Shown: in pieces, positions 1-64,000 of the stretch
Position numbering within the stretch: position 1 is the stretch's first letter
Layout of the letters: every line of letters begins with the position of its first letter
NCBI GenBank assembly: GCA_019429275.1
Contig: JAHYJC010000025.1
Coordinates: 1-64,000, forward strand
Source: Lentimicrobium sp.
GTDB taxonomy: Bacteria; Bacteroidota; Bacteroidia; Bacteroidales; Lentimicrobiaceae
Direction: 5' to 3'
DNA length: 64,000 nt
The notes under the pieces: generated by a model
What the model was told of the DNA's origin: nothing
What the model saw: the letters and a program-made list of their open reading frames with translations, nothing else
The model's database searches: none
Position numbers and translations under genes: made by a program

Positions 1-16
1 TTTTTTTTTAAGTAAT

Positions 17-1291
17 ATGCTTGAAGAAATATTAGACATTCGTAATGTTACAAGAGCCTTAAAGCAGGTTACTGCCAATAAGGGAGCCGGAGGCATAGAT
101 GGTATGCAGACCGATGAACTTCGCGACTACCTGAATGCCAACTGGCAAATGTTACGCAAATCGATATTAGATGGCAGTTACAAGCCGCAGCCGGTTCGCA
201 AAGTAGAAATACCCAAACCACAAGGCGGCACAAGAATGTTAGGGATTCCAACCGTTATAGACAGGTTTTTGCAACAGGCTATAGCTCAATGGTTAACCTC
301 ACGTTATGATGAAGGCTTCTCCCCACATAGCTACGGGTTTAGGGCAAATCGCAATGCACATCAAGCCGTTGTGCAAGCAAAGGAATACCTGAACCTGGGT
401 TACGAATGGGTCATCGAACTAGACCTTGAGAAATTTTTCGACAAGGTTCACCACGATCGGTTAATGAGTACCCTGGCCACGAAAATATCGGATAAGCGCA
501 CCTTAAAACTTATCCGGGCTTATCTGACCAGTGGCATCATGGAAGGAGGGGTCGTCAGTCCACGTAATGAAGGCACACCACAAGGCAGCCCGTTAAGCCC
601 GTTACTATCGAATATCGTACTTGACGAACTCGATAAGGAATTACTTACCAGAGGGCATCGGTTTGTACGTTATGCAGATGATTGCAGTATCTATGTAAAG
701 AGTGAGAAATCCGGGCATAGGGTCATGGAAAGCATCACAAAATATATAGAGGGCAAACTAAAGCTCACGGTAAACCGTGACAAGAGTAAGGTGAGCCGAC
801 CATCGGATAGCACACTTTTAGGTTTTTCATTCTATAAAAGTAGCCAAGGCTGGGAAATACGTATTGCTCCAAAATCTTTAGACAAAATAAAGAAAAAGAT
901 AAAAGAGAAAACCAAACGCAATGACCCAACTCCAGCTAAAGAAAAGATTAAAAAGCTTGAGATTTCAATTTCGGGGTGGGTTAACTACTTTTGCATTGCC
1001 AAAGGGAAAAGTAAAATGGAGGAACTTGATCAATTGGTCAGAACGAGGCTCCGTATGTGTTTTTGGAAACAATGGAAAAAGCCGAAAACCAAACGACTTA
1101 ACCTGATCAAATTGGGCATTTCCACGCAAAAAGCCTATGAATGGAGCAATAGCCGTAAAGCATACTGCAGAGTTGCGCACAGCCCAATTTTGCAAAGATC
1201 GCTTAACAACCAATACTTCACTCGTTTGAAATATGTTGGATTTACTAACTATTACTTTTGGAAAACAGAATACCAGTTAACACTTTTCTAA
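17..1291 (+). CDS. ltrA: Group II intron reverse transcriptase/maturase
   Basis: This 424-residue protein copies intron RNA into DNA and helps the intron splice. RT blocks appear in order: NKGAGGIDG (about 21-29), IPKPQGGTRMLGIPT (about 65-79), YGFRANRNAH, ELDLEKFFD, GTPQGSPLSPLLSN (about 186-199) and the catalytic YADD at 219-222. A maturase (X/GIIM) region follows at about 300-370 with SGWVNYF. The protein ends soon after it, so there is no HNH endonuclease domain; this fits the shorter endonuclease-free intron ORFs. The ATG at 17 gives an N terminus where the family normally starts, so the ORF looks intact. The stop is four bases before domain V, the normal arrangement. Confidence 0.95.
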   Translation: MLEEILDIRNVTRALKQVTANKGAGGIDGMQTDELRDYLNANWQMLRKSILDGSYKPQPVRKVEIPKPQGGTRMLGIPTVIDRFLQQAIAQWLTSRYDEGFSPHSYGFRANRNAHQAVVQAKEYLNLGYEWVIELDLEKFFDKVHHDRLMSTLATKISDKRTLKLIRAYLTSGIMEGGVVSPRNEGTPQGSPLSPLLSNIVLDELDKELLTRGHRFVRYADDCSIYVKSEKSGHRVMESITKYIEGKLKLTVNRDKSKVSRPSDSTLLGFSFYKSSQGWEIRIAPKSLDKIKKKIKEKTKRNDPTPAKEKIKKLEISISGWVNYFCIAKGKSKMEELDQLVRTRLRMCFWKQWKKPKTKRLNLIKLGISTQKAYEWSNSRKAYCRVAHSPILQRSLNNQYFTRLKYVGFTNYYFWKTEYQLTLF

Positions 1292-1294
1292 CAA

Positions 1295-1372
1295 ACCGCC
1301 GTATACCGAACGGTACGTACGGTGGTGTGAGAGGTCGGAAAATAAAGTAAGTATTATATTACTTTATTTTCC
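1295..1372 (+). other. Group II intron domains V and VI
   Basis: Domain V folds as a 32-nt hairpin (1295-1326): ACCGCCGTA pairs with TACGGTGGT, capped by an ACC/GGT stem. The catalytic triad position reads CGC rather than AGC. Domain VI is a perfect 14-bp inverted repeat (1337-1350 with 1359-1372, loop 1351-1358), followed by CTCCTAATC, which would carry the branch-point adenosine. The pairing is seen directly; the assignment to domains rests on position after the ORF and on the conserved domain V shape. The CGC triad is often reported in IIC-type introns, but I do not assign the class firmly. Confidence 0.8.
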
Positions 1373-1707
1373 TCCTAATCAATTGTTTATCAATATTATA
1401 TCACCATTTTTTGAAACAATAACCCCGAATCCTTTCGATATTTAGTAATTTATAGGATGACGCTCCTGATTATTTCAGTTATATGGTGATGTCTATTCCG
1501 ATTAAATTGTTTTCAGGGAGGTGGATAGGGGAGATATTTTTTAAGAGCAAAGTTAGACAACTGTCCCTCCAATAAGACAATTTTCCTGTCCGCAATGAAT
1601 GCTAATATCTGTGTTTATTATCAAATTCATTCTTTTTGTTTATCATCGCTTTCAATTATCTAAATTCCTTGTGCTTTGAAAGCATTTAAAAAATATTTAT
1701 TCATAAG

Positions 1708-1880
1708 TTACATTTGTAAACAGTATTAATATTTTTATTTTACTGATAAAGAGTATTATAAAGTTTTATAGTTTTACTTTTATATATAAATGTATTTATT
1801 TATTACAAGATACAAATGTATATTTAACTGAGTTACACATATAATTCATAAGATACATATGTAATCTCTACAATTGTAAC
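1708..1880. promoter_or_regulatory. Cluster of palindromic operator-like repeats
   Basis: Palindromes with the core TACA-NN-TGTA recur: TTACATTTGTAA (1708-1719), TACAAATGTA (1811-1820), TACATATGTA (1854-1863) and TACAATTGTA (1869-1878). Weaker copies are TTACACATATAA (1833-1844), TTACATGGTTAA (1899-1910) and TTACAATGTTAA (2131-2142), and a TTGTAATC half-site overlaps the -7 region (2181-2188). The two best copies are centred 15 bp apart. Inverted repeats of this size are typical binding sites for dimeric HTH regulators, and an XRE-type gene starts at 2202, so autoregulation is the simplest reading. That is inference; AT richness raises chance matches, though the fixed C and G positions argue against pure chance. 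Confidence 0.55.
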
Positions 1881-2151
1881 TTAGCTGAATTAATGAAATT
1901 ACATGGTTAATAAAGTGAATTAGCTTATTTTGATTAAAATTTAATTAAATGTTTATTTATAATACTAATATTCAGTTTAATATAATAATTATATAAAGTT
2001 ATAATTGATATATAAATAAATTATTTTGCCATTTAATAATAATATATTTATATTTTTAATCAATTATAAAACAATTATTTACATAGTTTATATAAAGTAT
2101 ATAATCAGAAAATAACAATAAAAGTACAGATTACAATGTTAATCTATAAAT

Positions 2152-2183
2152 TTTGAAAAGTCATTTTTTAATTATTATATTTG
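2152..2183 (+). promoter_or_regulatory. Promoter of the HTH gene (Bacteroidota sigma type)
   Basis: TTTG at 2152-2155 is followed after 20 bp by TATATTTG at 2176-2183, an exact fit to the Bacteroidota -33/-7 consensus TTTG-N19-21-TAnnTTTG. Transcription would begin near 2190, leaving a leader of about 12 nt before the ATG at 2202. A TTACA-type palindrome lies just upstream (2131-2142) and a half-site overlaps the end of the -7 box, which suits repression by the gene product. Confidence 0.7.
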
Positions 2184-2201
2184 TAATCAAATAATAACCA
2201 G

Positions 2202-2849
2202 ATGAACGACCGGATAGCATTATTACTTAAAGCAAAAAATATTTCTCCATCGCAATTGGCCGATGAACTTGGTATCCAAAGGTCCGGGGTATCTCATATA
2301 ATGACTAACCGAAATAAACCCGGTTTGGAGTTTATTCAGAAACTTCTGAAAAAGTATCCTGATATAAGTTATAAATGGATTTTGTTTGGCGAAGGTCCAA
2401 TGATGAATCCTTATCCTGAAGTAAATGTATCTCATGGAAGCCCTGAGGTTGCAGAAAAAAAACTGATGTCCTCTAAACCTTTATTATTTGAGTTATTTCC
2501 TGACGAGAATCAGGAAGATAATGCAAATGCTATAGAAAATGAGTTATCAGATATAAAAAATTCTGACAAATCTGTTGATGATCAATTAGTTGAAGAGGTT
2601 AAATCAGGTAAATTTCCTGTTGATATTTTCGTATCAGAAAATCCGGAAGCAAATATGGAGGATGAAGAAAGTTCAAAAATTAAACCTGAAGAAAATTTAA
2701 CTGCCAAAATTGAGAATGTGGATGAAATGAAATCAGGCATAAAAATAAAAGATCCGGCTATTCAAAAGAATAACCGGATCATTCAAAAGATTGTAATATT
2801 TTACTCCGATAAAACCTTTATCAAATACAGTCCTGCGTCTGAAGATTAA
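2202..2849 (+). CDS. XRE-type helix-turn-helix transcriptional regulator
   Basis: The 215-residue protein begins with a Cro/CI-type HTH at about residues 4-58 (LADELGIQRSGVSHIMTNRN), followed by KYPDISYKWILFGEGPMM, a combination typical of a Bacteroidota XRE family. The middle, about 80-185, is acidic, low in complexity and probably disordered. The C-terminal end (about 190-210) reads IVIFYSDKTFIKYSP, a short conserved-looking block that I believe recurs in this family but whose role I do not know. The gene stands alone, preceded by a good promoter and the palindrome cluster, and ends 2 bp from the convergent ndk. Its targets beyond its own promoter cannot be seen. Confidence 0.85.
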   Translation: MNDRIALLLKAKNISPSQLADELGIQRSGVSHIMTNRNKPGLEFIQKLLKKYPDISYKWILFGEGPMMNPYPEVNVSHGSPEVAEKKLMSSKPLLFELFPDENQEDNANAIENELSDIKNSDKSVDDQLVEEVKSGKFPVDIFVSENPEANMEDEESSKIKPEENLTAKIENVDEMKSGIKIKDPAIQKNNRIIQKIVIFYSDKTFIKYSPASED

Positions 2850-2851
2850 GT

Positions 2852-3271
2852 TCAGATACGTTCAATCGATGAGAAAAAGAAATTGATCTCTTTTTCAGCA
2901 TTCTCATCACTATCAGAACCATGAACAGCATTTTTTTGAACTGAAACCCCAAACATTTTTCTGATTGTACCTTCTGCTGCATCTGCTGGATTTGTAGATC
3001 CAATCAGGTTGCGGTAATCCTGCACAGCATTCGCTTTTTCAAGAACTGCTGCCAGTATTGGCCCTGAAGTCATAAATTCAACCAGATCATTAAAAAAAGG
3101 CCGATCCTTATGTACTTCGTAGAATGCTGAAGCCTGATTCTTTGAAAGTTTAACAATTTTAACTACTTGAATACGAAATCCTTGCTGAAGAATCATATCA
3201 AGAATTTTTCCGGTATATTTGGCCTCATAGGCTGCCGGTTTAATCATAGTAAATGTATAATTACCTGCCAT
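2852..3271 (-). CDS. ndk: Nucleoside diphosphate kinase
   Basis: NDK transfers the gamma phosphate of ATP to nucleoside diphosphates through a phosphohistidine, balancing NTP and dNTP pools in the cytoplasm. The protein has the usual length (139 residues). All expected active-site residues are present: K11, Y51, R87, T93, R104, N114 and the phosphorylated H117 in NAVHGSDS. It is a single-gene unit that converges on the HTH gene with a 2-bp gap and diverges from the DHH phosphoesterase gene. No Shine-Dalgarno sequence is visible, which is normal in this group. Confidence 0.97.
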   Translation of the reverse strand: MAGNYTFTMIKPAAYEAKYTGKILDMILQQGFRIQVVKIVKLSKNQASAFYEVHKDRPFFNDLVEFMTSGPILAAVLEKANAVQDYRNLIGSTNPADAAEGTIRKMFGVSVQKNAVHGSDSDENAEKEINFFFSSIERI

Positions 3272-3337
3272 AAATTTAATTTATTGTTATTGTAAAAGTA
3301 AGGAAAATTTTGGTGTCAGCCCTATCAACAAACTTTA

Positions 3338-3345
3338 TACCTTTG
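3338..3345 (+). promoter_or_regulatory. -7 box upstream of the DHH phosphoesterase gene
   Basis: TACCTTTG matches the TAnnTTTG consensus. It would start transcription about 28 nt before the TTG start at 3380. No -33 TTTG lies at the standard 19-21 bp spacing; the nearest is about 25 bp upstream. Confidence 0.4.
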
Positions 3346-3379
3346 TGTTCAAAATAAATATTAATTCAACCATATTACA

Positions 3380-4426
3380 TTGCATAAATTTGATAGAGAT
3401 CAGGTTAGCAAATTTAAAAGCTTGCTTACCAATCAAAATAAGATTCTCATTACTACTCACTATAACCCCGATGGGGATGCTTTAGGTTCATCTTTTGCCC
3501 TTTGCAGGTATTTAAAAAATAAAGGTTACCAGGTTTCAGTGCTTGTTCCGAATGAATATCCAGGGTTTTTGGCCTGGATGCCTGGCAATAAGGATGTAAT
3601 TGTCTATTCAAAAAATTCTGAAACCGCCGATATACTTATTGATGAGGCTGATTTAATTTTTTGTCTGGATTACAACGCAATTCAGCGGGTAAACTTGTTT
3701 ACTGAAAAACTCGAAAAATCTTCAGCTATTAAGGTTCTGGTTGATCATCATCTGCAACCTGAACCACAATTTGATTTTGTTTTTTCTGTAATTAACACTT
3801 CCTCTACTTCTGAACTTATTTACGACCTTATCAATGCAATGGGAGACAAGCATTTGATAGATAAAGAAATAGCAAATTGCCTTTATGTTGGCATCATGAC
3901 TGATACTGGCTCTTTTAGTTTTGCCTGTAACCATCCGCACACCTATGAAGTTGTGGCCGAACTCGTTCGTATAGGTGTTGATACTGAGCAGGTTCATCGT
4001 TTGGTTTATGATACATACTCCGAGCATAGGATGCGATTGCTTGGATATTGCCTGAGTGAAAAATTGCAAGTAATGCATAACTTTTCATCGGCTTACATCT
4101 GGCTTACCAAAGAAGATATGAAGCGGTTTAATGTTCAGTCAGGCGATACAGAAGGCATTGTAAATTATGCACTTTCAATAAAAGGAATCAGCTTTGCTGC
4201 ATTTTTTACTGAAAAGCGCGATAGAATCAGAATTTCATTCCGGTCAAAAGGTGATTTCTCCGTCAACACTTTTGCTAGAGAACATTTTAATGGTGGAGGG
4301 CACAGGAACGCAGCAGGTGGCGATTCATTCATGAATATGCAGGAAACTTTAAAAACGTTTGAAATGCTGCTTCCTAATTATCTTGATGACCTTAAAAAGG
4401 CATCACTTCATGGAGATATATTTTAA
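3380..4426 (+). CDS. nrnA: DHH-family phosphoesterase (NrnA-like oligoribonuclease / pAp phosphatase)
   Basis: NrnA-type enzymes degrade short RNA oligonucleotides (nanoRNA), and some dephosphorylate pAp. The 348-residue protein has the DHH-domain metal motifs HYNPDGDALGS (about 27-37), a further acidic motif FCLDYN, and DHH itself at 122-124. The DHHA1 domain near the C terminus carries GGGHRNAAGG (about 305-314), which binds the nucleotide end. The start is a TTG; no in-frame ATG gives a complete first domain, so TTG at 3380 is the best choice. The gene leads a same-strand run with two FKBP lipoprotein genes, 17 bp before the first. Whether it also cleaves cyclic dinucleotides cannot be told. 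Confidence 0.9.
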   Translation: MHKFDRDQVSKFKSLLTNQNKILITTHYNPDGDALGSSFALCRYLKNKGYQVSVLVPNEYPGFLAWMPGNKDVIVYSKNSETADILIDEADLIFCLDYNAIQRVNLFTEKLEKSSAIKVLVDHHLQPEPQFDFVFSVINTSSTSELIYDLINAMGDKHLIDKEIANCLYVGIMTDTGSFSFACNHPHTYEVVAELVRIGVDTEQVHRLVYDTYSEHRMRLLGYCLSEKLQVMHNFSSAYIWLTKEDMKRFNVQSGDTEGIVNYALSIKGISFAAFFTEKRDRIRISFRSKGDFSVNTFAREHFNGGGHRNAAGGDSFMNMQETLKTFEMLLPNYLDDLKKASLHGDIF

Positions 4427-4443
4427 TTTTTGCCTTTCATATT

Positions 4444-4980
4444 ATGTCACGCTCAATCCTTTTCATAATCATTTCAATGCTTTGTATCTTTCTGTTCTTC
4501 TCATGCAGGAATCATAAATTGAAGGATACCAATAACCCTGATCAGAGCAGATTGCTGAAGGAATCGCTGGTTGCAGCAAATAAACAGGCAGTTAAAGCTG
4601 AAAATGAACAAATTGAAAGTTTCATATGTCGATATAACTGGAAAATGAAAGAAACCGGAAGCGGTTTAAGGTATCAGATTTATTTTCAGGGTTCAGGGGA
4701 AGAAGTTCAACCCGGTAGAATAGCAGTTTTAAAATATACTGTCAGGCTCATAACAGGCGACCTTATTTATTCATCCGATAATGACGGATTAAAAGAGTTT
4801 ATGATTGGAAGAGGAGGCGTGGAAAGTGGTCTTGAAGAAGGAATATTATTACTAAAGGTGGGCGACAGGGCTAAATTTATCATACCTTCGCACCTTGGTT
4901 TTGGATTGCTGGGAGATCAGGACAAAGTACCGCCAAAATCAACCCTGATTTATGATTTAGAATTGATTTCACTTAAATAA
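4444..4980 (+). CDS. FKBP-type peptidyl-prolyl isomerase lipoprotein (GldI-like)
   Basis: This 178-residue protein is a predicted lipoprotein: a hydrophobic signal (1-20) ends in LFFSC, with C21 as the lipidated cysteine. One FKBP domain fills about 68-178, ending with the typical VPPKSTLIYDLELISLK. Such enzymes catalyse proline isomerisation while exported proteins fold in the periplasm. In gliding Bacteroidota the similar GldI is needed for motility; no gliding genes are seen here, so that role is not claimed. The aromatic pocket is only partly conserved, so it may act more as a chaperone. It lies 26 bp upstream of a larger three-domain FKBP gene, probably co-transcribed. Confidence 0.88.
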   Translation: MSRSILFIIISMLCIFLFFSCRNHKLKDTNNPDQSRLLKESLVAANKQAVKAENEQIESFICRYNWKMKETGSGLRYQIYFQGSGEEVQPGRIAVLKYTVRLITGDLIYSSDNDGLKEFMIGRGGVESGLEEGILLLKVGDRAKFIIPSHLGFGLLGDQDKVPPKSTLIYDLELISLK

Positions 4981-5006
4981 AAAAAACCAAATAATTAAAA
5001 ATTAAC

Positions 5007-6335
5007 ATGATTAACAAAAAACAACTGTTAATACTTCTGTCTATTGGGATGGCAGTATTTTTTTATGCCTGTTCGGAATTCCCCGGATTTAAGAAAACCA
5101 AAGACGGCATGAAATATAAGTTTTATGTAAAAGGGAACGATACGACTACGATGCGTACCGGTATGATTCTTACGATGAAACTTAAATATGCAATCGACGA
5201 TTCCACTCTTTTTAATTCAGATGATATGGAGGAAAGTTTTAAGCTTCCTCTTGAACTGCCATCTTATAAGGGAGATATTTACACTGCTCTTACCATGATG
5301 AAACCGGGCGATAGTGCAACTTTTATTTCCAGTGCTGATTCATTCTTTCTGAAAACAGTTCAGCTACCGCAGGTACCTGACTCAGCCTGGATTGGTAAAA
5401 ATATCCATTTCCATATCAAACTTCTTTCAGCCATGACCAGCGAGCAAATGCAGGCTGAACAACAAGCTGAAATGGAAACTCTGAGGATCGAAGAAATGGC
5501 TAAACTCGAAGCATACATTGACTCCGGTAAAATTGCAGTTTCTCCTTTAGAATCAGGACTTTACTTTATTGAGGAGGTAAAGGGAACCGGAAAGAAACCT
5601 AAAGAAACAGATATTGTAAAGGTGCATTTTAAAGTATCGGATATTACGGGCAGAGTATTTTTCTCATCCTATGATCAGGGTGAGCCCATGCGATGGGAAG
5701 CAGGCAAGGTTTTTGACAATGCTGGTGCAACTGAGGCGCTGAATCTTATGTCAGTTGGATCAAAAGTGAAAGCAATCGTGCCTTCTTCAATCGGATTTGG
5801 AGAGCAGGGAAGGGGAAATTTTGTGGCACCTTACTCAACACTTATTTATGATTTGGAAATGATGAGTTTCCAGACCAAAGCACAATTCGACAAAGAACGT
5901 GAGAATGAGCAGCGAAAAGCTGAAGGTGAAAAGGAAAAAAACAAAGCTCAGGAGATGAGCAAACTTGCAAATTATGTAAAAAGTAATAACATTACTGTAA
6001 AACCTACAGCCAGTGGTTTGTATTATATAGAGACACTGGCAGGTTCAGGAGAAAAGCCGGTTGCAGGAAAAAAAGTACAGGTGCATTACACTGGTACACT
6101 GCTTGATGGTACTAAATTTGATTCATCAGTCGACAGAGGCCAGCCTTTTGAATTTGTACTCGGTCAGGGACAGGTAATTCAGGGATGGGATGAAGGAATT
6201 GCCATGATGAAGAAAGGCGGAAAAGCCAGGCTGATCATTCCTTCTGCCATTGCTTACGGACCCGATGGACGTATGCCTACCATTCCTCAGAGTGCCACAC
6301 TTATTTTTGATGTTGAGCTTATAGATTTTGAGTAA
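5007..6335 (+). CDS. Three-domain FKBP-type peptidyl-prolyl isomerase lipoprotein
   Basis: The 442-residue lipoprotein (signal 1-21, C22 in FFYAC) has three FKBP-like domains at about 30-142, 175-290 and 335-442, joined by charged helical linkers rich in Glu, Lys and Gln. Only the third has the full canonical signature: VHYTGTLLDGTKFDSS, FVLGQGQVIQGWDEG and IPSAIAYG. The first two are diverged and probably serve substrate binding or dimerisation, an inference from the missing consensus residues. It would act in the periplasm, anchored to a membrane, as a foldase. A strong terminator follows at 6353, ending the run begun by the DHH gene. Confidence 0.9.
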   Translation: MINKKQLLILLSIGMAVFFYACSEFPGFKKTKDGMKYKFYVKGNDTTTMRTGMILTMKLKYAIDDSTLFNSDDMEESFKLPLELPSYKGDIYTALTMMKPGDSATFISSADSFFLKTVQLPQVPDSAWIGKNIHFHIKLLSAMTSEQMQAEQQAEMETLRIEEMAKLEAYIDSGKIAVSPLESGLYFIEEVKGTGKKPKETDIVKVHFKVSDITGRVFFSSYDQGEPMRWEAGKVFDNAGATEALNLMSVGSKVKAIVPSSIGFGEQGRGNFVAPYSTLIYDLEMMSFQTKAQFDKERENEQRKAEGEKEKNKAQEMSKLANYVKSNNITVKPTASGLYYIETLAGSGEKPVAGKKVQVHYTGTLLDGTKFDSSVDRGQPFEFVLGQGQVIQGWDEGIAMMKKGGKARLIIPSAIAYGPDGRMPTIPQSATLIFDVELIDFE

Positions 6336-6352
6336 TTTTTAAAAAACAAATA

Positions 6353-6386
6353 AAAAAGCCATTGCCCGGTTGCAATGGCTTTTTTA
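6353..6386. terminator. Bidirectional rho-independent terminator
   Basis: AAGCCATTGC pairs with GCAATGGCTT around a CCGGTT loop, with an A-run on one side and a T-run on the other. It ends the FKBP run on + and can also serve the DUF3298 gene ending at 6469 on -. Confidence 0.85.
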
Positions 6387-6468
6387 TTTGATCAAAATCT
6401 AATCGGAATTGATTTATAATTACTGATTATCAATATTTTAAAACAATTAAGAATAACCAGGGAATCAT

Positions 6469-7572
6469 TCAGAAAGACACCCTTAAAATCTGGCTTTCAG
6501 GATTAACCAATTCTTTAATTTGTTCAAATGATATAAAAACACTCAGGGGTCCGGTTTCCTGCCCGGCTAGTTCGTATGTGTTATAATGAAAACCAACACC
6601 TGAAGATGTTATAAAAAAATTCTGTGAAACCGGAATTTCATTGCTGAAGAAGCCATAATCACTAAGAGAAAAATCAGGATCAATATTTAGTTTGCTGCAA
6701 ATGGAGGATCTTATTAACTTTGAAAGTCTGCTTTCAGACTCAGGAAGGAAAAGATTAGAAGGCGCAATCTTTTTGCCGGTAACAAAATCATATACCAGAT
6801 ATCTGCTGATGCTTAAACCTGATGTCCCGCCGGTATAAGCGTAATCATGAAGTTTCAGGCTTAATAGATCTTTATCATTATAAATTACAGAAAGTAGTTT
6901 TCGTTTTTCCCAATTCAAATACTGGTAGTTTTCTTTTGTATTAATATCGAGATTGTTTGACCTGTATTGTTCAAAAAATTTAGTCTCCTGATCTTTCAGC
7001 ATAATCAGAGCATCAGTTTGTGTGCTCAACCTGAACAAATCTTTGTAAATCATTGTCATAAGTTTTTCAGCGCTGGTTTTATCTGTATCTCCTGAAGCTG
7101 AAAGAATTACCGATTCGTAAACCGCCACAGGTGAATCGGGTTGATCATAAAGTGGTTGCAGAGACGATACTGCTGTAACTCTGAATTGCCTGCTGCCTTC
7201 CAAAAATCTGACCGACATTTCAAATGGTCTTAATTCGCCTGTTTCATTTTTCCAGGTCCCACTTAAAGTAACTTCATCCAATAGTTTTGCCTCAATAATA
7301 GTCTCATCTGTATGAACTTCTGCTAAAACAATTTTTCCATCTTCTAAAAGTGTTCCACTGAGTTCAAGAGGGATGTCACCTGTAAAATGGTTATGAATAA
7401 AACCATAGACCTTCTGTCCGGCAAAAATAAGGTCAGCTGAAACCTTCTCTTCACTGTCAATATACCCAAGGAGGTGTACATATTTGTTCTGATCCTGAGC
7501 ACAGGTCATTCCAATTGATTTTACCAATAAAAATATTAAGGCCAAAATCTTTAAAAGATTGATTTTCATCAT
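6469..7572 (-). CDS. Secreted DUF3298 (RsiV/PdaC-like) protein
   Basis: The 367-residue protein has a signal peptide (about 1-26, ending TCAQ), so it is exported. The C-terminal part (about 230-360) resembles the DUF3298 domain of RsiV and PdaC: it has YAYTGGTSGLSISRYLVYDF, then a segment with SNLF, and ends in FISFEQIKELV. In RsiV this fold binds lysozyme; in PdaC it accompanies a deacetylase. The function here is unknown, and no anti-sigma or deacetylase part is visible. The N-terminal half shows short beta-rich stretches about a secreted product but no motif I recognise. It lies 14 bp downstream of the yggS gene on the same strand. Confidence 0.7.
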   Translation of the reverse strand: MMKINLLKILALIFLLVKSIGMTCAQDQNKYVHLLGYIDSEEKVSADLIFAGQKVYGFIHNHFTGDIPLELSGTLLEDGKIVLAEVHTDETIIEAKLLDEVTLSGTWKNETGELRPFEMSVRFLEGSRQFRVTAVSSLQPLYDQPDSPVAVYESVILSASGDTDKTSAEKLMTMIYKDLFRLSTQTDALIMLKDQETKFFEQYRSNNLDINTKENYQYLNWEKRKLLSVIYNDKDLLSLKLHDYAYTGGTSGLSISRYLVYDFVTGKKIAPSNLFLPESESRLSKLIRSSICSKLNIDPDFSLSDYGFFSNEIPVSQNFFITSSGVGFHYNTYELAGQETGPLSVFISFEQIKELVNPESQILRVSF

Positions 7573-7586
7573 TATGATTGTTTTTT

Positions 7587-8252
7587 TTATTTTTCTCCAA
7601 ACAAAGCAGTCCCAATTCTGACCATTGTGCTGCCTTCATCAATGGCAATTTGATAGTCACCCGACATGCCCATTGAAAGCTGGCCAAAGTATTCATTATC
7701 AGCAAAAAATTCAGACTTTAATTTATCAAATAATCTTTTTAACGTGGCAAATTCGCTTCTTACAACATTTTCGTCTGAAGTAAATGTGGCCATTCCCATA
7801 AGACCAAGGATCTTAACATTCTTTAGATTTAAAAATTCAGGGGAATTAAGAATCGTTAGAACCTCTTTTTCATCCAGCCCGAATTTACTTTCTTCACGGG
7901 CAATATAAACCTGCAGCAAACAGTCAATTACGCGCTGATTATTCAAAGCCTGCCTGTTAATTTCAATGAGAATTTTCAGACTGTCGACGCTGTGAATTAA
8001 ATGTACATAGGGAGCAATAAATTTAACCTTATTGGTTTGCAGATGTCCGATAAGGTGCCAGCGAATATCGGCCGGAAGGAGAGGCTGTTTTTCCTTCATT
8101 TCCTGCACCCGGTTTTCGCCAAAATCGCGAAGCCCAAGTTTGTATGCTTCTAAAAGCAACTCAATCTTCCTGTTTTTGGTAACTGCAATTAAAGTTACTT
8201 CCAGAGGTAGCTCACGAAGAATTTTATTTATATTTTCTTTAAGCTTTTCCAT
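7587..8252 (-). CDS. yggS: YggS-family pyridoxal phosphate homeostasis protein
   Basis: This single-domain PLP-binding TIM-barrel protein keeps vitamin B6 pools in balance; no enzyme reaction is established for the family. It has the usual length (221 residues). K26 in LIAVTKNR is the PLP-binding lysine. Further family motifs are FGENRVQEM, WHLIGHLQTNKVK, HSVDS, and at the C terminus LSMGMSGDYQIAI and TMVRIGTALFG. It is followed on the same strand by the DUF3298 gene. The 170-bp gap towards 8422 is intergenic. Confidence 0.95.
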   Translation of the reverse strand: MEKLKENINKILRELPLEVTLIAVTKNRKIELLLEAYKLGLRDFGENRVQEMKEKQPLLPADIRWHLIGHLQTNKVKFIAPYVHLIHSVDSLKILIEINRQALNNQRVIDCLLQVYIAREESKFGLDEKEVLTILNSPEFLNLKNVKILGLMGMATFTSDENVVRSEFATLKRLFDKLKSEFFADNEYFGQLSMGMSGDYQIAIDEGSTMVRIGTALFGEK

Positions 8253-8421
8253 TCTTAAAACTCTTATTCTGCAAATTTAACTTAAAAAAGCCTGTGTCAT
8301 CGCCTGATAATTTATATTCATGACAGATTCTGTTTTTGACAATATCGTTTGTTTTTTGTATCTTGTTATTGTTTAACAAGCTGCTGATTTCACTGATGTT
8401 TAATAGATACAATATCATCAT

Positions 8422-8806
8422 ATGAGAGCATCTTTTGGTTTTTGTTATTGGCTGCCGCGCATTCTTTGCATTCTTGCAATTCTTTTTATCAGTCTGTTTG
8501 CGCTGGATTCATTCGATCCTGAATTATCCCTTTATAAGCAGTTGTCGGGGTTTTTAATGCATATGATTCCCTCCTTTATTTTGGTTGCCTTACTCATCGT
8601 GGCCTGGAAAAAAAGAATTGATTGGTGGTATTATTTTTATTCTTTTAGGCCTTGGGTTAAGCCCATTCATCTACTCCCACAATTACAGGATAAACCATTC
8701 TGTTTGGGAAAGCTTTAAAATACTAATGCTGATTACTTTACCTTTTGTTTTTATTGGTGTATTTTTTATCATAAGTTTTTTGATGCGTAAAAAGCAGCAT
8801 TCATAA
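8422..8806 (+). pseudogene. Small membrane protein gene with a frameshift at an A7 run
   Basis: Frame 1 from 8422 encodes a start plus two hydrophobic segments (LPRILCILAILFISLFALD and MHMIPSFILVALLIVAW), then loses its membrane character and stops at 8718. Frame 2, open to 8806, supplies the natural continuation KKELIGGIIFILLGLGLSP and a last segment LMLITLPFVFIGVFFIISFL. Together they give a four-helix protein of about 127 residues like a widespread small membrane family (I believe DUF7670, from memory). The frames join at AAAAAAA (8608-8614); six A instead of seven would restore one ORF. This may be a sequencing error, a real frameshift, or RNA polymerase slippage. Function unknown. Confidence 0.7.
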
Positions 8807-8875
8807 ATCATGCGATTCAAACCAGCAATGATTTATTTATCTTTACTTCCGATTTCAAATTTCAAGGTTTTGAAG

Positions 8876-9355
8876 ATGAAAGAATACAAATTTCAGGCAG
8901 ATATCATTAAACATGAAACTCTGGATGCTGCCTATATTGAATTTCCTTTTGATGTTAAAAAGGAATTTGGTAAAAAAGGGCAGGTAAAAGTAAAGGCAAT
9001 TATTGATGGTTGTGAATACAGAGGATCTCTGGCAAAAATGGGGTATCACTGTCATATTATCGGACTCAATAAAAAAGTGAGGGAAGCAATTGATAAAAAG
9101 GCCGGTGATAGAGTTGATGTTATTATTACTGAAGATAAGGACGAAAGAACGGTTGAACTACCCGCTGACCTAAACTTGGCTTTTTCCGAAAATTATTTTG
9201 CCGCTCAGCAATTCAACAAGCTTTCATTCTCAAACAGAAAAGAATATGTAACATGGATTGTTTCAGCCAAAAAACAGGAAACACGTGAAGCAAGGCTAAA
9301 AAAAAGCATACAAATGCTTGTTGCCGGGAAAAAGAACCCTTCTGATAAAACGTGA
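8876..9355 (+). CDS. YdeI/OmpD-associated family protein with DUF1905 domain
   Basis: From the ATG at 8876 the protein has 159 residues. The N-terminal part (about 1-90) is a DUF1905-like beta barrel: FQADI, AAYIEFPFDV, GSLAKMGYHCHIIGLNKKVR. The C-terminal part (about 105-155) resembles the YdeI/OmpD-associated domain, with FNKLSFSNRKEYVTWI and a basic tail. An in-frame start at 8810 would add 22 residues with no family match, so I prefer 8876. The family is linked to stress or bacteriocin protection in some annotations, but its biochemical role is not settled. It starts soon after the frameshifted membrane gene. Confidence 0.8.
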   Translation: MKEYKFQADIIKHETLDAAYIEFPFDVKKEFGKKGQVKVKAIIDGCEYRGSLAKMGYHCHIIGLNKKVREAIDKKAGDRVDVIITEDKDERTVELPADLNLAFSENYFAAQQFNKLSFSNRKEYVTWIVSAKKQETREARLKKSIQMLVAGKKNPSDKT

Positions 9356-9429
9356 AAACACAAGCTCCTGTCATTCAGTAGCTTTCATTTCTTATGCAAA
9401 TAAAATTCTAAATTCTAAAATATTAAGGA

Positions 9430-10542
9430 ATGAAGGAAAATGATAAAGTTGTGATGTACATTGGTTCAGAAAGCAAAATTCAACCTATCCGACCCGATCC
9501 AATAATTTCTGATTACAAAGTTGTTCTTTACAAACAGAGAATGCAACCACATTATGCAGTTGAAGCATTGGTTGAAGGATTTAATGTATTAATTGCTGAC
9601 TTTTACAGTAGTGGTTTGGCTGTTTTGAATGAGTTAAAAAAAATTATAAACGAAAAATTTCCGGATTCATCTTTTGACTCACAGCGCCATGCACGCAATA
9701 CCTATCGGGAACTTTCAAATCGTTTGTTATTGAAAATCAGAAATCACAAATTGATTATCAGAAAAGCGCCTGAGATTGGTTGGCTGAAAATTTTGTATCC
9801 CGAATTGGATGACTTCTTGTTACCATTTCCACAAATCCAGGGGCTAAACAGTTCATGGCAATGGTATGTGAATGGAATTTTTGTCCCGGTCTTGCGTCAA
9901 AAGATCTTTCCATGGTATGGAACTTATTTCCCAACCCGTTTTGAACATATTGAACTTTTCGAAAGCTGGCTAAAAGAATATAAAGGCAAAAAGGAAACAG
10001 CCATTGATATTGGAATTGGGAGTGGCATTCTAACTTTTCAGATGCTCAAACATGGTTTTGGCAGCATTTGTGGAACCGATTCGAATCCAAACGCAATCAT
10101 CGGTCTTCAGCAACATATTGAAAAGCATCAATTGCAATCGAAGATTAACCTGAAATTTGGAGATATGTTTGCCAACTGCGATTCTGTTTCTGAACTGGTT
10201 GCTTTTAATCCGCCCTGGTTGCCAGCTTTATACAATCCCGATGGCCTTGACAGCGCAATATATTACGACGCAGATTTATTTCCCCGTTTTTTTAGTGAGG
10301 CTGCAAAACATTTAATTAAGGGTGGAAGGCTGGCAGTAATTTTTTCAAATCTGGCTCAGATAACAAATCATGAAACAGAACATCCAATTGAAAAGGAACT
10401 CTTAAGTGGCGGAAGATTTATAAAAGAGAGATTTATGGATAAGCAGGTTAGACCAGGTTCTAAAAAAACAAGAAGAAAACTTGATCGTCATTCAGCAGAG
10501 CGAGTCGAATTGTGGATATTAAAACCAATAGGAGAGGTTTAA
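9430..10542 (+). CDS. Class I SAM-dependent methyltransferase, PrmC/HemK-like
   Basis: The 370-residue protein has an N-terminal region of about 175 residues that I do not recognise, then a Rossmann methyltransferase domain. Motif I is AIDIGIGSGIL (191-201), the acidic SAM ribose contact is in GTDSNPNAI, and NPPW is at 260-263. NPPY/NPPW is the substrate-amide motif of N6-adenine and N5-glutamine methyltransferases, so the target is an amide or exocyclic amine, but not necessarily a release factor. The C-terminal basic stretch SKKTRRKLDRHSAE could contact nucleic acid, which is inference. It ends 14 bp from the convergent adenylate kinase gene. Confidence 0.8.
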   Translation: MKENDKVVMYIGSESKIQPIRPDPIISDYKVVLYKQRMQPHYAVEALVEGFNVLIADFYSSGLAVLNELKKIINEKFPDSSFDSQRHARNTYRELSNRLLLKIRNHKLIIRKAPEIGWLKILYPELDDFLLPFPQIQGLNSSWQWYVNGIFVPVLRQKIFPWYGTYFPTRFEHIELFESWLKEYKGKKETAIDIGIGSGILTFQMLKHGFGSICGTDSNPNAIIGLQQHIEKHQLQSKINLKFGDMFANCDSVSELVAFNPPWLPALYNPDGLDSAIYYDADLFPRFFSEAAKHLIKGGRLAVIFSNLAQITNHETEHPIEKELLSGGRFIKERFMDKQVRPGSKKTRRKLDRHSAERVELWILKPIGEV

Positions 10543-10556
10543 GAGATTTAAGAGAT

Positions 10557-11726
10557 TTAACGCTTTCTCCTTATACTTGTCTCAATTGCATCCACAATCC
10601 TGTTAAAAACCTCATTAAAGTTTCCAAGGCCGTCAATTCTTGTAACTTCGTGATGTTGCTTGTATTTCTCAATAACCGGTATAGTTTTGGTTTCGTGTTC
10701 CTGAAGTCGTTTTACGATTTTGGCGGTACTACTGTCATATGGCATGCACCCTTCTGTTTTGCTTCGGGCATCAAGGCGACTGATAAGTTCCAGGGTAGGG
10801 ACTTCAATATCAATTATCTGCGAAATTGATGAGCCATGTTTTTTTAACAATCCATCCAGAATGTATGATTGTACCAGAGTTCGGGGATATCCCTTGAAGA
10901 TAAAACCTTTTACATCTTTACTTTCTGCCAGCTTTTTTTCAATGAGTTGCACTACAATTTCATCAGGCACCAACTGACCATTTTCATAATGTTCTTTGAT
11001 TTTTTTTCCTGTTTCAGTATTATTTTTAATCTCCTGATCGAGCATTGGTCCTGTGGCAACATATTCCAGCCCAAAATGCCGGGCAAGCGCTTTGCCCTGC
11101 GAACCCCGCCCTGATCCGGGATAACCGAATAAAACTATATTAAACAGGCTTTTGCTCAGCTCATGCCTTATGATTTCTGTAATCTGATCATGTACCTTTT
11201 CAATTCCCGATGTACCATCCACTTCCAAAAAGATGCCTTTTTCTTTATAAAACTGAAGAACAGGAAGTGTCTTTTCACTATATTCTTTCAGCCTGTTTCT
11301 AATAATCTGTTCATTGTCATCGCTGCGCCCTGAAGTCAGTCCGCGATTCATCAGCCGTTTGACTGATTCTTCTTCAGGGACATTCAAACTGATCAGGCAA
11401 TTCAGCGAAGTATGCATTTTGATCATCAATCCCTCCAGAATGTAGGCCTGAATGTAGGTTCTTGGAAATCCATCGAAGAGAAAGCCATTGGATCCAGAAT
11501 TTTCGGTAATTGTTTTCTCAATAATCTGCACAATAATCTCATCAGGCACCAGTCCACCTGAGGCAATGATGTCTTGTGCTTCCAATCCTAGCCTGGTTTT
11601 TCCGGCCATCTCTTTACGCAAAAGATCACCGGTGGAAATATAATAGAGATTGTACTTTTTTGTAAGAAATTCCGACTGGGTTCCTTTTCCTGCGCCCGGC
11701 GGACCAAATAGTGCGATGTTGAGCAT
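10557..11726 (-). CDS. adk: Tandem adenylate kinase, second domain degenerate
   Basis: Adenylate kinase interconverts ATP + AMP with 2 ADP. This protein has 389 residues instead of about 190-215 because two kinase domains are joined. Domain 1 (1-190) is complete: P-loop GPPGAGKGTQ with K14, AMP-site STGDLLR (31-37), DGFPRT (85-90) and LID-side arginines near 134, 143 and 145; the LID is short. Domain 2 (about 195-389) keeps the fold but has GYPGSGRGSQ with R207 for the P-loop lysine, ATGPMLD where P227 and D230 replace the AMP-contacting D and R, and KGYPRT for DGFPRT. Catalysis should rest on domain 1; domain 2 may be regulatory or structural. Confidence 0.93.
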   Translation of the reverse strand: MLNIALFGPPGAGKGTQSEFLTKKYNLYYISTGDLLRKEMAGKTRLGLEAQDIIASGGLVPDEIIVQIIEKTITENSGSNGFLFDGFPRTYIQAYILEGLMIKMHTSLNCLISLNVPEEESVKRLMNRGLTSGRSDDNEQIIRNRLKEYSEKTLPVLQFYKEKGIFLEVDGTSGIEKVHDQITEIIRHELSKSLFNIVLFGYPGSGRGSQGKALARHFGLEYVATGPMLDQEIKNNTETGKKIKEHYENGQLVPDEIVVQLIEKKLAESKDVKGFIFKGYPRTLVQSYILDGLLKKHGSSISQIIDIEVPTLELISRLDARSKTEGCMPYDSSTAKIVKRLQEHETKTIPVIEKYKQHHEVTRIDGLGNFNEVFNRIVDAIETSIRRKR

Positions 11727-11838
11727 ATTATTTTGATCAGTTATGTATGATTAATCATGGTTCTCTACCCCAAACCTGTATGAATTTTTTCAAAATAATA
11801 CCATGCCGCAATTTTCATTTCATAAATCCGGCGAAGGC

Positions 11839-11866
11839 AAAAAAAAGACGCTTACTCCAGCGTCTC
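11839..11866 (-). terminator. Terminator downstream of RNase Y gene
   Basis: On the minus strand, AGACGCTGGAGTAAGCGTCT forms a hairpin followed by a run of eight T. It lies about 20 bp past the rny stop codon. Confidence 0.85.
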
Positions 11867-11884
11867 TTTTCATCCTTATTTTAA

Positions 11885-13429
11885 TTATTTTGCGAAACTT
11901 ATTGCCCTGGTTTCTCTGATTACGGTAATTTTTATCTGGCCGGGGTAGGTCATTTCATCCTGAATTTTTTTGGAAAGGTCGTACGATATTTTGTTGGCTT
12001 CATCATCTGATACTTTATCGGCTCCAACAATTACCCTGAGTTCTCTACCTGCCTGAATGGCATAGGTTTTAACGACTCCGGGGTAGGAGAGGGCAAGCTC
12101 TTCAAGGTGATTGAGACGCTGAATGTAAGCTTCAACAACTTCACGCCTTGCACCCGGTCTGGCTCCGGAAATGGCATCACAAACCTGTACTATCGGAGCT
12201 ATCAGACTTTCCATTTCCACTTCATCGTGGTGAGCTCCAATGGCATTGCAAATGTCAGCAGGTTCTTTGTAACGCTCAGCCAATTTCATTCCCAGTATTG
12301 CATGTGGCAATTCAGGTTCATTATCGGGCACTTTTCCGATATCGTGAAGTAATCCTGCTCTTTTGGCTTTTTTAGGACTAAGTCCTAGTTCAGCGGCCAT
12401 TGTGGCACACAGATTTGCAACCTCTTTGGAGTGTTGGAGTAAGTTTTGGCCATACGATGAGCGGTATTTCATTTTACCGATCATGCGAATAAGTTCAGGA
12501 TGCAATCCGTGGATTCCAAGGTCTATGGCAGTTCTTTTTCCGGTTTCAATGATTTCCTGTTCTATTTGTTTCCGGGTTTTTGCAACAACTTCTTCAATCC
12601 TTGCAGGGTGAATTCGACCGTCAGTCACAAGTTTATGCAGTGATAGCCTGGCAATTTCGCGCCTGACCGGATCAAAGCCTGAAAGAATTATTGCATCAGG
12701 TGAATCATCAATAACAATCTCAATACCTGTTAGTGCTTCTAATGCTCTAATATTCCTTCCTTCACGACCAATAATCCGTCCTTTGATTTCTTCACTTTCA
12801 ATGTTAAAAACCGATACGCTGTTTTCAATAGCATGTTCAGCTGCAGTTCGTTGAATGGTTTCAATAACAATTTTTTTGGCTTCTGTGTTGGCGGTAAGCT
12901 TAGCTTCTTCTAAAATATCCTTAATGTGAACCATTGATTCTGATTTGGCTTCATCTTTCAAAGCCTCAATCATTTGAGCTTTAGCCTCTTCGGGCGACAT
13001 TCCCGAAATGGTTTCTAATTTCTCTACCTGTTGTTTAACGGCTTTGTCAAGATCTGCCTGTTTTTTATTCAGCAGGTCAAGTTGGGCTGTAAGGTTATCT
13101 TTAATTGCGGTTGTCTCTTTTTGTTTTCTCTGAAGTTCTTCAAATTTTTGAGATAGTGTAACTTCTTTCTGTTTTAGTCGGTTTTCGTTTTTTAATATTT
13201 CTTTGTTTTTCTCCTGATAATTGTTTTCGAAGTCAGTCTTCAATTGCAGATACTTCTCTTTTGCCTGCAGATTTTTATCCTTCAGGATCATCTCTGCTTT
13301 TTCTTCAGCATCTTTAAGGATGTGCTGACTCTTCTTTTCAATGGCCTTTTTTAAGAGGGTAGAAGCAATCAGAACTCCTGCTACCAATCCCGCCACCAAG
13401 GCGGTCAGACCAATTATTAATGTCTCCAT
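11885..13429 (-). CDS. rny: Ribonuclease Y
   Basis: RNase Y is a membrane-bound endoribonuclease that starts mRNA decay. From the ATG at 13429 the protein has 514 residues, the normal family length. It has an N-terminal membrane anchor ([20 protein letters not shown]), a long coiled coil rich in Lys, Glu and Gln (about 30-190), a KH domain with [13 protein letters not shown], and an HD domain with LLHDIGKVP and the following GAHHDE. The frame stays open upstream to 13543, but that stretch is the 6S RNA gene and does not look like protein, so I reject a longer start. The gene follows zapA and 6S RNA on the same strand and is ended by the terminator at 11839. Confidence 0.96.
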
Positions 13430-13483
13430 TTGTAAAAAGTTAGTTGATGTATAGTGAAATGGAGAAAGTTTGGACAAAAAAAA

Positions 13484-13673
13484 CCCGCATTGTCCCATGA
13501 GTTTTGGTAAACCCCAAAACTGCATAAATGAGGCGGCCAGCAACTTCGAACTTCCAATGCTCTCCGAAAAGAGACCCGGTCGAAACCGGGGTAAGGCCTG
13601 TTCTAGGCTAATCTGAGCGTATGCCTCAAAGTTGAAAATGTTGAGTTTACAAACTTTAAAGGATCAATGCGGG
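13484..13673 (-). ncRNA. ssrS: 6S RNA (Bacteroidales-1 type)
   Basis: 6S RNA binds RNA polymerase holoenzyme and mimics an open promoter. On the minus strand the RNA starts with CCCGCATTG (13673-13665) and ends with the complement CAATGCGGG (13492-13484), followed at once by eight T. So the two ends close a terminal stem that is also the terminator, a 6S hallmark. Length is about 190 nt. Inside, CCCCGGTTTCGACCGGG makes a strong apical hairpin and CTTTTCGGAGAG a second. The position right after zapA matches the widespread zapA-ssrS linkage. The precise 5' end is uncertain by several bases. Identification is by structure and context, not by a covariance search. Confidence 0.8.
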
Positions 13674-13708
13674 ATGTCTTAATGTTTTCAAAGAACTTAT
13701 GTTGACTC

Positions 13709-13999
13709 TTATTCCGATAACGCTTCTGTCAATACCTTGTCGATTTCAGAAAGTTTACCGGTAAGTTGCTGATTATGAAACTTTAACTGGGTTTCAAAAT
13801 CAATAGAACTTACCGAAAATTGCAATGCTACCATGGCCAAAAGATCTTGTTTGTCTTTATACTGAAAGTAGCTGGCATATTTTTCAATATCAGTATCAAT
13901 GGCTGATGCAGCTTTCCTTATTGCCTCTTCCTCTCTTCGGTTTATCTTCAATTTGTAAGGCCGGTCTGCAATCACAACAGTTATTGATAGTTCATCCAT
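13709..13999 (-). CDS. zapA: Cell division protein ZapA
   Basis: ZapA bundles FtsZ filaments at the division ring. The 96-residue protein has the ZapA-type N terminus (LSITVVIADRPYKLKINRREEEAIRKAA) followed by a helical, coiled-coil C terminus with YKDKQDLLAMVALQFS. It is preceded on the same strand by a ZapB-like coiled-coil gene (19-bp gap) and followed by 6S RNA. This zapB-like/zapA/6S/rny order supports the call. Confidence 0.92.
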   Translation of the reverse strand: MDELSITVVIADRPYKLKINRREEEAIRKAASAIDTDIEKYASYFQYKDKQDLLAMVALQFSVSSIDFETQLKFHNQQLTGKLSEIDKVLTEALSE

Positions 14000-14018
14000 C
14001 AGGATTATTTACAGTTTG

Positions 14019-14306
14019 TTATTTATTTAAAAGTCCAATGCAACGATCTATGTCCCGCACAAGTTCGTTAATTTTAAGTTTGACGTTTGTCCGGCTTTCT
14101 TCCTTGTTAAGTGATTTCGCCAGTTTGACAACAATTAGTTTATTTTCAAGCTCACTCTGTAAAACCTTCAGATTCTCAACTTGTGCTTTCAACGATCTGA
14201 TTTCACCGGTAAGTTTTTCGTTTTCAGATTTTAAAACTTCATTTGATTCTAAAACCTTTCTTACTTTGTATTCAATCCCGGTTATCAGTGTCTCAACATT
14301 TGTCAT
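14019..14306 (-). CDS. Small coiled-coil protein upstream of zapA (ZapB-like)
   Basis: The 95-residue protein is almost wholly helical with heptad leucines and valines from about 10 to 65 (KVRKVLESNEVLKSENEKL and onwards) and a short basic C terminus. It has no signal peptide. Its size, coiled-coil nature and place just upstream of zapA suggest a ZapB-like partner that works with ZapA at the septum. That role is inferred from context and shape, as coiled coils carry little family signal. Confidence 0.75.
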   Translation of the reverse strand: MTNVETLITGIEYKVRKVLESNEVLKSENEKLTGEIRSLKAQVENLKVLQSELENKLIVVKLAKSLNKEESRTNVKLKINELVRDIDRCIGLLNK

Positions 14307-14326
14307 GAATCCTTCAGTTGGGACGG

Positions 14327-14334
14327 CAAATATA
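14327..14334 (-). promoter_or_regulatory. -7 box for the zapB-like/zapA unit
   Basis: TATATTTG on the minus strand matches TAnnTTTG and would start transcription about 14 nt before the ATG at 14306. No -33 TTTG is seen at the usual spacing. A second TATATTTG lies at 14389-14396. Confidence 0.4.
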
Positions 14335-14450
14335 TATTAAAGTTCGTTTCTCCCACCATATAACCCTTACGGAGGGAGCATTTTTTTTCAAATATACTTA
14401 ATTTTTTATATATATGAATCAATTTTTATATTTTTATTGAAAAATTCAAT

Positions 14451-15734
14451 ATGAACGAAGAGTTCCTTCATTATTTATGGAAATATAAACTTCTAAATAA
14501 ATCTCTTCAAACCCTTGAAGGTGAGCAAATTAGAATTATTTCTCCAGGTATTCATAATCTCAATGCCGGTCCTGATTTTTTTGATGCACGACTTCAAATC
14601 GGTAATACGGTCTGGGCTGGAAATGTTGAAATTCATATCAATAGCTCCGATTGGACAAAACATGGTCATCACAAGGATCCGGCTTACGACAACGTGGTAT
14701 TGCACGCTGTTTATAATCACGATGTTACTGATTCAAATCAGAGAATTCCTGTGTTTGAATTAAAAGGATGTTTCGATGAGAATCTGTTCTCAAGGTACAG
14801 AGATTTTCTTAACTCCCGCTTATGGGTGCCTTGTGCAACTCAGGTAAGTTCGGCCCCTGAAACAGAAATAATACTCTGGCTTGAACGAATGCTAATTGAA
14901 CGCCTGGAAAATAAGTCTGATTTAATAACCGGCTTTCTGGAGTTGGGAAAGAGTAATTGGGAAGAAGCACTTTACTATACTTTAGCCCGGAGTTTTGGAT
15001 TTAATGTCAATAATCTGCCTTTTGAAATGCTTGCACGCTCCTTGCCTTATAAAATTATTGCCCGTCATTCCGATAATCCATTTCAGGTTGAAGCACTAAT
15101 TTTTGGCCAATCGGGTTTGCTCACCGAAGAAGTTACCGATAGATGGGCGCAAGAGCTTTTTAATGAATATGCTTTTTTAAGAAAAAAATACCAGCTCATA
15201 CCTATCCAAAAACATTTATGGAAATTCATGAGGCTGAGACCAGGGAATTTTCCAACCATTCGCTTAAGTCAGTTTGCTGCTTTGTTTTGCACCAGCCAAA
15301 GTCTGCTTTCACGGATTCTGGAAAGTACAACATCCGAAAGTCTCATTAAGCTTTTTAATGGTGTTGAAGCATCTTCATACTGGAACAACCATTATATGTT
15401 CGATAAGGATGTCACATTTCGTAAAAAAACTCTTGGAAAAGAAGCCGTTAAACTACTGATGATCAATGCGGTGTTGCCTTTTATGTTTGTTTATGGCAGG
15501 TCGTTGGATAATGACAACCTGTGTAATCGTGCCCTTGACATTTTCAATAAGTTACCAGGCGAGAAAAATACAATCACGCACAACTGGAAAAAATATGGTC
15601 TGGATGTTAGCACAGCATTTAATACACAGGCCCTTATAGGAATGAAGAAAGAGTATTGCGACAAAAAACGCTGCCTCGATTGCAGAATTGGAGATTTTTT
15701 GTTAAGAAAAGAGTCAGATCAGGATAGCTTATGA
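14451..15734 (+). CDS. DUF2851 family protein
   Basis: This 427-residue protein matches DUF2851, a family frequent in Bacteroidota and of unknown function. Family features include the N-terminal EEFLHYLWKYKLL, NLNAGPDFFDARLQIG, WAGNVEIHINSSDW and HDPAYDNVVLHAVY-like segments; the HINSSDW...H pattern hints at a metal- or nuclease-like site, but this is unproven. The C terminus has a cysteine cluster, YCDKKRCLDCRIG, that could bind metal. There is no signal peptide. It ends 5 bp from the convergent acyl-CoA synthetase gene. Confidence 0.85.
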   Translation: MNEEFLHYLWKYKLLNKSLQTLEGEQIRIISPGIHNLNAGPDFFDARLQIGNTVWAGNVEIHINSSDWTKHGHHKDPAYDNVVLHAVYNHDVTDSNQRIPVFELKGCFDENLFSRYRDFLNSRLWVPCATQVSSAPETEIILWLERMLIERLENKSDLITGFLELGKSNWEEALYYTLARSFGFNVNNLPFEMLARSLPYKIIARHSDNPFQVEALIFGQSGLLTEEVTDRWAQELFNEYAFLRKKYQLIPIQKHLWKFMRLRPGNFPTIRLSQFAALFCTSQSLLSRILESTTSESLIKLFNGVEASSYWNNHYMFDKDVTFRKKTLGKEAVKLLMINAVLPFMFVYGRSLDNDNLCNRALDIFNKLPGEKNTITHNWKKYGLDVSTAFNTQALIGMKKEYCDKKRCLDCRIGDFLLRKESDQDSL

Positions 15735-15739
15735 CCATT

Positions 15740-17791
15740 CTAAGCAAATTTTTCAATCCTGATTCTTGCATCTACTGCAATAACTCCTTTCTGATTTCCC
15801 AGTAATGGATTGATATCCATTTCTATGATCTCAGGCGCAGCTTCACACAATGCCGATAGTTTGGTAATGACATGGGCAAATTCATTTTCATTTACTCCTT
15901 CCTGTCCCCTTGTTCCCTGAACGATTTTATAAGATTTAAGATCCGAAATCATTTTTTTTGCTTCATCAAATGAAACCGGTGAAAGCGTAGACTGAACATC
16001 TTTGAAAACTTCAATAAAAATTCCTCCCAATCCGCAAAGGATCATGTGACCGAATTTTGGCTCAGCTTTAGCGCCGACAAAAATCTGGATACCGCTCAGC
16101 ATGGGTTGCAGCATTACAGCGAATGTATCTTTAATGGCTATCAGCCTATCAAACTCCTTCATTACAGTTTCATCATCCTTAACATTTAGCACAACACCGC
16201 CAATATCTGATTTATGCACAGGTCCAACAACTTTCATTACAACGGGGTAACCAAGTTCATTTGCTGCATTTACGGCATCAGATTTAGTTGAAACAACTGC
16301 TTCGCCAGCCCTGTGAATTCCGGCTGCATCGAGCAATTGCTGAACTTTTTCCGGTTCAAGATACCCATCCTCAGAATTTTCAATTATTGCTCTAATGGAC
16401 TTTACATCAACCTTTGGTATTTCTGCTTTACCGGCAGGAGGGGGGGTGTTGTAAATTTTTGCCAGGGCATTTCCAAAAACCACTTCATCAGGAAAATTAA
16501 TTCTACCCAGCGAAATGAAATAATCAATCTCTTTTTTTACATTTATGATTGAGGGAAGAATAGGAAAAATTGGTTTCCTGCATGTTTTCATCTTTTCATC
16601 AAGCAATTTGTAAACATCGTAAACTTCAGTAAGTCCCGGACTTCCGAATATTACGGCCATAGCATCAATGTTTTCGAATTCATTATCGCAGGCATCTATG
16701 ATATCTCCAAGATTGGCAGCTGTTCCTGTCGCCAGAAAGTCGATAGGATTGGCAACCGATGAGCCGGGAAGTAACTTTGCAAGCAGTTCAGGATTTTCAA
16801 GATGAGGTAATTCAAGCCCATTGTTTGAAAGTGCGTCAGTTAGCATTACTGCCGGCCCACCTGCATGTGTTATGATGGCAATATTTTTTCCGGCAAGTGG
16901 TTTATGCATAAAAATGGCAGCAACAGTAGCTAATTCTTCTCGTCCATAACACCTTACAATACCTGCTTTTCTGAAAAGGGCATCCACTGCAGAATCACTG
17001 CTCGAAAGGGCTCCAGTGTGAGAGGATGCTGCGCGACTTCCAGCTGAAGATGTTCCTGATTTTATGGCGGCAATTCTGCAACCTTTGCCAATCAATGATG
17101 AAGCATGTTTAAGCAGTAAATCAGGTTTATTAACACTTTCAATGTATAGCAGTTTAACCCTTGAACTTTCCTCGGGGTCAAAAGTTTCGTCCATATACTG
17201 AAGCACTTCTTCAACTCCTATTTGGGCACTGTTGCCAACCGAATATACACTTGAAAAAGGAATGCCATTTTGAATGGCGGTTTCCATTATAAAAACGGCT
17301 GTTGCACCTGAGCCTGAAATAAATTCAACTCCCCGTGGAATAAGTTTGGGTATTGGCAATGTAAATACTGAAGTGTGATGATGGTTCATTACTCCAATAC
17401 AGTTAGGCCCAATAAGACAACCATTCACTCCATTCACAATATCTACAATCTTTTTTTCGAGCAAAGCTCCGGCTTCGCTTTCTTCATGAAATCCTGCAGA
17501 AAGAATAATAAAGGCACGGGTTTTCTTATTATGTGCCAACAATTCAACCGTTTCAGGACAATATTTTGCAGCAATTGCCAGTATAGCGAGGTCGCATTCA
17601 GGCAGATCACTGGCATTTTGATAGCACTTTATGCCTTGAATTTCAGTCTCTTTCGGATTGGTAACATATAAATTCCCTTGAAAATTATTATCCAGAAGGT
17701 TCTTTAGTACCTTTCCTCCGGGTTTGGTTGTGTCATTAGAACCACCAATTACAACAATGCTTCTGGGATTGATAAGTTGCTGATTGATCAT
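15740..17791 (-). CDS. ADP-forming acetyl/acyl-CoA synthetase (fused alpha and beta)
   Basis: The enzyme interconverts acyl-CoA + ADP + Pi with acid + CoA + ATP, conserving energy in fermentative or amino-acid catabolism. The 683-residue chain fuses both subunits: a CoA-binding Rossmann domain (about 5-130, starting INPRSIVVIGGS), succinyl-CoA ligase-like domains (about 150-440) with the phosphorylated H258 in SSHTGAL, and a C-terminal ATP-grasp domain (about 460-680) with GYPVVMKVVGPVHKSDIGGV and an EMDINPLL end. There is no GNAT domain, so it is not a Pat-type acetyltransferase. Substrate (acetate, propionate, branched or aryl acids) cannot be told from sequence. Confidence 0.92.
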   Translation of the reverse strand: MINQQLINPRSIVVIGGSNDTTKPGGKVLKNLLDNNFQGNLYVTNPKETEIQGIKCYQNASDLPECDLAILAIAAKYCPETVELLAHNKKTRAFIILSAGFHEESEAGALLEKKIVDIVNGVNGCLIGPNCIGVMNHHHTSVFTLPIPKLIPRGVEFISGSGATAVFIMETAIQNGIPFSSVYSVGNSAQIGVEEVLQYMDETFDPEESSRVKLLYIESVNKPDLLLKHASSLIGKGCRIAAIKSGTSSAGSRAASSHTGALSSSDSAVDALFRKAGIVRCYGREELATVAAIFMHKPLAGKNIAIITHAGGPAVMLTDALSNNGLELPHLENPELLAKLLPGSSVANPIDFLATGTAANLGDIIDACDNEFENIDAMAVIFGSPGLTEVYDVYKLLDEKMKTCRKPIFPILPSIINVKKEIDYFISLGRINFPDEVVFGNALAKIYNTPPPAGKAEIPKVDVKSIRAIIENSEDGYLEPEKVQQLLDAAGIHRAGEAVVSTKSDAVNAANELGYPVVMKVVGPVHKSDIGGVVLNVKDDETVMKEFDRLIAIKDTFAVMLQPMLSGIQIFVGAKAEPKFGHMILCGLGGIFIEVFKDVQSTLSPVSFDEAKKMISDLKSYKIVQGTRGQEGVNENEFAHVITKLSALCEAAPEIIEMDINPLLGNQKGVIAVDARIRIEKFA

Positions 17792-17944
17792 AAAAATCAG
17801 ATTTTAAACTATGAAAATTTGTCCGGACTCGTATTTCAGGTTGCGAAGATATGAAAAGGGAAAAATTATGAAGGCCGGAAAATTGAAAATTTGAATTCCA
17901 ACTATCAATACCGGCACTGCAAAATTACTGACTTACAATTATCA

Positions 17945-18718
17945 TTATTTAGTCAGATGATTCAGAAAAGGCACAAATACAGGGGTTTTAGCTTTATATT
18001 CTTCCCAGTCAGGCCGGCCTTGATATTTCTTTTCCAGCATGGGAACACCTGAAATATATCTCAAAAGCAAGGTGATTACCAATGGGCTGAGAATGGTAAA
18101 GATACCATCTTTAACAGGTATCGCCATCATCCAGATGCCCCACCATAGCAAAGCTTCACCAAAATAATTGGGGTGGCGCGTATATTTCCATAAACCCAAA
18201 GTAATTATCTTTCCTTTATTGTCAGGATTCTTTTTGAATTTAATCAACTGATAATCACCAACTGCCTCAAATAAAAATCCTGTTAAGAAAACCAGTAGCC
18301 CTAAAAAATCGATAATTCCGAAACCAATTCCGGCATTCGCATTTATATGCAAAACAGGCCAGGATATTATAATCATGAAAAATCCTTGCAGCATATATAT
18401 TTGAAAAAAGCTGCGCAATCTGAAATTTTTCCATGTCCTTCTCCAGTTTGCATACCTAAAATCTTCACCACTGCCGGAATTCCTGAGAAAAATATGTATT
18501 GAAAGCCTTAATCCCCAGATTATTATCAGAATATTGACAACAAACTTCTTAAACTCAATTGAGTCTGACTGCCACAAACTGCTGGTTGCCAGGAGAATAA
18601 ATCCAATACCCCAAAAAATATCCACAATGGAATTATCTTTAAGGATAAGAGCCAGAATAAATATGGCAGACATGAAGATAAAGACCAGCAAAGCCGCAGT
18701 TGGTAAGTAGCAGAACAT
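17945..18718 (-). CDS. DUF1295 integral membrane protein (steroid reductase/ICMT-like fold)
   Basis: The 257-residue protein has about six or seven hydrophobic helices, starting with LPTAALLVFIFMSAIFILAL. The DUF1295 signature is clear: VDIFWGIGF near the N terminus, then LWKYTRHPNYFGEALLWW-like sequence (about 160-178) and a C-terminal GVPMLEKKY...WEEYKAKTPVFVP. TRHPNYFGE resembles the NADPH- or SAM-binding motif of steroid 5-alpha reductases and isoprenylcysteine methyltransferases. A lipid-modifying role at the inner membrane is likely, but the substrate is unknown. Confidence 0.85.
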   Translation of the reverse strand: MFCYLPTAALLVFIFMSAIFILALILKDNSIVDIFWGIGFILLATSSLWQSDSIEFKKFVVNILIIIWGLRLSIHIFLRNSGSGEDFRYANWRRTWKNFRLRSFFQIYMLQGFFMIIISWPVLHINANAGIGFGIIDFLGLLVFLTGFLFEAVGDYQLIKFKKNPDNKGKIITLGLWKYTRHPNYFGEALLWWGIWMMAIPVKDGIFTILSPLVITLLLRYISGVPMLEKKYQGRPDWEEYKAKTPVFVPFLNHLTK

Positions 18719-18762
18719 AAATTAAGTCTTCATAAATTCAAAATAACTCAGAAAAATTTGAA

Positions 18763-18795
18763 TAAAAAAATCGGAAGTTCTGGAGAAAATCCGAT
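18763..18795 (-). terminator. Terminator downstream of the DAK2-DegV gene
   Basis: On the minus strand ATCGGA pairs with TCCGAT around a 14-nt loop, followed by seven T. It lies about 25 bp beyond the stop codon at 18818. Confidence 0.65.
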
Positions 18796-18817
18796 CAATA
18801 TTCAATTTCATTTTGTA

Positions 18818-20650
18818 TTAATCTTCAAACATTATTGAGAGTGCAACAACCCCGGGTCCGACATTTACGCCTAAAACCGGAGAAGCATCATTGAAAAATT
18901 CCGGATTGAGGCCACAAATTTCTTTCATTCTTTCAACAAACCAATTGGCCGTGCTTATGTTCCTGGCATGAGAAATGGAATACCCCCATATTTTTTTACT
19001 GGAAGCCATATTTTGAACTTTTGCCAGAATCAATTGCATGCTGCTTCTTTCTGTAAAAGGTTTTCCAAAAGTTTCAGTTTTCCCCTGGTTATTAACAGTA
19101 ACAATGGGTTTCAGGTTAAGCAGAGATCCGATAAATCCCTTGGTATGACTAACCCTTCCGCTTTTAACCATGTATTTAATGGTTTTGGAAGAAACAAACA
19201 TCTTGGTATTGTCAGACCAGGTGTCAATTTTATTTACAATTTCATCATGGGTCGCACCGTTTTCGATTTCTCTGGCAGCACGCAATACAATCAGTCCCAA
19301 TCCGCTGGATAAACGCCTGGAATTTAATACATTGATTTTCTTTCCACTATGTTCTGAAACTGAGTGAGATGCTTTTTTACTATTACTCCAGGTCCCACTC
19401 ATGGCTGCACTAATGTGAATGCCAATGATTGATTCGTAATGGCTTGCCAGATATGAATATTTATTGAAAAAATCTTTGTAAGCCGGTTGTGCAGTTGAAG
19501 GATAATCTTTTGCCTTATCAATCATAGAATAAAACTGCTCCGGATGAATTGTCAGCCGGTCAAGAAAGTATGTTTCACCAAAATGCACACTCAAAGGAAC
19601 AACGTGCAGTTGGTATTTTTCAATAAGTTCAGATGGTATATCGCAGGTAGAATCAGTTACCAGTGCAACCGGATATTTTGCATTTGAAGAAATCTCATGC
19701 TGCATTATCATATCATCAACCTTCTGAAAAGAAATATTTCCATATTTACTCAGCGTACTCATGACTTTTGCAGGATGGTCACTATGAATATGAACTCGCA
19801 TTTTTTTTGGTGAACCCGCAACAACCATCGAGTCACCAAGGTGTGCAATGGACTTTCTGACCTGCTGAAGTTCTACTTTTTTCTTTTCATCAAGCATCAT
19901 CATGGCTTCGGTGCAGTACCTGTAAGTAATTATTTCATGAGATACTACTTCTGAGTCTGCAATTACAACGGTTTCCCTACCGGCAAGCATTTTCCTCAGT
20001 TCTCCGGCTTTAACAAATTCTACCATTCCCTGCAGAAAAACAACAAAACCCTTAGCACCGGCATCTACTACTTTAGATTTTGCCAGGATTTCCAGCTTTC
20101 CAGTTGTAGCCTGAAGTGATTCAAGCGCTTTTACATATGCCTGCGCCAGTAATTCAATGAAGTCCTTTATACTGTCTTTTAATATATAAATAAACTCAGC
20201 CCATTCTCTGATCACCGTAATCATTGTTCCTTCAACTGGATTTGCAATGGCTTCATAGGCATAAGTAACAGCTTTTTTGATTATTTCTGCGAAAGTATCA
20301 ACACTTACGACCTCATGCTTTTGAATTTCATTGCTGAAACCGTAAATAAACTGTGCAAAAATTATTCCTGAATTGCCTCTGGCACCGGTAAGAGCGGCGT
20401 CAGCCAGTGCCGCTGCTGTAGTTTTTAAATCTGAAGTAGGAATAGGACTCTCAACAATTGAGCGCATGGTCGACGCAAGGTTTGTACCTGTGTCAGCATC
20501 CGCTACCGGGAAAACATTAATTTTATTGATTAAAACCTGATTCTCGAAGATTTTCTGTGCACCGGCAAGAAAACTGTAATACAAGGTTTTCCCATCAAGT
20601 TCAGTAATTGACTTTGTAGAAGTGTTCAAAGCAATGTATTTGGTTAACAA
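18818..20650 (-). CDS. DAK2-DegV fusion, FakA/FakB-like fatty acid kinase
   Basis: In Firmicutes FakA (DAK2/DhaL ATPase) phosphorylates a fatty acid bound by FakB (DegV), making acyl-phosphate for phospholipid synthesis. Here both are in one 610-residue chain. The DhaL domain fills about 20-215, with the metal-binding VFPVADADTGTN (47-57; D51, D53) and GARGNSGIIFAQF. A middle domain (about 230-315) has HIHSDHPAKV as in FakA. The DegV domain fills about 322-605: VALVTDSTCDIP, SAAMSGTWS, SGLGLIVLRAA, and GRVSHTKGFIGSLL. The fusion predicts kinase and acyl carrier act in cis. The start at 20650 gives a full DhaL domain. Fatty-acid kinase activity is inferred from the family. Confidence 0.9.
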   Translation of the reverse strand: MLTKYIALNTSTKSITELDGKTLYYSFLAGAQKIFENQVLINKINVFPVADADTGTNLASTMRSIVESPIPTSDLKTTAAALADAALTGARGNSGIIFAQFIYGFSNEIQKHEVVSVDTFAEIIKKAVTYAYEAIANPVEGTMITVIREWAEFIYILKDSIKDFIELLAQAYVKALESLQATTGKLEILAKSKVVDAGAKGFVVFLQGMVEFVKAGELRKMLAGRETVVIADSEVVSHEIITYRYCTEAMMMLDEKKKVELQQVRKSIAHLGDSMVVAGSPKKMRVHIHSDHPAKVMSTLSKYGNISFQKVDDMIMQHEISSNAKYPVALVTDSTCDIPSELIEKYQLHVVPLSVHFGETYFLDRLTIHPEQFYSMIDKAKDYPSTAQPAYKDFFNKYSYLASHYESIIGIHISAAMSGTWSNSKKASHSVSEHSGKKINVLNSRRLSSGLGLIVLRAAREIENGATHDEIVNKIDTWSDNTKMFVSSKTIKYMVKSGRVSHTKGFIGSLLNLKPIVTVNNQGKTETFGKPFTERSSMQLILAKVQNMASSKKIWGYSISHARNISTANWFVERMKEICGLNPEFFNDASPVLGVNVGPGVVALSIMFED

Positions 20651-20769
20651 AATTTGGTTCCAGTAAACTTTAATTCAAACAATTCCATTTAGAATTTGTT
20701 TGTAAAAATTGTAAAAGACTGAATTTCAAAATAAAATGGCAAATTTCCTGATCCCTGAGTAGCGTTTTG

Positions 20770-20777
20770 CAAAAATA
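20770..20777 (-). promoter_or_regulatory. -7 box upstream of the DAK2-DegV gene
   Basis: TATTTTTG on the minus strand matches TAnnTTTG and predicts a leader of about 110 nt. I see no -33 element at the standard spacing, so confidence is modest. Confidence 0.35.
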
Positions 20778-20895
20778 CGACTATTTTATTTTGATCTAAG
20801 CTTATTGTTGCGATCAATTAGCAATTTTAATGACATTTTAATTCTGGCAGATTATTTACCTGAGAATTAAAATAATTTAAATTTCAAAATTGGAA

Positions 20896-21399
20896 CTACT
20901 TAATTCGCTTAAAATCAGATAGATTCCCTGTTCTGATCTTTGCATTTAACTCAACTTCAGGATCTGAAAACTTTGATGCTTTTCCACAATCATAAATAAC
21001 TTCAAATGGATCACTATCCAGTACCATTTTCAATAATTCAGTAGCTACAGGAGTTTTTTCAAGCCGGCTGTATTCATAATACGTCCATTGCAAAAAAGCA
21101 CTGTTTTTGCCAATACCTCTGCGATCCAATAAAAATCCATTTTCCAGTTTTACCGGATAGGCGAGATCTCCGTTAAAAAATACATCTCCCGGAGCAGGGT
21201 AGGAGACCAGAGTTTTTTTGTCATCTGACAAGGTAACTGGCACATGCTTTGAATAATCCCTGGTAGTTTTATAAATGATGACATTTGGCCCTGTTACAAA
21301 ACCAGGTAATTCTTCTTTCTGAATCTTACTGCTGCTTTTACAGGAAGAAAAAATCAGTACTGACATCAACAAAATTTTAAACAAAGAGTAACTTTTCAT
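20896..21399 (-). CDS. Hypothetical lipoprotein
   Basis: The 167-residue protein starts with a lipoprotein signal (MKSYSLFKILLMSVLIFSSC, C20 lipidated), then a short Ser/Lys linker and a globular part of about 140 residues. I do not recognise the domain. Visible features are VIIYKTTRDYSKHVPV, YPAPGDVFFNGDLAYPVKL and a single later cysteine in VIYDCGKASKF. It is a monocistronic gene on the minus strand, divergent from the DUF1573 gene, and probably sits on the inner face of the outer membrane. Confidence 0.75.
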   Translation of the reverse strand: MKSYSLFKILLMSVLIFSSCKSSSKIQKEELPGFVTGPNVIIYKTTRDYSKHVPVTLSDDKKTLVSYPAPGDVFFNGDLAYPVKLENGFLLDRRGIGKNSAFLQWTYYEYSRLEKTPVATELLKMVLDSDPFEVIYDCGKASKFSDPEVELNAKIRTGNLSDFKRIK

Positions 21400-21532
21400 G
21401 TTTTATATCATTAATGATGTAAAGAAAACAATATTTTTTGATTTAAAATTAAGGTTTCTCAAAATAATATTGGCACAATATTTGGTTTAAAAAAAAGGTT
21501 TGTTTTTGGATTCAGTTTGAAAAGATATATCA

Positions 21533-21540
21533 TATTTTTG
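21533..21540 (+). promoter_or_regulatory. -7 box of the DUF1573 gene
   Basis: TATTTTTG fits TAnnTTTG and gives a leader of about 35 nt. TTTG motifs occur 13 and 24 bp upstream, neither at the standard 19-21. Confidence 0.45.
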
Positions 21541-21582
21541 TAGACTCACAGTAAACTTTTAAAAACTTTAAAATAATTCAAA

Positions 21583-22053
21583 ATGAAAAAGATTGTTACA
21601 ATCACATTTACAATGCTTTTTATCCTGTCTGCAGCATTTGCCCAGGAAGTTAAAACTACCCAGGTTAGCGAAAATCCTAATGCACCTGAAATTACCTTTG
21701 CCAAAAATGTTCATGATTATGGGACTTTATTTGTTGGTGGCGACGGAAATTGTGAATTTGAATTTACCAATACCGGCAAAGAACCATTGATTCTTTCAAG
21801 TGTTAGATCATCTTGTGGTTGCACCGTGCCTAGCTGGCCACGCGAACCTATTTTACCCGGTAAAAAGGAGGTTATTAAAGTTAAATATGACACAAAAAGG
21901 CAGGGACCAATTAATAAGTCGATCACTGTAATGTCTAATGCAAAAAATCCTACCGAAGTGCTGAGAATTGCTGGCAATATTGTTAAAAAGCCTGAAGAAA
22001 GCACAATTCCGGTAAAATCAGTCGGTTCATCCACAACACCTACAACTAAATAG
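21583..22053 (+). CDS. DUF1573 secreted protein
   Basis: The 156-residue protein has a signal peptide (1-20, ending AAFAQ) and one DUF1573 domain at about 35-130, an immunoglobulin-like/ASPM-SPD-2-Hydin-type beta sandwich. Family motifs are HDYGTLFVGGDGNCEFEFTN, the SSCGCTVPSWP cysteine pair and the beta strand GKKEVIKVKYDTKRQGP. In Bacteroidota such proteins are abundant and periplasmic, but no activity is known. The C terminus (KPEESTIPVKSVGSS) is low in complexity. The gene has its own promoter-like box and a terminator at 22077, so it is probably transcribed alone. Confidence 0.88.
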   Translation: MKKIVTITFTMLFILSAAFAQEVKTTQVSENPNAPEITFAKNVHDYGTLFVGGDGNCEFEFTNTGKEPLILSSVRSSCGCTVPSWPREPILPGKKEVIKVKYDTKRQGPINKSITVMSNAKNPTEVLRIAGNIVKKPEESTIPVKSVGSSTTPTTK

Positions 22054-22076
22054 TTAATTCTACAATATTTTTCATT

Positions 22077-22099
22077 AGGCCGGCTTTCCGGCCTTTTTT
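22077..22099 (+). terminator. Terminator of the DUF1573 gene
   Basis: AGGCCGG and CCGGCCT pair around a short loop and are followed by six T. Confidence 0.9.
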
Positions 22100-22236
22100 C
22101 GTTTCAAACAATAAATTTTTTCGTTTTGAATTTATAAAAAAGATTGATTTGTAAAGAGGTGAAATCATTTTGCTTCTGAAGAAAATGCTTCTAACTTTGC
22201 CCGACAATCAAGACAATAGTTATAAAATTCAAAGTC

Positions 22237-23439
22237 ATGCCAAAAATTTCTGAAAGAGGTTGTCAGATGCCAGCCTCCCCAATACGAAAACTGGTTCCGT
22301 ATGCTGAAGAAGCAAAAAAACGGGGGATAAAAGTTTATCATCTCAACATTGGCCAACCCGATATTCAAACCCCTGAAGTTGCACTTAATGCCATCAGGAA
22401 CTTTGATCTGAAGGTTATAGAATACAGTCATTCTGCAGGTAATGAAAGCTACCGGCGTAAACTTTCAGGATATTATCAGGCTTTAGGAATTGATGTTGAT
22501 CATAATGAAATTATAATCACAACCGGAGGTTCTGAAGCCATTTCTATAGCTTTCAAGGTCTGTATGAATCCTGGTGATGAGGTAATCATTCCTGAACCAT
22601 TTTACACAAATTACAACGCATTTGCATTAGCTGCAGGGGTAAAAGTCGTTCCTATAACATCTTCAATTGAAAATGGATTTGCCCTACCGGCAATCAGCGA
22701 ATTTGAAATAGCCATCACACCCCGAACCAAAGCCATAATGGTTTGTAATCCAAATAACCCTACAGGTTATTTGTACAGTAAAGAAGAGCTTTTTCAATTG
22801 CGCGACCTTGTATTGAAATACGATCTTTACCTGTTTGCTGACGAAGTTTACAGAGAGTTTTGCTATGACGGAAACAGCCATTTCTCAGTAATGAATCTCG
22901 AAGGACTTCATGAGAATGCTGTTTTAATGGATTCTGTTTCAAAACGATACAGTGAATGTGGAGTAAGAATAGGGGCACTTGTTTCAAAGAATAAAAATGT
23001 AATGGCTACTGCACTTAAATTTGCCCAGGCCCGCCTTAGCCCACCTTCGCTCGGTCAGGTAATTGGTGAAGCTTCATTGGATACTCCACCTGAATATTTT
23101 AAAGAGGTTTATGATGAGTACATTGCACGAAGAAATCTTGTTATTGAAGAACTTAACAAAATTCCGGGAGTTTATGCTCCGATGCCCAAAGGTGCATTCT
23201 ATTCAGTGATTAGCTTACCTGTTGATAATGCCGATGATTTTTGTCAATGGATGCTCGAGGATTTCAATTATAACGGACAAACAGTTATGCTGGCTCCTGC
23301 ATCTGGTTTTTACGCAACCCCCGGTCTAGGAAAAAATGAAGCCAGAATTGCATATGTTCTTAAAAAAGAGGATCTTCTAAATTCTGTAAAATGCCTTGAA
23401 GAAGCATTAAAAGTTTATCCGGGGAAACAAAAAATCTAA
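22237..23439 (+). CDS. Class I/II PLP-dependent aminotransferase
   Basis: This 400-residue fold-type I aminotransferase moves amino groups between amino acids and 2-oxo acids in the cytoplasm. PLP-binding features are present: NPNNPTGYLYSKEEL, FADEVYREFCYDG, the Schiff-base K236 in DSVSKRYSECGVRIG, and the C-terminal arginine in KNEARIAYVL that binds the substrate carboxylate. The length and pattern fit the aspartate/alanine/aromatic group; the precise substrate is not evident. It is a single gene between two terminators. Confidence 0.9.
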   Translation: MPKISERGCQMPASPIRKLVPYAEEAKKRGIKVYHLNIGQPDIQTPEVALNAIRNFDLKVIEYSHSAGNESYRRKLSGYYQALGIDVDHNEIIITTGGSEAISIAFKVCMNPGDEVIIPEPFYTNYNAFALAAGVKVVPITSSIENGFALPAISEFEIAITPRTKAIMVCNPNNPTGYLYSKEELFQLRDLVLKYDLYLFADEVYREFCYDGNSHFSVMNLEGLHENAVLMDSVSKRYSECGVRIGALVSKNKNVMATALKFAQARLSPPSLGQVIGEASLDTPPEYFKEVYDEYIARRNLVIEELNKIPGVYAPMPKGAFYSVISLPVDNADDFCQWMLEDFNYNGQTVMLAPASGFYATPGLGKNEARIAYVLKKEDLLNSVKCLEEALKVYPGKQKI

Positions 23440-23454
23440 CTGTTTATTTATTTT

Positions 23455-23498
23455 GCGAGGCAGCCTGTATTAATGATTGCCTCGCATTTTATTTTATT
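23455..23498. terminator. Terminator between convergent genes
   Basis: GCGAGGCA pairs with TGCCTCGC across a 15-nt loop, followed by ATTTTATTTTATT. It ends the aminotransferase gene and lies against the stop of the DUF1343 gene. Confidence 0.7.
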
Positions 23499-24729
23499 AT
23501 TCAAAATCAGGGTACAGCAGGTATTTTTTTCTTATAGCCTTGAAAATTCTTAAATCTTCACTCCAGCTTGCCCTGATTTGTGATTCTGTTTTTCCTGCTA
23601 AAATCTGTTCTTTTAATTTACTTGTTCCCACAAGTTTCTCAAAAAAACTATCAAAAAATTTGTTTTCTGATCCAAGTGCCTCGTACATTTCAATTAACCA
23701 GTTAAGCCTTAAGTTTCCATTTACCTCAATATCTTTTGCAAATGCAATCAAATCCAGGCCTCTGCATTCAATTCCTTTGTAAGGAGGATTTTCGCTTACT
23801 CCTTTTATGGTTTGTGGCGTGAATCTGATATCTCCGGATTTGTAGGAAGGATGGCCAATAATTCTGAATGGACTTTGCGTACCCCTGCCAACACTTACCA
23901 CAGTTCCTTCGAACAAGCAAAGCGAAGGATATAAATATATTGATTCCATATCAGGAAGGTTTGGCGAAGGCCTTACAGGCAGGTTATACCTCGAGTTATG
24001 CGTATATCCTTCTACTTCAATCCAGCCTAGCTCACACTGAATCCCATTTTTTAACCAGCCTTCACCATTAACCATTCTGGCATATTCGGCTATGGTCATT
24101 CCATGCACTACCGGTATTTTATGCATTCCCACAAAGGACGAGTTAGCAGGTTCAAGTACAGGTCCATCAACATAAAACCCATGCGGATTTGGCCTGTCAA
24201 GAACCAGTAGTTCAATGCCTTGTTCAGCGCATGCTTCCATAATGTAGGATAGCGTTGAAATATAGGTATAAAATCTTGCGCCAACATCCTGGATATCAAA
24301 AATTACAAGATCAATTCCTTGTAAATCATTCACATCGGGTTTTTTCTTCTTTCCATAAAGTGAAATAACAGGCAAACCTGTTTTAGTGTCAGTTCCGTTT
24401 ATTATGACTGCTCCGGCTTCAGCTTCACCTCTGAAACCATGCTCAGGTGCAAAAACCTTTTGAATATCAAACCCAGCACTAAACAGTGTGTCCACCAAAT
24501 GTTTTGCTGCAACCAAAGAGGTTTGATTTGCCACAATAGCAATAGATTTACCCTTAAGTCGTGATTCGAAATAGAGTTCAGTCCTTTCAGCCCCGGTCTT
24601 CAAAACCACTTGATTTGTATCAGGATTATTTTCCCTGGTAATGATTGGATTTCCACACGATTGCAGCGTTAACAACAACAAAATAAACAATGCAGAAATT
24701 GTATTATAGAAATTATTCTCTTTACTCAT
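23497..24729 (-). CDS. namZ: DUF1343 lipoprotein, NamZ-like exo-beta-N-acetylmuramidase
   Basis: NamZ removes terminal N-acetylmuramic acid from peptidoglycan fragments in murein recycling. From the ATG at 24729 the protein has 410 residues with a lipoprotein signal ending LLLLTLQSCG. Family features include LKGKSIAIVANQTS, FAPEHGFRGEAEAG, DLQGIDLVIFDIQDVGARFYTY, LVLDRPNPHGFYVDGP, VHGMTIAEYARMVNGEGW and YPSLCLFEGTVVSVGRGT. A longer start at 24756 would add nine residues before the signal, so 24729 is better. As a lipoprotein it should work in the periplasm or at the outer membrane. It is divergent from the LolC/E-like permease gene. Confidence 0.88.
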   Translation of the reverse strand: MSKENNFYNTISALFILLLLTLQSCGNPIITRENNPDTNQVVLKTGAERTELYFESRLKGKSIAIVANQTSLVAAKHLVDTLFSAGFDIQKVFAPEHGFRGEAEAGAVIINGTDTKTGLPVISLYGKKKKPDVNDLQGIDLVIFDIQDVGARFYTYISTLSYIMEACAEQGIELLVLDRPNPHGFYVDGPVLEPANSSFVGMHKIPVVHGMTIAEYARMVNGEGWLKNGIQCELGWIEVEGYTHNSRYNLPVRPSPNLPDMESIYLYPSLCLFEGTVVSVGRGTQSPFRIIGHPSYKSGDIRFTPQTIKGVSENPPYKGIECRGLDLIAFAKDIEVNGNLRLNWLIEMYEALGSENKFFDSFFEKLVGTSKLKEQILAGKTESQIRASWSEDLRIFKAIRKKYLLYPDFE

Positions 24730-24800
24730 GCGCAGGTAAATAAGATGAAGGCTCAAAATTAGTTTTAATCTGCTAATTTTGCTGAAACAAAAATAACATA

Positions 24801-26021
24801 TTGAACTTCGAATATTTTATAAGTTTAAGACTCCGTTCCGGAAAAGGCCCCTCTTTTTCCAGGCCAATCATCAGAATATCCATTGCCGGAATAGCTTTGG
24901 GACTTGCCGTTATGTTGGTTTCACTGGCAATTTTGCAGGGATTTCAGAAACAGGTGAGGGATAAGGTCTCAGGTTTTGGCGCCCACATACAGATTACAGG
25001 ATTTAGCTCAAATATTTCCTATGAACCTTCACCGATAAAAATCAGCGATGTAAATGTCAATGAATTAAAGAAAATTGAAGGAATACGGCAAATTCAAGCA
25101 TTTGGTCTTAAAGCTGGAATAATAAAATCCAATGATCAGATTCAGGGTGTTGTGCTCAAAGGAGTTGATAATGAGTATGACTGGAGTTTTTTTAAAGATA
25201 AACTTACCGATGGAGAGCTGCCTCTTGCAGGAGGTAAAATACCTTCAAACGATGTTCTGATTTCAGGTAAAGTATCCAGAATGCTTGACCTCAATACAGG
25301 CGATGACCTGAGGATGTATTTTATAATTGATGATGCAACTCGTGGACGAAAATTCAGAGTATCAGGAATTTATGAAACAGGTTTGGAAGAGTTTGATGAA
25401 ACCTTTGTTTTTGGAGACATAGGACACATTAGAAAACTCAATGATTGGGACAGCCTCACCGTTTCGGGTGTTGAAATATTTATTGAACCATTCAGTGACC
25501 TTAATAAAATCTCGGAATTGGTTTATAAGACTTCAGGATATAATCTGAACAGCCAAACCATTAAACAATTGTACCCGCAGATATTTGACTGGATTGAAAT
25601 TCAGGATCTTAATGTATTGATTATTTTGATTTTGATGGCTCTGGTTTCAGGAATTACCATGATTTCTACATTATTGATTCTGATATTAGAAAGAACAAAT
25701 GATATTGGGGTTCTGAAAGCGCTTGGCAGCAGCGATTCAAGTATCAGGAAAATATTTATTTATGCTTCGGTTTATATTATTGGGTACGGGTTATTGTGGG
25801 GAAATCTGCTGGGGCTTGGTTTGATAGTGTTGCAGGCAAAAACAAGTTTTGTACCGCTGCCCGAAGAATCGTATTTTGTATCCAGTGTGCCTGTTTATAT
25901 TGGCTTTACTGAGATTCTGAGTATCAACATTGCAACCGTGGCTGTCTGCACACTCATGATGCTGCTGCCCTCGCTTGTTGTAAAATTTATAAGTCCGATA
26001 ACTGCATTGAGATACGATTAA
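24801..26021 (+). CDS. FtsX/LolC-LolE-like ABC transporter permease
   Basis: The 406-residue protein has the LolC/E layout: a first membrane helix (about 24-48, ISIAGIALGLAVMLVSLAIL), a large periplasmic MacB-like domain (about 50-260) and three further helices (about 270-300, 320-345, 370-395) forming the FtsX domain, with LLILERTNDIGVLKALGSSD as the ATPase-coupling segment. Such proteins extract lipoproteins from the inner membrane for outer-membrane sorting. The gene has a TTG start; the next ATG would remove most of the first helix. No cognate ATPase (LolD) gene is nearby. It ends at a strong terminator. Confidence 0.87.
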   Translation: MNFEYFISLRLRSGKGPSFSRPIIRISIAGIALGLAVMLVSLAILQGFQKQVRDKVSGFGAHIQITGFSSNISYEPSPIKISDVNVNELKKIEGIRQIQAFGLKAGIIKSNDQIQGVVLKGVDNEYDWSFFKDKLTDGELPLAGGKIPSNDVLISGKVSRMLDLNTGDDLRMYFIIDDATRGRKFRVSGIYETGLEEFDETFVFGDIGHIRKLNDWDSLTVSGVEIFIEPFSDLNKISELVYKTSGYNLNSQTIKQLYPQIFDWIEIQDLNVLIILILMALVSGITMISTLLILILERTNDIGVLKALGSSDSSIRKIFIYASVYIIGYGLLWGNLLGLGLIVLQAKTSFVPLPEESYFVSSVPVYIGFTEILSINIATVAVCTLMMLLPSLVVKFISPITALRYD

Positions 26022-26031
26022 AAATTAAAGA

Positions 26032-26060
26032 AAAAGGCGGTGAATTGTACCGCCTTTTTT
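26032..26060. terminator. Bidirectional terminator
   Basis: AAAGGCGGT and ACCGCCTTT pair around a 7-nt loop, with A-run and T-run flanks. It separates the permease gene from the convergent CBM48 gene. Confidence 0.9.
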
Positions 26061-26067
26061 GAATTTA

Positions 26068-26376
26068 TTAAAGTGATAAAACCCCGTTCTGTGCATCGCC
26101 ATGTCCACTTGACTCATACCGGTCGGCTTCGGAGTCATTGAACCACACTTTGCCATCAGCAAGATAACGAAACCGAAATTCACGTCCGGTTTCAAGTTCA
26201 AGTGAATAACTAAAAGAGCCGTCTTTTAATTTATTGAATTCATCAGCATTTTCATTCCAATTGTTGAAATCGCCAATCAAACAAACTTTTGAAGCACTGT
26301 TTACATCAGCCTTTGAAAGTTTAAAATTGACTTTACATACGGGTTTGCTTTTCAGAAATTGTTTTTTGATACTCAT
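26068..26376 (-). CDS. Stand-alone isoamylase early-set / CBM48 domain protein
   Basis: The 102-residue protein is one early-set beta-sandwich, the glycogen-binding domain also found at the N terminus of branching enzymes and in AMPK beta subunits. Seen are VNFKLSKADVNSASKVCLIGDFNNWN, then FRFRYLADGKVWFNDSEADRY, both typical of the family (W in NNW and W in KVWFND contact glucan). There is no signal peptide and no enzyme domain. It may tether glycogen or regulate glycogen enzymes; the window also encodes a branching enzyme at 35904, though not linked. Function is inference. Confidence 0.85.
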   Translation of the reverse strand: MSIKKQFLKSKPVCKVNFKLSKADVNSASKVCLIGDFNNWNENADEFNKLKDGSFSYSLELETGREFRFRYLADGKVWFNDSEADRYESSGHGDAQNGVLSL

Positions 26377-26579
26377 TCAAATTAAATTTGGTTAAACAAT
26401 ATAGGATTATAAACGGCTGCAAAAATATACATTTATTGTACTCAATGGTTAGTGGTTTTGTTATTAAATTGTTAATTATTAAGCAGATAAGTGTGTAAAA
26501 GTTACACTAACTTAGATATAAAATCTTCTGAATCAATACATAATTCATTGTTTGAATGTAAAAAGAAGCACCAGGAAAT

Positions 26580-27290
26580 TTAATTACGTTTATGAAGTCC
26601 GCATTCCCGGGTTTCAGGATTTTCCCACCACCATCGGCCAGCCCTTATATCTTCGCCAGGCATAACAGCTCTGGTACAAGGCTGACAGCCAATGCTTGGA
26701 AAACCTGTATCATGTAGTTTATTGTAAGGTATGTGATTTAATTTGATATAATTCCACACCTGGGATTCTGTCCATTCGATAAGTGGGTTTACTTTAATAA
26801 GTCCGTTATTATCATCCCACTCAACCACTTGTATATCTTTTCGGGTTACGGACTGTTCTCGCCTTAGGCCACAAATCCAGGCATCCAAACCCTGAAAAGC
26901 CCTTTTTAAAGGTTCTATTTTTCGGATGTGACAACACAATTTCCTGTTTTCAATGCTATCATAAAATAGGTTTATCCCTTTTGTATTCACCATTTCTTCA
27001 ACCCTGGCAGGATCAGGGAACATAACTCTGATTTTAAGATCATACTTCTTTGTCGTAATATCCAGTAAATCATATGTTTCAGGAAACAACCTACCGGTGT
27101 CCAAAGTGAAAATGTCGGCATTTTTATCGATATCAGCAATCATTTTAATAATTGCCTGGTCTTCTGCACCCAGACTGGTTGAAAATGCAACTTTCCCTTC
27201 GAAATCCTTTAAGAAATATTCAAGTATCTCAAAAGCATTTTTACCGCTCAACAATTCATTCAGTCGGTTTATATTTTTTTTATTATTCAT
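26580..27290 (-). CDS. cysH: Adenylyl-sulfate (APS) reductase, CysH family
   Basis: The enzyme reduces activated sulfate to sulfite in assimilatory sulfur metabolism. The 236-residue protein has the PP-loop SLGAEDQ (40-46), an R-rich CGLRREQS (140-147) and the C-terminal catalytic ECGLH (C230). Four further cysteines, C119-C120 and C202/C205 (CCH and GCQPC), match the [4Fe-4S] ligands of the APS-type rather than the cluster-free PAPS-type enzyme, so the substrate is most likely APS. It stands alone here; no cysDNC or sulfite reductase gene is in the window. A TATTTTTG box lies upstream. Confidence 0.94.
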   Translation of the reverse strand: MNNKKNINRLNELLSGKNAFEILEYFLKDFEGKVAFSTSLGAEDQAIIKMIADIDKNADIFTLDTGRLFPETYDLLDITTKKYDLKIRVMFPDPARVEEMVNTKGINLFYDSIENRKLCCHIRKIEPLKRAFQGLDAWICGLRREQSVTRKDIQVVEWDDNNGLIKVNPLIEWTESQVWNYIKLNHIPYNKLHDTGFPSIGCQPCTRAVMPGEDIRAGRWWWENPETRECGLHKRN

Positions 27291-27352
27291 GGTTTCTTAA
27301 ATTAAGTTTAAAAATTATAATGTGATTTCTTAATTGATATAATTACTTTATG

Positions 27353-27360
27353 CAAAAATA
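27353..27360 (-). promoter_or_regulatory. -7 box of cysH
   Basis: TATTTTTG on the minus strand fits TAnnTTTG and gives a leader of about 55 nt. No -33 match at proper spacing and no S-adenosylmethionine riboswitch are visible. Confidence 0.4.
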
Positions 27361-27439
27361 AGACAATTCATTTGCATGCCCCCGAATAGAATTATATCTG
27401 TTTGTTTCTTCAATTAAGAGTTTAAAAAAATAATAAATC

Positions 27440-27447
27440 TAAATTTG
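27440..27447 (+). promoter_or_regulatory. -7 box of mpl
   Basis: TAAATTTG fits TAnnTTTG. Transcription would start about 10 nt before the ATG at 27465. No -33 element at the standard distance. Confidence 0.45.
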
Positions 27448-27464
27448 CAGGAAACAATATTACT

Positions 27465-28847
27465 ATGAATGTACATTTTATCGCCATTGGCGGAAGCGCT
27501 ATGCACAATCTTGCCATTGCCCTTCATAAAAAAGGTTATCAAATTACCGGTTCTGACGATGAAATATTTGATCCGGCAAAAGCCAGGCTGGTCAGCTATA
27601 ATTTATTACCTGGGCAAATAGGCTGGTTTCCTGAAAAAATTCATACAGGTCTTGATGCAGTTATTCTGGGAATGCATGCCAAAGCCGATAATCCTGAATT
27701 ATTAAAAGCCAGAGAGTTAGGGTTAAGAATCTTTTCATATCCTGAATATTTGTATGAACAGTCAAAGAACAAAATCAGGATAGTGATAGGAGGGAGCCAT
27801 GGAAAAACCACAATCACTGCCATGATATTGCATGTGATGAAGATTATGGGCATTGAAACTGATTATATGGTTGGTGCACAACTCGATGGATTTGAAGTTA
27901 TGGTTCGCCTTAGCGATTCAGCAAAGTATATGGTAATTGAAGGTGACGAATATCTGACATCGGCATTGGATAAAAGGCCTAAATTTCATGTTTATAAACC
28001 CGATATCGGGCTTATTAGCGGCATTGCGTGGGATCATGTGAATGTATTCCCCACCTTCAAAAACTATATAGACCAATTCAGGATTTTTGCCGAAATGATT
28101 CCTGAAACCGGCTCTCTGATTTATTGTAATGAGGATGGAAATGTTCAGGAAGTTGCAAAATCAACCAGAGTAAAAGCTGAGTTGAAGCCCTATAAAACGC
28201 CTGAATATTCTATCGCTGATGGTATTACAAGCATAAAAGTGAATGACAGGCGCATTGATTTGCGAATATTCGGCCATCATAATATGCAGAATCTCGAAGG
28301 AGCCCGACTGGTTTGTGAGTCGATAGGGGTAGACATTGCATCATTTTATAATGCAATATCCTCTTTTTCAGGAGCCTCAAAACGGCTTGAACTCATCGCA
28401 TCTAACCCTCAATCAGCAGTTTATAAAGATTTTGCGCACAGTCCCTCCAAACTTAAAGCAACCATACAGGCTGTTAAGGATCAATTTCCTGATCGCCACC
28501 TGATTGCATGTATGGAATTACATACCTACAGTAGCCTGAACATTAAGTTTCTTGAGGAATATCGGAATACCATGGATTTGGCTGATACTGCTGTTGTTTT
28601 TTATAGCCGGCATGCCCTTGAGTTAAAACGATTGCCTTATTTTTCAAGTGAGGATGTAACTAAAGCATTCGGAAAACCTGATATTCTCGTGTTTAATGAT
28701 AATTTAAAGCTATTGAAATTTTTACAACAGATTCCAATGATGCACACAAATCTTATATTGATGAGTTCTGGAAATTTCGATGGATTAAATCTCAACCAAT
28801 TAGCTCATGACCTTTTGTTAGTTAAGAATGATATAAAAGGAAATTAA
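27465..28847 (+). CDS. mpl: UDP-MurNAc:L-Ala-gamma-D-Glu-meso-DAP ligase (Mpl)
   Basis: Mpl reattaches the murein tripeptide to UDP-N-acetylmuramate, so cell-wall fragments are recycled. The 460-residue protein starts with the Mur-ligase Rossmann motif FIAIGGSAMHNLAIALHKKG and GSDDEI, has the ATP loop GGSHGKTTITAM (about 109-120), the central EGDEYLTSALDKRPKF, and a C-terminal domain with KDFAHSPSKLKATI. SAMHNLA and DEYLTSAL fit Mpl better than MurC. Its presence fits the recycling theme with the NamZ-like gene about 2.7 kb away. It converges on clpC with a shared terminator. Confidence 0.92.
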   Translation: MNVHFIAIGGSAMHNLAIALHKKGYQITGSDDEIFDPAKARLVSYNLLPGQIGWFPEKIHTGLDAVILGMHAKADNPELLKARELGLRIFSYPEYLYEQSKNKIRIVIGGSHGKTTITAMILHVMKIMGIETDYMVGAQLDGFEVMVRLSDSAKYMVIEGDEYLTSALDKRPKFHVYKPDIGLISGIAWDHVNVFPTFKNYIDQFRIFAEMIPETGSLIYCNEDGNVQEVAKSTRVKAELKPYKTPEYSIADGITSIKVNDRRIDLRIFGHHNMQNLEGARLVCESIGVDIASFYNAISSFSGASKRLELIASNPQSAVYKDFAHSPSKLKATIQAVKDQFPDRHLIACMELHTYSSLNIKFLEEYRNTMDLADTAVVFYSRHALELKRLPYFSSEDVTKAFGKPDILVFNDNLKLLKFLQQIPMMHTNLILMSSGNFDGLNLNQLAHDLLLVKNDIKGN

Positions 28848-28873
28848 AAAAGAGGACAAAATCCTCTTTTTTA
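28846..28873. terminator. Bidirectional terminator between mpl and clpC
   Basis: AAAAAAGAGGA and TCCTCTTTTTT pair around a 5-nt loop with U-runs in both directions. Confidence 0.9.
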
Positions 28874-28895
28874 ATTTCCAATAACTTAAAATTTG

Positions 28896-31439
28896 TTAAG
28901 CCGATTCCAGAGATTCAGCTTCCGGTTTAACAATATTTATTTTCAATTCAGAAGCATTTTCTTCGTAATCTATCAAAATACGATCGCCCTGATGAAGTTT
29001 GGATTTTATAATTTCCTCTGCCAAAGAGTCTTCAATATATTTCTGAATTGCCCTTTTTAGCGGTCTGGCGCCAAACTGAGCATCCCAGCCTTTATCAACA
29101 ATAAAATCTTTGGCGGTTGTGGTTACCTCAATTGTATATCCCATGTCACCGATTCGATTGTAAAGATGTTTAAGCTCAATGTCAATAATCTTGTGTATAT
29201 CTTCTCTTTCAAGTGAATCGAAAATAATGACGTCATCAATTCTATTCAGAAATTCAGGAGCAAACGAACGTTTCAGCGCATTTTCAATAACCCCCTGGGC
29301 AAAAGATGAACTTCCCGAAAGTTTCGCATTTGTTGCAAAACCAACACCCTGGCCAAAATCCTTCAACTGTCTTGAACCTATGTTGGAGGTCATGATTACA
29401 ATGGTATTCTTAAAATCAACTTTTCGACCTAAGCTATCCGTAAGCACTCCATCATCAAGTACTTGCAGGAGAATGTGAAAAATATCGGGGTGAGCTTTTT
29501 CAATCTCGTCAAGCAGAACAATCGAATAAGGTTTACGCCTGACTTTTTCGGTAAGCTGACCACCTTCTTCATATCCAACATAGCCAGGAGGAGCTCCCAC
29601 TAGTCTTGAAACTGAAAATTTTTCCATGTATTCGCTCATATCAATTCTTACCAAAGCATCTTCGCTGTCGAAAAGATATTTTGAAAGAACTTTTGCCAGA
29701 TGGGTTTTACCAACGCCCGTTGGGCCGAGAAAAATAAAAGTTCCAATAGGTTTATTCGGATCTTTGAGTCCGGCTCTGTTCCTTCTGATGGCTTTTACTA
29801 CTTTTTTAATGGCCTCGTCCTGTCCGATAACTGAACCTGACAAATCTTCTGACATGTTGATCAATCGATCGCTTTCGTTTTGAGCTATTCTCTGAACCGG
29901 AACTCCGGTCATCATCGCAACCACTTCGGCAACATTATCTTCACTTACCTCAATCCTGTTTATTTTTGAATCATCTTCCCAACGCTTCTTTGCTGCCTCA
30001 AGTTCAATCATGAGTTTTCGCTCATTATCCCTGAACTTGGCGGCTTCTTCAAACTTCTGACTGTGAATCGCTTTGTTTTTTAAGATTTTTGTATCTTCAA
30101 TTCTCGATTCCAGGTCAAGAATATCAACTGGTACCTGCATATTTGTAATATGAACCCTGGCTCCGGCTTCATCAAGAGCATCAATGGCTTTGTCAGGAAG
30201 ATATCTGTCAGTAAGATATCTGTTTGTTAGAGAAACACATGCTTTTATTGCTTCGTCTGAGTATTTCACAAAATGATGATCCTCATATTTTTCCTTGATA
30301 TTATGAAGGATTTCAACGGTTTCTTCCTGTGTGGTCGGATCAACAAGTATCTTCTGAAAACGACGTTCAAGCGCACCATCCTTTTCGATGTATTGACGAT
30401 ACTCATCGAGTGTTGTGGCTCCAATGCATTGAATTTCGCCTCTCGCCAGAGCCGGCTTAAACATGTTGGATGCATCCAGTGAACCGGAAGCGTTACCTGC
30501 TCCGACTATTGTATGGATTTCATCAATAAAAAGAATGATGTCACGGTTTCTTTCTAATTCATTGAGGACTGCTTTAATACGTTCTTCAAACTGTCCCCGG
30601 TATTTTGTACCTGCAACAATGGATGCAAGATCAAGCGTAAAAATTCTTTTATTGAAAAGTACCCGTGAAACTTTACGGGCGACAATCCTTAAGGCAAGCC
30701 CTTCTGCAATGGCTGATTTTCCAACACCTGGTTCTCCGATAAGTATTGGATTGTTCTTTTTTCTACGGCTCAGAATCTGAGCAATACGTTCAAGTTCTCT
30801 TTCACGACCAACAATTGGATCCAAACGGCCTTCTTCAGCTGCTTTTGTAAGATCTCGGCCGAAATTATCCAGTACAGGTGTTTTTGATTTTGTGTCGGAA
30901 ACCTTTTTTGCTCCACCGTAACTGCGTCCTTCATCATCATCATCAGATGAACTGCCGGGTAATTCAGCCCTGGGTTCATCCAATTCAGTAGACTCACGAT
31001 TTGTCATAATGGTTTTAAGTTCATCTCTCACAGAATCATAATCGACACCATATTTAGACAGAGTAGAGGTTACAAGGTTGTCGTCATCCTTCAGAATCGC
31101 CAAAAGCAGGTGTTCTGTTCCTATAAGTTCGCTATTGAACATTTTCGCTTCAAGGTAAGTAAGTTTGAGTGCCCGCTCAGCTTGTTTGACCAAAGGCAGA
31201 TTTTCTGCCGTTTTGTCACGTTTTGCAGTTGAACCTATGGCTTTCTCAATTGTCTTTCTGATTTCAGTAGTGTCAACTCCCAAAAGATTAAGAATCTGGA
31301 TTGCCATTCCTTCTCCTTCACGTATTATACCTAGAAGTAAATGTTCCACACCAATATAATCATTGCCCAACCGCAAAGATTCTTCACGGCTGAATGTCAG
31401 CACATCTTTAACTCGTTGTGAAAATTTTGCTTCCATCAA
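28896..31439 (-). CDS. clpC: ClpC-type AAA+ chaperone/ATPase of the Clp protease
   Basis: ClpC unfolds proteins and feeds them to ClpP. The 847-residue protein has an N domain of two repeats (about 1-150; FSQRVKDVLTFSREES, IGVEHLLLGIIREG), AAA module 1 with GEPGVGKS (about 233-240), a coiled-coil middle domain with a UVR-like EEAAKFRDNERKL, and AAA module 2 with GPTGVGKT (about 571-578). The C-terminal part has LNRIDDVIIF. A region around 155-185 (SSSDDDDEG) is acidic and flexible. ATG at 31439 is followed by a second ATG; either may be used. A full promoter lies at 31546-31577, and a ClpS adaptor is encoded at 44470. Confidence 0.95.
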   Translation of the reverse strand: MMEAKFSQRVKDVLTFSREESLRLGNDYIGVEHLLLGIIREGEGMAIQILNLLGVDTTEIRKTIEKAIGSTAKRDKTAENLPLVKQAERALKLTYLEAKMFNSELIGTEHLLLAILKDDDNLVTSTLSKYGVDYDSVRDELKTIMTNRESTELDEPRAELPGSSSDDDDEGRSYGGAKKVSDTKSKTPVLDNFGRDLTKAAEEGRLDPIVGRERELERIAQILSRRKKNNPILIGEPGVGKSAIAEGLALRIVARKVSRVLFNKRIFTLDLASIVAGTKYRGQFEERIKAVLNELERNRDIILFIDEIHTIVGAGNASGSLDASNMFKPALARGEIQCIGATTLDEYRQYIEKDGALERRFQKILVDPTTQEETVEILHNIKEKYEDHHFVKYSDEAIKACVSLTNRYLTDRYLPDKAIDALDEAGARVHITNMQVPVDILDLESRIEDTKILKNKAIHSQKFEEAAKFRDNERKLMIELEAAKKRWEDDSKINRIEVSEDNVAEVVAMMTGVPVQRIAQNESDRLINMSEDLSGSVIGQDEAIKKVVKAIRRNRAGLKDPNKPIGTFIFLGPTGVGKTHLAKVLSKYLFDSEDALVRIDMSEYMEKFSVSRLVGAPPGYVGYEEGGQLTEKVRRKPYSIVLLDEIEKAHPDIFHILLQVLDDGVLTDSLGRKVDFKNTIVIMTSNIGSRQLKDFGQGVGFATNAKLSGSSSFAQGVIENALKRSFAPEFLNRIDDVIIFDSLEREDIHKIIDIELKHLYNRIGDMGYTIEVTTTAKDFIVDKGWDAQFGARPLKRAIQKYIEDSLAEEIIKSKLHQGDRILIDYEENASELKINIVKPEAESLESA

Positions 31440-31777
31440 TATTTTCTTGTTTTTTAATAATACAAATAATTTTGCTGATTATCAGCTTTCAAGACAGATC
31501 TCCGGCTAAATGAGAGTAAAGATTTTTAAAAATTGGCCGACAATACAAAATTACGAATAATAACCGACCGTATCAAAAAATAGCCATTACAAAAATAAGC
31601 GGAAACACTGATATTTTAGCAGTATGATCAAAATCAGTGCCGTTTTATTATTATCGATGTTTTGTTCATAAATATTGAGTATTTTAAGCATGCCCGAATG
31701 CCAGATGAATCCAAAAAAATCGTAATTTCGTAGTCTTTTAAAAATCTACAAAAATTGATTAACAGTTAAGCTAAGTA
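31440..31777. other. Divergent promoter region of clpC and gyrA
   Basis: This 338-bp gap separates two divergent genes. It holds the clpC promoter (31546-31577). Upstream of gyrA, TAATTTCG (31723-31730) is one base off the -7 consensus and would give a leader of about 40 nt; no -33 is clear. I see no CIRCE or other heat-shock operator. Confidence 0.5.
31546..31577 (-). promoter_or_regulatory. clpC promoter
   Basis: On the minus strand TTTG (31577-31574) precedes TAATTTTG (31553-31546) by 20 bp, an exact fit to the Bacteroidota consensus. Transcription should start near 31539, leaving a leader of about 100 nt before the ATG. Confidence 0.7.
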
Positions 31778-34384
31778 ATGGAAAATCAATCAGGTGAAGA
31801 AAAAATTGTAAAAGTAAACATCGAAAATCAGATGAAGTCAGCATACATCGACTATTCAATGTCGGTTATTGTATCACGCGCTTTACCTGATGTTCGTGAC
31901 GGACTAAAACCCGTCCATCGCAGGGTGCTCTATGGTATGTTGGATTTAGGAGTTCTGTCAAACCGTTCATATAAAAAAAGTGCTAGAATTGTAGGAGAGG
32001 TTCTTGGAAAGTATCACCCACATGGCGACACTTCTGTTTATGATGCTATGGTGAGAATGGCCCAGGTTTGGTCTCTCAGATATCCTTTGGTAGATGGCCA
32101 GGGAAACTTTGGCTCAATTGACGGTGACAGCCCTGCAGCAATGCGTTATACCGAAGCCCGTTTGAGAAAGATAGCAGAAGAAATGCTGGCTGATATCAAT
32201 AAAGATACTGTTGATTTCCAGTTAAACTTTGACGACTCTCTGCAGGAGCCTTCAGTATTACCTGCAAAAATCCCGAATCTTCTCATAAATGGCGCATCTG
32301 GTATTGCCGTTGGTATGGCAACTAATATGCCCCCTCACAACCTTTCCGAAGTGGTTGATGGCGTAATCGCCTATATTGACAATCATGAAATTACCATTCC
32401 CGAATTGATGAAATTCATCAAAGCCCCCGATTTTCCTACAGGTGGACTTATATATGGTTACGAAGGCGTGAAAGAAGCTTATGAAACCGGCCGGGGCAGA
32501 ATAATAATGAGGGGAGAGAGTAAAATCGAAACAGAAAGTAATGGCAGAGAAAGCATAATTGTTACTTCAATTCCATATCAGGTTAACAAAGCAGAAATGA
32601 TCAAAAAAACTGCAGACCTGATCAATGATAAAAAAATTGAAGGTATTTCTGACATAAGAGACGAATCAGACCGCAACGGATTGCGTATTGTATATGAACT
32701 GAAACGCGATACGATCACAAATGTAGTGCTTAATAAGCTATATCAATACACAGCACTGCAAACTTCATTCAGTGTAAATAACATCTGCCTTGTAAAAGGC
32801 CGGCCTATGCTTTTGAATCTTAAGCAACTGATTCATTATTTTGTTGAACACAGGCATGATGTAGTTATAAGACGATCGACATATGAGCTGAACGAAGCCC
32901 AAAAAAGAGCCCATATTCTTGAAGGCTTGCTCATTGCACTTGATCATTTAGATGCTGTGATTGCTTTAATCAGAGCATCGCGCACACCAGAAGAAGCCAG
33001 AAACGGACTTATTGAAAACTTTAACCTGACTGAAATACAGGCCAGGGCAATTCTTGATATGAGGCTTCAGCGTCTTACCGGACTAGAGCGCGACAAAATC
33101 AGAGATGAGTACAATGAATTGCTGAAACAAATTGAATATTATAAAAGTGTTCTTGCAGATGAAAATCTCCGGATGGAAATCATCAAAAACGAAATGCTTG
33201 AAATTAAAGCAAATTATGGCGATGAAGCCCGAACTGAAATCGTATATTCTGCAAACGATTTCCGCATAGAAGATACCATAGCCAATGAGAATGTTGTTAT
33301 TACCATTTCTCATATGGGTTACATCAAAAGAACAGCACTTTCAGAGTATAGAAGGCAAAACAGGGGAGGACGTGGCGCAAAAGGTTCAGATATCAGGGAT
33401 GAGGATTTCCTGGAGTATCTTACTGTTGCTACCATGCACAATTACATCCTGTTCTTTACTGAAAAAGGTAAAGTATTTTGGATGAGGGTGTTTGAAATTC
33501 CTGAAGGTACTAAAATTTCTAAAGGCAGAGCAATTCAGAACCTCATCAATATTGAACCCGACGATAAAGTAAGGGCATTCATCAATCTAAAAAGCCTGAA
33601 AGACGAGGAATATATCAATAATAACTTCATTATTTTATGCACCCGTAAAGGGATCATCAAGAAAACTTCGCTCGAAGCTTATTCAAGGCCGCGTCAGAAT
33701 GGAATAAATGCAATTACCATCAGGGAAGACGACCAGCTGCTGGAAGCCAGACTTACCAATGGAAACAATGAGGTTATCATGGCACTGCGCTCAGGACGAG
33801 CCATCAGATTTAATGAACGCGTTGTCCGTCCAATGGGCCGCAATGCATCTGGTGTCAGAGGCATAACACTCGCCAATGCGAAGGATGAAGTTGTGGGTAT
33901 GATTTGCCCGGATAATGACAATACCGACATTTTGGTAGTTTCAGAAAATGGATATGGGAAACGCTCAAAATTAGATGATTATAGAATTACCAATAGGGGA
34001 GGGAAGGGCGTAAAAACCATAAATGTTACTGATAAAACAGGTCAGTTGATATCAATAGATTCGGTTACAGATAATGATGACCTTATGATAATCAACAGGT
34101 CAGGACTTATCATAAGGCTGGCAGTCGCCGAACTCAGGGTAATGGGACGGGCAACCCAGGGTGTTAGGTTAATAAATCTTCGTGATAATGATTCAATTGC
34201 GGCCGTAACAAAAGTTGAGGTTGATCAGGAGGATGAAGTGACTGAAGATGTTGAAGGAGAGCTTCCAACGGATGAACTGGACTCATTGCAGATTGAAGAT
34301 TCTTTAGAGTCTGATATTGATGATACAGAGCCAAATAACAAACCAGACTCTTCAGATGAAGAAGATGGCGCGGAAATTGTATAG
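31778..34384 (+). CDS. gyrA: DNA gyrase subunit A
   Basis: GyrA cuts and rejoins DNA for negative supercoiling. The 868-residue protein has the N-terminal breakage domain with [22 protein letters not shown], the catalytic Y124 in [10 protein letters not shown], and the quinolone region [10 protein letters not shown], where T85 sits at the E. coli Ser83 position. The C-terminal beta-pinwheel carries a GyrA box, [10 protein letters not shown], which separates it from ParC. The last about 60 residues are a very acidic tail, as in many gyrases. No gyrB is in the window. It is followed after 59 bp by a TPR protein gene on the same strand. Confidence 0.96.
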
Positions 34385-34443
34385 GAATGTTAAACCATAT
34401 AAATTTGCAACTGGCAATAAACCATTAACCTAAATCAAAAACA

Positions 34444-35595
34444 ATGAAGAAAGTAACACTGCTGTTAACTACAATACTGATTGTAACAGCTGCATTTGGC
34501 CAAAAAGCCTTAAGAACCACCGCTTTTAACAATCTGCGAAAAGGTGAACTTGACAAGGCTTTGCAGAATATTGAACCCACCATTTCGGATGCATCAACCA
34601 TGAATGATCCTAAAACCTGGTTTTATCGTGGAAACATTTATCTGCAAATCCAAATGAGTGAAAACTCTGATTATAAAGCATTGGATAATAATGCGTTACT
34701 TAAAGCTTATGATTCATACCAGAAAGTGCTGGAGTTGGATGCAAAAAAAGAATACTACACAGAAACCTTTCAGAATCTTTTCATCATCAGTGAGCAATTC
34801 TATAATGAAGGGGTTAAGAACTTCACACTTGATCCACCAAATTATGCTATGGCTTTCAAAGCTTTTGAAACTTCGGTTATGGTAAATGAGTCTTTTGGAA
34901 GTATTGACACCCTGGCCATGTTCAATGCAGCGCTTTCTGCCGAGAATGCACGCGATTTTTCAAATGCTAAATTATACTACACCAAAGTAAAAGATATGGG
35001 CTACCCTCAGCCACTACTTTATAACTCACTGGCAACAATACACATAGAAGAAGGAGATACAACTTCCGCAATTGCCATCCTGAGTGAAGGACGTAAGAAA
35101 TACCCTGATAATTTCAATCTTTTGATAGCTGAAACCAATATTTATCTGAGCTCAAAACAGAACGATAAAGCCATGGCCAACCTCGTAGAAGCTGTAAAAA
35201 CCGATCCCATGAATCCGACCATTCATTATGCTGTTGGTGTTAACTACGCTTTGATGGGAGATGTAGCAGAAGCAGAAAAAGCATATCTGAAAGCAGTTGA
35301 AATTAATCCCGATTATTTTGAAGCCAATTACAACCTCGGAGCTTTGTACGTCAATGAAGCTGCACTGTCGATAGAAGAAGCCAATAAACTTCCGCTTTCT
35401 GCAGTTCAGGAATATGATGCTTTGAAAGTAAAAGCTGATGATATCTTAAGAAAATCAATACCTTTTCTTGAAAAGGCGAGTGCTCTGGATACAACAGACA
35501 GAAGTACTTTGCTGTCGCTGAAAGAAATTTACACCAGGCTTCAGATGTATGATAAAATGAAAGAGATCAACGATAAAATCTCTGAGCTCGAATAG
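34444..35595 (+). CDS. Secreted tetratricopeptide-repeat protein
   Basis: The 383-residue protein has a signal peptide (1-19, ending TAAFGQ). The rest is helical repeat: TPR motifs are clearest at about 195-305 (LYNSLATIHIEEGDTTSAIA, TIHYAVGVNYALMGDVAEAE, PDYFEANYNLGALYVNEA). TPR proteins hold protein complexes together; this one would do so in the periplasm. It follows gyrA by 59 bp, but no functional link is obvious. A terminator follows at 35618. Confidence 0.85.
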   Translation: MKKVTLLLTTILIVTAAFGQKALRTTAFNNLRKGELDKALQNIEPTISDASTMNDPKTWFYRGNIYLQIQMSENSDYKALDNNALLKAYDSYQKVLELDAKKEYYTETFQNLFIISEQFYNEGVKNFTLDPPNYAMAFKAFETSVMVNESFGSIDTLAMFNAALSAENARDFSNAKLYYTKVKDMGYPQPLLYNSLATIHIEEGDTTSAIAILSEGRKKYPDNFNLLIAETNIYLSSKQNDKAMANLVEAVKTDPMNPTIHYAVGVNYALMGDVAEAEKAYLKAVEINPDYFEANYNLGALYVNEAALSIEEANKLPLSAVQEYDALKVKADDILRKSIPFLEKASALDTTDRSTLLSLKEIYTRLQMYDKMKEINDKISELE

Positions 35596-35617
35596 GTAAG
35601 GTGCTTTTAAAACTTGT

Positions 35618-35650
35618 AAAGCCGGAAGTTCTTATTCCGGCTTTGTTTTT
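35618..35650 (+). terminator. Terminator after the TPR gene
   Basis: AAAGCCGGAA and TTCCGGCTTT pair around a short loop, followed by GTTTTTAT. Confidence 0.88.
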
Positions 35651-35903
35651 ATAGGGTAGAGGTGAAATTTATAATTTGACATAATATAAATTATGTAACA
35701 TTTTTAACTATTGAATATCAGGCTTGTTATTTTCAAATTAATTGCTCATTTGGAAATCCAATCTGAAGCTAAAATTTAACATCATCTTTAAAAACAATTA
35801 AAATTTGATCAAAAAAAATATTTACTTATTTTTATCATTAAAATATCGGAACTTTAAAAACTAATAACCCATCTCAATTTTACCAGATAATAAACGCTGA
35901 ATC

Positions 35904-37916
35904 ATGAAAAATAAAATTCCAGGTATTGTAAAAATTGATCCATGGTTAACCCCTGTGATTGAAGATGTTAATAACCGTTATCAGAGATTCCTGGATCAGA
36001 AGAAGCGAATAGATTCAGAATATGGTTCACTTTCAGCATTTGCTAACGCTTATAAACATCTTGGTGTAAACTACGATAAAAAAGCCAAGGGATGGTTTTA
36101 CCGTGAATGGGCCCCTGCTGCGCATCAACTCTTTCTGTCAGGCGACTTTAACGACTGGAATCCTGGTACGCATCCACTTAAAAAAAATCATGATGGAGTT
36201 TGGGAAATATTTCTTGATTATGCGACATATAAAGACAAATTCACGCATGGAAGTAAAATAAAAGTATGGGTTGATGCAGCCAATGGGTTTTTATCCAGAA
36301 TTCCCGCCTACATTACGCGTGTGGTGCAGGATTCAGATACACTTAATTTTTCAGGGCAGCTCTGGTTTGACGAATTTGACTGGGGAAATGATAACTTTAA
36401 ACTCCTGAAGGATCAAAAGCTTTTTATTTATGAATGTCATGTTGGAATGGCTCAGGAAAAGGAAGGTCTGGGAACATACACAGAATTTGCAGAAAAAAAT
36501 CTTCCCTGGGTTAAGGCTGCCGGCTACAATGCCATTCAGTTAATGGCCATTCAGGAGCATCCATATTATGGTTCATTTGGATACCATGTTTCAAACTTCT
36601 TTGCGCCATCTTCGAGGTTTGGCACTCCCGAAGAACTTAAAAACCTTATCCGGACAGCCCATTCTATGGGAATTGCAGTAATTATGGATATTGTTCATTC
36701 TCATACAGTTAAGAATGTGAATGAGGGTTTAAACATGTTTGATGGAAGCGATAGCCAGTATTTTCATCCTGGTCCGCGAGGTATTCATCCCCAATGGGAT
36801 TCCCTTTTGTTTGATTATGGTCGAAAAGAGGTTATGCAATTTCTCCTTTCGAATGTTAAATACTGGTTAAAAGAATTTCATTTTGATGGATTCAGGTTTG
36901 ATGGTGTTGGTTCAATGCTATATTTTCATCATGGTAATGATATCATTGATTCGCCCGAAAAGTACTTTCGTGATGGGGTTGAATGGGATGCTGTCACCTA
37001 CCTGCAGCTTGCCAATAAGCTTGTTCACAAAATTTATCCAAGTGCAGTTACCATAGCCGAAGATGTAACCGGTATGCCCGGACTTACAGCGCCTCTCTCC
37101 TATGGTGGAATTTCATTCGATTACAGGCTTGGCATGGGAATTCCTGATTATTGGATTAAATTATTGAAAGAATACAAGGATGAGGACTGGAATATTTATG
37201 AATTGTGGAATGTAATGACAAACAGGTTACCAGGAGTAAAGACCATAGCCTATGCTGAATCGCACGATCAGGCGCTGGTTGGTGATAAAACACTTGCATT
37301 CTGGCTTATGGATAAGGAAATGTACTTTCATATGCACGTGAATGATCAGAATATGGTTGTTGACAGAGGCATTGCGCTTCATAAAATGATACGATTATTT
37401 ACCATTGCATTAGGTGGTGTAGCTTATCTTAATTTTATGGGTAATGAATTTGGTCATCCCGAGTGGATTGATTTTCCAAGACTTGGAAATAACTGGAGCT
37501 ATAAATATGCTCGCAGGCAATGGTCATTGGCATCCAACCCGGATTTAAAATATAAATTTCTGGCTGCATTCGATAAAAAAATGATTGAACTTATTCGGGA
37601 TAATGCTGTTTTTGATGAGGAATACGGAAATCAATTGCTTATGGACGAAACCAACAAAACCATTGTATTCAAGCGTGGAAACCTGGTTTTTCTTTATAAT
37701 TTTCACCCTTTCAACAGCATTTATGATTACGCATTTTCTGTTCCGGAAGCGGGCAGATATAAAATCATTCTGAGTTCCGATAGCCCGGAATATGGCGGTC
37801 ATGGACGAGTTGATACCAGTCTTTTATATCCTGCAGTCAAATCTGAAGGAAAGGACAAGCCGGAAATAAGAATTTATAATACAAACAGAACGGCCATTGT
37901 TTTGAAATGTGAGTGA
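35904..37916 (+). CDS. glgB: 1,4-alpha-glucan branching enzyme, GH13 (eukaryotic-type)
   Basis: The enzyme makes alpha-1,6 branches in glycogen. The 670-residue protein has an early-set CBM48 domain (about 55-150, with WAPAAHQLFLSGDFNDWN), a GH13 barrel with FHFDGFRFDGVGS (nucleophile D333), TIAEDVTGMP (acid/base E386) and AESHDQALVGDKT (D455), and a C-terminal beta domain. The pattern YFHHG and GNEFGHPEWIDFP, and its length, resemble the eukaryotic GBE1-like group (GH13_8) rather than E. coli GlgB. No other glycogen genes adjoin it; the preceding 250 bp hold no clear promoter. Confidence 0.92.
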   Translation: MKNKIPGIVKIDPWLTPVIEDVNNRYQRFLDQKKRIDSEYGSLSAFANAYKHLGVNYDKKAKGWFYREWAPAAHQLFLSGDFNDWNPGTHPLKKNHDGVWEIFLDYATYKDKFTHGSKIKVWVDAANGFLSRIPAYITRVVQDSDTLNFSGQLWFDEFDWGNDNFKLLKDQKLFIYECHVGMAQEKEGLGTYTEFAEKNLPWVKAAGYNAIQLMAIQEHPYYGSFGYHVSNFFAPSSRFGTPEELKNLIRTAHSMGIAVIMDIVHSHTVKNVNEGLNMFDGSDSQYFHPGPRGIHPQWDSLLFDYGRKEVMQFLLSNVKYWLKEFHFDGFRFDGVGSMLYFHHGNDIIDSPEKYFRDGVEWDAVTYLQLANKLVHKIYPSAVTIAEDVTGMPGLTAPLSYGGISFDYRLGMGIPDYWIKLLKEYKDEDWNIYELWNVMTNRLPGVKTIAYAESHDQALVGDKTLAFWLMDKEMYFHMHVNDQNMVVDRGIALHKMIRLFTIALGGVAYLNFMGNEFGHPEWIDFPRLGNNWSYKYARRQWSLASNPDLKYKFLAAFDKKMIELIRDNAVFDEEYGNQLLMDETNKTIVFKRGNLVFLYNFHPFNSIYDYAFSVPEAGRYKIILSSDSPEYGGHGRVDTSLLYPAVKSEGKDKPEIRIYNTNRTAIVLKCE

Positions 37917-38044
37917 TAACATACGAAATACGAGACCTCTGGATATCAGTTTTATTTTTTTTTTTGAAATATTTAACAATCCATTTGCAATTTTAATGTT
38001 TAACAGTCGTATTATTGTAAACTTTTTCTTAACCAAAAAATTAT

Positions 38045-38353
38045 ATGGACAGAAAGCGTCTGGTTGTTAGTTATAGTAATGTTTCACCCGAAGTGCTTGA
38101 GGCGATCAGGAAAAAATATCCTTTAGGCTATTCAAATCATGTAATCAAAGTAAAAACCAAAGGAGATGACTTCTTTTATGCCATTACGGTCGATACAGAG
38201 GATGCAAGTTACCTTGTTAAAGTTCCTGTAAAGATAGACTCGAAGGGCAGTATAAATGATGAGGATCCTTTGGGAGACATCAACGATGAAAAAGAAACTG
38301 AAGATTCCGATTCAGATTCCAATTCAGAGCCTTCAATAGATGCAGAAGATTAA
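38045..38353 (+). CDS. Small conserved-looking protein with acidic tail
   Basis: The 102-residue protein has a basic start (MDRKRLVVSYSNVS), a compact middle to about residue 68 (VLEAIRKKYPLGYSNHVIKV, FFYAITVDTEDASYLVKVPV), and a tail of Asp, Glu and Ser. There is no signal peptide or membrane segment. I do not recognise a named family; the globular part looks like a real small alpha/beta fold and the codon use is normal. It is a lone gene after glgB, in the cytoplasm. Function unknown. Confidence 0.7.
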   Translation: MDRKRLVVSYSNVSPEVLEAIRKKYPLGYSNHVIKVKTKGDDFFYAITVDTEDASYLVKVPVKIDSKGSINDEDPLGDINDEKETEDSDSDSNSEPSIDAED

Positions 38354-38509
38354 CCTGTAAATCCATTCAGGATTGTCAGTTTTTTTTATTTAAAGCGCTT
38401 TCAGGCTTTACTCTGATGGTTTGTAAGCACCAAAAACTTCAGACCGAATAACCTGGAAATATTTTATGTCAATCTGGAAAATGTTTGATAATGTAGGTAT
38501 CTGTCAAAC

Positions 38510-39052
38510 TTATTTCTTCAATTTTTTCACAATTTTCCATGCGATGCTTTTGAAGCCTTAAGTTACTTCATCCATCTGAAATTCAATTATATCTGTTATT
38601 TCAGGAATTAATTCGGGAAATTTTATTGTAACCTTCATCAGAATTAACTTACAATACATTTTCACTGCAACAGTTTCAGTTTTTGATTGCAACCATTTGA
38701 AAGAAATTTCGGTTAAAAGCCCGAGGTTATAGATTGGCAATGAACTTGTGGATTACATTCTTAATGAATGCCTTTTAAGTCCATCGGATGAAAAAGCAGG
38801 CAGATTATCTGATAATTCTTCGATTCTACAATCGAGTTGTTCCGGATGTAATTCAGAGCAATAATCAATTACCCAGGCTGCTCTCCTGCTTACAGGATCA
38901 ATATTATTAAGCATTATTAACCAGAACTCATCAAAGAATTCTGGTTTACTATTAAGTATTTCAACCCAAAAATCAGTTTTGTTTCTTGATTGTTCTCTGA
39001 GAAGCAAATTTTCCAGGATGGAAGTATCCGGATTCATAATTTTTAAAGGCAA
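38510..39052 (-). pseudogene. HEAT-like repeat protein gene with two in-frame TAA stops
   Basis: A single minus-strand frame of 181 codons carries a helical, HEAT-repeat-like protein: FFDEFWLIMLNNIDPVSRRA and VIDYCSELHPEQL near the start, then SLPIYNLGLLTEISFKWLQS, VAVKMYCKLILMKVTIKFPE and a last GFKSIAWKIVKKLKK. It is broken by TAA at codon 100 (38753-38755) and codon 165 (38558-38560), with the frame and coding character kept on both sides. No frameshift is present. Both stops could arise from TTA (Leu) by one change each, which is inference. From memory it resembles a Bacteroidota hypothetical family of about 180 residues. Confidence 0.65.
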
Positions 39053-39122
39053 AAATTAAGTTAAAGATTAAATCAAGTTTCGGAGTGATTCAAAATTTAG
39101 TAAGGCAAATTGGATAAAAACA

Positions 39123-39159
39123 GAAAAGGGAACTACTCTTGTCGAGAAATTCCCTTTTC
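39123..39159 (-). terminator. Terminator of the putative structured RNA
   Basis: GAAAAGGGAA (39123-39132) and TTCCCTTTTC (39150-39159) form a perfect 10-bp stem with an inner CTC/GAG stem. On the minus strand it is followed by CTG and five T. No T-run follows on the + side, so it works for minus-strand transcription. Confidence 0.75.
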
Positions 39160-39431
39160 GCCTTTGCAATAGCCGTAGCTTTTGCAAGACCTCAGGTTAC
39201 TGTTGGGGTGCTTTGTAGTTAAATCCCCCGTAGGACATTTTCTTACTTACCACTTGCAGGGCTTTTTTACTTGCGTAACGCTTCCTGACGGGACTTCGGT
39301 ACTTGTACTCTGCTATCGATTACTTTCCTTGCGGTCTGCGCTCAATTTGCTGAGCCTTTCAGCTTTTGTGACGGTTTCCTTGCGGACCTTGCACTTAGCC
39401 TCCCGGAGTTTCTCACCTTATCGCTGGCCTG
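39123..39431 (-). ncRNA. Putative structured noncoding RNA of about 310 nt, unidentified
   Basis: This block is bounded on the minus strand by a full promoter (39438-39468) and a terminator (39123-39159), and is less AT-rich than its flanks. Within it are short GCAA-tetraloop hairpins: UCC-GCAA-GGA (39378-39387), CC-GCAA-GG (39327-39334) and UUAC-GCAA-GUAA (39267-39278), plus GCUGA-AAGGC-UCAGC (39349-39363) and a GGGG/CCCC pairing near 39205-39235. The + strand is open for about 114 codons, but that reading has no protein-like quality. I compared it from memory with RNase P RNA, tmRNA, 4.5S RNA and 6S RNA: none of their signature sequences is present. Confidence 0.6.
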
Positions 39432-39437
39432 ATGATA

Positions 39438-39468
39438 CAAAGATAAGCTTTAAAGATGCTTTTGTCAA
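39438..39468 (-). promoter_or_regulatory. Promoter of the putative structured RNA
   Basis: On the minus strand TTG (39468-39466) is followed after 20 bp by TATCTTTG (39445-39438), matching the Bacteroidota consensus closely. Transcription would begin near 39431, where the GC-richer block begins. Confidence 0.7.
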
Positions 39469-39837
39469 GTATTTTTTAATATTTAAATTCAACATCGTAT
39501 TCACATTAGTTATGAACAATTGTTAATAATTTTCTTCACTTTTTTAATTGTATATCACTGATGTCCGGTAAAATCTTAAATAAAACTCTGAATCCTTTGC
39601 TGGTATAGTAAAAGGTAATATTTCGCTCCTCTGGAACTTTCTTTTTGGTTTAACCATATTTTACTACAAATATTACGCAGCTCTTCTGATGAAAAATTGC
39701 TACAGAATAGCAAAATATTTGCAGTCAGCAGGTTATCGGAATTGAAAATGAGCTACAGAGTAGCGTGATATTATAATCTCCAAATGTTCGGAAATTAGCC
39801 GGACAACAGTGATTGTATATATATGATAATAAGATTA
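39446..39837. other. Intergenic stretch between the RNA gene and relA
   Basis: About 390 bp without a gene. It includes the RNA promoter at its left end and a cluster of three related short repeats (39663-39772). The rest is AT-rich with no recognisable feature; no clear terminator for relA is seen. Confidence 0.5.
39663..39772. repeat. Three copies of a short hairpin-bearing intergenic repeat
   Basis: Two + copies, GCTACAGAATAGCAAAATAT (from 39700) and GCTACAGAGTAGCGTGATAT (from 39752), share an inner GCTA/TAGC hairpin. A third, inverted copy lies at 39663-39684 (minus reading GAGCTGCGTAATATTTGTAG). Consensus is about GCTACAGARTAGCGNAATAT. They are spaced about 50 bp apart. Such short repeats may belong to a dispersed genomic family; no other good copy was found in this window. 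Confidence 0.5.
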
Positions 39838-42060
39838 TTAATAAATTGAAGCCATCCTGCTTGCTTTGATTATTCCTTTAATTGATAACAATTTTTTGAT
39901 CAAAAAATCAAGATGCTTTTTGTCTTTAATGCTCACCTTCACAATGCCATCAAATTTTCCGCCCTTACTATCCAGGGAAATACCTCTTACATCCATTCTT
40001 AACTCCTGCGAGATCATGTTGGTTATCGTGTTTAAAATTCCTAACTGATCAAATCCACTTATTCTGACAGTGGCAATAAAAAATGATCCTTCAACCTTGG
40101 TTGACCACTTTGCATCCATTGAACGATAAGGATATCTGCTTCGCATGCGCGCCGCGTTGGGACAGGTTATTCTGTGAATTTTTATTCCATCACTAACTGT
40201 GATAAATCCAAAAATTTCGTCTCCCATTACCGGATTACAACATCTGGCCAACTTATATCCTTCTATTTCAGAACTTTCGTTCACAACAATTATATTGTCG
40301 GAGGTTCTGCTGCCTGCAAGCTGATCTGATTTTGAGGTTTTTGGTTTATCAGGTTTTATTTCCCCTTCTTTTGGAACTGATAAAATTATCTCTTTTATCT
40401 GGGTAGCCTCAATACGGTTATCGGCAAGACGTTGAAACAGATCGAGAGGTCCCGATAATTTAAAATGTGCAACCAGCTTATTGATTGCCTCATCCTGAGT
40501 AACAGATTTTATTTGTGACAATTTTCTTTTAAATATTATTTTACCTTCTTCAGCCTGCTGAAATTCAGCTTCTTTCAGATATCTTTTTATTTTATTTTTT
40601 GCTCTTGATGTAATTACCCATCCCAACCAATCAATATTCGGATTTTGATTTTTTGAAGTTATTACCTCAACCACATCACCACTTTTCAGGGTATGTTTTA
40701 AGGGAACAATCTTTCCGTTGACCCTTGCACCTGAGCATTTTGACCCTATTTTCGTGTGAACTTCAAAGGCAAAGTCCAGCACCGAACTTCCCGTTTTAAG
40801 CTTTTTCAGGTCGCCTTCGGGTGTAAAAACATAAATCCTATTATCAGGCGATACCAACTCTTCCCTTTCCGATAATTGTACTTCTGTTTCAATCGGATTT
40901 TCAAGAATCTTTCTGATTTTATTCAGCCATTCAATATTTTCAGCATCACTTTTATGCCCTTTATACCTCCAATGTGCAGCATTTCCCATTTCGGCCTCTT
41001 CATCCATCCTTTTGCTTCTTATCTGCACTTCTATCCATTTCCCCAATGGCCCAAGTACTGTAATGTGAAGAGATTCATATCCATTTAGCCTGGGTATTGT
41101 AATCCAGTCGCGCATACGGCTGGGTTCAGGCTTATATAAATTGGTTATAACAGAGTAAGCTTTCCAGCAATCAGCTTTTTCTAAGTTTTTATCAGAATCA
41201 AGAATGATTCTGATGGCAAACAAGTCATATACTTCTTCAAAAGGAATATTCTGCTTTGTTAGTTTTGAATAAACAGAAGCCACTGATTTAATTCTGTTTT
41301 TAATTATAAATTTCAGATTCTGTTTTGTCAATTCAGTGGTTATTGGTGCAATAAACTGATTTACATGGTCTCGGTTATTGTACTCAATTTCTCTTATTTT
41401 TTCGGCTAATTCATTATAAATTATAGGTTTTGAGAAGTTTAAGGACAATTCGTCCAACTCAGATTTTATCCTGTATAATCCAAGCTTATGTGCAAGTGGA
41501 GCATATAAATTTGCAGTTTCTGTGGCTATTGAAATCTGAGATTGCTTATCGAGCGTCTGTATGTTTCTCATATACTGAAGTCTGTCAGCAAGTTTTATTA
41601 ATAAAACCCTTACATCTGACGAGAGAGATAAAATTAGGCTAACAAAATTTTCTGAATTCTGGGGAAGTTTCTCGGTAGGGAGTTTGCTTATTTTATTAAG
41701 GTTTTCAATAATTTGCCTGCATTCTTTAAGTTCTTTGTGATTCAGAATTTCAATCAGTTGGGGTGAATCGGCATTGACTTTGGCAAGCAGTGCAGATATA
41801 ATGGAAGGCAATCCCATGCCAACTTTGGCAGAAATAATCCGGGCAACATCAACGGCATGTGAAAAATATGATTCATTGTTCATGTAAGTCTGTCGTCCAT
41901 ATTCAGACAGAGCAACCAGAAACGCTCTCTTTAGCAGTTCTTTTTCCGGACCCGATACAGAATCACCAACTGCCAGTATTAGTTCTTTGTATTTTGATAA
42001 AACGAACTGTTTATCTTTTGCTGTAAATCCCTGGTTCATTGGAGGTAAATAAATTGACAA
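39838..42060 (-). CDS. relA: RelA/SpoT-family (p)ppGpp synthetase with degenerate hydrolase site
   Basis: The 740-residue protein has the long RSH layout: HD region (about 50-200), synthetase (about 240-360), TGS (about 400-465), a helical part and a C-terminal ACT domain (about 665-740). The synthetase keeps VYDLFAIRIILDSD, NGYESLHITVLGP and EVQIRS, so it should make (p)ppGpp. In the HD domain H68 (SYFSHAVDVA) and the later KLADRLQYMR are kept, but the HD dyad itself is replaced: ALLHD-EDT became ALLAKVNADS with A93-K94. Hydrolysis is therefore unlikely, as in RelA proper. A second, SpoT-like enzyme is expected elsewhere in the genome. It lies downstream of floA beyond a terminator. Confidence 0.93.
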   Translation of the reverse strand: MSIYLPPMNQGFTAKDKQFVLSKYKELILAVGDSVSGPEKELLKRAFLVALSEYGRQTYMNNESYFSHAVDVARIISAKVGMGLPSIISALLAKVNADSPQLIEILNHKELKECRQIIENLNKISKLPTEKLPQNSENFVSLILSLSSDVRVLLIKLADRLQYMRNIQTLDKQSQISIATETANLYAPLAHKLGLYRIKSELDELSLNFSKPIIYNELAEKIREIEYNNRDHVNQFIAPITTELTKQNLKFIIKNRIKSVASVYSKLTKQNIPFEEVYDLFAIRIILDSDKNLEKADCWKAYSVITNLYKPEPSRMRDWITIPRLNGYESLHITVLGPLGKWIEVQIRSKRMDEEAEMGNAAHWRYKGHKSDAENIEWLNKIRKILENPIETEVQLSEREELVSPDNRIYVFTPEGDLKKLKTGSSVLDFAFEVHTKIGSKCSGARVNGKIVPLKHTLKSGDVVEVITSKNQNPNIDWLGWVITSRAKNKIKRYLKEAEFQQAEEGKIIFKRKLSQIKSVTQDEAINKLVAHFKLSGPLDLFQRLADNRIEATQIKEIILSVPKEGEIKPDKPKTSKSDQLAGSRTSDNIIVVNESSEIEGYKLARCCNPVMGDEIFGFITVSDGIKIHRITCPNAARMRSRYPYRSMDAKWSTKVEGSFFIATVRISGFDQLGILNTITNMISQELRMDVRGISLDSKGGKFDGIVKVSIKDKKHLDFLIKKLLSIKGIIKASRMASIY

Positions 42061-42089
42061 TAAAAGTCATGGTTTAGTCTTATATTAAA

Positions 42090-42121
42090 AGCGCCCTGTC
42101 AATTAATGTCGACAGGGCGCT
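42090..42121 (-). terminator. Terminator after floA
   Basis: AGCGCCCTGTC and GACAGGGCGCT form an 11-bp stem; on the minus strand it is followed by TTTTAATA. It separates the clpS-to-floA run from relA. Confidence 0.85.
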
Positions 42122-42139
42122 AAAAACACACTTTAAAAA

Positions 42140-43141
42140 TTATTTCAGCGGATTGTCGGTCTCCTTAGGTTTTTGTTTGCCAGGCTCAGCAATTGATTCC
42201 CTCATTCGGGTATCGGCCTGGATATTCTGGAACTTGTAATAATCCATCAAGCCAAGATTTCCTGAGCGGAAAGCATCAGCAATTGCTTTGGGAATTTCGG
42301 CTTCTGCTTCAATAACTTTAGCTCTCGCCTCCTGAGCTTTTGCTTTCATTTCCTGTTCATTGGCAACAGCCATCGCTCTTCTTTCCTCTGCTTTGGCCTG
42401 TGCAATATTTTTATCGGCATTGGCCTGATCCATTTGCAAGTAGGCTCCAATATTTTTTCCAACATCGATATCGGCAATGTCAATTGACAAAATTTCAAAA
42501 GCAGTACCACTGTCTAAACCTTTTGACAACACAACTTTTGAAATTGAATCAGGGTTTTCAAGTACGCTTTTATGTGAGTCGGCAGAACCAATTGAGGAAA
42601 CAACGCCCTCTCCTACCCTTGCGAGAATGGTTTCTTCTCCGGCACCACCAACAAGTTGCCTGATGTTTGCCCTAACGGTAACCCTGGCTTTGGCAATGAG
42701 CTGAATTCCATCTTTTGCCACTGCTGCAACCGGTGGAGTATTGATTACTTTTGGATTCACAGACATCTGAACAGCTTCAAAAACGTCTCTTCCTGCCAGG
42801 TCGATGGCCGTTGCGGCTTTAAAGTTCAGAGGAATATTAGCTTTATCAGCTGAGATAAGTGCATTTACAACCAACTTAACCCTTCCGCCGGCAAGGTAAT
42901 GAGCTTCAAGTTCATCGCGGGTTATAGTCAATCCTGCCTTTGTGGCATTGATCATTGCAGTAACGATTATTGAAGGTGGTACTTTTCTCCAGCGCATAAA
43001 AACAAGTTGAAGCAAAGAAATCCTCACTCCTGAAAGAAGTGCGGAAAACCAGAGCCCGACTGGAATAAAATAAAGTATTATCCATAATCCAAATAGTGAA
43101 GCGATGCCGATGGCAACAATTACAACAAATGATGATTCCAT
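42140..43141 (-). CDS. floA: Flotillin-like protein FloA
   Basis: FloA organises membrane microdomains and is linked to secretion and membrane fluidity. The 333-residue protein has an N-terminal membrane hairpin (about 5-38, [20 protein letters not shown]), then the SPFH-like core with [36 protein letters not shown] and [20 protein letters not shown], and a C-terminal alanine/glutamate-rich coiled coil. The C-terminal end is charged. It starts 4 bp after the stop of the NfeD gene, the usual nfeD-floA operon. Confidence 0.95.
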
Positions 43142-43144
43142 AGT

Positions 43145-43612
43145 TTAAGTTTTACGTTTAACAAATATTTTATTATCCTGAAGGTGAGTTATTTCAATCA
43201 TTGTTTCCTGATCGATGAAATCACCGGTAGTGTGCACTTCAAAATACTCATCGTTGATGATGGCTTTGCCTGATGGCGCAAGCCTTGAAACAGTCTTTCC
43301 GGTATCACCGCTTTTTACCTGCCCGGTATCAATCTCATTTACCCTGCCATCTATCTCTTTTTTAAGCATGAGTTTGTTCCATGTTTTCGACTTCAACGAT
43401 AGATAAATGGTAAGGATAGTAAGAAAAATAGTGCCTATGAGAACGAAATGACCGGTTGGAGATCCGAAAGTGTGATAAGATTCCCAGACGGAAAAAGCTA
43501 TAAGAGCTAATCCTGCAGCCCCGATTAAAGTTGTTCCTGGTATAACCAAAACCTCAAGCAAAAGAAACAAAAGACCTGCAATAATCAGAATTATTATTAA
43601 TGTCATTGACAT
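43145..43612 (-). CDS. NfeD-family membrane protein
   Basis: The 155-residue protein has three hydrophobic segments (about 4-22, 27-45 and 56-73), then a soluble OB-fold domain (about 95-155, GDTGKTVSRLAPSGKAIIND, EYFEVHTTGDFIDQETMI). It is the short form without the ClpP-like protease domain. NfeD proteins pair with SPFH proteins, and floA follows directly, so the two probably form one membrane complex. Confidence 0.92.
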   Translation of the reverse strand: MSMTLIIILIIAGLLFLLLEVLVIPGTTLIGAAGLALIAFSVWESYHTFGSPTGHFVLIGTIFLTILTIYLSLKSKTWNKLMLKKEIDGRVNEIDTGQVKSGDTGKTVSRLAPSGKAIINDEYFEVHTTGDFIDQETMIEITHLQDNKIFVKRKT

Positions 43613-43661
43613 ATTTTAAAGGCTTAGGCTTTAGACAAATTTATGAATGATTTCCGGATAA

Positions 43662-44459
43662 CTAAGGTTTTTGATAATAATTATTTGCCTCCGGAATAAA
43701 ATCTCTCAGTGCTTTGATTCTCTTTTGATTAGAGGGGTGGGTACTCAGAAACTCGGGTGGAGCCTGACCAGGGATTGCAGCCATTTCTTCCCAGAATGTA
43801 ATTGCCCTTGCAGGATCGTAGCCTGCTTTGGCCATAAAAATCAATCCCAGTTTATCGGCTTCATATTCATGTTTTCTTGAGTAAGCCAGGGGTCCCAGAA
43901 CAGATCCTACTCCGTAAACCGAGTTGAAAATATCACGGGTCAGTGCAGGTTGCTGTTGAAGGGCTACATTAAGTGTAACACCACCTAACATTAATGCCAG
44001 TTGCTGGCTCATGCGCTCTCCTCCATGATTGGCAACAGCATGAGCAATTTCGTGACCCATAACCACAGCAATTCCCGATTCATCTTTAACGTACGGTAAA
44101 ATTCCGGTGTAAAAAACCACTTTTCCACCCGGCATACACCAGGCATTGATGGCTTCATTCTGAACCAGGTTAAACTCCCATGAAAATTTACCGGCTTTTT
44201 CAGCCAATCTATTCTCGTTCAAATAGTTTTCAACAGCCTGTGAAATCCGGTTACCGGCATTCTTAACCAGCACTGTATTTGCATTGTTTGCAGGTAGTGG
44301 CGGGTTATCAGTCAGAAAAGCCTGGTAATTGGTCAGGCTCATTTCACCGAGCATACTAACAGGAATAAAATTCAATTGCCGTCTTCCCGTCAATGGAACT
44401 TTTGAGCATGAAACCATTAAGAGCACAAGGATGAGTGAATACAACCTGATTTGTTTCAT
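43662..44459 (-). CDS. M48-family metallopeptidase lipoprotein
   Basis: The 265-residue protein begins with a lipoprotein signal (C18 in LLMVSC) followed by KVPLTGRRQLNFIP, a sequence typical of LoiP/YcaL-type peptidases. The zinc motif is HEIAH (H136, E137, H140), and the third ligand is the glutamate in RKHEYEADKLGL. The C-terminal THPSNQKRI is also conserved. It would degrade damaged or misfolded outer-membrane proteins in the periplasm. It is preceded by clpS (11-bp gap) and followed by nfeD-floA, so all four probably share one transcript. Confidence 0.93.
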   Translation of the reverse strand: MKQIRLYSLILVLLMVSCSKVPLTGRRQLNFIPVSMLGEMSLTNYQAFLTDNPPLPANNANTVLVKNAGNRISQAVENYLNENRLAEKAGKFSWEFNLVQNEAINAWCMPGGKVVFYTGILPYVKDESGIAVVMGHEIAHAVANHGGERMSQQLALMLGGVTLNVALQQQPALTRDIFNSVYGVGSVLGPLAYSRKHEYEADKLGLIFMAKAGYDPARAITFWEEMAAIPGQAPPEFLSTHPSNQKRIKALRDFIPEANNYYQKP

Positions 44460-44469
44460 AATTCAAGAA

Positions 44470-44742
44470 TTATTCTATAGATGCTGTTAAACCCCTGTTT
44501 ATCATTTCATTATATTCAGGTTTAAGTTCATTAACTGTGCCGGTTTTAATACCGCACTTTCCTTTGTAGTGAACAACCAGGGTGATTTGTTCAGCCTGAA
44601 GAGGTTCGATAGAACACACTTCAATAAGTGTTTCAATTACAAACTCAAATGTGTTGATGTCGTCGTTAAATAAAACCAACTCAGCAACATTCGCAATAAG
44701 TTCCTTTTCCTTTTTGGAGATTTTAATTTTTTCAATGGCCAT
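44470..44742 (-). CDS. clpS: ClpS adaptor protein
   Basis: ClpS brings N-degron substrates to the Clp ATPase. From the ATG at 44742 the protein has 90 residues, with the hallmark LVLFNDDINTFEFVIETL and then AEQITLVVHYKGKCGIKTG, where the family has the AE-A---H-xG-a pattern. The frame is open further upstream to 44802, but the added residues (YYYRFNLSYSCC) do not fit the family. ClpS adaptors of this kind work with ClpA or ClpC; the clpC gene at 28896 is a plausible partner. Confidence 0.92.
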   Translation of the reverse strand: MAIEKIKISKKEKELIANVAELVLFNDDINTFEFVIETLIEVCSIEPLQAEQITLVVHYKGKCGIKTGTVNELKPEYNEMINRGLTASIE

Positions 44743-45085
44743 ACAACAAGAGTAGCTTAAATTAAACCTGTAGTAATATTTGATAAAATTACAAATAATC
44801 ATAATAAATTATACAACTTTGATCATTTATTCTGTTTACGGGCTAAATCTACTCATTAAATTGCTGTATTTAATTTTACTTTTCCTTTTTGCATGGTCGA
44901 TTAATAATGAATTCAGCTGCTTATGAGAAAAACAATTTTTTGCAAGCGGAGTGATGCAATGTGAACCTGACTTCAGAAAAATAATGTTTTAACATCGAAA
45001 ATAAGGTAAGGCTGAACCAATATTCACGATATTTGTTGAACAAAGGGCTACACTAAGCCTTAAAGTATACAAACAGGTTAATATT
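44743..45085. other. Divergent intergenic region clpS / E1 gene
   Basis: This 343-bp region separates divergent genes and must hold both promoters. I cannot fix either one; no TAnnTTTG with a paired TTTG lies in a convincing place. No RNA gene or repeat is seen. Confidence 0.4.
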
Positions 45086-47512
45086 ATGAAATCCGCCACA
45101 TCAAAATCAAAAGTCCATAAACCAGTATTTAATAAGCAGGAAGTTCTCAACGATTATCTGATTGCAAATGAGAGCAGACAGGCCAGTTTGCTTGGCAGAA
45201 GAGAGGTTTTGACAGGAAAGGGAAAATTCGGAATATTTGGAGATGGCAAAGAACTACCTCAGCTTGCAATGGCTAAGGTATTCAAGTCAGGTGATTGGCG
45301 TTCAGGATATTACCGTGATCAGACATTTATGCTGGCAGCAGGAATGATGACTTTGGAAGAATTTTTTGCTCAAATTTATGGAGATACTGACTCTTCATTT
45401 AACCCGAGTACTGCCGGCAGGGTCATGAATAATCATTTTGCTACACGCAGCCTTGATGAAAACGGTTTGTGGAAAAACCTGGCAAAGCAAAAAAACAGCT
45501 CTGCAGACATTTCTCCGACTGCAGGTCAAATGCCCCGGCTGCTTGGACTTGCATTGGCATCGAAACTCTTCAAACAGAGCAAAGATAAATCAATCATGAC
45601 TGGATTTTCAGGTTCGGGCAATGAAGTTGCATTTGGAACCATTGGAGATGCTTCAACTTCTGAAGGACATTTCTTCGAAACTATCAATGCAGCCGGCGTT
45701 TTACAGGTTCCAATAGCTATTTCTGTATGGGATGATGGTTGGGGAATATCAGTTCCAAATAAATATCAGACAACAAAACAAAGTATCTCGGAAGTTCTCA
45801 AAGGCTTCGAGGCTGATAAAAATAATCCTGGTTACCATATCTTTAAAGCTAAAGGATGGGACTACCCTGCCCTGGTGGAAATTTATCAAAAGGGAATTGA
45901 AATTTGTCGCAAAGAACAGGTGCCTCTATTATTTCACATTACAGAACTCACCCAACCTCAGGGCCACAGCACCAGCGGTTCTCACGAAAGATACAAATCT
46001 AAAGAAAGACTAGACTGGGAGAAGGAATTTGATGGGATAGCAAAAATGCGCAGTTGGATTATAGAAGAGGGTATTGCTTCAGCAGAAGAACTTGATGAAA
46101 TAGAAACCAAGGCCACCGAAAGGGTGAAATTAGCCCGGAAACGCGCATGGGACAATTATATCAACCCAATTAAGGCCAAAAGAGATGAGTTTCTGAAAAT
46201 GGCTGACATCACTACCTGCAACTGTGCGAAAACAAAAAAAATTGAGTCAATAAAAGAAGATCTCAGGCTGATAGCAGATCCAATCCGGAAAGATATTATT
46301 TCATCGGCCAGAAAAATATTGAGGCTCATTTGCGATTCATGCAGCAATCCGGCCAACTCCCTTAAAATTAATGTAACCCATTGGCTGGACAAAGAAATGG
46401 CTGAGAATGCTGACCGATATAACTCCTACCTATATAGCCAGAGTGAAAAGAGGGTTAGCAATGTGGAAGCCATAGATCCCATCTTTGATGAAAAGTCGAC
46501 CATGGTTCCCGGACGCGAAATTTTGCGTGATAACTTTGATGCATTGATGGCTAAATATCCTCAATTGGTAGTTTTTGGTGAAGATGTAGGTAAAATTGGC
46601 GGAGTAAACCAAACCTGGGAAGGCTTGCAGGAAAAATATGGCGAAAACCGCATTTTTGATACAGGCATCAGAGAGGCTACCATTATTGGACAGGGAATAG
46701 GACTGGCAATGCGCGGCTTCAGGCCCATAGCCGAAATTCAATATTTCGATTACCTGCTTTATGGCTTGCAGGTAATCAGTGATGATCTTGCAACACTGCA
46801 ATACCGAACTAAAGGTGGGCAAAAGGCGCCTATGATTATAAGTACCCGCGGACACCGGCTTGAAGGAATATGGCATTCGGGTTCTCCCCTGAGTATGGTA
46901 ATCAACTCGGTAAGGGGTGTTCATGTGCTTGTGCCAAGAGATATGACACAGGCTTCTGGATTTTACAACACCATGCTTGCTTCGGATGAGCCAGCCATTA
47001 TTATTGAGCCTTTAAACGGATATCGCCTTCGTGAAAAAAGGCCTTCCAATATTGGTGATTATAGGATTTTGCCGGGTTATCCTGATATATTGCATCCCGG
47101 AGATGATGTTACACTGGTTACTTATGGTTCCTGTGTAAGAATTGCAGAAGATGCTGTGGATCAGCTTAAAGGATTTGGAATTTCCTGTGAACTGATTGAT
47201 GTTCAGTCACTTATTCCTTTCGATTTGAACCAGGAAATTGTGAAATCGCTTCGTAAGACCAATAAAATTGTTTTTTTCGATGAAGATGTTCCGGGTGGTG
47301 CAACTGCTTTCATGATGCAGAAGGTACTTGAAGAGCAAAATGGTTACCTGTATCTGGATGCATCGCCCAGAACTGTCACTGGAAAAGCTCACCGGGCAGC
47401 CTATAGCACTGATGGTGATTACTTTTCAAATCCAAATGCCGAAGATGTTTTTGATGCTGTTTATAATATCATGCACGATTATAACCCCAAAAAATATCCC
47501 AAAATTTTCTGA
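45086..47512 (+). CDS. 2-oxoacid dehydrogenase E1, alpha and beta subunits fused
   Basis: E1 decarboxylates a 2-oxoacid on thiamine diphosphate and passes the acyl group to the E2 lipoyl domain. In this 808-residue protein the alpha part (about 1-400) has the thiamine motif FGTIGDASTSEGHFFETINA and DDGWGISVPN; the beta part (about 465-808) has VFGEDVGKIGGVNQTWEGL, DTGIREATIIGQGIGLAM and AEIQYFDYLLYG. Fusion of both subunits in one chain is common in this phylum. The substrate is probably pyruvate or branched-chain 2-oxoacids, but cannot be fixed. No E2 or E3 gene is in the window. The gene stands alone and ends at a terminator. Confidence 0.9.
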   Translation: MKSATSKSKVHKPVFNKQEVLNDYLIANESRQASLLGRREVLTGKGKFGIFGDGKELPQLAMAKVFKSGDWRSGYYRDQTFMLAAGMMTLEEFFAQIYGDTDSSFNPSTAGRVMNNHFATRSLDENGLWKNLAKQKNSSADISPTAGQMPRLLGLALASKLFKQSKDKSIMTGFSGSGNEVAFGTIGDASTSEGHFFETINAAGVLQVPIAISVWDDGWGISVPNKYQTTKQSISEVLKGFEADKNNPGYHIFKAKGWDYPALVEIYQKGIEICRKEQVPLLFHITELTQPQGHSTSGSHERYKSKERLDWEKEFDGIAKMRSWIIEEGIASAEELDEIETKATERVKLARKRAWDNYINPIKAKRDEFLKMADITTCNCAKTKKIESIKEDLRLIADPIRKDIISSARKILRLICDSCSNPANSLKINVTHWLDKEMAENADRYNSYLYSQSEKRVSNVEAIDPIFDEKSTMVPGREILRDNFDALMAKYPQLVVFGEDVGKIGGVNQTWEGLQEKYGENRIFDTGIREATIIGQGIGLAMRGFRPIAEIQYFDYLLYGLQVISDDLATLQYRTKGGQKAPMIISTRGHRLEGIWHSGSPLSMVINSVRGVHVLVPRDMTQASGFYNTMLASDEPAIIIEPLNGYRLREKRPSNIGDYRILPGYPDILHPGDDVTLVTYGSCVRIAEDAVDQLKGFGISCELIDVQSLIPFDLNQEIVKSLRKTNKIVFFDEDVPGGATAFMMQKVLEEQNGYLYLDASPRTVTGKAHRAAYSTDGDYFSNPNAEDVFDAVYNIMHDYNPKKYPKIF

Positions 47513-47529
47513 GGCAACAAAATGGATTG

Positions 47530-47560
47530 AAAAAGCCGCTGTTTTTGAAGCAGCGGCTTT
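47530..47560. terminator. Terminator between E1 and acyl-CoA dehydrogenase genes
   Basis: AAAGCCGCTG and CAGCGGCTTT pair around an 8-nt loop. On the minus strand TTTTT follows directly; the + side has a poor T-run, so it serves best the minus-strand acyl-CoA dehydrogenase unit. Confidence 0.8.
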
Positions 47561-47593
47561 GCAAGTAGTGATTAAGGATTAATTCCCAAATGG

Positions 47594-49300
47594 TTAAACC
47601 TGTTTATAGGCTCCAAGGTCTTTGGGGTGACTTTGGTTGATAAAGCCAACTTTGGCTATATTTTCGGCACGGGCCATTCTGATAAATATATCGGCTGAAT
47701 TAGTGTAAACCTCACTTCTGTTTGCATCCAAAAGTAATAAATAGCCCATAATTGTATTTCCGGCCATTTCTACGAGTCGGCGTGCATGATAATCGAGGTA
47801 TTCATTATCATCAAACTCATTCACTTTTTCCACAGTTTTGGCAAACTGATCTGTCATTTTTTCCAATACTGATTTCATGTATTGCAATTCGGGTTTTACA
47901 TTAATTTCATCATATGCCTTCATAGCTTTAACATAAGCCCCATTACCAACGCCTCGAATGGCAGCAACAACCTGAAGCTGAGAAGTGCCTTCATAAATCG
48001 TAGTAATGCGGGCGTCGCGGTAGATTCTCTCAACAGGAAAATCTTTCATATAACCGGTACCTCCATGAATCTGTAAAGCATCGTAAGCTATCTGGTTGCA
48101 ATATTCGCTGGAGAAAAGTTTTAGAAGCGGAGTGAATACATCGGCCAGTTTCAGGTAATATTTATATTCGTCTCTTTCTGATTGTTCCAGCTTCCGATCG
48201 TGTCCGGCAAAAGTGTAGGCCTTGTAAATATCAACAAATCGGGCAGTTTCGTAAAGAAGTGAACGAATGGCATCGGTTTTCACCTTCATGTTGGTAATCA
48301 TTTCATAAACAGCCGGATACTGAATGATTGCCTTGCCAAATTGCTCGCGTTCCTGTGCATATTTGAGGGCTTCGCGCCAGGCAGCTTCAGCGATTCCAAC
48401 AGATTGGGCTCCAACTCCTAAACGAGCGGAATTCATAAGCGACATAACATATTTTATCAAGCCCATTTTTGTGTCGCCAATCAATTTGGCCGGGGCATTT
48501 TTAAATACCAGTTCGCAGGTAGGAGAACCTTTAATACCCAGTTTATTTTCGATTCTTCTGATTTTAACAGCTTTATGACTTCTGTCGTACACAAAGAGCG
48601 AAAGTCCCCTGGCATCGCTTGTATTGGCTTCTGAACGGGCCAACACCAGCGAAATATCAGCATCGCCATTGGTAATGAAGCGTTTTACGCCATCAAGGTA
48701 CCATATTCCACTTGAAGAATCAAGGGTTGCCTTTAGCTGAACAGCCTGAAGATCGGAACCTGCATCTGGTTCCGTGAGATCCATGGCTGCTGTGGCACCC
48801 TGATTGAAGCGTGGCAGATACTCATTTTTTATTTCTTCTGATCCGAATTCATGAATGGTTTCGGCACAGTCCTGAAGTCCCCAGATGTTGGCAAATCCGG
48901 CATCGGCCCGCGAAACAATTTCAGCTGACATCACGTACGGAACAAAGGGAAAGTTGAGTCCACCATACTGACGAGGCAGCGACATACCAATCATTCCGGC
49001 TTTTACCAGTGCATCATAGTTTTCCTGTGTTCCCCGTGCATAAACAACCTCGTTATCTATCAACTGAGGTCCTTCATGATCAACACTTTCAGCATTTGGG
49101 CCAACAATATCTCCTGATATTTCACCAATAATCTCCAACACCTTATCATAGCTGTCGATGGCATCTTCATGGTCAAGCGGAGCGTAATCATGCAGGTCTT
49201 TTTCAGCATAATTGTTCTCTTTTAGCTTCACTATTTTCTCCATTAACGGATGAGTAAGATGAAATTTGAGGTTTTCGTTGTCGGTATAAAAGTTTGCCAT
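47594..49300 (-). CDS. Acyl-CoA dehydrogenase
   Basis: The flavoenzyme makes the alpha-beta double bond in acyl-CoA and gives electrons to ETF. The 568-residue protein has the three classic domains: N-terminal helices with MSLPRQYGGLNFPFVPYVMS, a beta domain with AAMDLTEPDAGSDLQAVQL and TCELVFKNAPAKLIG, and a C-terminal helical domain with YEMITNMKVKTDAIRS and the IYEGTSQLQ block that holds the catalytic glutamate. An extra C-terminal helical region of about 120 residues makes it longer than short-chain enzymes. It lies just downstream of etfA and etfB on the same strand, so electron transfer is coupled. Confidence 0.93.
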   Translation of the reverse strand: MANFYTDNENLKFHLTHPLMEKIVKLKENNYAEKDLHDYAPLDHEDAIDSYDKVLEIIGEISGDIVGPNAESVDHEGPQLIDNEVVYARGTQENYDALVKAGMIGMSLPRQYGGLNFPFVPYVMSAEIVSRADAGFANIWGLQDCAETIHEFGSEEIKNEYLPRFNQGATAAMDLTEPDAGSDLQAVQLKATLDSSSGIWYLDGVKRFITNGDADISLVLARSEANTSDARGLSLFVYDRSHKAVKIRRIENKLGIKGSPTCELVFKNAPAKLIGDTKMGLIKYVMSLMNSARLGVGAQSVGIAEAAWREALKYAQEREQFGKAIIQYPAVYEMITNMKVKTDAIRSLLYETARFVDIYKAYTFAGHDRKLEQSERDEYKYYLKLADVFTPLLKLFSSEYCNQIAYDALQIHGGTGYMKDFPVERIYRDARITTIYEGTSQLQVVAAIRGVGNGAYVKAMKAYDEINVKPELQYMKSVLEKMTDQFAKTVEKVNEFDDNEYLDYHARRLVEMAGNTIMGYLLLLDANRSEVYTNSADIFIRMARAENIAKVGFINQSHPKDLGAYKQV

Positions 49301-49343
49301 TTTATTAAATTTCTTATGATTACTAAAAAATACCCAGGCCTGC

Positions 49344-50366
49344 TTATTTAGAATTTGCCTTGTAGTATTTGATCATTTTGGGTATCACATCGATAATGCT
49401 GCCAATGATGGCGAAATCAGCTATGTGATTGATTGGTGCGTTGGGATCGGTGTTAATTGAAATAATCTGGGCCGATTGATCCATACCCGCCCTATGTTGA
49501 ACAGCGCCTGAAATTCCGCAGGCGATGTAAAGTTTTGGCCTTACGGTTACCCCTGTTTGGCCTATCTGACGTTCGTGCTCCGAAAAACCGGCATCAACTG
49601 CAGCCCTAGAGGCTCCAACCTGTGCGCCCAAAACATCGGCAAGATCATAAAGCAGTTGAAAATTTTCACGCGAGCCAACACCATATCCACCAGCTATGAT
49701 CACCTGTGAATTCTTAATGTTGATTTTGCTGGCTTCAATATGCCTTTCGAGGATTTCAATTACAAAATCTTCATCTTTTAGAATAGAAGCAGTATCTACT
49801 TTTCTGAGTTTTCCCTTGTAATTCGGGTCAAGAATCTCTTTTTTCATAACCCCTTCGCGAACCGTTGCCATTTGCGGCCTGGTTTCGGGATTGATGATGG
49901 TTGCGATGATATTTCCCCCAAATGCAGGACGAATCTGGTAGAGTAAGTTTTTATATTCAGCCTGGGTTTTATTTTCAAAGTGATCGCCAATTTCAAGGCT
50001 GGTACAATCAGCTGTTAAACCACATTTGAGCGCTGAAGCGATGCGCGGTGCAAGGTCTCTGCCAATTGAAGTGGCACCAAAAATGGCAATTTCAGGTTTT
50101 TCCTGTTTAAAAATATTAAGAACGATGGCAGCGTGTGGCAAAGTTGTGTAAGGAAATAATCGTTGATCATCAGCCACATGCATCACATCAACGCCAAATG
50201 GGAAAATCTGGGATTCAATATTTTTCAGACCACTGCCAATTACAACCGCTTCCAGTTTAACGTTAAGATCAGAAGCCAGTTTGCGGCCTTTCGAAAGTAG
50301 TTCAAGACTTACATCTGCGATGAGTTTTTCTTCAGTAAGCTCACAATATACAAATATGTTGTTCAC
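49344..50366 (-). CDS. etfA: Electron transfer flavoprotein alpha subunit
   Basis: EtfA binds FAD and with EtfB carries electrons from acyl-CoA dehydrogenases. The 340-residue protein has the N-terminal alpha/beta domain and the C-terminal FAD-binding domain with VGASRAAVDAGF, QIGQTGVTVRPKLYIACGIS, GAVQHRAGM and IISINTDPNAPI. It lies 43 bp upstream of the acyl-CoA dehydrogenase gene and 33 bp downstream of etfB, one operon. Whether this ETF is of the electron-bifurcating kind cannot be settled by eye. Confidence 0.95.
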   Translation of the reverse strand: MNNIFVYCELTEEKLIADVSLELLSKGRKLASDLNVKLEAVVIGSGLKNIESQIFPFGVDVMHVADDQRLFPYTTLPHAAIVLNIFKQEKPEIAIFGATSIGRDLAPRIASALKCGLTADCTSLEIGDHFENKTQAEYKNLLYQIRPAFGGNIIATIINPETRPQMATVREGVMKKEILDPNYKGKLRKVDTASILKDEDFVIEILERHIEASKINIKNSQVIIAGGYGVGSRENFQLLYDLADVLGAQVGASRAAVDAGFSEHERQIGQTGVTVRPKLYIACGISGAVQHRAGMDQSAQIISINTDPNAPINHIADFAIIGSIIDVIPKMIKYYKANSK

Positions 50367-50399
50367 GGTATATTTCAGTTTAAGTTTAAATTCGCTTGA

Positions 50400-51272
50400 T
50401 TAACCGATGATGTGGCTGTCGATAAGTTCTTTCATAAGATTATCGATATCCTCATCTGATGAGCTAATGACCTTTGAGTCTTTATGGGCAAATACCACGT
50501 TTTCAATCTTCTTAACCTTGGTCGGTGAACCCGAAAGTCCAAGCATAGAAGTGTCAGCGTTCAAATCATCAACAGTCCACTCATCAATCTGAAGATAAGG
50601 GCGTTGGTTGTATAGTTCGGTGTAGTCTTTCACTTCATTCTGAAGCTCAGTTATAGTGCGGGCATGCTTGTATTTCATAAGTAGTTTAGCGACTCTCTGA
50701 CGACAAGCCGGAGCTGAACTATGAACAGTTATTGCAAGAGGCAGCGGAGCCTTTACGATTTCAATACCTTGCTCAAGCCGGCGCTTTACCACAATGTGTT
50801 TATCAGTAACCTGAGGAATTTCTTCGGCATAAGTAACCTGTGGAATGTTAAGCTTTTCAGCAGTCTGAGGACCGACTTGTGCAGTATCACCATCGATGGC
50901 CTGACGGCCTGAAATTACGAGGTGGTAGGGTTCCAGTTTTTTAACTGCCAGAGATATCGCATATGATGTGGCAAGTGTATCGGAACCGGCAAACTTACGG
51001 TCGGTGATCAAATACCCCTTGTCTGCACCTCGATACATGGCTTCACGAATGATTTCTGCAGCACGGAATGGACCCATTGTCAATACAATCACCTCGCAAT
51101 CCGTACGTTGATCCTTTACGCGAAGGGCTAGTTCCAGGGCATGCAGATCCTCAGGGTTAAAGATAGCCGGCAAGGCTGCCCTGTTTACAGTGCCATCCGC
51201 TTTCATTGCGTCCTTCCCTACATTTCTGGTATCCGGCACTTGCTTGGCAAGCACAATGATTCTAAAACTCAT
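50400..51272 (-). CDS. etfB: Electron transfer flavoprotein beta subunit
   Basis: EtfB pairs with EtfA. From the ATG at 51272 it has 290 residues and begins FRIIVLAKQVPDTRN. Family blocks are FNPEDLHALELALRVKD, VLTMGPFRAAEIIREAMYRG, GRQAIDGDTAQVGPQTAE and PLPLAITVHS. The start at 51299 would add nine residues that do not fit. The C-terminal part is longer than the classical EtfB core. It is the first gene of an etfB-etfA-acyl-CoA dehydrogenase operon with a full promoter upstream. Confidence 0.95.
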   Translation of the reverse strand: MSFRIIVLAKQVPDTRNVGKDAMKADGTVNRAALPAIFNPEDLHALELALRVKDQRTDCEVIVLTMGPFRAAEIIREAMYRGADKGYLITDRKFAGSDTLATSYAISLAVKKLEPYHLVISGRQAIDGDTAQVGPQTAEKLNIPQVTYAEEIPQVTDKHIVVKRRLEQGIEIVKAPLPLAITVHSSAPACRQRVAKLLMKYKHARTITELQNEVKDYTELYNQRPYLQIDEWTVDDLNADTSMLGLSGSPTKVKKIENVVFAHKDSKVISSSDEDIDNLMKELIDSHIIG

Positions 51273-51344
51273 AAAATTATGTTTTCGTAAAATATGCAAT
51301 TATGTAAATAGGTAATTTCATTTATCTGAAATTTTTCCTGCATG

Positions 51345-51375
51345 CAAAAATAGGACATTGAAGGATATTTTCAAA
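51345..51375 (-). promoter_or_regulatory. Promoter of the etfB-etfA-acyl-CoA dehydrogenase operon
   Basis: On the minus strand TTTG (51375-51372) is followed after 19 bp by TATTTTTG (51352-51345), an exact consensus fit. Transcription would start near 51338, a leader of about 65 nt. Confidence 0.7.
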
Positions 51376-51482
51376 ACGAATACTTTTCATAACCATTGTA
51401 TTTAAACTTACAGAGCTAAATAGCGCTTGAGTTCAAAAACAAAGGAAATTAACTATCTTTGTTATTGTTTCACTAAAAGCCT

Positions 51483-51941
51483 ATGTCGGGTAAAAAGAAT
51501 AAAGAAAAAAAGTTTATCAATACTCCCCAGTACCCAGGAGGAAGCCCTGCCATGAAAAAGTTTATTCAGGAAAACCTGAAATATCCTGAAGAGGCATTGG
51601 AAAAACAGATTGAAGGAACTGTATACCTGAGCTATACGGTTACTAATGAAGGCAATGTTGAGGATGTGAGAGTAATTAAGGGCATTGGGCATGGCTGCGA
51701 CAGCGAGTCGGTCAGGATTATTTCCTTATTGAAATATGAGGCACCGCACAACCGGGGAATGAAAGTGAGGAGCACCATGAAAACCCGGATTAGCTTCAGA
51801 TTGCCAAAGGCCCCGGCTCCGGTTTTGAATTATGAGTTAAAGACCAATGAACCCAAACAAAAACCGATAGTAAAAACTGCCGGTTCCAATGTTTATGGTT
51901 ATACGATTACCTTCGGAAATAAGGAAAACTTTTCAAATTAA
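51483..51941 (+). CDS. Stand-alone TonB C-terminal-like domain protein without membrane anchor
   Basis: The 152-residue protein carries a TonB-type C-terminal domain at about 15-108: YPGGSPAMKKFIQENLKYPE, IEGTVYLSYTVTNEGNVEDV and GCDSESVRIISLL are typical of the Bacteroidota energy-transducer family. It has neither the N-terminal membrane helix nor a signal peptide; it begins with MSGKKNKEKKF. So it cannot act as a normal TonB. The last about 40 residues are Pro/Lys-rich and end in GYTITFGNKENFSN. Role unknown; it might be a cytoplasmic relic or an adaptor. Its stop overlaps the convergent fabI stop by 4 bp. Confidence 0.82.
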   Translation: MSGKKNKEKKFINTPQYPGGSPAMKKFIQENLKYPEEALEKQIEGTVYLSYTVTNEGNVEDVRVIKGIGHGCDSESVRIISLLKYEAPHNRGMKVRSTMKTRISFRLPKAPAPVLNYELKTNEPKQKPIVKTAGSNVYGYTITFGNKENFSN

Positions 51942-52807
51942 TTCTCCTCACTTTTCCGGTTAAGAGGATTCTCCTGACATTCTTTACATTCCAGACTTTT
52001 ATTGTACTGAGTCATTGCTCTGGCACTCATCCCCATGCTGCTAAATCCGCCATCATGAAACAGGTTTTGCATGGTCACTTTCTTTGTAAGATCAGAAAAC
52101 AAGGTGATACAATAATCAGCACATTCTTCCGCAGTCGCATTGCCTAAAGGTGACATTCGCTCAGTAAAGTCCATCAGGCCCGAAAATCCTTTTACCCCCT
52201 GCCCTGCTGTGGTAGGTGTAGGTGATTGAGAAATGGTATTGATTCTGACATGTTTTTCACGACCGTAAATGTAACCAAAACTACGCGCTATCGATTCAAG
52301 AACTGCCTTGGCATCGGCCATATCATTGTACTCAAAAAGCGTACGTTGTGCAGCTATGTATGAAACGGCAACAATGGATCCCCATTCGCTGATGGCATCA
52401 AATTTTTTTGCCACCTGAATCATTTTATGAAAGGATATTGCAGAAATGTCAAGTGTCTTTGTAAAAAAATCATAATTGATATCGTCGTAAGGAATCTTTT
52501 TCCTTACATTAGGTGACATACCTATTGAATGCAGTACAAAATCCACTTTTCCTCCAAATGCTTCCATTGCTTTACTGAAAAGATTTTCAAGATCAGCAAC
52601 GCTGGTTGCATCAGCTGCTACCATAAGTGATTTTGTTTTCGCAGCAAGTTCATCCATTTCTCCCATGCGAATGGCTAACGGAGTATTGGTTAGAACAAGT
52701 TCGGCGCCTTCTTCGTGAGCTCTTTCAGCTATTTTCCAAGCAATTGAATTGCTGTTGAGCGCACCAAAAATAATACCTTTTTTCCCCTGGAGTAAGTTGT
52801 AAGCCAT
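51938..52807 (-). CDS. fabI: Enoyl-[acyl-carrier-protein] reductase (FabI-like)
   Basis: FabI reduces enoyl-ACP in the last step of fatty-acid elongation with NADH. The 289-residue protein has the short-chain fold of the family: GIIFGALNSNSIAWKIA as the cofactor site, then VLHSIGMSP, the active-site segment SYIAAQRTLFEYNDMADAKA with Y-X6-K, and ISQSPTPTTAG. The Y-X6-K spacing separates FabI from other short-chain dehydrogenases, which use Y-X3-K. The C terminus has an extra CKECQ tail. It lies 61 bp downstream of recN on the same strand, probably in the bamD-to-fabI run. Confidence 0.9.
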   Translation of the reverse strand: MAYNLLQGKKGIIFGALNSNSIAWKIAERAHEEGAELVLTNTPLAIRMGEMDELAAKTKSLMVAADATSVADLENLFSKAMEAFGGKVDFVLHSIGMSPNVRKKIPYDDINYDFFTKTLDISAISFHKMIQVAKKFDAISEWGSIVAVSYIAAQRTLFEYNDMADAKAVLESIARSFGYIYGREKHVRINTISQSPTPTTAGQGVKGFSGLMDFTERMSPLGNATAEECADYCITLFSDLTKKVTMQNLFHDGGFSSMGMSARAMTQYNKSLECKECQENPLNRKSEEN

Positions 52808-52868
52808 AGTTTTTTATTTGAATTCAGGCACTATTGCCATAATTTTTGTAATCAAACAATCGATTAAA

Positions 52869-54527
52869 TTAATTGTTTCGAAGCAACTCTTTTGCGGTTT
52901 CACGGGCAGCTTTGAGTTCAGCATTGCCACTTAACATGAGCGCAAGTTCGGTTATGCGTTCATCTTCATTCAAAAGGTTTATCGAAGAATAAGTTTTATT
53001 GTCCTGAGTATATTTGAAAACCCTGAAATGCTCGCTGCTTCTTCCTGCAATCTGAGGAAGGTGGGTTATTACGATAACCTGCATTTTCTCTGATATTTTT
53101 TTCAGAATATTGCCGACTCTTGAAGCAATATCACCAGAAATTCCACTGTCAATCTCATCGAAAATTATGGTTGGAAGCAGGCTGCTCGTCGAAATCATTG
53201 ACTTCACAGCAAGCATGAGCCGTGAAAGTTCACCTCCTGATGCAACTTTTGAGATTTCGTTCATTGGCACTCCAAGGTTTGCGCTGAAGAGGAATGTTAC
53301 CTGATCATTTCCATTTTTTGCAGGGCTTTCCAATGATGTTTGCAAAATCTTAAAACGGGCATCTTTCATACCTAATTGTGTAATGATTTCCAACACCGAT
53401 GCCTCCATCTGAGGTAAAACCCTGATTCGCTTTTCTGACAGATTTTCAGCCAGATGATTGATTTTTAATGTTTTCTGATTAATTTCAGCATCGAGGGCTT
53501 CAATTGAATCTGATAACGAATTTACTGATTTTATTTTAAGCCCGATATCATTTTTGATATCAATCAATTCTTCAACTGAATTAACACGGTGTTTCTGTTC
53601 CAGTTGATATAGAAAGCTCAGCCTGTTATTTAGCTTCTCCAATCTATCAGGATCATAGGTTGTTTGCTCTGAAAGATGGTCAATCGAAGAAGCGATGTCC
53701 TTCAATTCAACCGTAACTTCCCGTAGCCTCATTGTAAAGCCTGTTATATCAGGATGATACTTAGCTGCGACTCCGAGCTGATTGCCTATTTCATTGATTT
53801 GTTTGAGAATGTTATCCTCGCGGTTAATCAATACTTCGACAGCAGCATATAGTTTTGATTTAATCTCCTCGGCATGATTCAGAATTTCCACTTCTGCCTC
53901 TGCTGATTCCTGTTCTCCTGCGTCCAATCCTGCCTTTTCAAGTTCGTCAAATAAAAAATTCTGATAATCAAGCTCTGCCTGTGCTTGAGACTGTTGCGCC
54001 TTTAGCTTTTCACTTTGCCTTTTTTGTTCATTCAACTCCCTGAAAAGATTATTGAATTCCAGTAAAAGAGCAGCATTTCCTGCAACCGAATCAACCACCG
54101 AAAGTTGAAAAGACGATTCCTGAAGCAAAAGGGTTTGATGCTGTGAATGCACGTCAACCAATCTTGACGTGATTTCTTTTAGCTGATTAAGATTTACAGG
54201 TGTGTCATTGATGAAAGCACGGGATTTACCTTGTGGCGTGACCTCGCGCCTTATGATGCAAAGCTCGTCGTAATCAAGGTCATTCTCCTGAAAATAGGCT
54301 TCTAACGCACATCCTGAAATATTAAAAAATCCTTCGATCGAACATTTTTCTGTGTTGTCATAGAAACTCTGAACATCGACACGTTGCCCGAGAATCAAAG
54401 AAAGTGCACCTAAAATAATGGATTTTCCGGCACCAGTTTCACCTGTAATAACCGAAAAAGGTTTGCTGAATTCAATATCCAGTTCCCTGATCAATGCAAA
54501 ATTTCTGATAGAAAGGCGAACGAGCAT
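52869..54527 (-). CDS. recN: DNA repair protein RecN
   Basis: RecN is an SMC-like ATPase that acts at double-strand breaks. The 552-residue protein has the head ATP loop GETGAGKSIILGAL (about 30-43), long coiled-coil arms (about 150-360) broken by a short hinge, and the C-terminal half of the head with SGGELSRLMLAVKSMI and the Walker B IIFDEIDSGISG. The start lies close to LVRLSIRNFALI, the normal RecN N terminus. It follows the DUF4835 gene on the same strand. Confidence 0.95.
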   Translation of the reverse strand: MLVRLSIRNFALIRELDIEFSKPFSVITGETGAGKSIILGALSLILGQRVDVQSFYDNTEKCSIEGFFNISGCALEAYFQENDLDYDELCIIRREVTPQGKSRAFINDTPVNLNQLKEITSRLVDVHSQHQTLLLQESSFQLSVVDSVAGNAALLLEFNNLFRELNEQKRQSEKLKAQQSQAQAELDYQNFLFDELEKAGLDAGEQESAEAEVEILNHAEEIKSKLYAAVEVLINREDNILKQINEIGNQLGVAAKYHPDITGFTMRLREVTVELKDIASSIDHLSEQTTYDPDRLEKLNNRLSFLYQLEQKHRVNSVEELIDIKNDIGLKIKSVNSLSDSIEALDAEINQKTLKINHLAENLSEKRIRVLPQMEASVLEIITQLGMKDARFKILQTSLESPAKNGNDQVTFLFSANLGVPMNEISKVASGGELSRLMLAVKSMISTSSLLPTIIFDEIDSGISGDIASRVGNILKKISEKMQVIVITHLPQIAGRSSEHFRVFKYTQDNKTYSSINLLNEDERITELALMLSGNAELKAARETAKELLRNN

Positions 54528-54583
54528 AAGCCGGTTTGGGTTTATCGGTTCAAATTTACAAAAAATCGTGGCAATTGCTCTTC

Positions 54584-55483
54584 TTATTTTGAGGCTTCCA
54601 GTATTTTCTGGTATCTGTTGGAGTTGGCGGGATCAATCTCTTTTAGCGTATTAACCGCTTTGGTCTTATCCATGGGTGAAGCCTGAGAGTAAATGTTTAT
54701 AAGTTCATCACGTTTGGCTTCCAGAAACAATTGCAGAATAAATAATCCGGGTTTTTCCCTGTTTGCTTTTTTGAGCAGTTCAAGGCTTTCGTTGATTCCA
54801 GCCCGGCCTGCTTCCACATCATCAGCCATAAGATCAAGACCATGCCTGTGATAGCGATACATGGCTTCTCTTACTGAAGAGTAAGTCGGATTGGTTAGGT
54901 TTTCAATGAGCCAGAAACGATTTTTCTGACTTTCAAATGCTTTCCAGCCTTTTTCTCTGGCATTCTGTGCCATGTTCACAATATTCTGCGCTTTGGCATA
55001 ATAGGGAGCTCCTCCCATCCTTGAGAAAGAATCACCGTCAAGACCAAGATACAGGTAAAGGTAGTACGCAATGGTTGAAGTCAGGTTCAATTCAAAAACA
55101 TTGTCTGAATATTCAAGAGGTTGAAACTCAACGTATTTAAAATCAAAGTCTCTGTCCAGGTAATTGAATAAAGGAGAATTATATGATGCTTTGTAAACCG
55201 GCCTGCGAAGTGCAAGATTTATTTTTCCTTTAAAATCTTCTCCTGATCGCTGATCAACAGTAATAAGTATTGTTCCCTCGATGCGTTCTTCGGGTTTATA
55301 AATATAGTTTGTCCATTTGGTATTGTTGACAAAATCATACAACTCCTGCTGCAGAGTTTCGAAAATCTTTTTCTCAGAACCTTCAACCATTGGAGAAGTT
55401 ACCTGCATTGAAATATTAAATTCCTGAGCAGAACTTCCGATAAAAGTGAATATTGAAAACAGGGTAACGAGTAGGTTCTTCAT
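54584..55483 (-). CDS. DUF4835 secreted protein
   Basis: From the ATG at 55483 the protein has 299 residues with a signal peptide (MKNLLVTLFSIFTFIGSSAQ). The mature part matches DUF4835: FVNNTKWTNYIYKPEERIEG, INLALRRPVYKASYNSPLFN, DRDFDFKYVEFQPLEY and GLDGDSFSRMGGAPYY. The frame is open to 55654, but that stretch overlaps the coaBC gene and carries no signal. The family is Bacteroidota-specific, exported and of unknown function; its constant place between coaBC and recN hints at a role with the envelope genes. Confidence 0.9.
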   Translation of the reverse strand: MKNLLVTLFSIFTFIGSSAQEFNISMQVTSPMVEGSEKKIFETLQQELYDFVNNTKWTNYIYKPEERIEGTILITVDQRSGEDFKGKINLALRRPVYKASYNSPLFNYLDRDFDFKYVEFQPLEYSDNVFELNLTSTIAYYLYLYLGLDGDSFSRMGGAPYYAKAQNIVNMAQNAREKGWKAFESQKNRFWLIENLTNPTYSSVREAMYRYHRHGLDLMADDVEAGRAGINESLELLKKANREKPGLFILQLFLEAKRDELINIYSQASPMDKTKAVNTLKEIDPANSNRYQKILEASK

Positions 55484-55508
55484 TTCTATCAATTTGGAGA
55501 GACCAGAT

Positions 55509-56714
55509 TTATAACGTTGTATCCTTTGATAAAATTGCATCAATGATTTGAACGGCAACTTTTGCTTTGGATTGCAGTGGAAGATCGATATTCTTACCAT
55601 TTTTAGAAAGCAGTGTAACTTTATTGGTGTCTCCACCAAATCCGGCACCCTCATCTTTCAGGGAATTCAGCACTATCAGATCAAGATTTTTATTTGTAAG
55701 TTTCTGCACTGCATTGTAGTTTTCGTTGTTGGTTTCCAGTGCAAATCCGACAAGAAACCGACCGGATTTTTTCATTTTGCCCAATTCGCTGAGTATATCT
55801 TTTGTTTTTGTTAATTCGAGAGTAAGAGAATTTTCTGATTTTTTAATTTTTACTGGCGAAGGAACCTCAACCGAATAATCTGCAACAGCTGCAGCCATTA
55901 TGGTAATGTCACATTCTGGGAAAACCTGTATGCATTCTTTGGCCATTTCAGCAGCTGAGTTTACCCTAATTAATTTGATACCGGGGTGGCTGATGGTGAG
56001 ACTAACTGGACCTGAAACAAGCACAACTTCAGCCCCTCTTGAAGCTGCTTCGGTTGCAATGGCGTACCCCATTTTTCCAGATGAATGGTTTCCTATGTAC
56101 CTGACAGGATCAATGGCTTCATAAGTGGGGCCTGCAGTAATCAGAATTTTTTTACCAGATAAGTCATTGATTTTCAAAAAAAAATCCTTTATTACCTGAA
56201 ATATAACATCAGGTTCTTCCATTCTTCCTTCGCCACAAAGTCCGCTCGCTAATTCACCAACCTGTGGCTCAATCAAACGATTGCCAAAAGATATTAAAGT
56301 ATCAATATTTCTTTTTGTCGTTGGGTGATTAAACATATCCAGATCCATGGCCGGTGCAAAAAATACCGGACATTTAGCTGCAAGGTAAGTGGTTGTGAGC
56401 AGATTATCTGCTATTCCGGCAGCCATTTTCGCCAAGGTATTTGCCGAAACGGGAGCCATAATGAACAGATCGGCCCAGCGGCCCCAATCGACATGGCTGT
56501 TCCAACTTCCGTCGACTTTGTTGTAAGGCTCAATCAGAACGGGTTGCTGAGAAAGTGTTGAAAGGGTTAATGGAGTTACAAAATCGCAGGACACAGGTGT
56601 CATTACAATTTTAACCTCAGCCCCTTCTTTTTTTAATAAGCGGACCAGCATAGGAATTTTGTATGCAGCAATGCTTCCCGAAATACCAATGAGTATTTTT
56701 TTCCCTTTCAACAT
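55509..56714 (-). CDS. coaBC: Bifunctional phosphopantothenoylcysteine synthetase/decarboxylase
   Basis: CoaBC makes 4'-phosphopantetheine from phosphopantothenate and cysteine in CoA synthesis. The 401-residue protein has the FMN-decarboxylase domain (about 1-180): LIGISGSIAAYKIP, the catalytic His in SHVDWGRWADLF, PAMDLDMFNHP and the active cysteine in SGLCGEGRM. The CTP-using synthetase domain follows (about 190-400) with ITAGPTYEAIDPVRYIGNHS, SSGKMGYAIA and AAAVADY. Length and domain order are normal. It lies between the omega-like subunit gene and DUF4835. Confidence 0.96.
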   Translation of the reverse strand: MLKGKKILIGISGSIAAYKIPMLVRLLKKEGAEVKIVMTPVSCDFVTPLTLSTLSQQPVLIEPYNKVDGSWNSHVDWGRWADLFIMAPVSANTLAKMAAGIADNLLTTTYLAAKCPVFFAPAMDLDMFNHPTTKRNIDTLISFGNRLIEPQVGELASGLCGEGRMEEPDVIFQVIKDFFLKINDLSGKKILITAGPTYEAIDPVRYIGNHSSGKMGYAIATEAASRGAEVVLVSGPVSLTISHPGIKLIRVNSAAEMAKECIQVFPECDITIMAAAVADYSVEVPSPVKIKKSENSLTLELTKTKDILSELGKMKKSGRFLVGFALETNNENYNAVQKLTNKNLDLIVLNSLKDEGAGFGGDTNKVTLLSKNGKNIDLPLQSKAKVAVQIIDAILSKDTTL

Positions 56715-56734
56715 ACGAAAAGATTGAAATTCAA

Positions 56735-57070
56735 TTAGAAATCCTCACTATTTTCTTTGGCGGGATTCCTAAAAAATACCTGGTCATTCAGAAATTCATG
56801 AACAGCAATCAGAGTAGGCTTTGGCAAATGCTCATAAAACTTGGCAATTTCGATCTGCTCACGATTTTCAAAAACTTCTTCCAGGTTATCACTTGGCAGC
56901 GCAAATTCTGAGATTTTTGACTGCAATTCTTCTTTCAAATCCAGAGAAATCTGGTTTGCACGTTTTGAAAGAATGGCTACAGTTTCATAGATATTAGAAG
57001 TAGGCTCCATCAATTGGTTGATGTTGCGTGTTACAGCAACTGTTTCTGTTTTTACTCTTTTAAAATCCAT
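56735..57070 (-). CDS. rpoZ: RNA polymerase omega-like (Rpb6) subunit
   Basis: The 111-residue protein resembles the Bacteroidota omega subunit, which belongs to the Rpb6 group: STSNIYETVAILSKRANQI-like sequence (here PTSNIYETVAILSKRANQ, about 27-44), then a long helix and the C-terminal KPTLIAVHEFLNDQVFFRNP. It has no signal. The classic omega start is not obvious, which is why it is often labelled hypothetical. The place between bamD and coaBC is the conserved position in this phylum, and in many bacteria rpoZ also adjoins coaBC. Confidence 0.85.
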   Translation of the reverse strand: MDFKRVKTETVAVTRNINQLMEPTSNIYETVAILSKRANQISLDLKEELQSKISEFALPSDNLEEVFENREQIEIAKFYEHLPKPTLIAVHEFLNDQVFFRNPAKENSEDF

Positions 57071-57077
57071 ATTGTGT

Positions 57078-57887
57078 TTATTGTAATGCTGAGAAGTTAC
57101 TTAGTTGTTTCTGCGCATTTTTCTGAATGGTGCGCAATTCTTTCAGGTTTTTAGAACCCGGAAAATAGGTGGCAAAATTGTCGATAGCATCGTAAGTATG
57201 CTGATACCTTTCAGCTTTTTTTGATTCTATACTTCGCTCAGCATAAGAATAATATGCCTTTGAAATATGAAACATTGCGGATTCACGATATTGTGTATCG
57301 GGAAAATCCTTGATCAGGTTTTCAAAATTCAGAATGGCTGCCTTATAATCATTCATCCTGAAGTAAAGCATGGCGATATTATAGGCTTTTGTTTCAAGTT
57401 TCAATCTTAATTCATCAATCAGCGCGTTGGCCCGTGCTACTCTTTCGCTTCCGGGAAACTGATTTATGAATAACTGTAAATCCTTGATAGATTCGAGCGT
57501 GACAGTCTGATCGAGACTGGATGGCGGTGAATCAAGATAATTGCAATAGGCACTCATAAAAGCTGCTTCTTCAGCATTTTTGCTATTGGGGTAGCTTCTG
57601 GCAAATTGTTTGAAATAGTAGCTTGCCAGAATGTAATCGCGCTGTTCATAATGTGCATAAGCATAGTAAAATGCAATACGCTCTGCCCTGTCCGATCCTC
57701 TATAAAATGGCTGAAGTTGATCAAACAATTGAATTGCCCGGTAATAGTCTTTGTCTTCGTAATAGGTAAAAGCCATCTCATATTTCTGCTCATTGTCTGT
57801 ACTCTTGAGCAACTTCTGATACTTGCTGCAAGATGTAAGTACTACAAACAGGCCTAAAAACAAGGGAAGGAAGCTTTTTCTAATCAT
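57078..57887 (-). CDS. bamD: Outer membrane assembly lipoprotein BamD
   Basis: BamD works with BamA to insert beta-barrel proteins in the outer membrane. The 269-residue lipoprotein has a signal ending LFVVLTSC (C20) and five TPR-like units, among them YYEDKDYYRAIQLFDQL, ASYYFKQFARSYPNSKNAEE and AILNFENLIKDFPDTQYRES, as in BamD/YfiO. It is the first gene of the bamD-rpoZ-coaBC-DUF4835-recN-fabI run. Its promoter -7 box lies so close to the ATG that the mRNA may be nearly leaderless. Confidence 0.93.
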   Translation of the reverse strand: MIRKSFLPLFLGLFVVLTSCSKYQKLLKSTDNEQKYEMAFTYYEDKDYYRAIQLFDQLQPFYRGSDRAERIAFYYAYAHYEQRDYILASYYFKQFARSYPNSKNAEEAAFMSAYCNYLDSPPSSLDQTVTLESIKDLQLFINQFPGSERVARANALIDELRLKLETKAYNIAMLYFRMNDYKAAILNFENLIKDFPDTQYRESAMFHISKAYYSYAERSIESKKAERYQHTYDAIDNFATYFPGSKNLKELRTIQKNAQKQLSNFSALQ

Positions 57888-57891
57888 CGCG

Positions 57892-57899
57892 CAAAAGTA
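57892..57899 (-). promoter_or_regulatory. -7 box very close to the bamD start codon
   Basis: TACTTTTG on the minus strand fits TAnnTTTG and ends 4 bp before the ATG at 57887. A transcript starting about 6 nt after the box would begin at or beside the ATG. If so, bamD is either leaderless or uses a different promoter. Confidence 0.4.
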
Positions 57900-58032
57900 G
57901 TAATTAAAAGAATATGATAAACGCCTTTCAGTTACAAATATTTCGGTCGAAAAAATATCTTAACAAATTTTATGAGTGAAAGGATTTTTGCTCTTACAAT
58001 TTAAACATGAAAAAGATTCAAAACACTATTTA

Positions 58033-59340
58033 TCAAGGTTTTAGATAATGTGAATAAACAGATAAACAACGCTTCCGGGCATAGCTGTGTTCAATGATTG
58101 GCTCCGGGTACTGAGCTGTTCCATATTCGGGGATCCAGCGCTTTACATAAATAAGATTAGCATCAAATTTTTTCAGTTGCTCTGTGGGATTAAAAATCCG
58201 GAAATAAGGAGCAGCATCGCAACCTGTACCTGCTGCCCACTGCCAGTTTCCATTATTTGACGAAAGCTCATAATCCAAAAGTTTTTCGGCAAACCATGCT
58301 TCTCCCCACTTCCAGTCAATCAGCAAATGTTTGGTGAGAAATCCTGCCACAACCATTCTTACCCGGTTATGCATAAAGCCTGTTGCTTCAAGCTCTCTCA
58401 TACCTGCGTCAACCATTGGATAGCCTGTTTTACCCCGGCACCATTTTTCAAAATCATCGGGGTTGTTGTTCCATACAATCCGGTTATATTCAGGCCTGAA
58501 AGCTGACTTTTCAACATAGGGAAAATGCCACAGAATCTGCATGAAAAATTCTCTCCAGATCAGCTCATTAAGCCATGCTGCGCTGTATTTTTTTCCGGCT
58601 TTTATACAATCCCTAACGCTGATTGTGCCAAATCTGAGATGTGTACCAAGTTTTGTGGTCTTTTCGAAGGCCGGAAAATTTCTGTTTTCAGCATAATCCT
58701 GTAGAATTCCTGCGTCAATTAAAGGTCCAGACTCAGATATTTTAAGCGGAGAATCGGTAAAACCGAGGTCTGAAAGTTTTGGCAAGTCATCAAATTTACC
58801 ACTCAGATACTGACCGGTATGAAGCTCTGAGGGAAAGTCAGGAATGCCTTCAACCTCCATTTTTTGCAACCATAATCTGCTGAACGGCGTAAATACAACA
58901 TAAGGAGTCGAGTCGCTTTTAACTACTTCATTTTTTTCGAATAGTACCTGGTCTTTAAATGTATGAAAGGATATTCCCCTTGATTTGAGCATTTCCTCAA
59001 CCTGTTTGTCTCTAGCCAATGCATAGGGTTCATAATCGTGGTTAGCATAAACTGAATGAATCTGGTAATTATCAGTGAGTGATTGAATTACCGAAACCGG
59101 ATCGCCATGCAAAACTTTAATACCGCATGATTGGGGTTTTAATTTTTCATGAACCGCAACGAGGTGATGATGAATGAAGGGTATTCTTTTGTCATCGGCA
59201 GGCAATTTTTTCAGAATGTTAGTATCGAAGATAAAGACCGGCAATACCTTATACCCTGAGAGTAAGGCTTTATAGAGTCCATGATTGTCGTTCAGGCGTA
59301 AATCCCTTCGAAACCAAAAAATAACTTTGGGTTCAGGCAT
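58033..59340 (-). CDS. phrB: Deoxyribodipyrimidine photolyase
   Basis: The flavoenzyme repairs UV-made pyrimidine dimers with light. The 435-residue protein has the N-terminal chromophore domain (WFRRDLRLNDNHGLYKAL) and the C-terminal FAD domain with LGTHLRFGTISVRDC, LIWREFFMQILWHFPYV, GYPMVDAGMRELEATGFMHN, RMVVAGFLTKHLLIDWKWGE and NNGNWQWAAGTG. The WQWAAGTG and NNGNWQW blocks are those of class I CPD photolyases. It is monocistronic and divergent from the serine palmitoyltransferase gene. Confidence 0.95.
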   Translation of the reverse strand: MPEPKVIFWFRRDLRLNDNHGLYKALLSGYKVLPVFIFDTNILKKLPADDKRIPFIHHHLVAVHEKLKPQSCGIKVLHGDPVSVIQSLTDNYQIHSVYANHDYEPYALARDKQVEEMLKSRGISFHTFKDQVLFEKNEVVKSDSTPYVVFTPFSRLWLQKMEVEGIPDFPSELHTGQYLSGKFDDLPKLSDLGFTDSPLKISESGPLIDAGILQDYAENRNFPAFEKTTKLGTHLRFGTISVRDCIKAGKKYSAAWLNELIWREFFMQILWHFPYVEKSAFRPEYNRIVWNNNPDDFEKWCRGKTGYPMVDAGMRELEATGFMHNRVRMVVAGFLTKHLLIDWKWGEAWFAEKLLDYELSSNNGNWQWAAGTGCDAAPYFRIFNPTEQLKKFDANLIYVKRWIPEYGTAQYPEPIIEHSYARKRCLSVYSHYLKP

Positions 59341-59451
59341 TGTATAAGAATTAATTGTGTTCCTTAAACATCAATCAGTTTTTAAAGTTCAATCGGATTG
59401 ATCGTTAATAAAAACAGATCCCGAAGGTAAGCATTCAGCGATAAATTTCCA

Positions 59452-59459
59452 TAGCTTTG
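59452..59459 (+). promoter_or_regulatory. -7 box of the serine palmitoyltransferase gene
   Basis: TAGCTTTG fits TAnnTTTG and gives a leader of about 35 nt before the GTG start. No clear -33 element. Confidence 0.45.
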
Positions 59460-59499
59460 CTGCGAATTTTAAGAATCAGTAACTTTAAAAAATTGAATT

Positions 59500-60756
59500 G
59501 TGGATATATTTGAAAGAAGAGTACAAAATTTAGGGCCTCTGGGTATGTATGCCAAACAGGCCGATGGTTACTTTATGTTTCCAAAACTTGAAGGTGAAAT
59601 AGGCAACAGAATGAAATTCAGGGGAAAAGATATGTTGGTCTGGAGCCTGAACAACTATCTGGGCCTGGCCAATCATCCTGAAGTGCGTGAGGCTGATGCC
59701 AAAGCTGCCAAAGAATGGGGACTTGCCTATCCGATGGGAGCCCGGATGATGTCGGGTCAAACGATTTACCACGAACAGCTTGAGCGCGAACTTGCAGCTT
59801 TTGTGGGCAAAGAGGACGCTTTCCTGTTGAATTACGGCTATCAGGGCATGGTATCCATTGTTGATGCCCTGGTCGATCGCCACGATGCGATTGTTTACGA
59901 TAGTGAAGCCCATGCCTGCATTATTGACGGAGCGCGCTTGCATATGGGTAAAAGATTTGTTTTCCCTCATAACAATATGGAAAACCTTCGCATTCAGCTA
60001 CAGCGTGCCAAAAAGCTTACCGATGAAACAGGTGGCGGAATTCTGGTAATTACCGAAGGCGTATACGGAATGACAGGCGATCAGGGCAACCTAAAAGATA
60101 TTGTTGCGCTGAAAAAGGAATTTGACTTCAGATTATTGGTTGATGACGCTCATGGTTTTGGAACCATGGGTGCAACAGGAGCCGGAACTCACCAGGAACA
60201 GGGAGTTATGGATGGCGTGGATATTTATTTCGGAACGTTTGCAAAAGCTATGGCAGGTATTGGTGCATTTGTGGCCACCAAAACCGATATTGTGGATTAC
60301 CTCCGTCATAACATGCGTTCACAGACCTACGCCAAATCGCTGCCTATGCCGATGGTGATTGGTTCCCTTAAACGGCTTGATCTTATCCGTAAAAACCCAG
60401 AACTTAAAAATAATCTCTGGAAAATTGTAAATGCACTTCAGAGTGGTTTGCGAGAAGCCGGGTTTAATCTGGGAAAAGCCTCTTCGCCGGTAACGCCGGT
60501 TATACTTGAAGGAGGAATTCCTGAAGCCACGCAAATTACAGTTGATCTTAGGGAGAATTACAGCATTTTCTGTTCAATTGTAACCTATCCAGTTGTTCCA
60601 AAGGGAGTTATTCTTCTCCGGTTGATACCCACTGCAGTGCATACACTCGAAGATGTAAAATATACCATTATGGCATTTGGTGAAATCAGGCAAAAACTCA
60701 ATGATGGCGCTTATGCCAATGTTATGTACGATGTTTCAATGCTGGCAGAAAAATAA
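59500..60756 (+). CDS. spt: Serine palmitoyltransferase (alpha-oxoamine synthase family)
   Basis: This PLP enzyme joins serine and an acyl-CoA/ACP to make 3-ketosphinganine, the first step of sphingolipid synthesis. The 418-residue protein is of the alpha-oxoamine synthase fold: DAHGFGTMG with H218, the Schiff-base K249 in GTFAKAMAGIG, and GYQGMVSIVDALVDRHDAIV. YFMFPKLEG, MLVWSLNNYLGLANHPEVR and NMRSQTYAKSLPMPMVIG match Bacteroides-type SPT as I recall it, better than BioF or Kbl. It starts with GTG; an in-frame stop lies two codons before. No biotin genes adjoin, which argues against BioF. Confidence 0.85.
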   Translation: MDIFERRVQNLGPLGMYAKQADGYFMFPKLEGEIGNRMKFRGKDMLVWSLNNYLGLANHPEVREADAKAAKEWGLAYPMGARMMSGQTIYHEQLERELAAFVGKEDAFLLNYGYQGMVSIVDALVDRHDAIVYDSEAHACIIDGARLHMGKRFVFPHNNMENLRIQLQRAKKLTDETGGGILVITEGVYGMTGDQGNLKDIVALKKEFDFRLLVDDAHGFGTMGATGAGTHQEQGVMDGVDIYFGTFAKAMAGIGAFVATKTDIVDYLRHNMRSQTYAKSLPMPMVIGSLKRLDLIRKNPELKNNLWKIVNALQSGLREAGFNLGKASSPVTPVILEGGIPEATQITVDLRENYSIFCSIVTYPVVPKGVILLRLIPTAVHTLEDVKYTIMAFGEIRQKLNDGAYANVMYDVSMLAEK

Positions 60757-60775
60757 TTAGCTCAAACTTAATTTA

Positions 60776-60808
60776 AAAAGGCTGAACCTCTGATCAGGTT
60801 CAGCCTTT
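60776..60808. terminator. Bidirectional terminator
   Basis: AAAAGGCTGAACCT and AGGTTCAGCCTTTT form a 14-bp stem. It separates spt from the convergent class IV aminotransferase gene. Confidence 0.9.
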
Positions 60809-60832
60809 TGTGTATCAGCTCTGTTAATTGAT

Positions 60833-61663
60833 TTAAACCCTCCTGCTGATATAATTGTTCACCATTTCTTCAAATAGACGTTGTAATTTGTGTATCATAG
60901 GATGCGAAACAGGCACCTGTATTTCATTTATCCTTTTTACAGGCAACACCCGCCTTGATGTGCCTGAAATAAAAACTGCATCATAATTGCCCAGCTCCGA
61001 AGAATGAACTTTTTCTTCACTGAAGGGCATAGCGTTAATCTTACATAGATTCAGTATCTGTTTGCGTGTAATGCCTTCCAGAACGGTTTCGGCCGGAGGC
61101 GTAATCAATATATTATTTCGAATGAAAAACAGGTTTGATCGGCTGCCTTCAGTTACGAACCCCTCCTGATCAGCAAGCAGGACTTCATAAAGCTGATGCT
61201 GAATTTTAACCTCATCCGCCGACTTTCTCATACTGGTGTTCATTACTTTAGCATTGGGATTTTCACGTTCGGCGAAGAAAAGCTCAACATCTACCCCTTC
61301 ACTGAACTGCTTTTGAGTGGGGTATAGATGAGGAGTAAAATATATAAACAGGTGTGAATCATTTTCAGAAAGATTGTAGAATACAATCTTCATATTTCCA
61401 TCTTCAGGATCATTCTTTGAAATGACATCATGAATATAGCCCAACATATGATGAAAATCAAATCCCGTATCAACACCCGAAAGTGCCGCTGTATGAAAAA
61501 ATCTGTCCAGGTGATCTTCAATAAACAAAGCCACTCCTTTCGAAACCCTGAATACTTCGTAAATATACTTTGCAGGAGGATTGAAAAACCTGATAAATTC
61601 CTCAACCGGAAGAACAGTATTATTCAGAAAAAAGAAATCGCGGCTGCATTCTTTCATTGCCAC
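60833..61663 (-). CDS. Class IV aminotransferase (branched-chain aminotransferase / ADC lyase family)
   Basis: The 276-residue fold-type IV PLP enzyme has the signature VTEGSRSNLFFIRNNILITPP followed by VLEGITRKQILNLC. The PLP lysine is most likely the one in NAKVMNTSMRK. Members make branched-chain amino acids, D-amino acids, or 4-aminobenzoate; the length and pattern here do not decide. No pabAB or ilv genes adjoin it. It follows the HerA-like gene on the same strand by 17 bp. Confidence 0.87.
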   Translation of the reverse strand: MAMKECSRDFFFLNNTVLPVEEFIRFFNPPAKYIYEVFRVSKGVALFIEDHLDRFFHTAALSGVDTGFDFHHMLGYIHDVISKNDPEDGNMKIVFYNLSENDSHLFIYFTPHLYPTQKQFSEGVDVELFFAERENPNAKVMNTSMRKSADEVKIQHQLYEVLLADQEGFVTEGSRSNLFFIRNNILITPPAETVLEGITRKQILNLCKINAMPFSEEKVHSSELGNYDAVFISGTSRRVLPVKRINEIQVPVSHPMIHKLQRLFEEMVNNYISRRV

Positions 61664-61680
61664 AGTTTTGTAATGAAATT

Positions 61681-63231
61681 CTATTTGCGGCTTCCGCCAA
61701 AAATTGATCCCAGAATGCCTCTTACAAGTGTTCGGCCCAGTTCGTTTCCCAGGGTACGCGAGGCATTGCGGCCAACCTGTTTTGTTAATTCGGTAAATAT
61801 ATCGGGATTAGCTCTTTTTTTGGCTCTTTCGGCTCTCTCTTTTGCAGCTTCGGCTCGGGCAAGCGCAGCTTCTTCCTTTGATTTCTGAAGTTTTTCTTTA
61901 GCTTCTAAAGCGATCTGTTCTTCTTCAGCTTTTTTTCGCGCTGTTTCATCCATTCTTTCTTTCAATATTTCGAAAGCAGAAACTCTGTCAAGTACCTTTT
62001 CATAAACTCCGTAAACCAATGATTTTTTAATGATAAGGTTTCTTTCTTCAACAGAAATTGGCCCAATTTGTGAACAAGGAGGTAATATAAATGCACGTTC
62101 AACCATCATAGGTATGCCTTTTATATCAAGAAATGAAACCAGTGCCTCTCCTACTCCCAGTTCTGTAATGGTTTTTTCAACATCAAGTGCAGGATTGGAT
62201 CTAAAAGTGGTTGCAGCAGCCCGCACAGCTTTCTGATCGCGCGGAGTATAAGCCCTGAGCGCATGTTGAATTCTGTTTCCAAGCTGGCCAAGCACAGAAT
62301 CAGGTATATCCAGTGGATTTTGTGAAATAAAATAGACTCCAACACCTTTTGAACGAATCAGTCGAACAACCTGTTCAATTTTATCCATCAGTATTTTTGG
62401 AGCTTGACTAAAAAGCAAATGTGCTTCATCGAAGAAGAATACCAGTTTTGGTTTTTCAGGATCGCCGGTTTCGGGCAATTCCTCGAAAAGTTCAGAAAGC
62501 AACCATAGCAAAAAGGTTGAATAAATTCTTGGTGATTGCATCAGTTTATCGGCTGCCAATATATTCAAAATCCCCAGGCCATGGGCATCGGTTTGTATCA
62601 GATCGTGAATATCAAAAGCCGGTTCACCAAAAAAATGTTCCGCACCCTGTTGCTCAAGCACCATAAGACTTCGCTGAATGGCACCAATGCTTGCTGCAGA
62701 GATGTTTCCATAGGAAACGGTAAATTCATTCCGGTTGTTGCCGATAAATTCCAGAAGCGATGTCAAATCTTTCAGGTCGAGCAATAACAACCCTGATTCA
62801 TCGGCAATTTTAAATGCCAGGTTCAGCACCCCTTCCTGCGTGTCATTGAGGTTCAGCAGCCTTGAAAGTAGTAATGGTCCCATTTCGCTGATGGTGGTGC
62901 GCATGGGATGCCCTTTTTCGCCAAAAACATCCCAGAAACAGACAGGGAAACCCCTGTTTTCATATCCTTCCAATCCCAGTTTCTGAATGCGCTCAACAAT
63001 CTTTGTGCCCGGTGTTCCGGTTTTGCTGACACCCGAAAGATCACCTTTTATATCGGTCATAAATACCGGCACACCCTGTAAACAGAAAGATTCGGCCAAT
63101 ACCTGAAGGCTAACTGTTTTTCCTGTGCCTGTGGCCCCGGTAATCAATCCATGCCGGTTTGCCATTCGCGGCGTAATGTGTAATTCAATTCCTGATTTTG
63201 CAATGAGTGTTTCTGCGCCCTTGTATGCCAT
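61681..63231 (-). CDS. HerA-like helicase-domain ATPase (DUF853)
   Basis: From the ATG at 63231 the protein has about 516 residues. It is an FtsK/HerA-like ATPase: Walker [22 protein letters not shown], the Walker [13 protein letters not shown], and a sensor region with [20 protein letters not shown] and [20 protein letters not shown], all typical of DUF853. The C-terminal about 100 residues are an Ala/Lys/Glu-rich coiled coil followed by a Gly/Arg end ([19 protein letters not shown]). The frame extends to 63255, but nothing suggests use. HerA proteins process DNA ends; for DUF853 the role is not settled. It is next to no NurA gene. Confidence 0.88.
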
Positions 63232-63430
63232 GTTTTCAGAGTTTTGTTTGAGCAAATTTATAAAATTGCCTGATCATTATAGTCCATAAAATCAATTAAT
63301 CACAATTCAAGTTTAATAATTTATAAAAATCACAGTATGTAAATATAATGATCTCATTTAATCAAGATTGAATTTAATAAAGGAACTTTTTCCGGTTTGA
63401 CATATTTCAGTATTTTTGAGCTCTAATTTT

Positions 63431-64000
63431 ATGGTTATGACTGAATTTTCGGAAAATAAAAAAATAAAGAGGAATCTTTATAAAATAATTTTCGAGGCCG
63501 ATACACCTAAAGGTAAACTTTTTGATGTTGTACTGATTTGGTCAATTATTTTCAGTGTGGCTTTGGTTATAATTGAAAGTGTTCATGAATACAGTGACAA
63601 ATATCAGATAATTTTTACGGCTGGTGAATGGATTTTCACCATACTTTTTTCTATTGAGTACATCCTTCGCATATATGTAGTCAGGCGGAAGAAAGTCTAC
63701 ATTTTCAGTTTATTCGGCATTGTTGACCTACTGGCAGTTTTGCCAACATATATCAGTCTGATTTTCCCTGGCACTCAGTATTTGATGGTCATCCGCATCA
63801 TTAGGCTGATGCGTGTTTTCAGAATTTTTAAACTAACGGCTTTTCTTGCCGAGGCAAATATTCTGACGAAAGCCCTCAGAGCCAGCAGTCGTAAAATTTT
63901 AGTATTTTTATCCTCCATTGCAGTCTTGGTGGTGGTAATAGGTGCTGCAATGTATGTGATTGAAGGTCCTGAATACGGATTTAAAGATATTCCCACAAGC
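63431..64000 (+). CDS. Voltage-gated ion channel (ion transporter family), truncated by window end
   Basis: From the ATG at 63431 an open frame of 190 codons runs to the last base of the window. It has the S1-S5 layout of a six-helix channel: VVLIWSIIFSVALVIIE (S1), AGEWIFTILFSIEYILRIY (S2), LFGIVDLLAVLPTYISLIF (S3), and a charged S4 with MVIRIIRLMRVFRIFKL, then FLSSIAVLVVVIGAAMYVIE (S5). It stops at PTS, just before the pore helix and selectivity filter, so the ion cannot be read; a K+ channel is most likely. The basic N terminus is cytoplasmic. It diverges from the HerA-like gene. Confidence 0.9.
   Translation, partial: MVMTEFSENKKIKRNLYKIIFEADTPKGKLFDVVLIWSIIFSVALVIIESVHEYSDKYQIIFTAGEWIFTILFSIEYILRIYVVRRKKVYIFSLFGIVDLLAVLPTYISLIFPGTQYLMVIRIIRLMRVFRIFKLTAFLAEANILTKALRASSRKILVFLSSIAVLVVVIGAAMYVIEGPEYGFKDIPTS

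What the first reader, a model, noticed from the sequence alone, without database searches (positions are those of the whole stretch)
39123..39431. Unidentified structured RNA gene with GCAA-tetraloop hairpins
Seen: a TTG-N20-TATCTTTG promoter, a block less AT-rich than its flanks, and a terminator, all on the minus strand, framing about 310 nt without a plausible protein. Inside are at least three short GCAA-loop hairpins (39267-39278, 39327-39334, 39378-39387) and further stems. GNRA loops often make tertiary contacts, so a compact fold is likely. I found no signature of RNase P RNA, tmRNA, 4.5S or 6S RNA. Inference: a lineage-specific RNA, possibly regulatory; it lies 400 bp from relA but the link is only position.
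Basis: partly seen in the sequence, partly recalled or inferred. Interest (0 to 1): 0.68.

Follow-up and report, generated by a model that had tools for sequence, protein, structure and literature searches.

The report
Unrecorded structured RNA of Bacteroidia
Next to relA in this genome sits a gene for a folded, apparently non-coding RNA of about 320 bases; relatives with the same two ends but very different middles occur in many families of Bacteroidia, and it matches no catalogued RNA family, so what it does is an open question that can now be tested.

Summary
In detail: a minus-strand unit (promoter TTGACA..TATCTTTG, about 318 nt, terminator; about 39433-39116) with more GCAA hairpins than shuffles give. 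It is not a local curiosity. It is in 17 of 19 genomes of its family (13 of 13 good ones); a covariance model matches 68 of 295 genomes of the order, only 4 of these of its own genus, and further ones in other orders, including three named Cyclobacteriaceae. In 67 of 83 loci a script placed both ends. Shared plan: the ends pair (P1 perfect in 65 of 67; partner shuffles mean 36.9, maximum 45) around a conserved internal loop; a UNCG-type hairpin and a terminator follow. The body between varies about 3-fold in length and is rich in GNRA and UNCG hairpins. A palindrome TTATNAACAATTGTTNATAA, rare in the genome, sits at a fixed place upstream. Neighbours vary, so it is probably trans-acting. No Rfam family matches; RNase P RNA, tmRNA and SRP RNA lie elsewhere in this genome. 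Replication origin and 23S mimicry were tested and not supported. Function is inferred: an RNP scaffold or decoy RNA is my best guess. No transcript has been shown.

The parts
39116..39433 (-). structured noncoding RNA gene (predicted transcript about 318 nt)
   Evidence: promoter and terminator by sequence; homologues with covariation
39510..39529 (.). upstream palindrome TTATGAACAATTGTTAATAA (type TTATNAACAATTGTTNATAA), 78-97 nt upstream of the start of P1
   Evidence: only 0-mismatch copy in this genome; box TTATNNACA in 59 of 67 RNA loci, shuffle mean 3.9, maximum 10
39463..39468 (-). -35-type hexamer TTGACA
   Evidence: TTGACA invariant in the 15 genus sequences
39438..39445 (-). -7-type box TATCTTTG
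39428..39432 (-). P1 helix, 5' strand UCAGG
   Evidence: P1 perfect in 65 of 67 loci
39192..39196 (-). P1 helix, 3' strand CCUGA
39418..39427 (-). conserved internal loop, 5' strand (CCAGCGAUAA here; UGAGNGAUAAAA in most of the 65 loci compared)
   Evidence: column conservation in 65 loci, alignments
39197..39206 (-). conserved internal loop, 3' strand (CCAACAGUAA here; AAUAACAGUAA in most of the 65 loci compared)
39414..39417 (-). P2 helix, 5' strand GGUG
   Evidence: 100% of cells paired, with UA, CG and UG types at one pair, in 12 genus sequences; P2 of relatives tested
39207..39210 (-). P2 helix, 3' strand CACC
39377..39386 (-). GCAA hairpin UCC-GCAA-GGA
   Evidence: helix 4 (94.4% of cells paired)
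39327..39334 (-). GCAA hairpin CC-GCAA-GG
   Evidence: seen in the sequence and in the fold; CCGCAAGG at this place in 9 of 13 sequences. The RNAalifold consensus does not draw this hairpin
39267..39278 (-). GCAA hairpin UUAC-GCAA-GUAA
   Evidence: helix 6 (82.6% of cells paired)
39227..39234 (-). UACG hairpin CC-UACG-GG
   Evidence: helix 10 (97.2% of cells paired)
39160..39190 (-). P3 hairpin with UACG loop, just after P1
   Evidence: 7 of 7 pairs with changes on both sides in the genus; helices 1-3 over 43 sequences; fold
39116..39159 (-). intrinsic terminator hairpin and T-run
39838..42060 (-). relA/spoT homologue, directly upstream, same strand
   Evidence: ORF, named from its sequence; next to the RNA in 17 of 17 loci of the family; neighbours of this kind elsewhere match TGS and RelA_SpoT

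Best explanation
A gene for a free-standing, terminated, structured noncoding RNA of a family not in Rfam, spread over Bacteroidia. Supported by sequence comparison: its two ends pair (P1) around a conserved internal loop and a second helix (P2); a hairpin and a terminator follow; the body between is a string of short hairpins, many with GNRA or UNCG loops, of very different length in different lineages; a fixed-position palindromic box upstream of the promoter is kept with it. Inferred: it acts in trans (neighbours and their strands vary), its transcription is switched by a factor that binds the palindrome, the conserved end-core is where one partner protein or ligand binds, and the hairpin body is a stabilising or multiplying platform, so that the RNA works as an RNP scaffold or a protein decoy. 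My odds: real RNA gene 0.95; trans-acting 0.85; protein scaffold or decoy 0.4.
For: Covariation: in 12 distinct genus sequences 92.9% of cells pair, 28 pairs change on both sides against 15.5 in shuffles (0 of 500), and slid partners pair at most 47.1%. Over 43 sequences of the 3' module: 89.1% paired against 73.7 shuffled, 170 double-change cells against 51.5. P1 perfect in 65 of 67 loci, with UA, CG, UG, AU and GC at its first pair and GC or AU at its fourth; 2000 partner shuffles mean 36.9, maximum 45. P2 perfect in 42 of 58 loci outside the genus; shuffles mean 27.4, maximum 35; slides 0-10. Tetraloop hairpins in 67 bodies: 211 GNRA (shuffle mean 52.3, maximum 63) and 75 UNCG (10.2, maximum 16). 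Upstream box in 59 of 67 loci, 83 of 102 boxes within one 20-nt stretch. Distribution. No fixed same-strand gene downstream.
Against: No transcript was seen; everything is genomic. No partner protein, target or phenotype is known. A common fold of the body is unproven outside the genus; P2 is imperfect in 16 of 58, and a free search for P2 gave almost no signal. Conserved relA synteny in the family (17 of 17) could mean a local cis role. Loci are not independent (several per family), which can inflate shuffle tests; they were found and anchored with motifs of the family itself, which favours look-alike ends, though not the matching of their variants. 231 of 295 order genomes... that is 227 of 295, gave no R1 match, so presence is patchy or the model misses many. 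The named homologues are metagenome-assembled. G298 carries the RNA without the palindrome, and the palindrome without the RNA.
Confidence: 0.5

Rival explanations
1. A base-pairing regulatory sRNA: exposed purine-rich linkers between hairpins pair with mRNAs; the ends only protect it.
For: Bodies are 62% purine on average, with unpaired purine-rich linkers in single folds; fast body change is usual for such RNAs (recalled).
Against: The best conserved parts are the paired ends and the internal loop, not a shared exposed seed; 227-671 nt is large for a seed-pairing sRNA (recalled). No target search was run.
Confidence: 0.2
2. A large self-folding 'ornate' RNA, comparable to OLE, GOLLD or ROOL, that assembles by tertiary contacts or into multimers.
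For: Dense GNRA loops; repeated internal units in one family (4 copies in L154 at spacings 108, 112 and 102).
Against: No Rfam match; tetraloop receptors were not looked for; the smallest form measured (227 nt in L087) leaves little room.
Confidence: 0.2
3. A 6S-like RNA that binds RNA polymerase.
For: Widespread, own promoter, terminated; no RF00013 match in 3 genomes of the genus.
Against: RF00013 also misses the Bacteroides control, so that absence is uninformative; the consensus is branched with a small internal loop, not one long hairpin with a large bubble; neither 6S nor 6S-Flavo matches the locus or its relatives.
Confidence: 0.06
4. The locus is a replication origin or DnaA site (inverted DnaA-like boxes) and the RNA is a by-product.
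For: Boxes resemble TTATNNACA; the perfect palindrome is rare. GC skew changes sign near the RNA in this window, in G103 and, within about 45 kb, in G001.
Against: Third-position skew flips about 0.65 Mb from the RNA in G298 and about 0.35-0.5 Mb from it in G627; whole skew is positive on both sides of the lone palindrome of G298 (19 of 20 stretches of that contig positive). In 20-40 kb around dnaA of 5 genomes no 300-nt stretch holds more than 2 boxes.
Confidence: 0.03
5. A cis element of relA (leader or 3' UTR).
For: 17 of 17 loci of the family lie downstream of relA on its strand; relA is next to it at 8 of 73 other loci.
Against: Own promoter and terminator; elsewhere it is next to dnaG and many other genes in either orientation.
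Confidence: 0.05

Closest known systems
CsrB/CsrC/RsmZ decoy RNAs (recalled, no call)
   Same: terminated RNA of a few hundred nt, many short hairpins, variable body, conserved palindromic site upstream of the promoter
   Different: enriched loops here are GNRA and UNCG, not GGA; the ends pair and hold a conserved internal loop; CsrA was not searched; no Rfam match
OLE, GOLLD and ROOL RNAs (features recalled; PMC12286853 seen only as a search listing)
   Same: large structured RNAs without a coding role
   Different: no Rfam match; length varies about 3-fold
6S RNA, including 6S-Flavo RF01685
   Same: free-standing RNA with its own promoter; 6S-Flavo is a Bacteroidetes family (Table 1 of PMC2864571, passage read)
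   Different: branched architecture; no match
Bacteroidales-1 RF01693, Bacteroides-1 RF01694, Flavo-1 RF01705
   Same: computationally found RNAs of the same phylum (Table 1 of PMC2864571, passages read)
   Different: no match at gathering threshold in the window and 40 loci, nor at E up to 0.05 in 9 loci

Membership tests
Any Rfam 15 family | match to a covariance model | tested here: not met
   0 gathering matches in the whole window and in 40 homologue loci; 0 at E up to 0.05 in 9 loci; at E up to 5 in window 39000-39560 four matches, none inside the RNA
RNase P RNA | the genome's RF00010 match lies here | tested here: not met
   only match at G000:C99:77747-78141, E 4.9e-77
tmRNA | the genome's RF00023 match lies here | tested here: not met
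   match over the cut-off at G000:C19:81405-81776; the 4 sub-threshold matches in G000 are on other contigs too
SRP RNA | the genome's RF00169 match lies here | tested here: not met
   match at G000:C27:145509-145607
6S RNA | match to RF00013 / RF01685 at the locus | tested here: not met
   no match at this locus or its homologues
6S RNA | a separate 6S gene exists elsewhere in the genome | tested here: inconclusive
   RF00013 finds none in 3 genomes but also misses the Bacteroides control; RF01685 was not run on whole genomes
Csr-type decoy RNA | repeated GGA loops bound by CsrA | not tested
   enriched loops are GNRA and UNCG; GGA loops not counted and CsrA not searched
Csr-type decoy RNA | conserved upstream activator site (a general likeness; the site's sequence differs) | tested here: met
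   box at a fixed distance in 59 of 67 loci; binding factor unknown, G298 lacks it
ornate RNA (OLE, GOLLD, ROOL) | sequence/structure match to those families | tested here: not met
ornate RNA (OLE, GOLLD, ROOL) | multimeric three-dimensional assembly | not testable with these tools
   needs structure work

The most novel reading that the evidence does not exclude
A class-wide global regulatory RNA of Bacteroidia: one RNP core formed by the paired ends, with a body that lineages lengthen or shorten by adding hairpin modules (spaced about 105 nt in one family), switched as a whole by a dedicated factor that reads one rare palindrome; a functional counterpart in this class of Csr or 6S RNA that has no described relative.
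Probability: 0.3. Interest if true: 0.88.

Novelty: categorically new. Interest (0 to 1): 0.74.

Why it matters
A free-standing RNA kept across families and orders of one of the main bacterial classes, but absent from Rfam, is a gap in annotation that can be closed with a model like the one described here. Its constant ends, elastic body and private upstream palindrome point to a defined partner and a defined regulator, both of which are findable. If it proves to be a global regulator it would be a handle on RNA-level control in a large part of Bacteroidota.

Tried and rejected
Replication origin: skew sampled in G001, G298, G103, G172 and G627, and along contig C10 of G298 around its lone palindrome. 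Third-position skew was computed for G001, G298 and G627 only. In these three the flip lies near dnaA, while the RNA is about 45 kb, 0.65 Mb and 0.35-0.5 Mb from it. Against my rejection: in G001, in G103 (whole skew) and in the window itself the RNA is close to a change of sign.

23S rRNA mimicry: the 5' conserved strand shares GATAAAAGG with 23S near the peptidyl-transferase centre (place recalled), but 2000 of 20000 shuffles share a stretch as long and 1911 of 20000 meet the joint test, so it is not significant.

Chance hit: L092, titled Planctomycetaceae, has the pattern in what reads as coding sequence, without a terminator. Several weak R2 matches (L187, L191, L194-L196) show no usable core, and L189 and L193 a core-like string without a 5' end.

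Free P2 search with sliding register: 11.81 against a partner-swapped mean of 10.83, maximum 11.81. The fixed-register test was made after looking at those pairs, so it is partly post hoc.

Phages and plasmids by BLAST of the own sequence, and viral contigs by an exact pattern: no match. The BLAST tests are weak, since the same BLAST query finds nothing outside the own genus either.

Rows dropped: 83 cores were tried; 69 gave a 5' end; 14 did not (L025, L026, L029 and L032 of the own genus, whose ends are plain; L156, L159, L162 and L166, whose ends appear with 2-3 mismatches; L161; and L182, L183, L184, L186 and L190, with another 5' sequence). L154 and L024 were then dropped because the script anchored them wrongly, leaving 67: 63 with both promoter boxes and 4 (L059, L063, L157, L165) with the -7 box only. 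Seven records that duplicate other loci were left out beforehand (told by equal contig lengths). The column counts also leave out L176 and L178 (65 loci).

Full report
What is there. On the minus strand of the window lies a complete transcription unit: TTGACA (39468-39463), 20 nt from TTG to TATCTTTG (39445-39438), then about 318 nt ending in an intrinsic terminator with a T-run at 39120-39116. It is richer in GC (0.41-0.50) than its surroundings (0.24-0.36). Single-sequence folding alone is only modestly better than shuffles (z -2.1).

It is conserved as RNA. BLAST of the unit finds it in 15 of 99 genomes searched, all within its genus. A covariance model of 13 of them (R1) finds it in 17 of 19 genomes of its family and in 13 of 13 of good quality; the two without it are 72% and 89% complete. 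The pair counts on the genus alignment beat both controls (92.9% of cells paired; 28 pairs with changes on both sides against 15.5 in shuffles, 0 of 500; slides at most 47.1%). Promoter boxes and terminator are conserved with it.

It is far wider than the genus. R1 matches 68 of 295 genomes drawn from the order at E up to 0.01, 4 of them of the own genus; 227 had no match, and the weakest matches were not inspected. Of the 26 loci that I followed outside the genus (L047-L072, 19 families), all gave a 5' end of the type YCARG-UGAGNGAUAAAA, some with a few changes, beside a -7 box, and 24 beside both promoter boxes. A degenerate pattern of the 3' part in named genomes gives 20 records: bins titled Bacteroidales, Bacteroidetes, Bacteroidota or Bacteroidia, Lentimicrobium and Lentimicrobiaceae, three Cyclobacteriaceae, and one chance hit. 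NCBI puts Cyclobacteriaceae in Cytophagia and Lentimicrobium in Bacteroidales; the genome tool's wider 'class' is, as I recall, GTDB's Bacteroidia. A second model of the 3' module (R2) matches 53 of 395 genomes of the class and 17 of 395 of the phylum. The three phylum matches outside the class have E of 0.0025-0.008 and I treat them as chance, as I do several weak class matches. One family (f159; L182, L183, L184, L186, L190) has a different 5' sequence but the same pairing of ends (AUCAAG/CUUGAU), hairpin and terminator; I count it as a probable relative only.

Anatomy. 5' end: P1 strand YCARG, then UGAGNGAUAAAA, then P2. 3' end: P2', AAUAACAGUAA, P1' CYUGR, hairpin P3 with a UACG-type loop, terminator. 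P1 is perfect in 65 of 67 loci and its variants match each other (partner shuffles mean 36.9, maximum 45 of 67). P2 in fixed register is perfect in 42 of 58 loci outside the genus (shuffles mean 27.4, maximum 35), a test made after looking; a free search had shown almost nothing. P3 and terminator: 17 of 20 pairs change on both sides over 43 sequences. Loci come several to a family, so shuffles overstate significance. The measured span from 5' end to just past the terminator runs from 227 to 671 nt, median 384, in 67 loci. The bodies are full of short hairpins with GNRA (211 against 52.3) and UNCG loops (75 against 10.2). In f134 the body contains a repeated unit, four copies in L154 at spacings 108, 112 and 102 nt with 63-79% identity, three in L166, so there the body seems to have grown by modules. 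Two RNA genes stand in tandem in G172.

Control region. Upstream of the promoter, boxes TTATNNACA occur in 59 of 67 loci against a shuffle mean of 3.9 (maximum 10), and 83 of 102 boxes start within one 20-nt stretch. In Bacteroidales they often form a palindrome TTATNAACAATTGTTNATAA. In 22 genomes chosen because they carry the RNA there are 15 perfect copies: 13 stand before a complete RNA gene, one before a promoter-like stretch cut off by a contig end (G302), and one (G298) away from any RNA gene I know of. Eight further genomes have the site at the RNA with 1-2 differences; G298 has none at its RNA. Allowing two differences gives 75 sites against 24 for the reversed control pattern. In this genome the only perfect copy is at 39510-39529. 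This fits a dedicated transcription-factor site. The resemblance to DnaA boxes led me to test for a replication origin, which the skew data of G298 and G627 do not support, though the sign of skew does change near the RNA in three other cases.

Neighbours (mostly within 1.5 kb). In 17 of 17 loci of the family the RNA follows relA on the same strand. Elsewhere relA is a neighbour at 8 of 73 loci, one a duplicate record. A dnaG-like protein recurs at 10 loci, three of them duplicates (4 of 84 scanned neighbours carry Toprim and DnaB-binding domains). A further BLAST-linked group of 7 loci includes PhoH-like proteins (2 of 84 scanned neighbours match PhoH). Strand and side vary. So the RNA is a gene of its own and most likely acts in trans.

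What it is not. No Rfam family matches it or the relatives scanned. RNase P RNA, tmRNA and SRP RNA have their own loci in this genome. 6S could not be excluded by finding a separate gene, because RF00013 misses the Bacteroides control, but its shape differs. 23S mimicry is at chance level. It was not found in phage, viral or plasmid collections, by weak tests.

Literature. Searches (open-access PubMed Central only) gave no description of it. I saw passages only ('find') of PMC8040213, PMC9723704, PMC7366714, PMC11109978 and PMC2864571; the same look in PMC8632094 found none of the terms.

How it probably works (inference). The constant ends, held together around a loop with several invariant residues, look like a binding core. 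The variable body of stable hairpins looks like a platform or protective coat that can be lengthened without loss. A private switch upstream suggests expression under one condition. I therefore favour a protein-binding scaffold or decoy RNA, at about 0.4, over base pairing or an ornate self-assembling RNA. The comparison with CsrB and the consensus of Bacteroidota promoters are recalled, not taken from a call. 'Categorically new' refers to the RNA family: it belongs to none that I could test; as a sort of thing it is one more large bacterial RNA of unknown role.

Noticed in passing
window 10557-11726 (-): A 389-aa ORF that reads (by eye) as two adenylate-kinase-like halves in a row, the second with an altered nucleotide-binding loop (GYPGSGRGSQ).
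   Followed up: no
window 17-1291 (+): An ORF that reads (by eye) as a group II intron type reverse transcriptase/maturase at the very start of the window.
   Followed up: no
G627:C1 about 2.7 Mb; G001:C2 about 0.41 Mb; G298:C9 about 0.78 Mb: dnaA lies close to the plus-to-minus flip of third-position GC skew; in G627 the strands of the two 23S genes (698560 +, 3751066 -) would make that flip look like the terminus, not the origin.
   Followed up: partly
L249-L254, L259, L260: A second palindrome type, TTATGAACAWWTGTTCATAA with up to two differences, recurs in the own genus beside other genes (by eye a TonB-dependent receptor and a cytochrome-oxidase-like gene among them), perhaps a CRP/FNR-type site.
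   Followed up: partly
L062 (G172:C1:208860 and 209348): Two complete copies of the RNA gene, each with promoter and near-perfect palindrome, in tandem about 490 nt apart.
   Followed up: no
L182, L183, L184, L186, L190: A form in family f159 with a different 5' sequence (ATCAAGAACGACGTACTTTGACAG type) and, in L184, repeated ATCAGCGTTC-type units in the body.
   Followed up: partly
bodies of several RNAs, e.g. L048, L067, L085: AGTTCTTT is enriched in the bodies (11 of 67 loci against 0.3 expected); no explanation.
   Followed up: no
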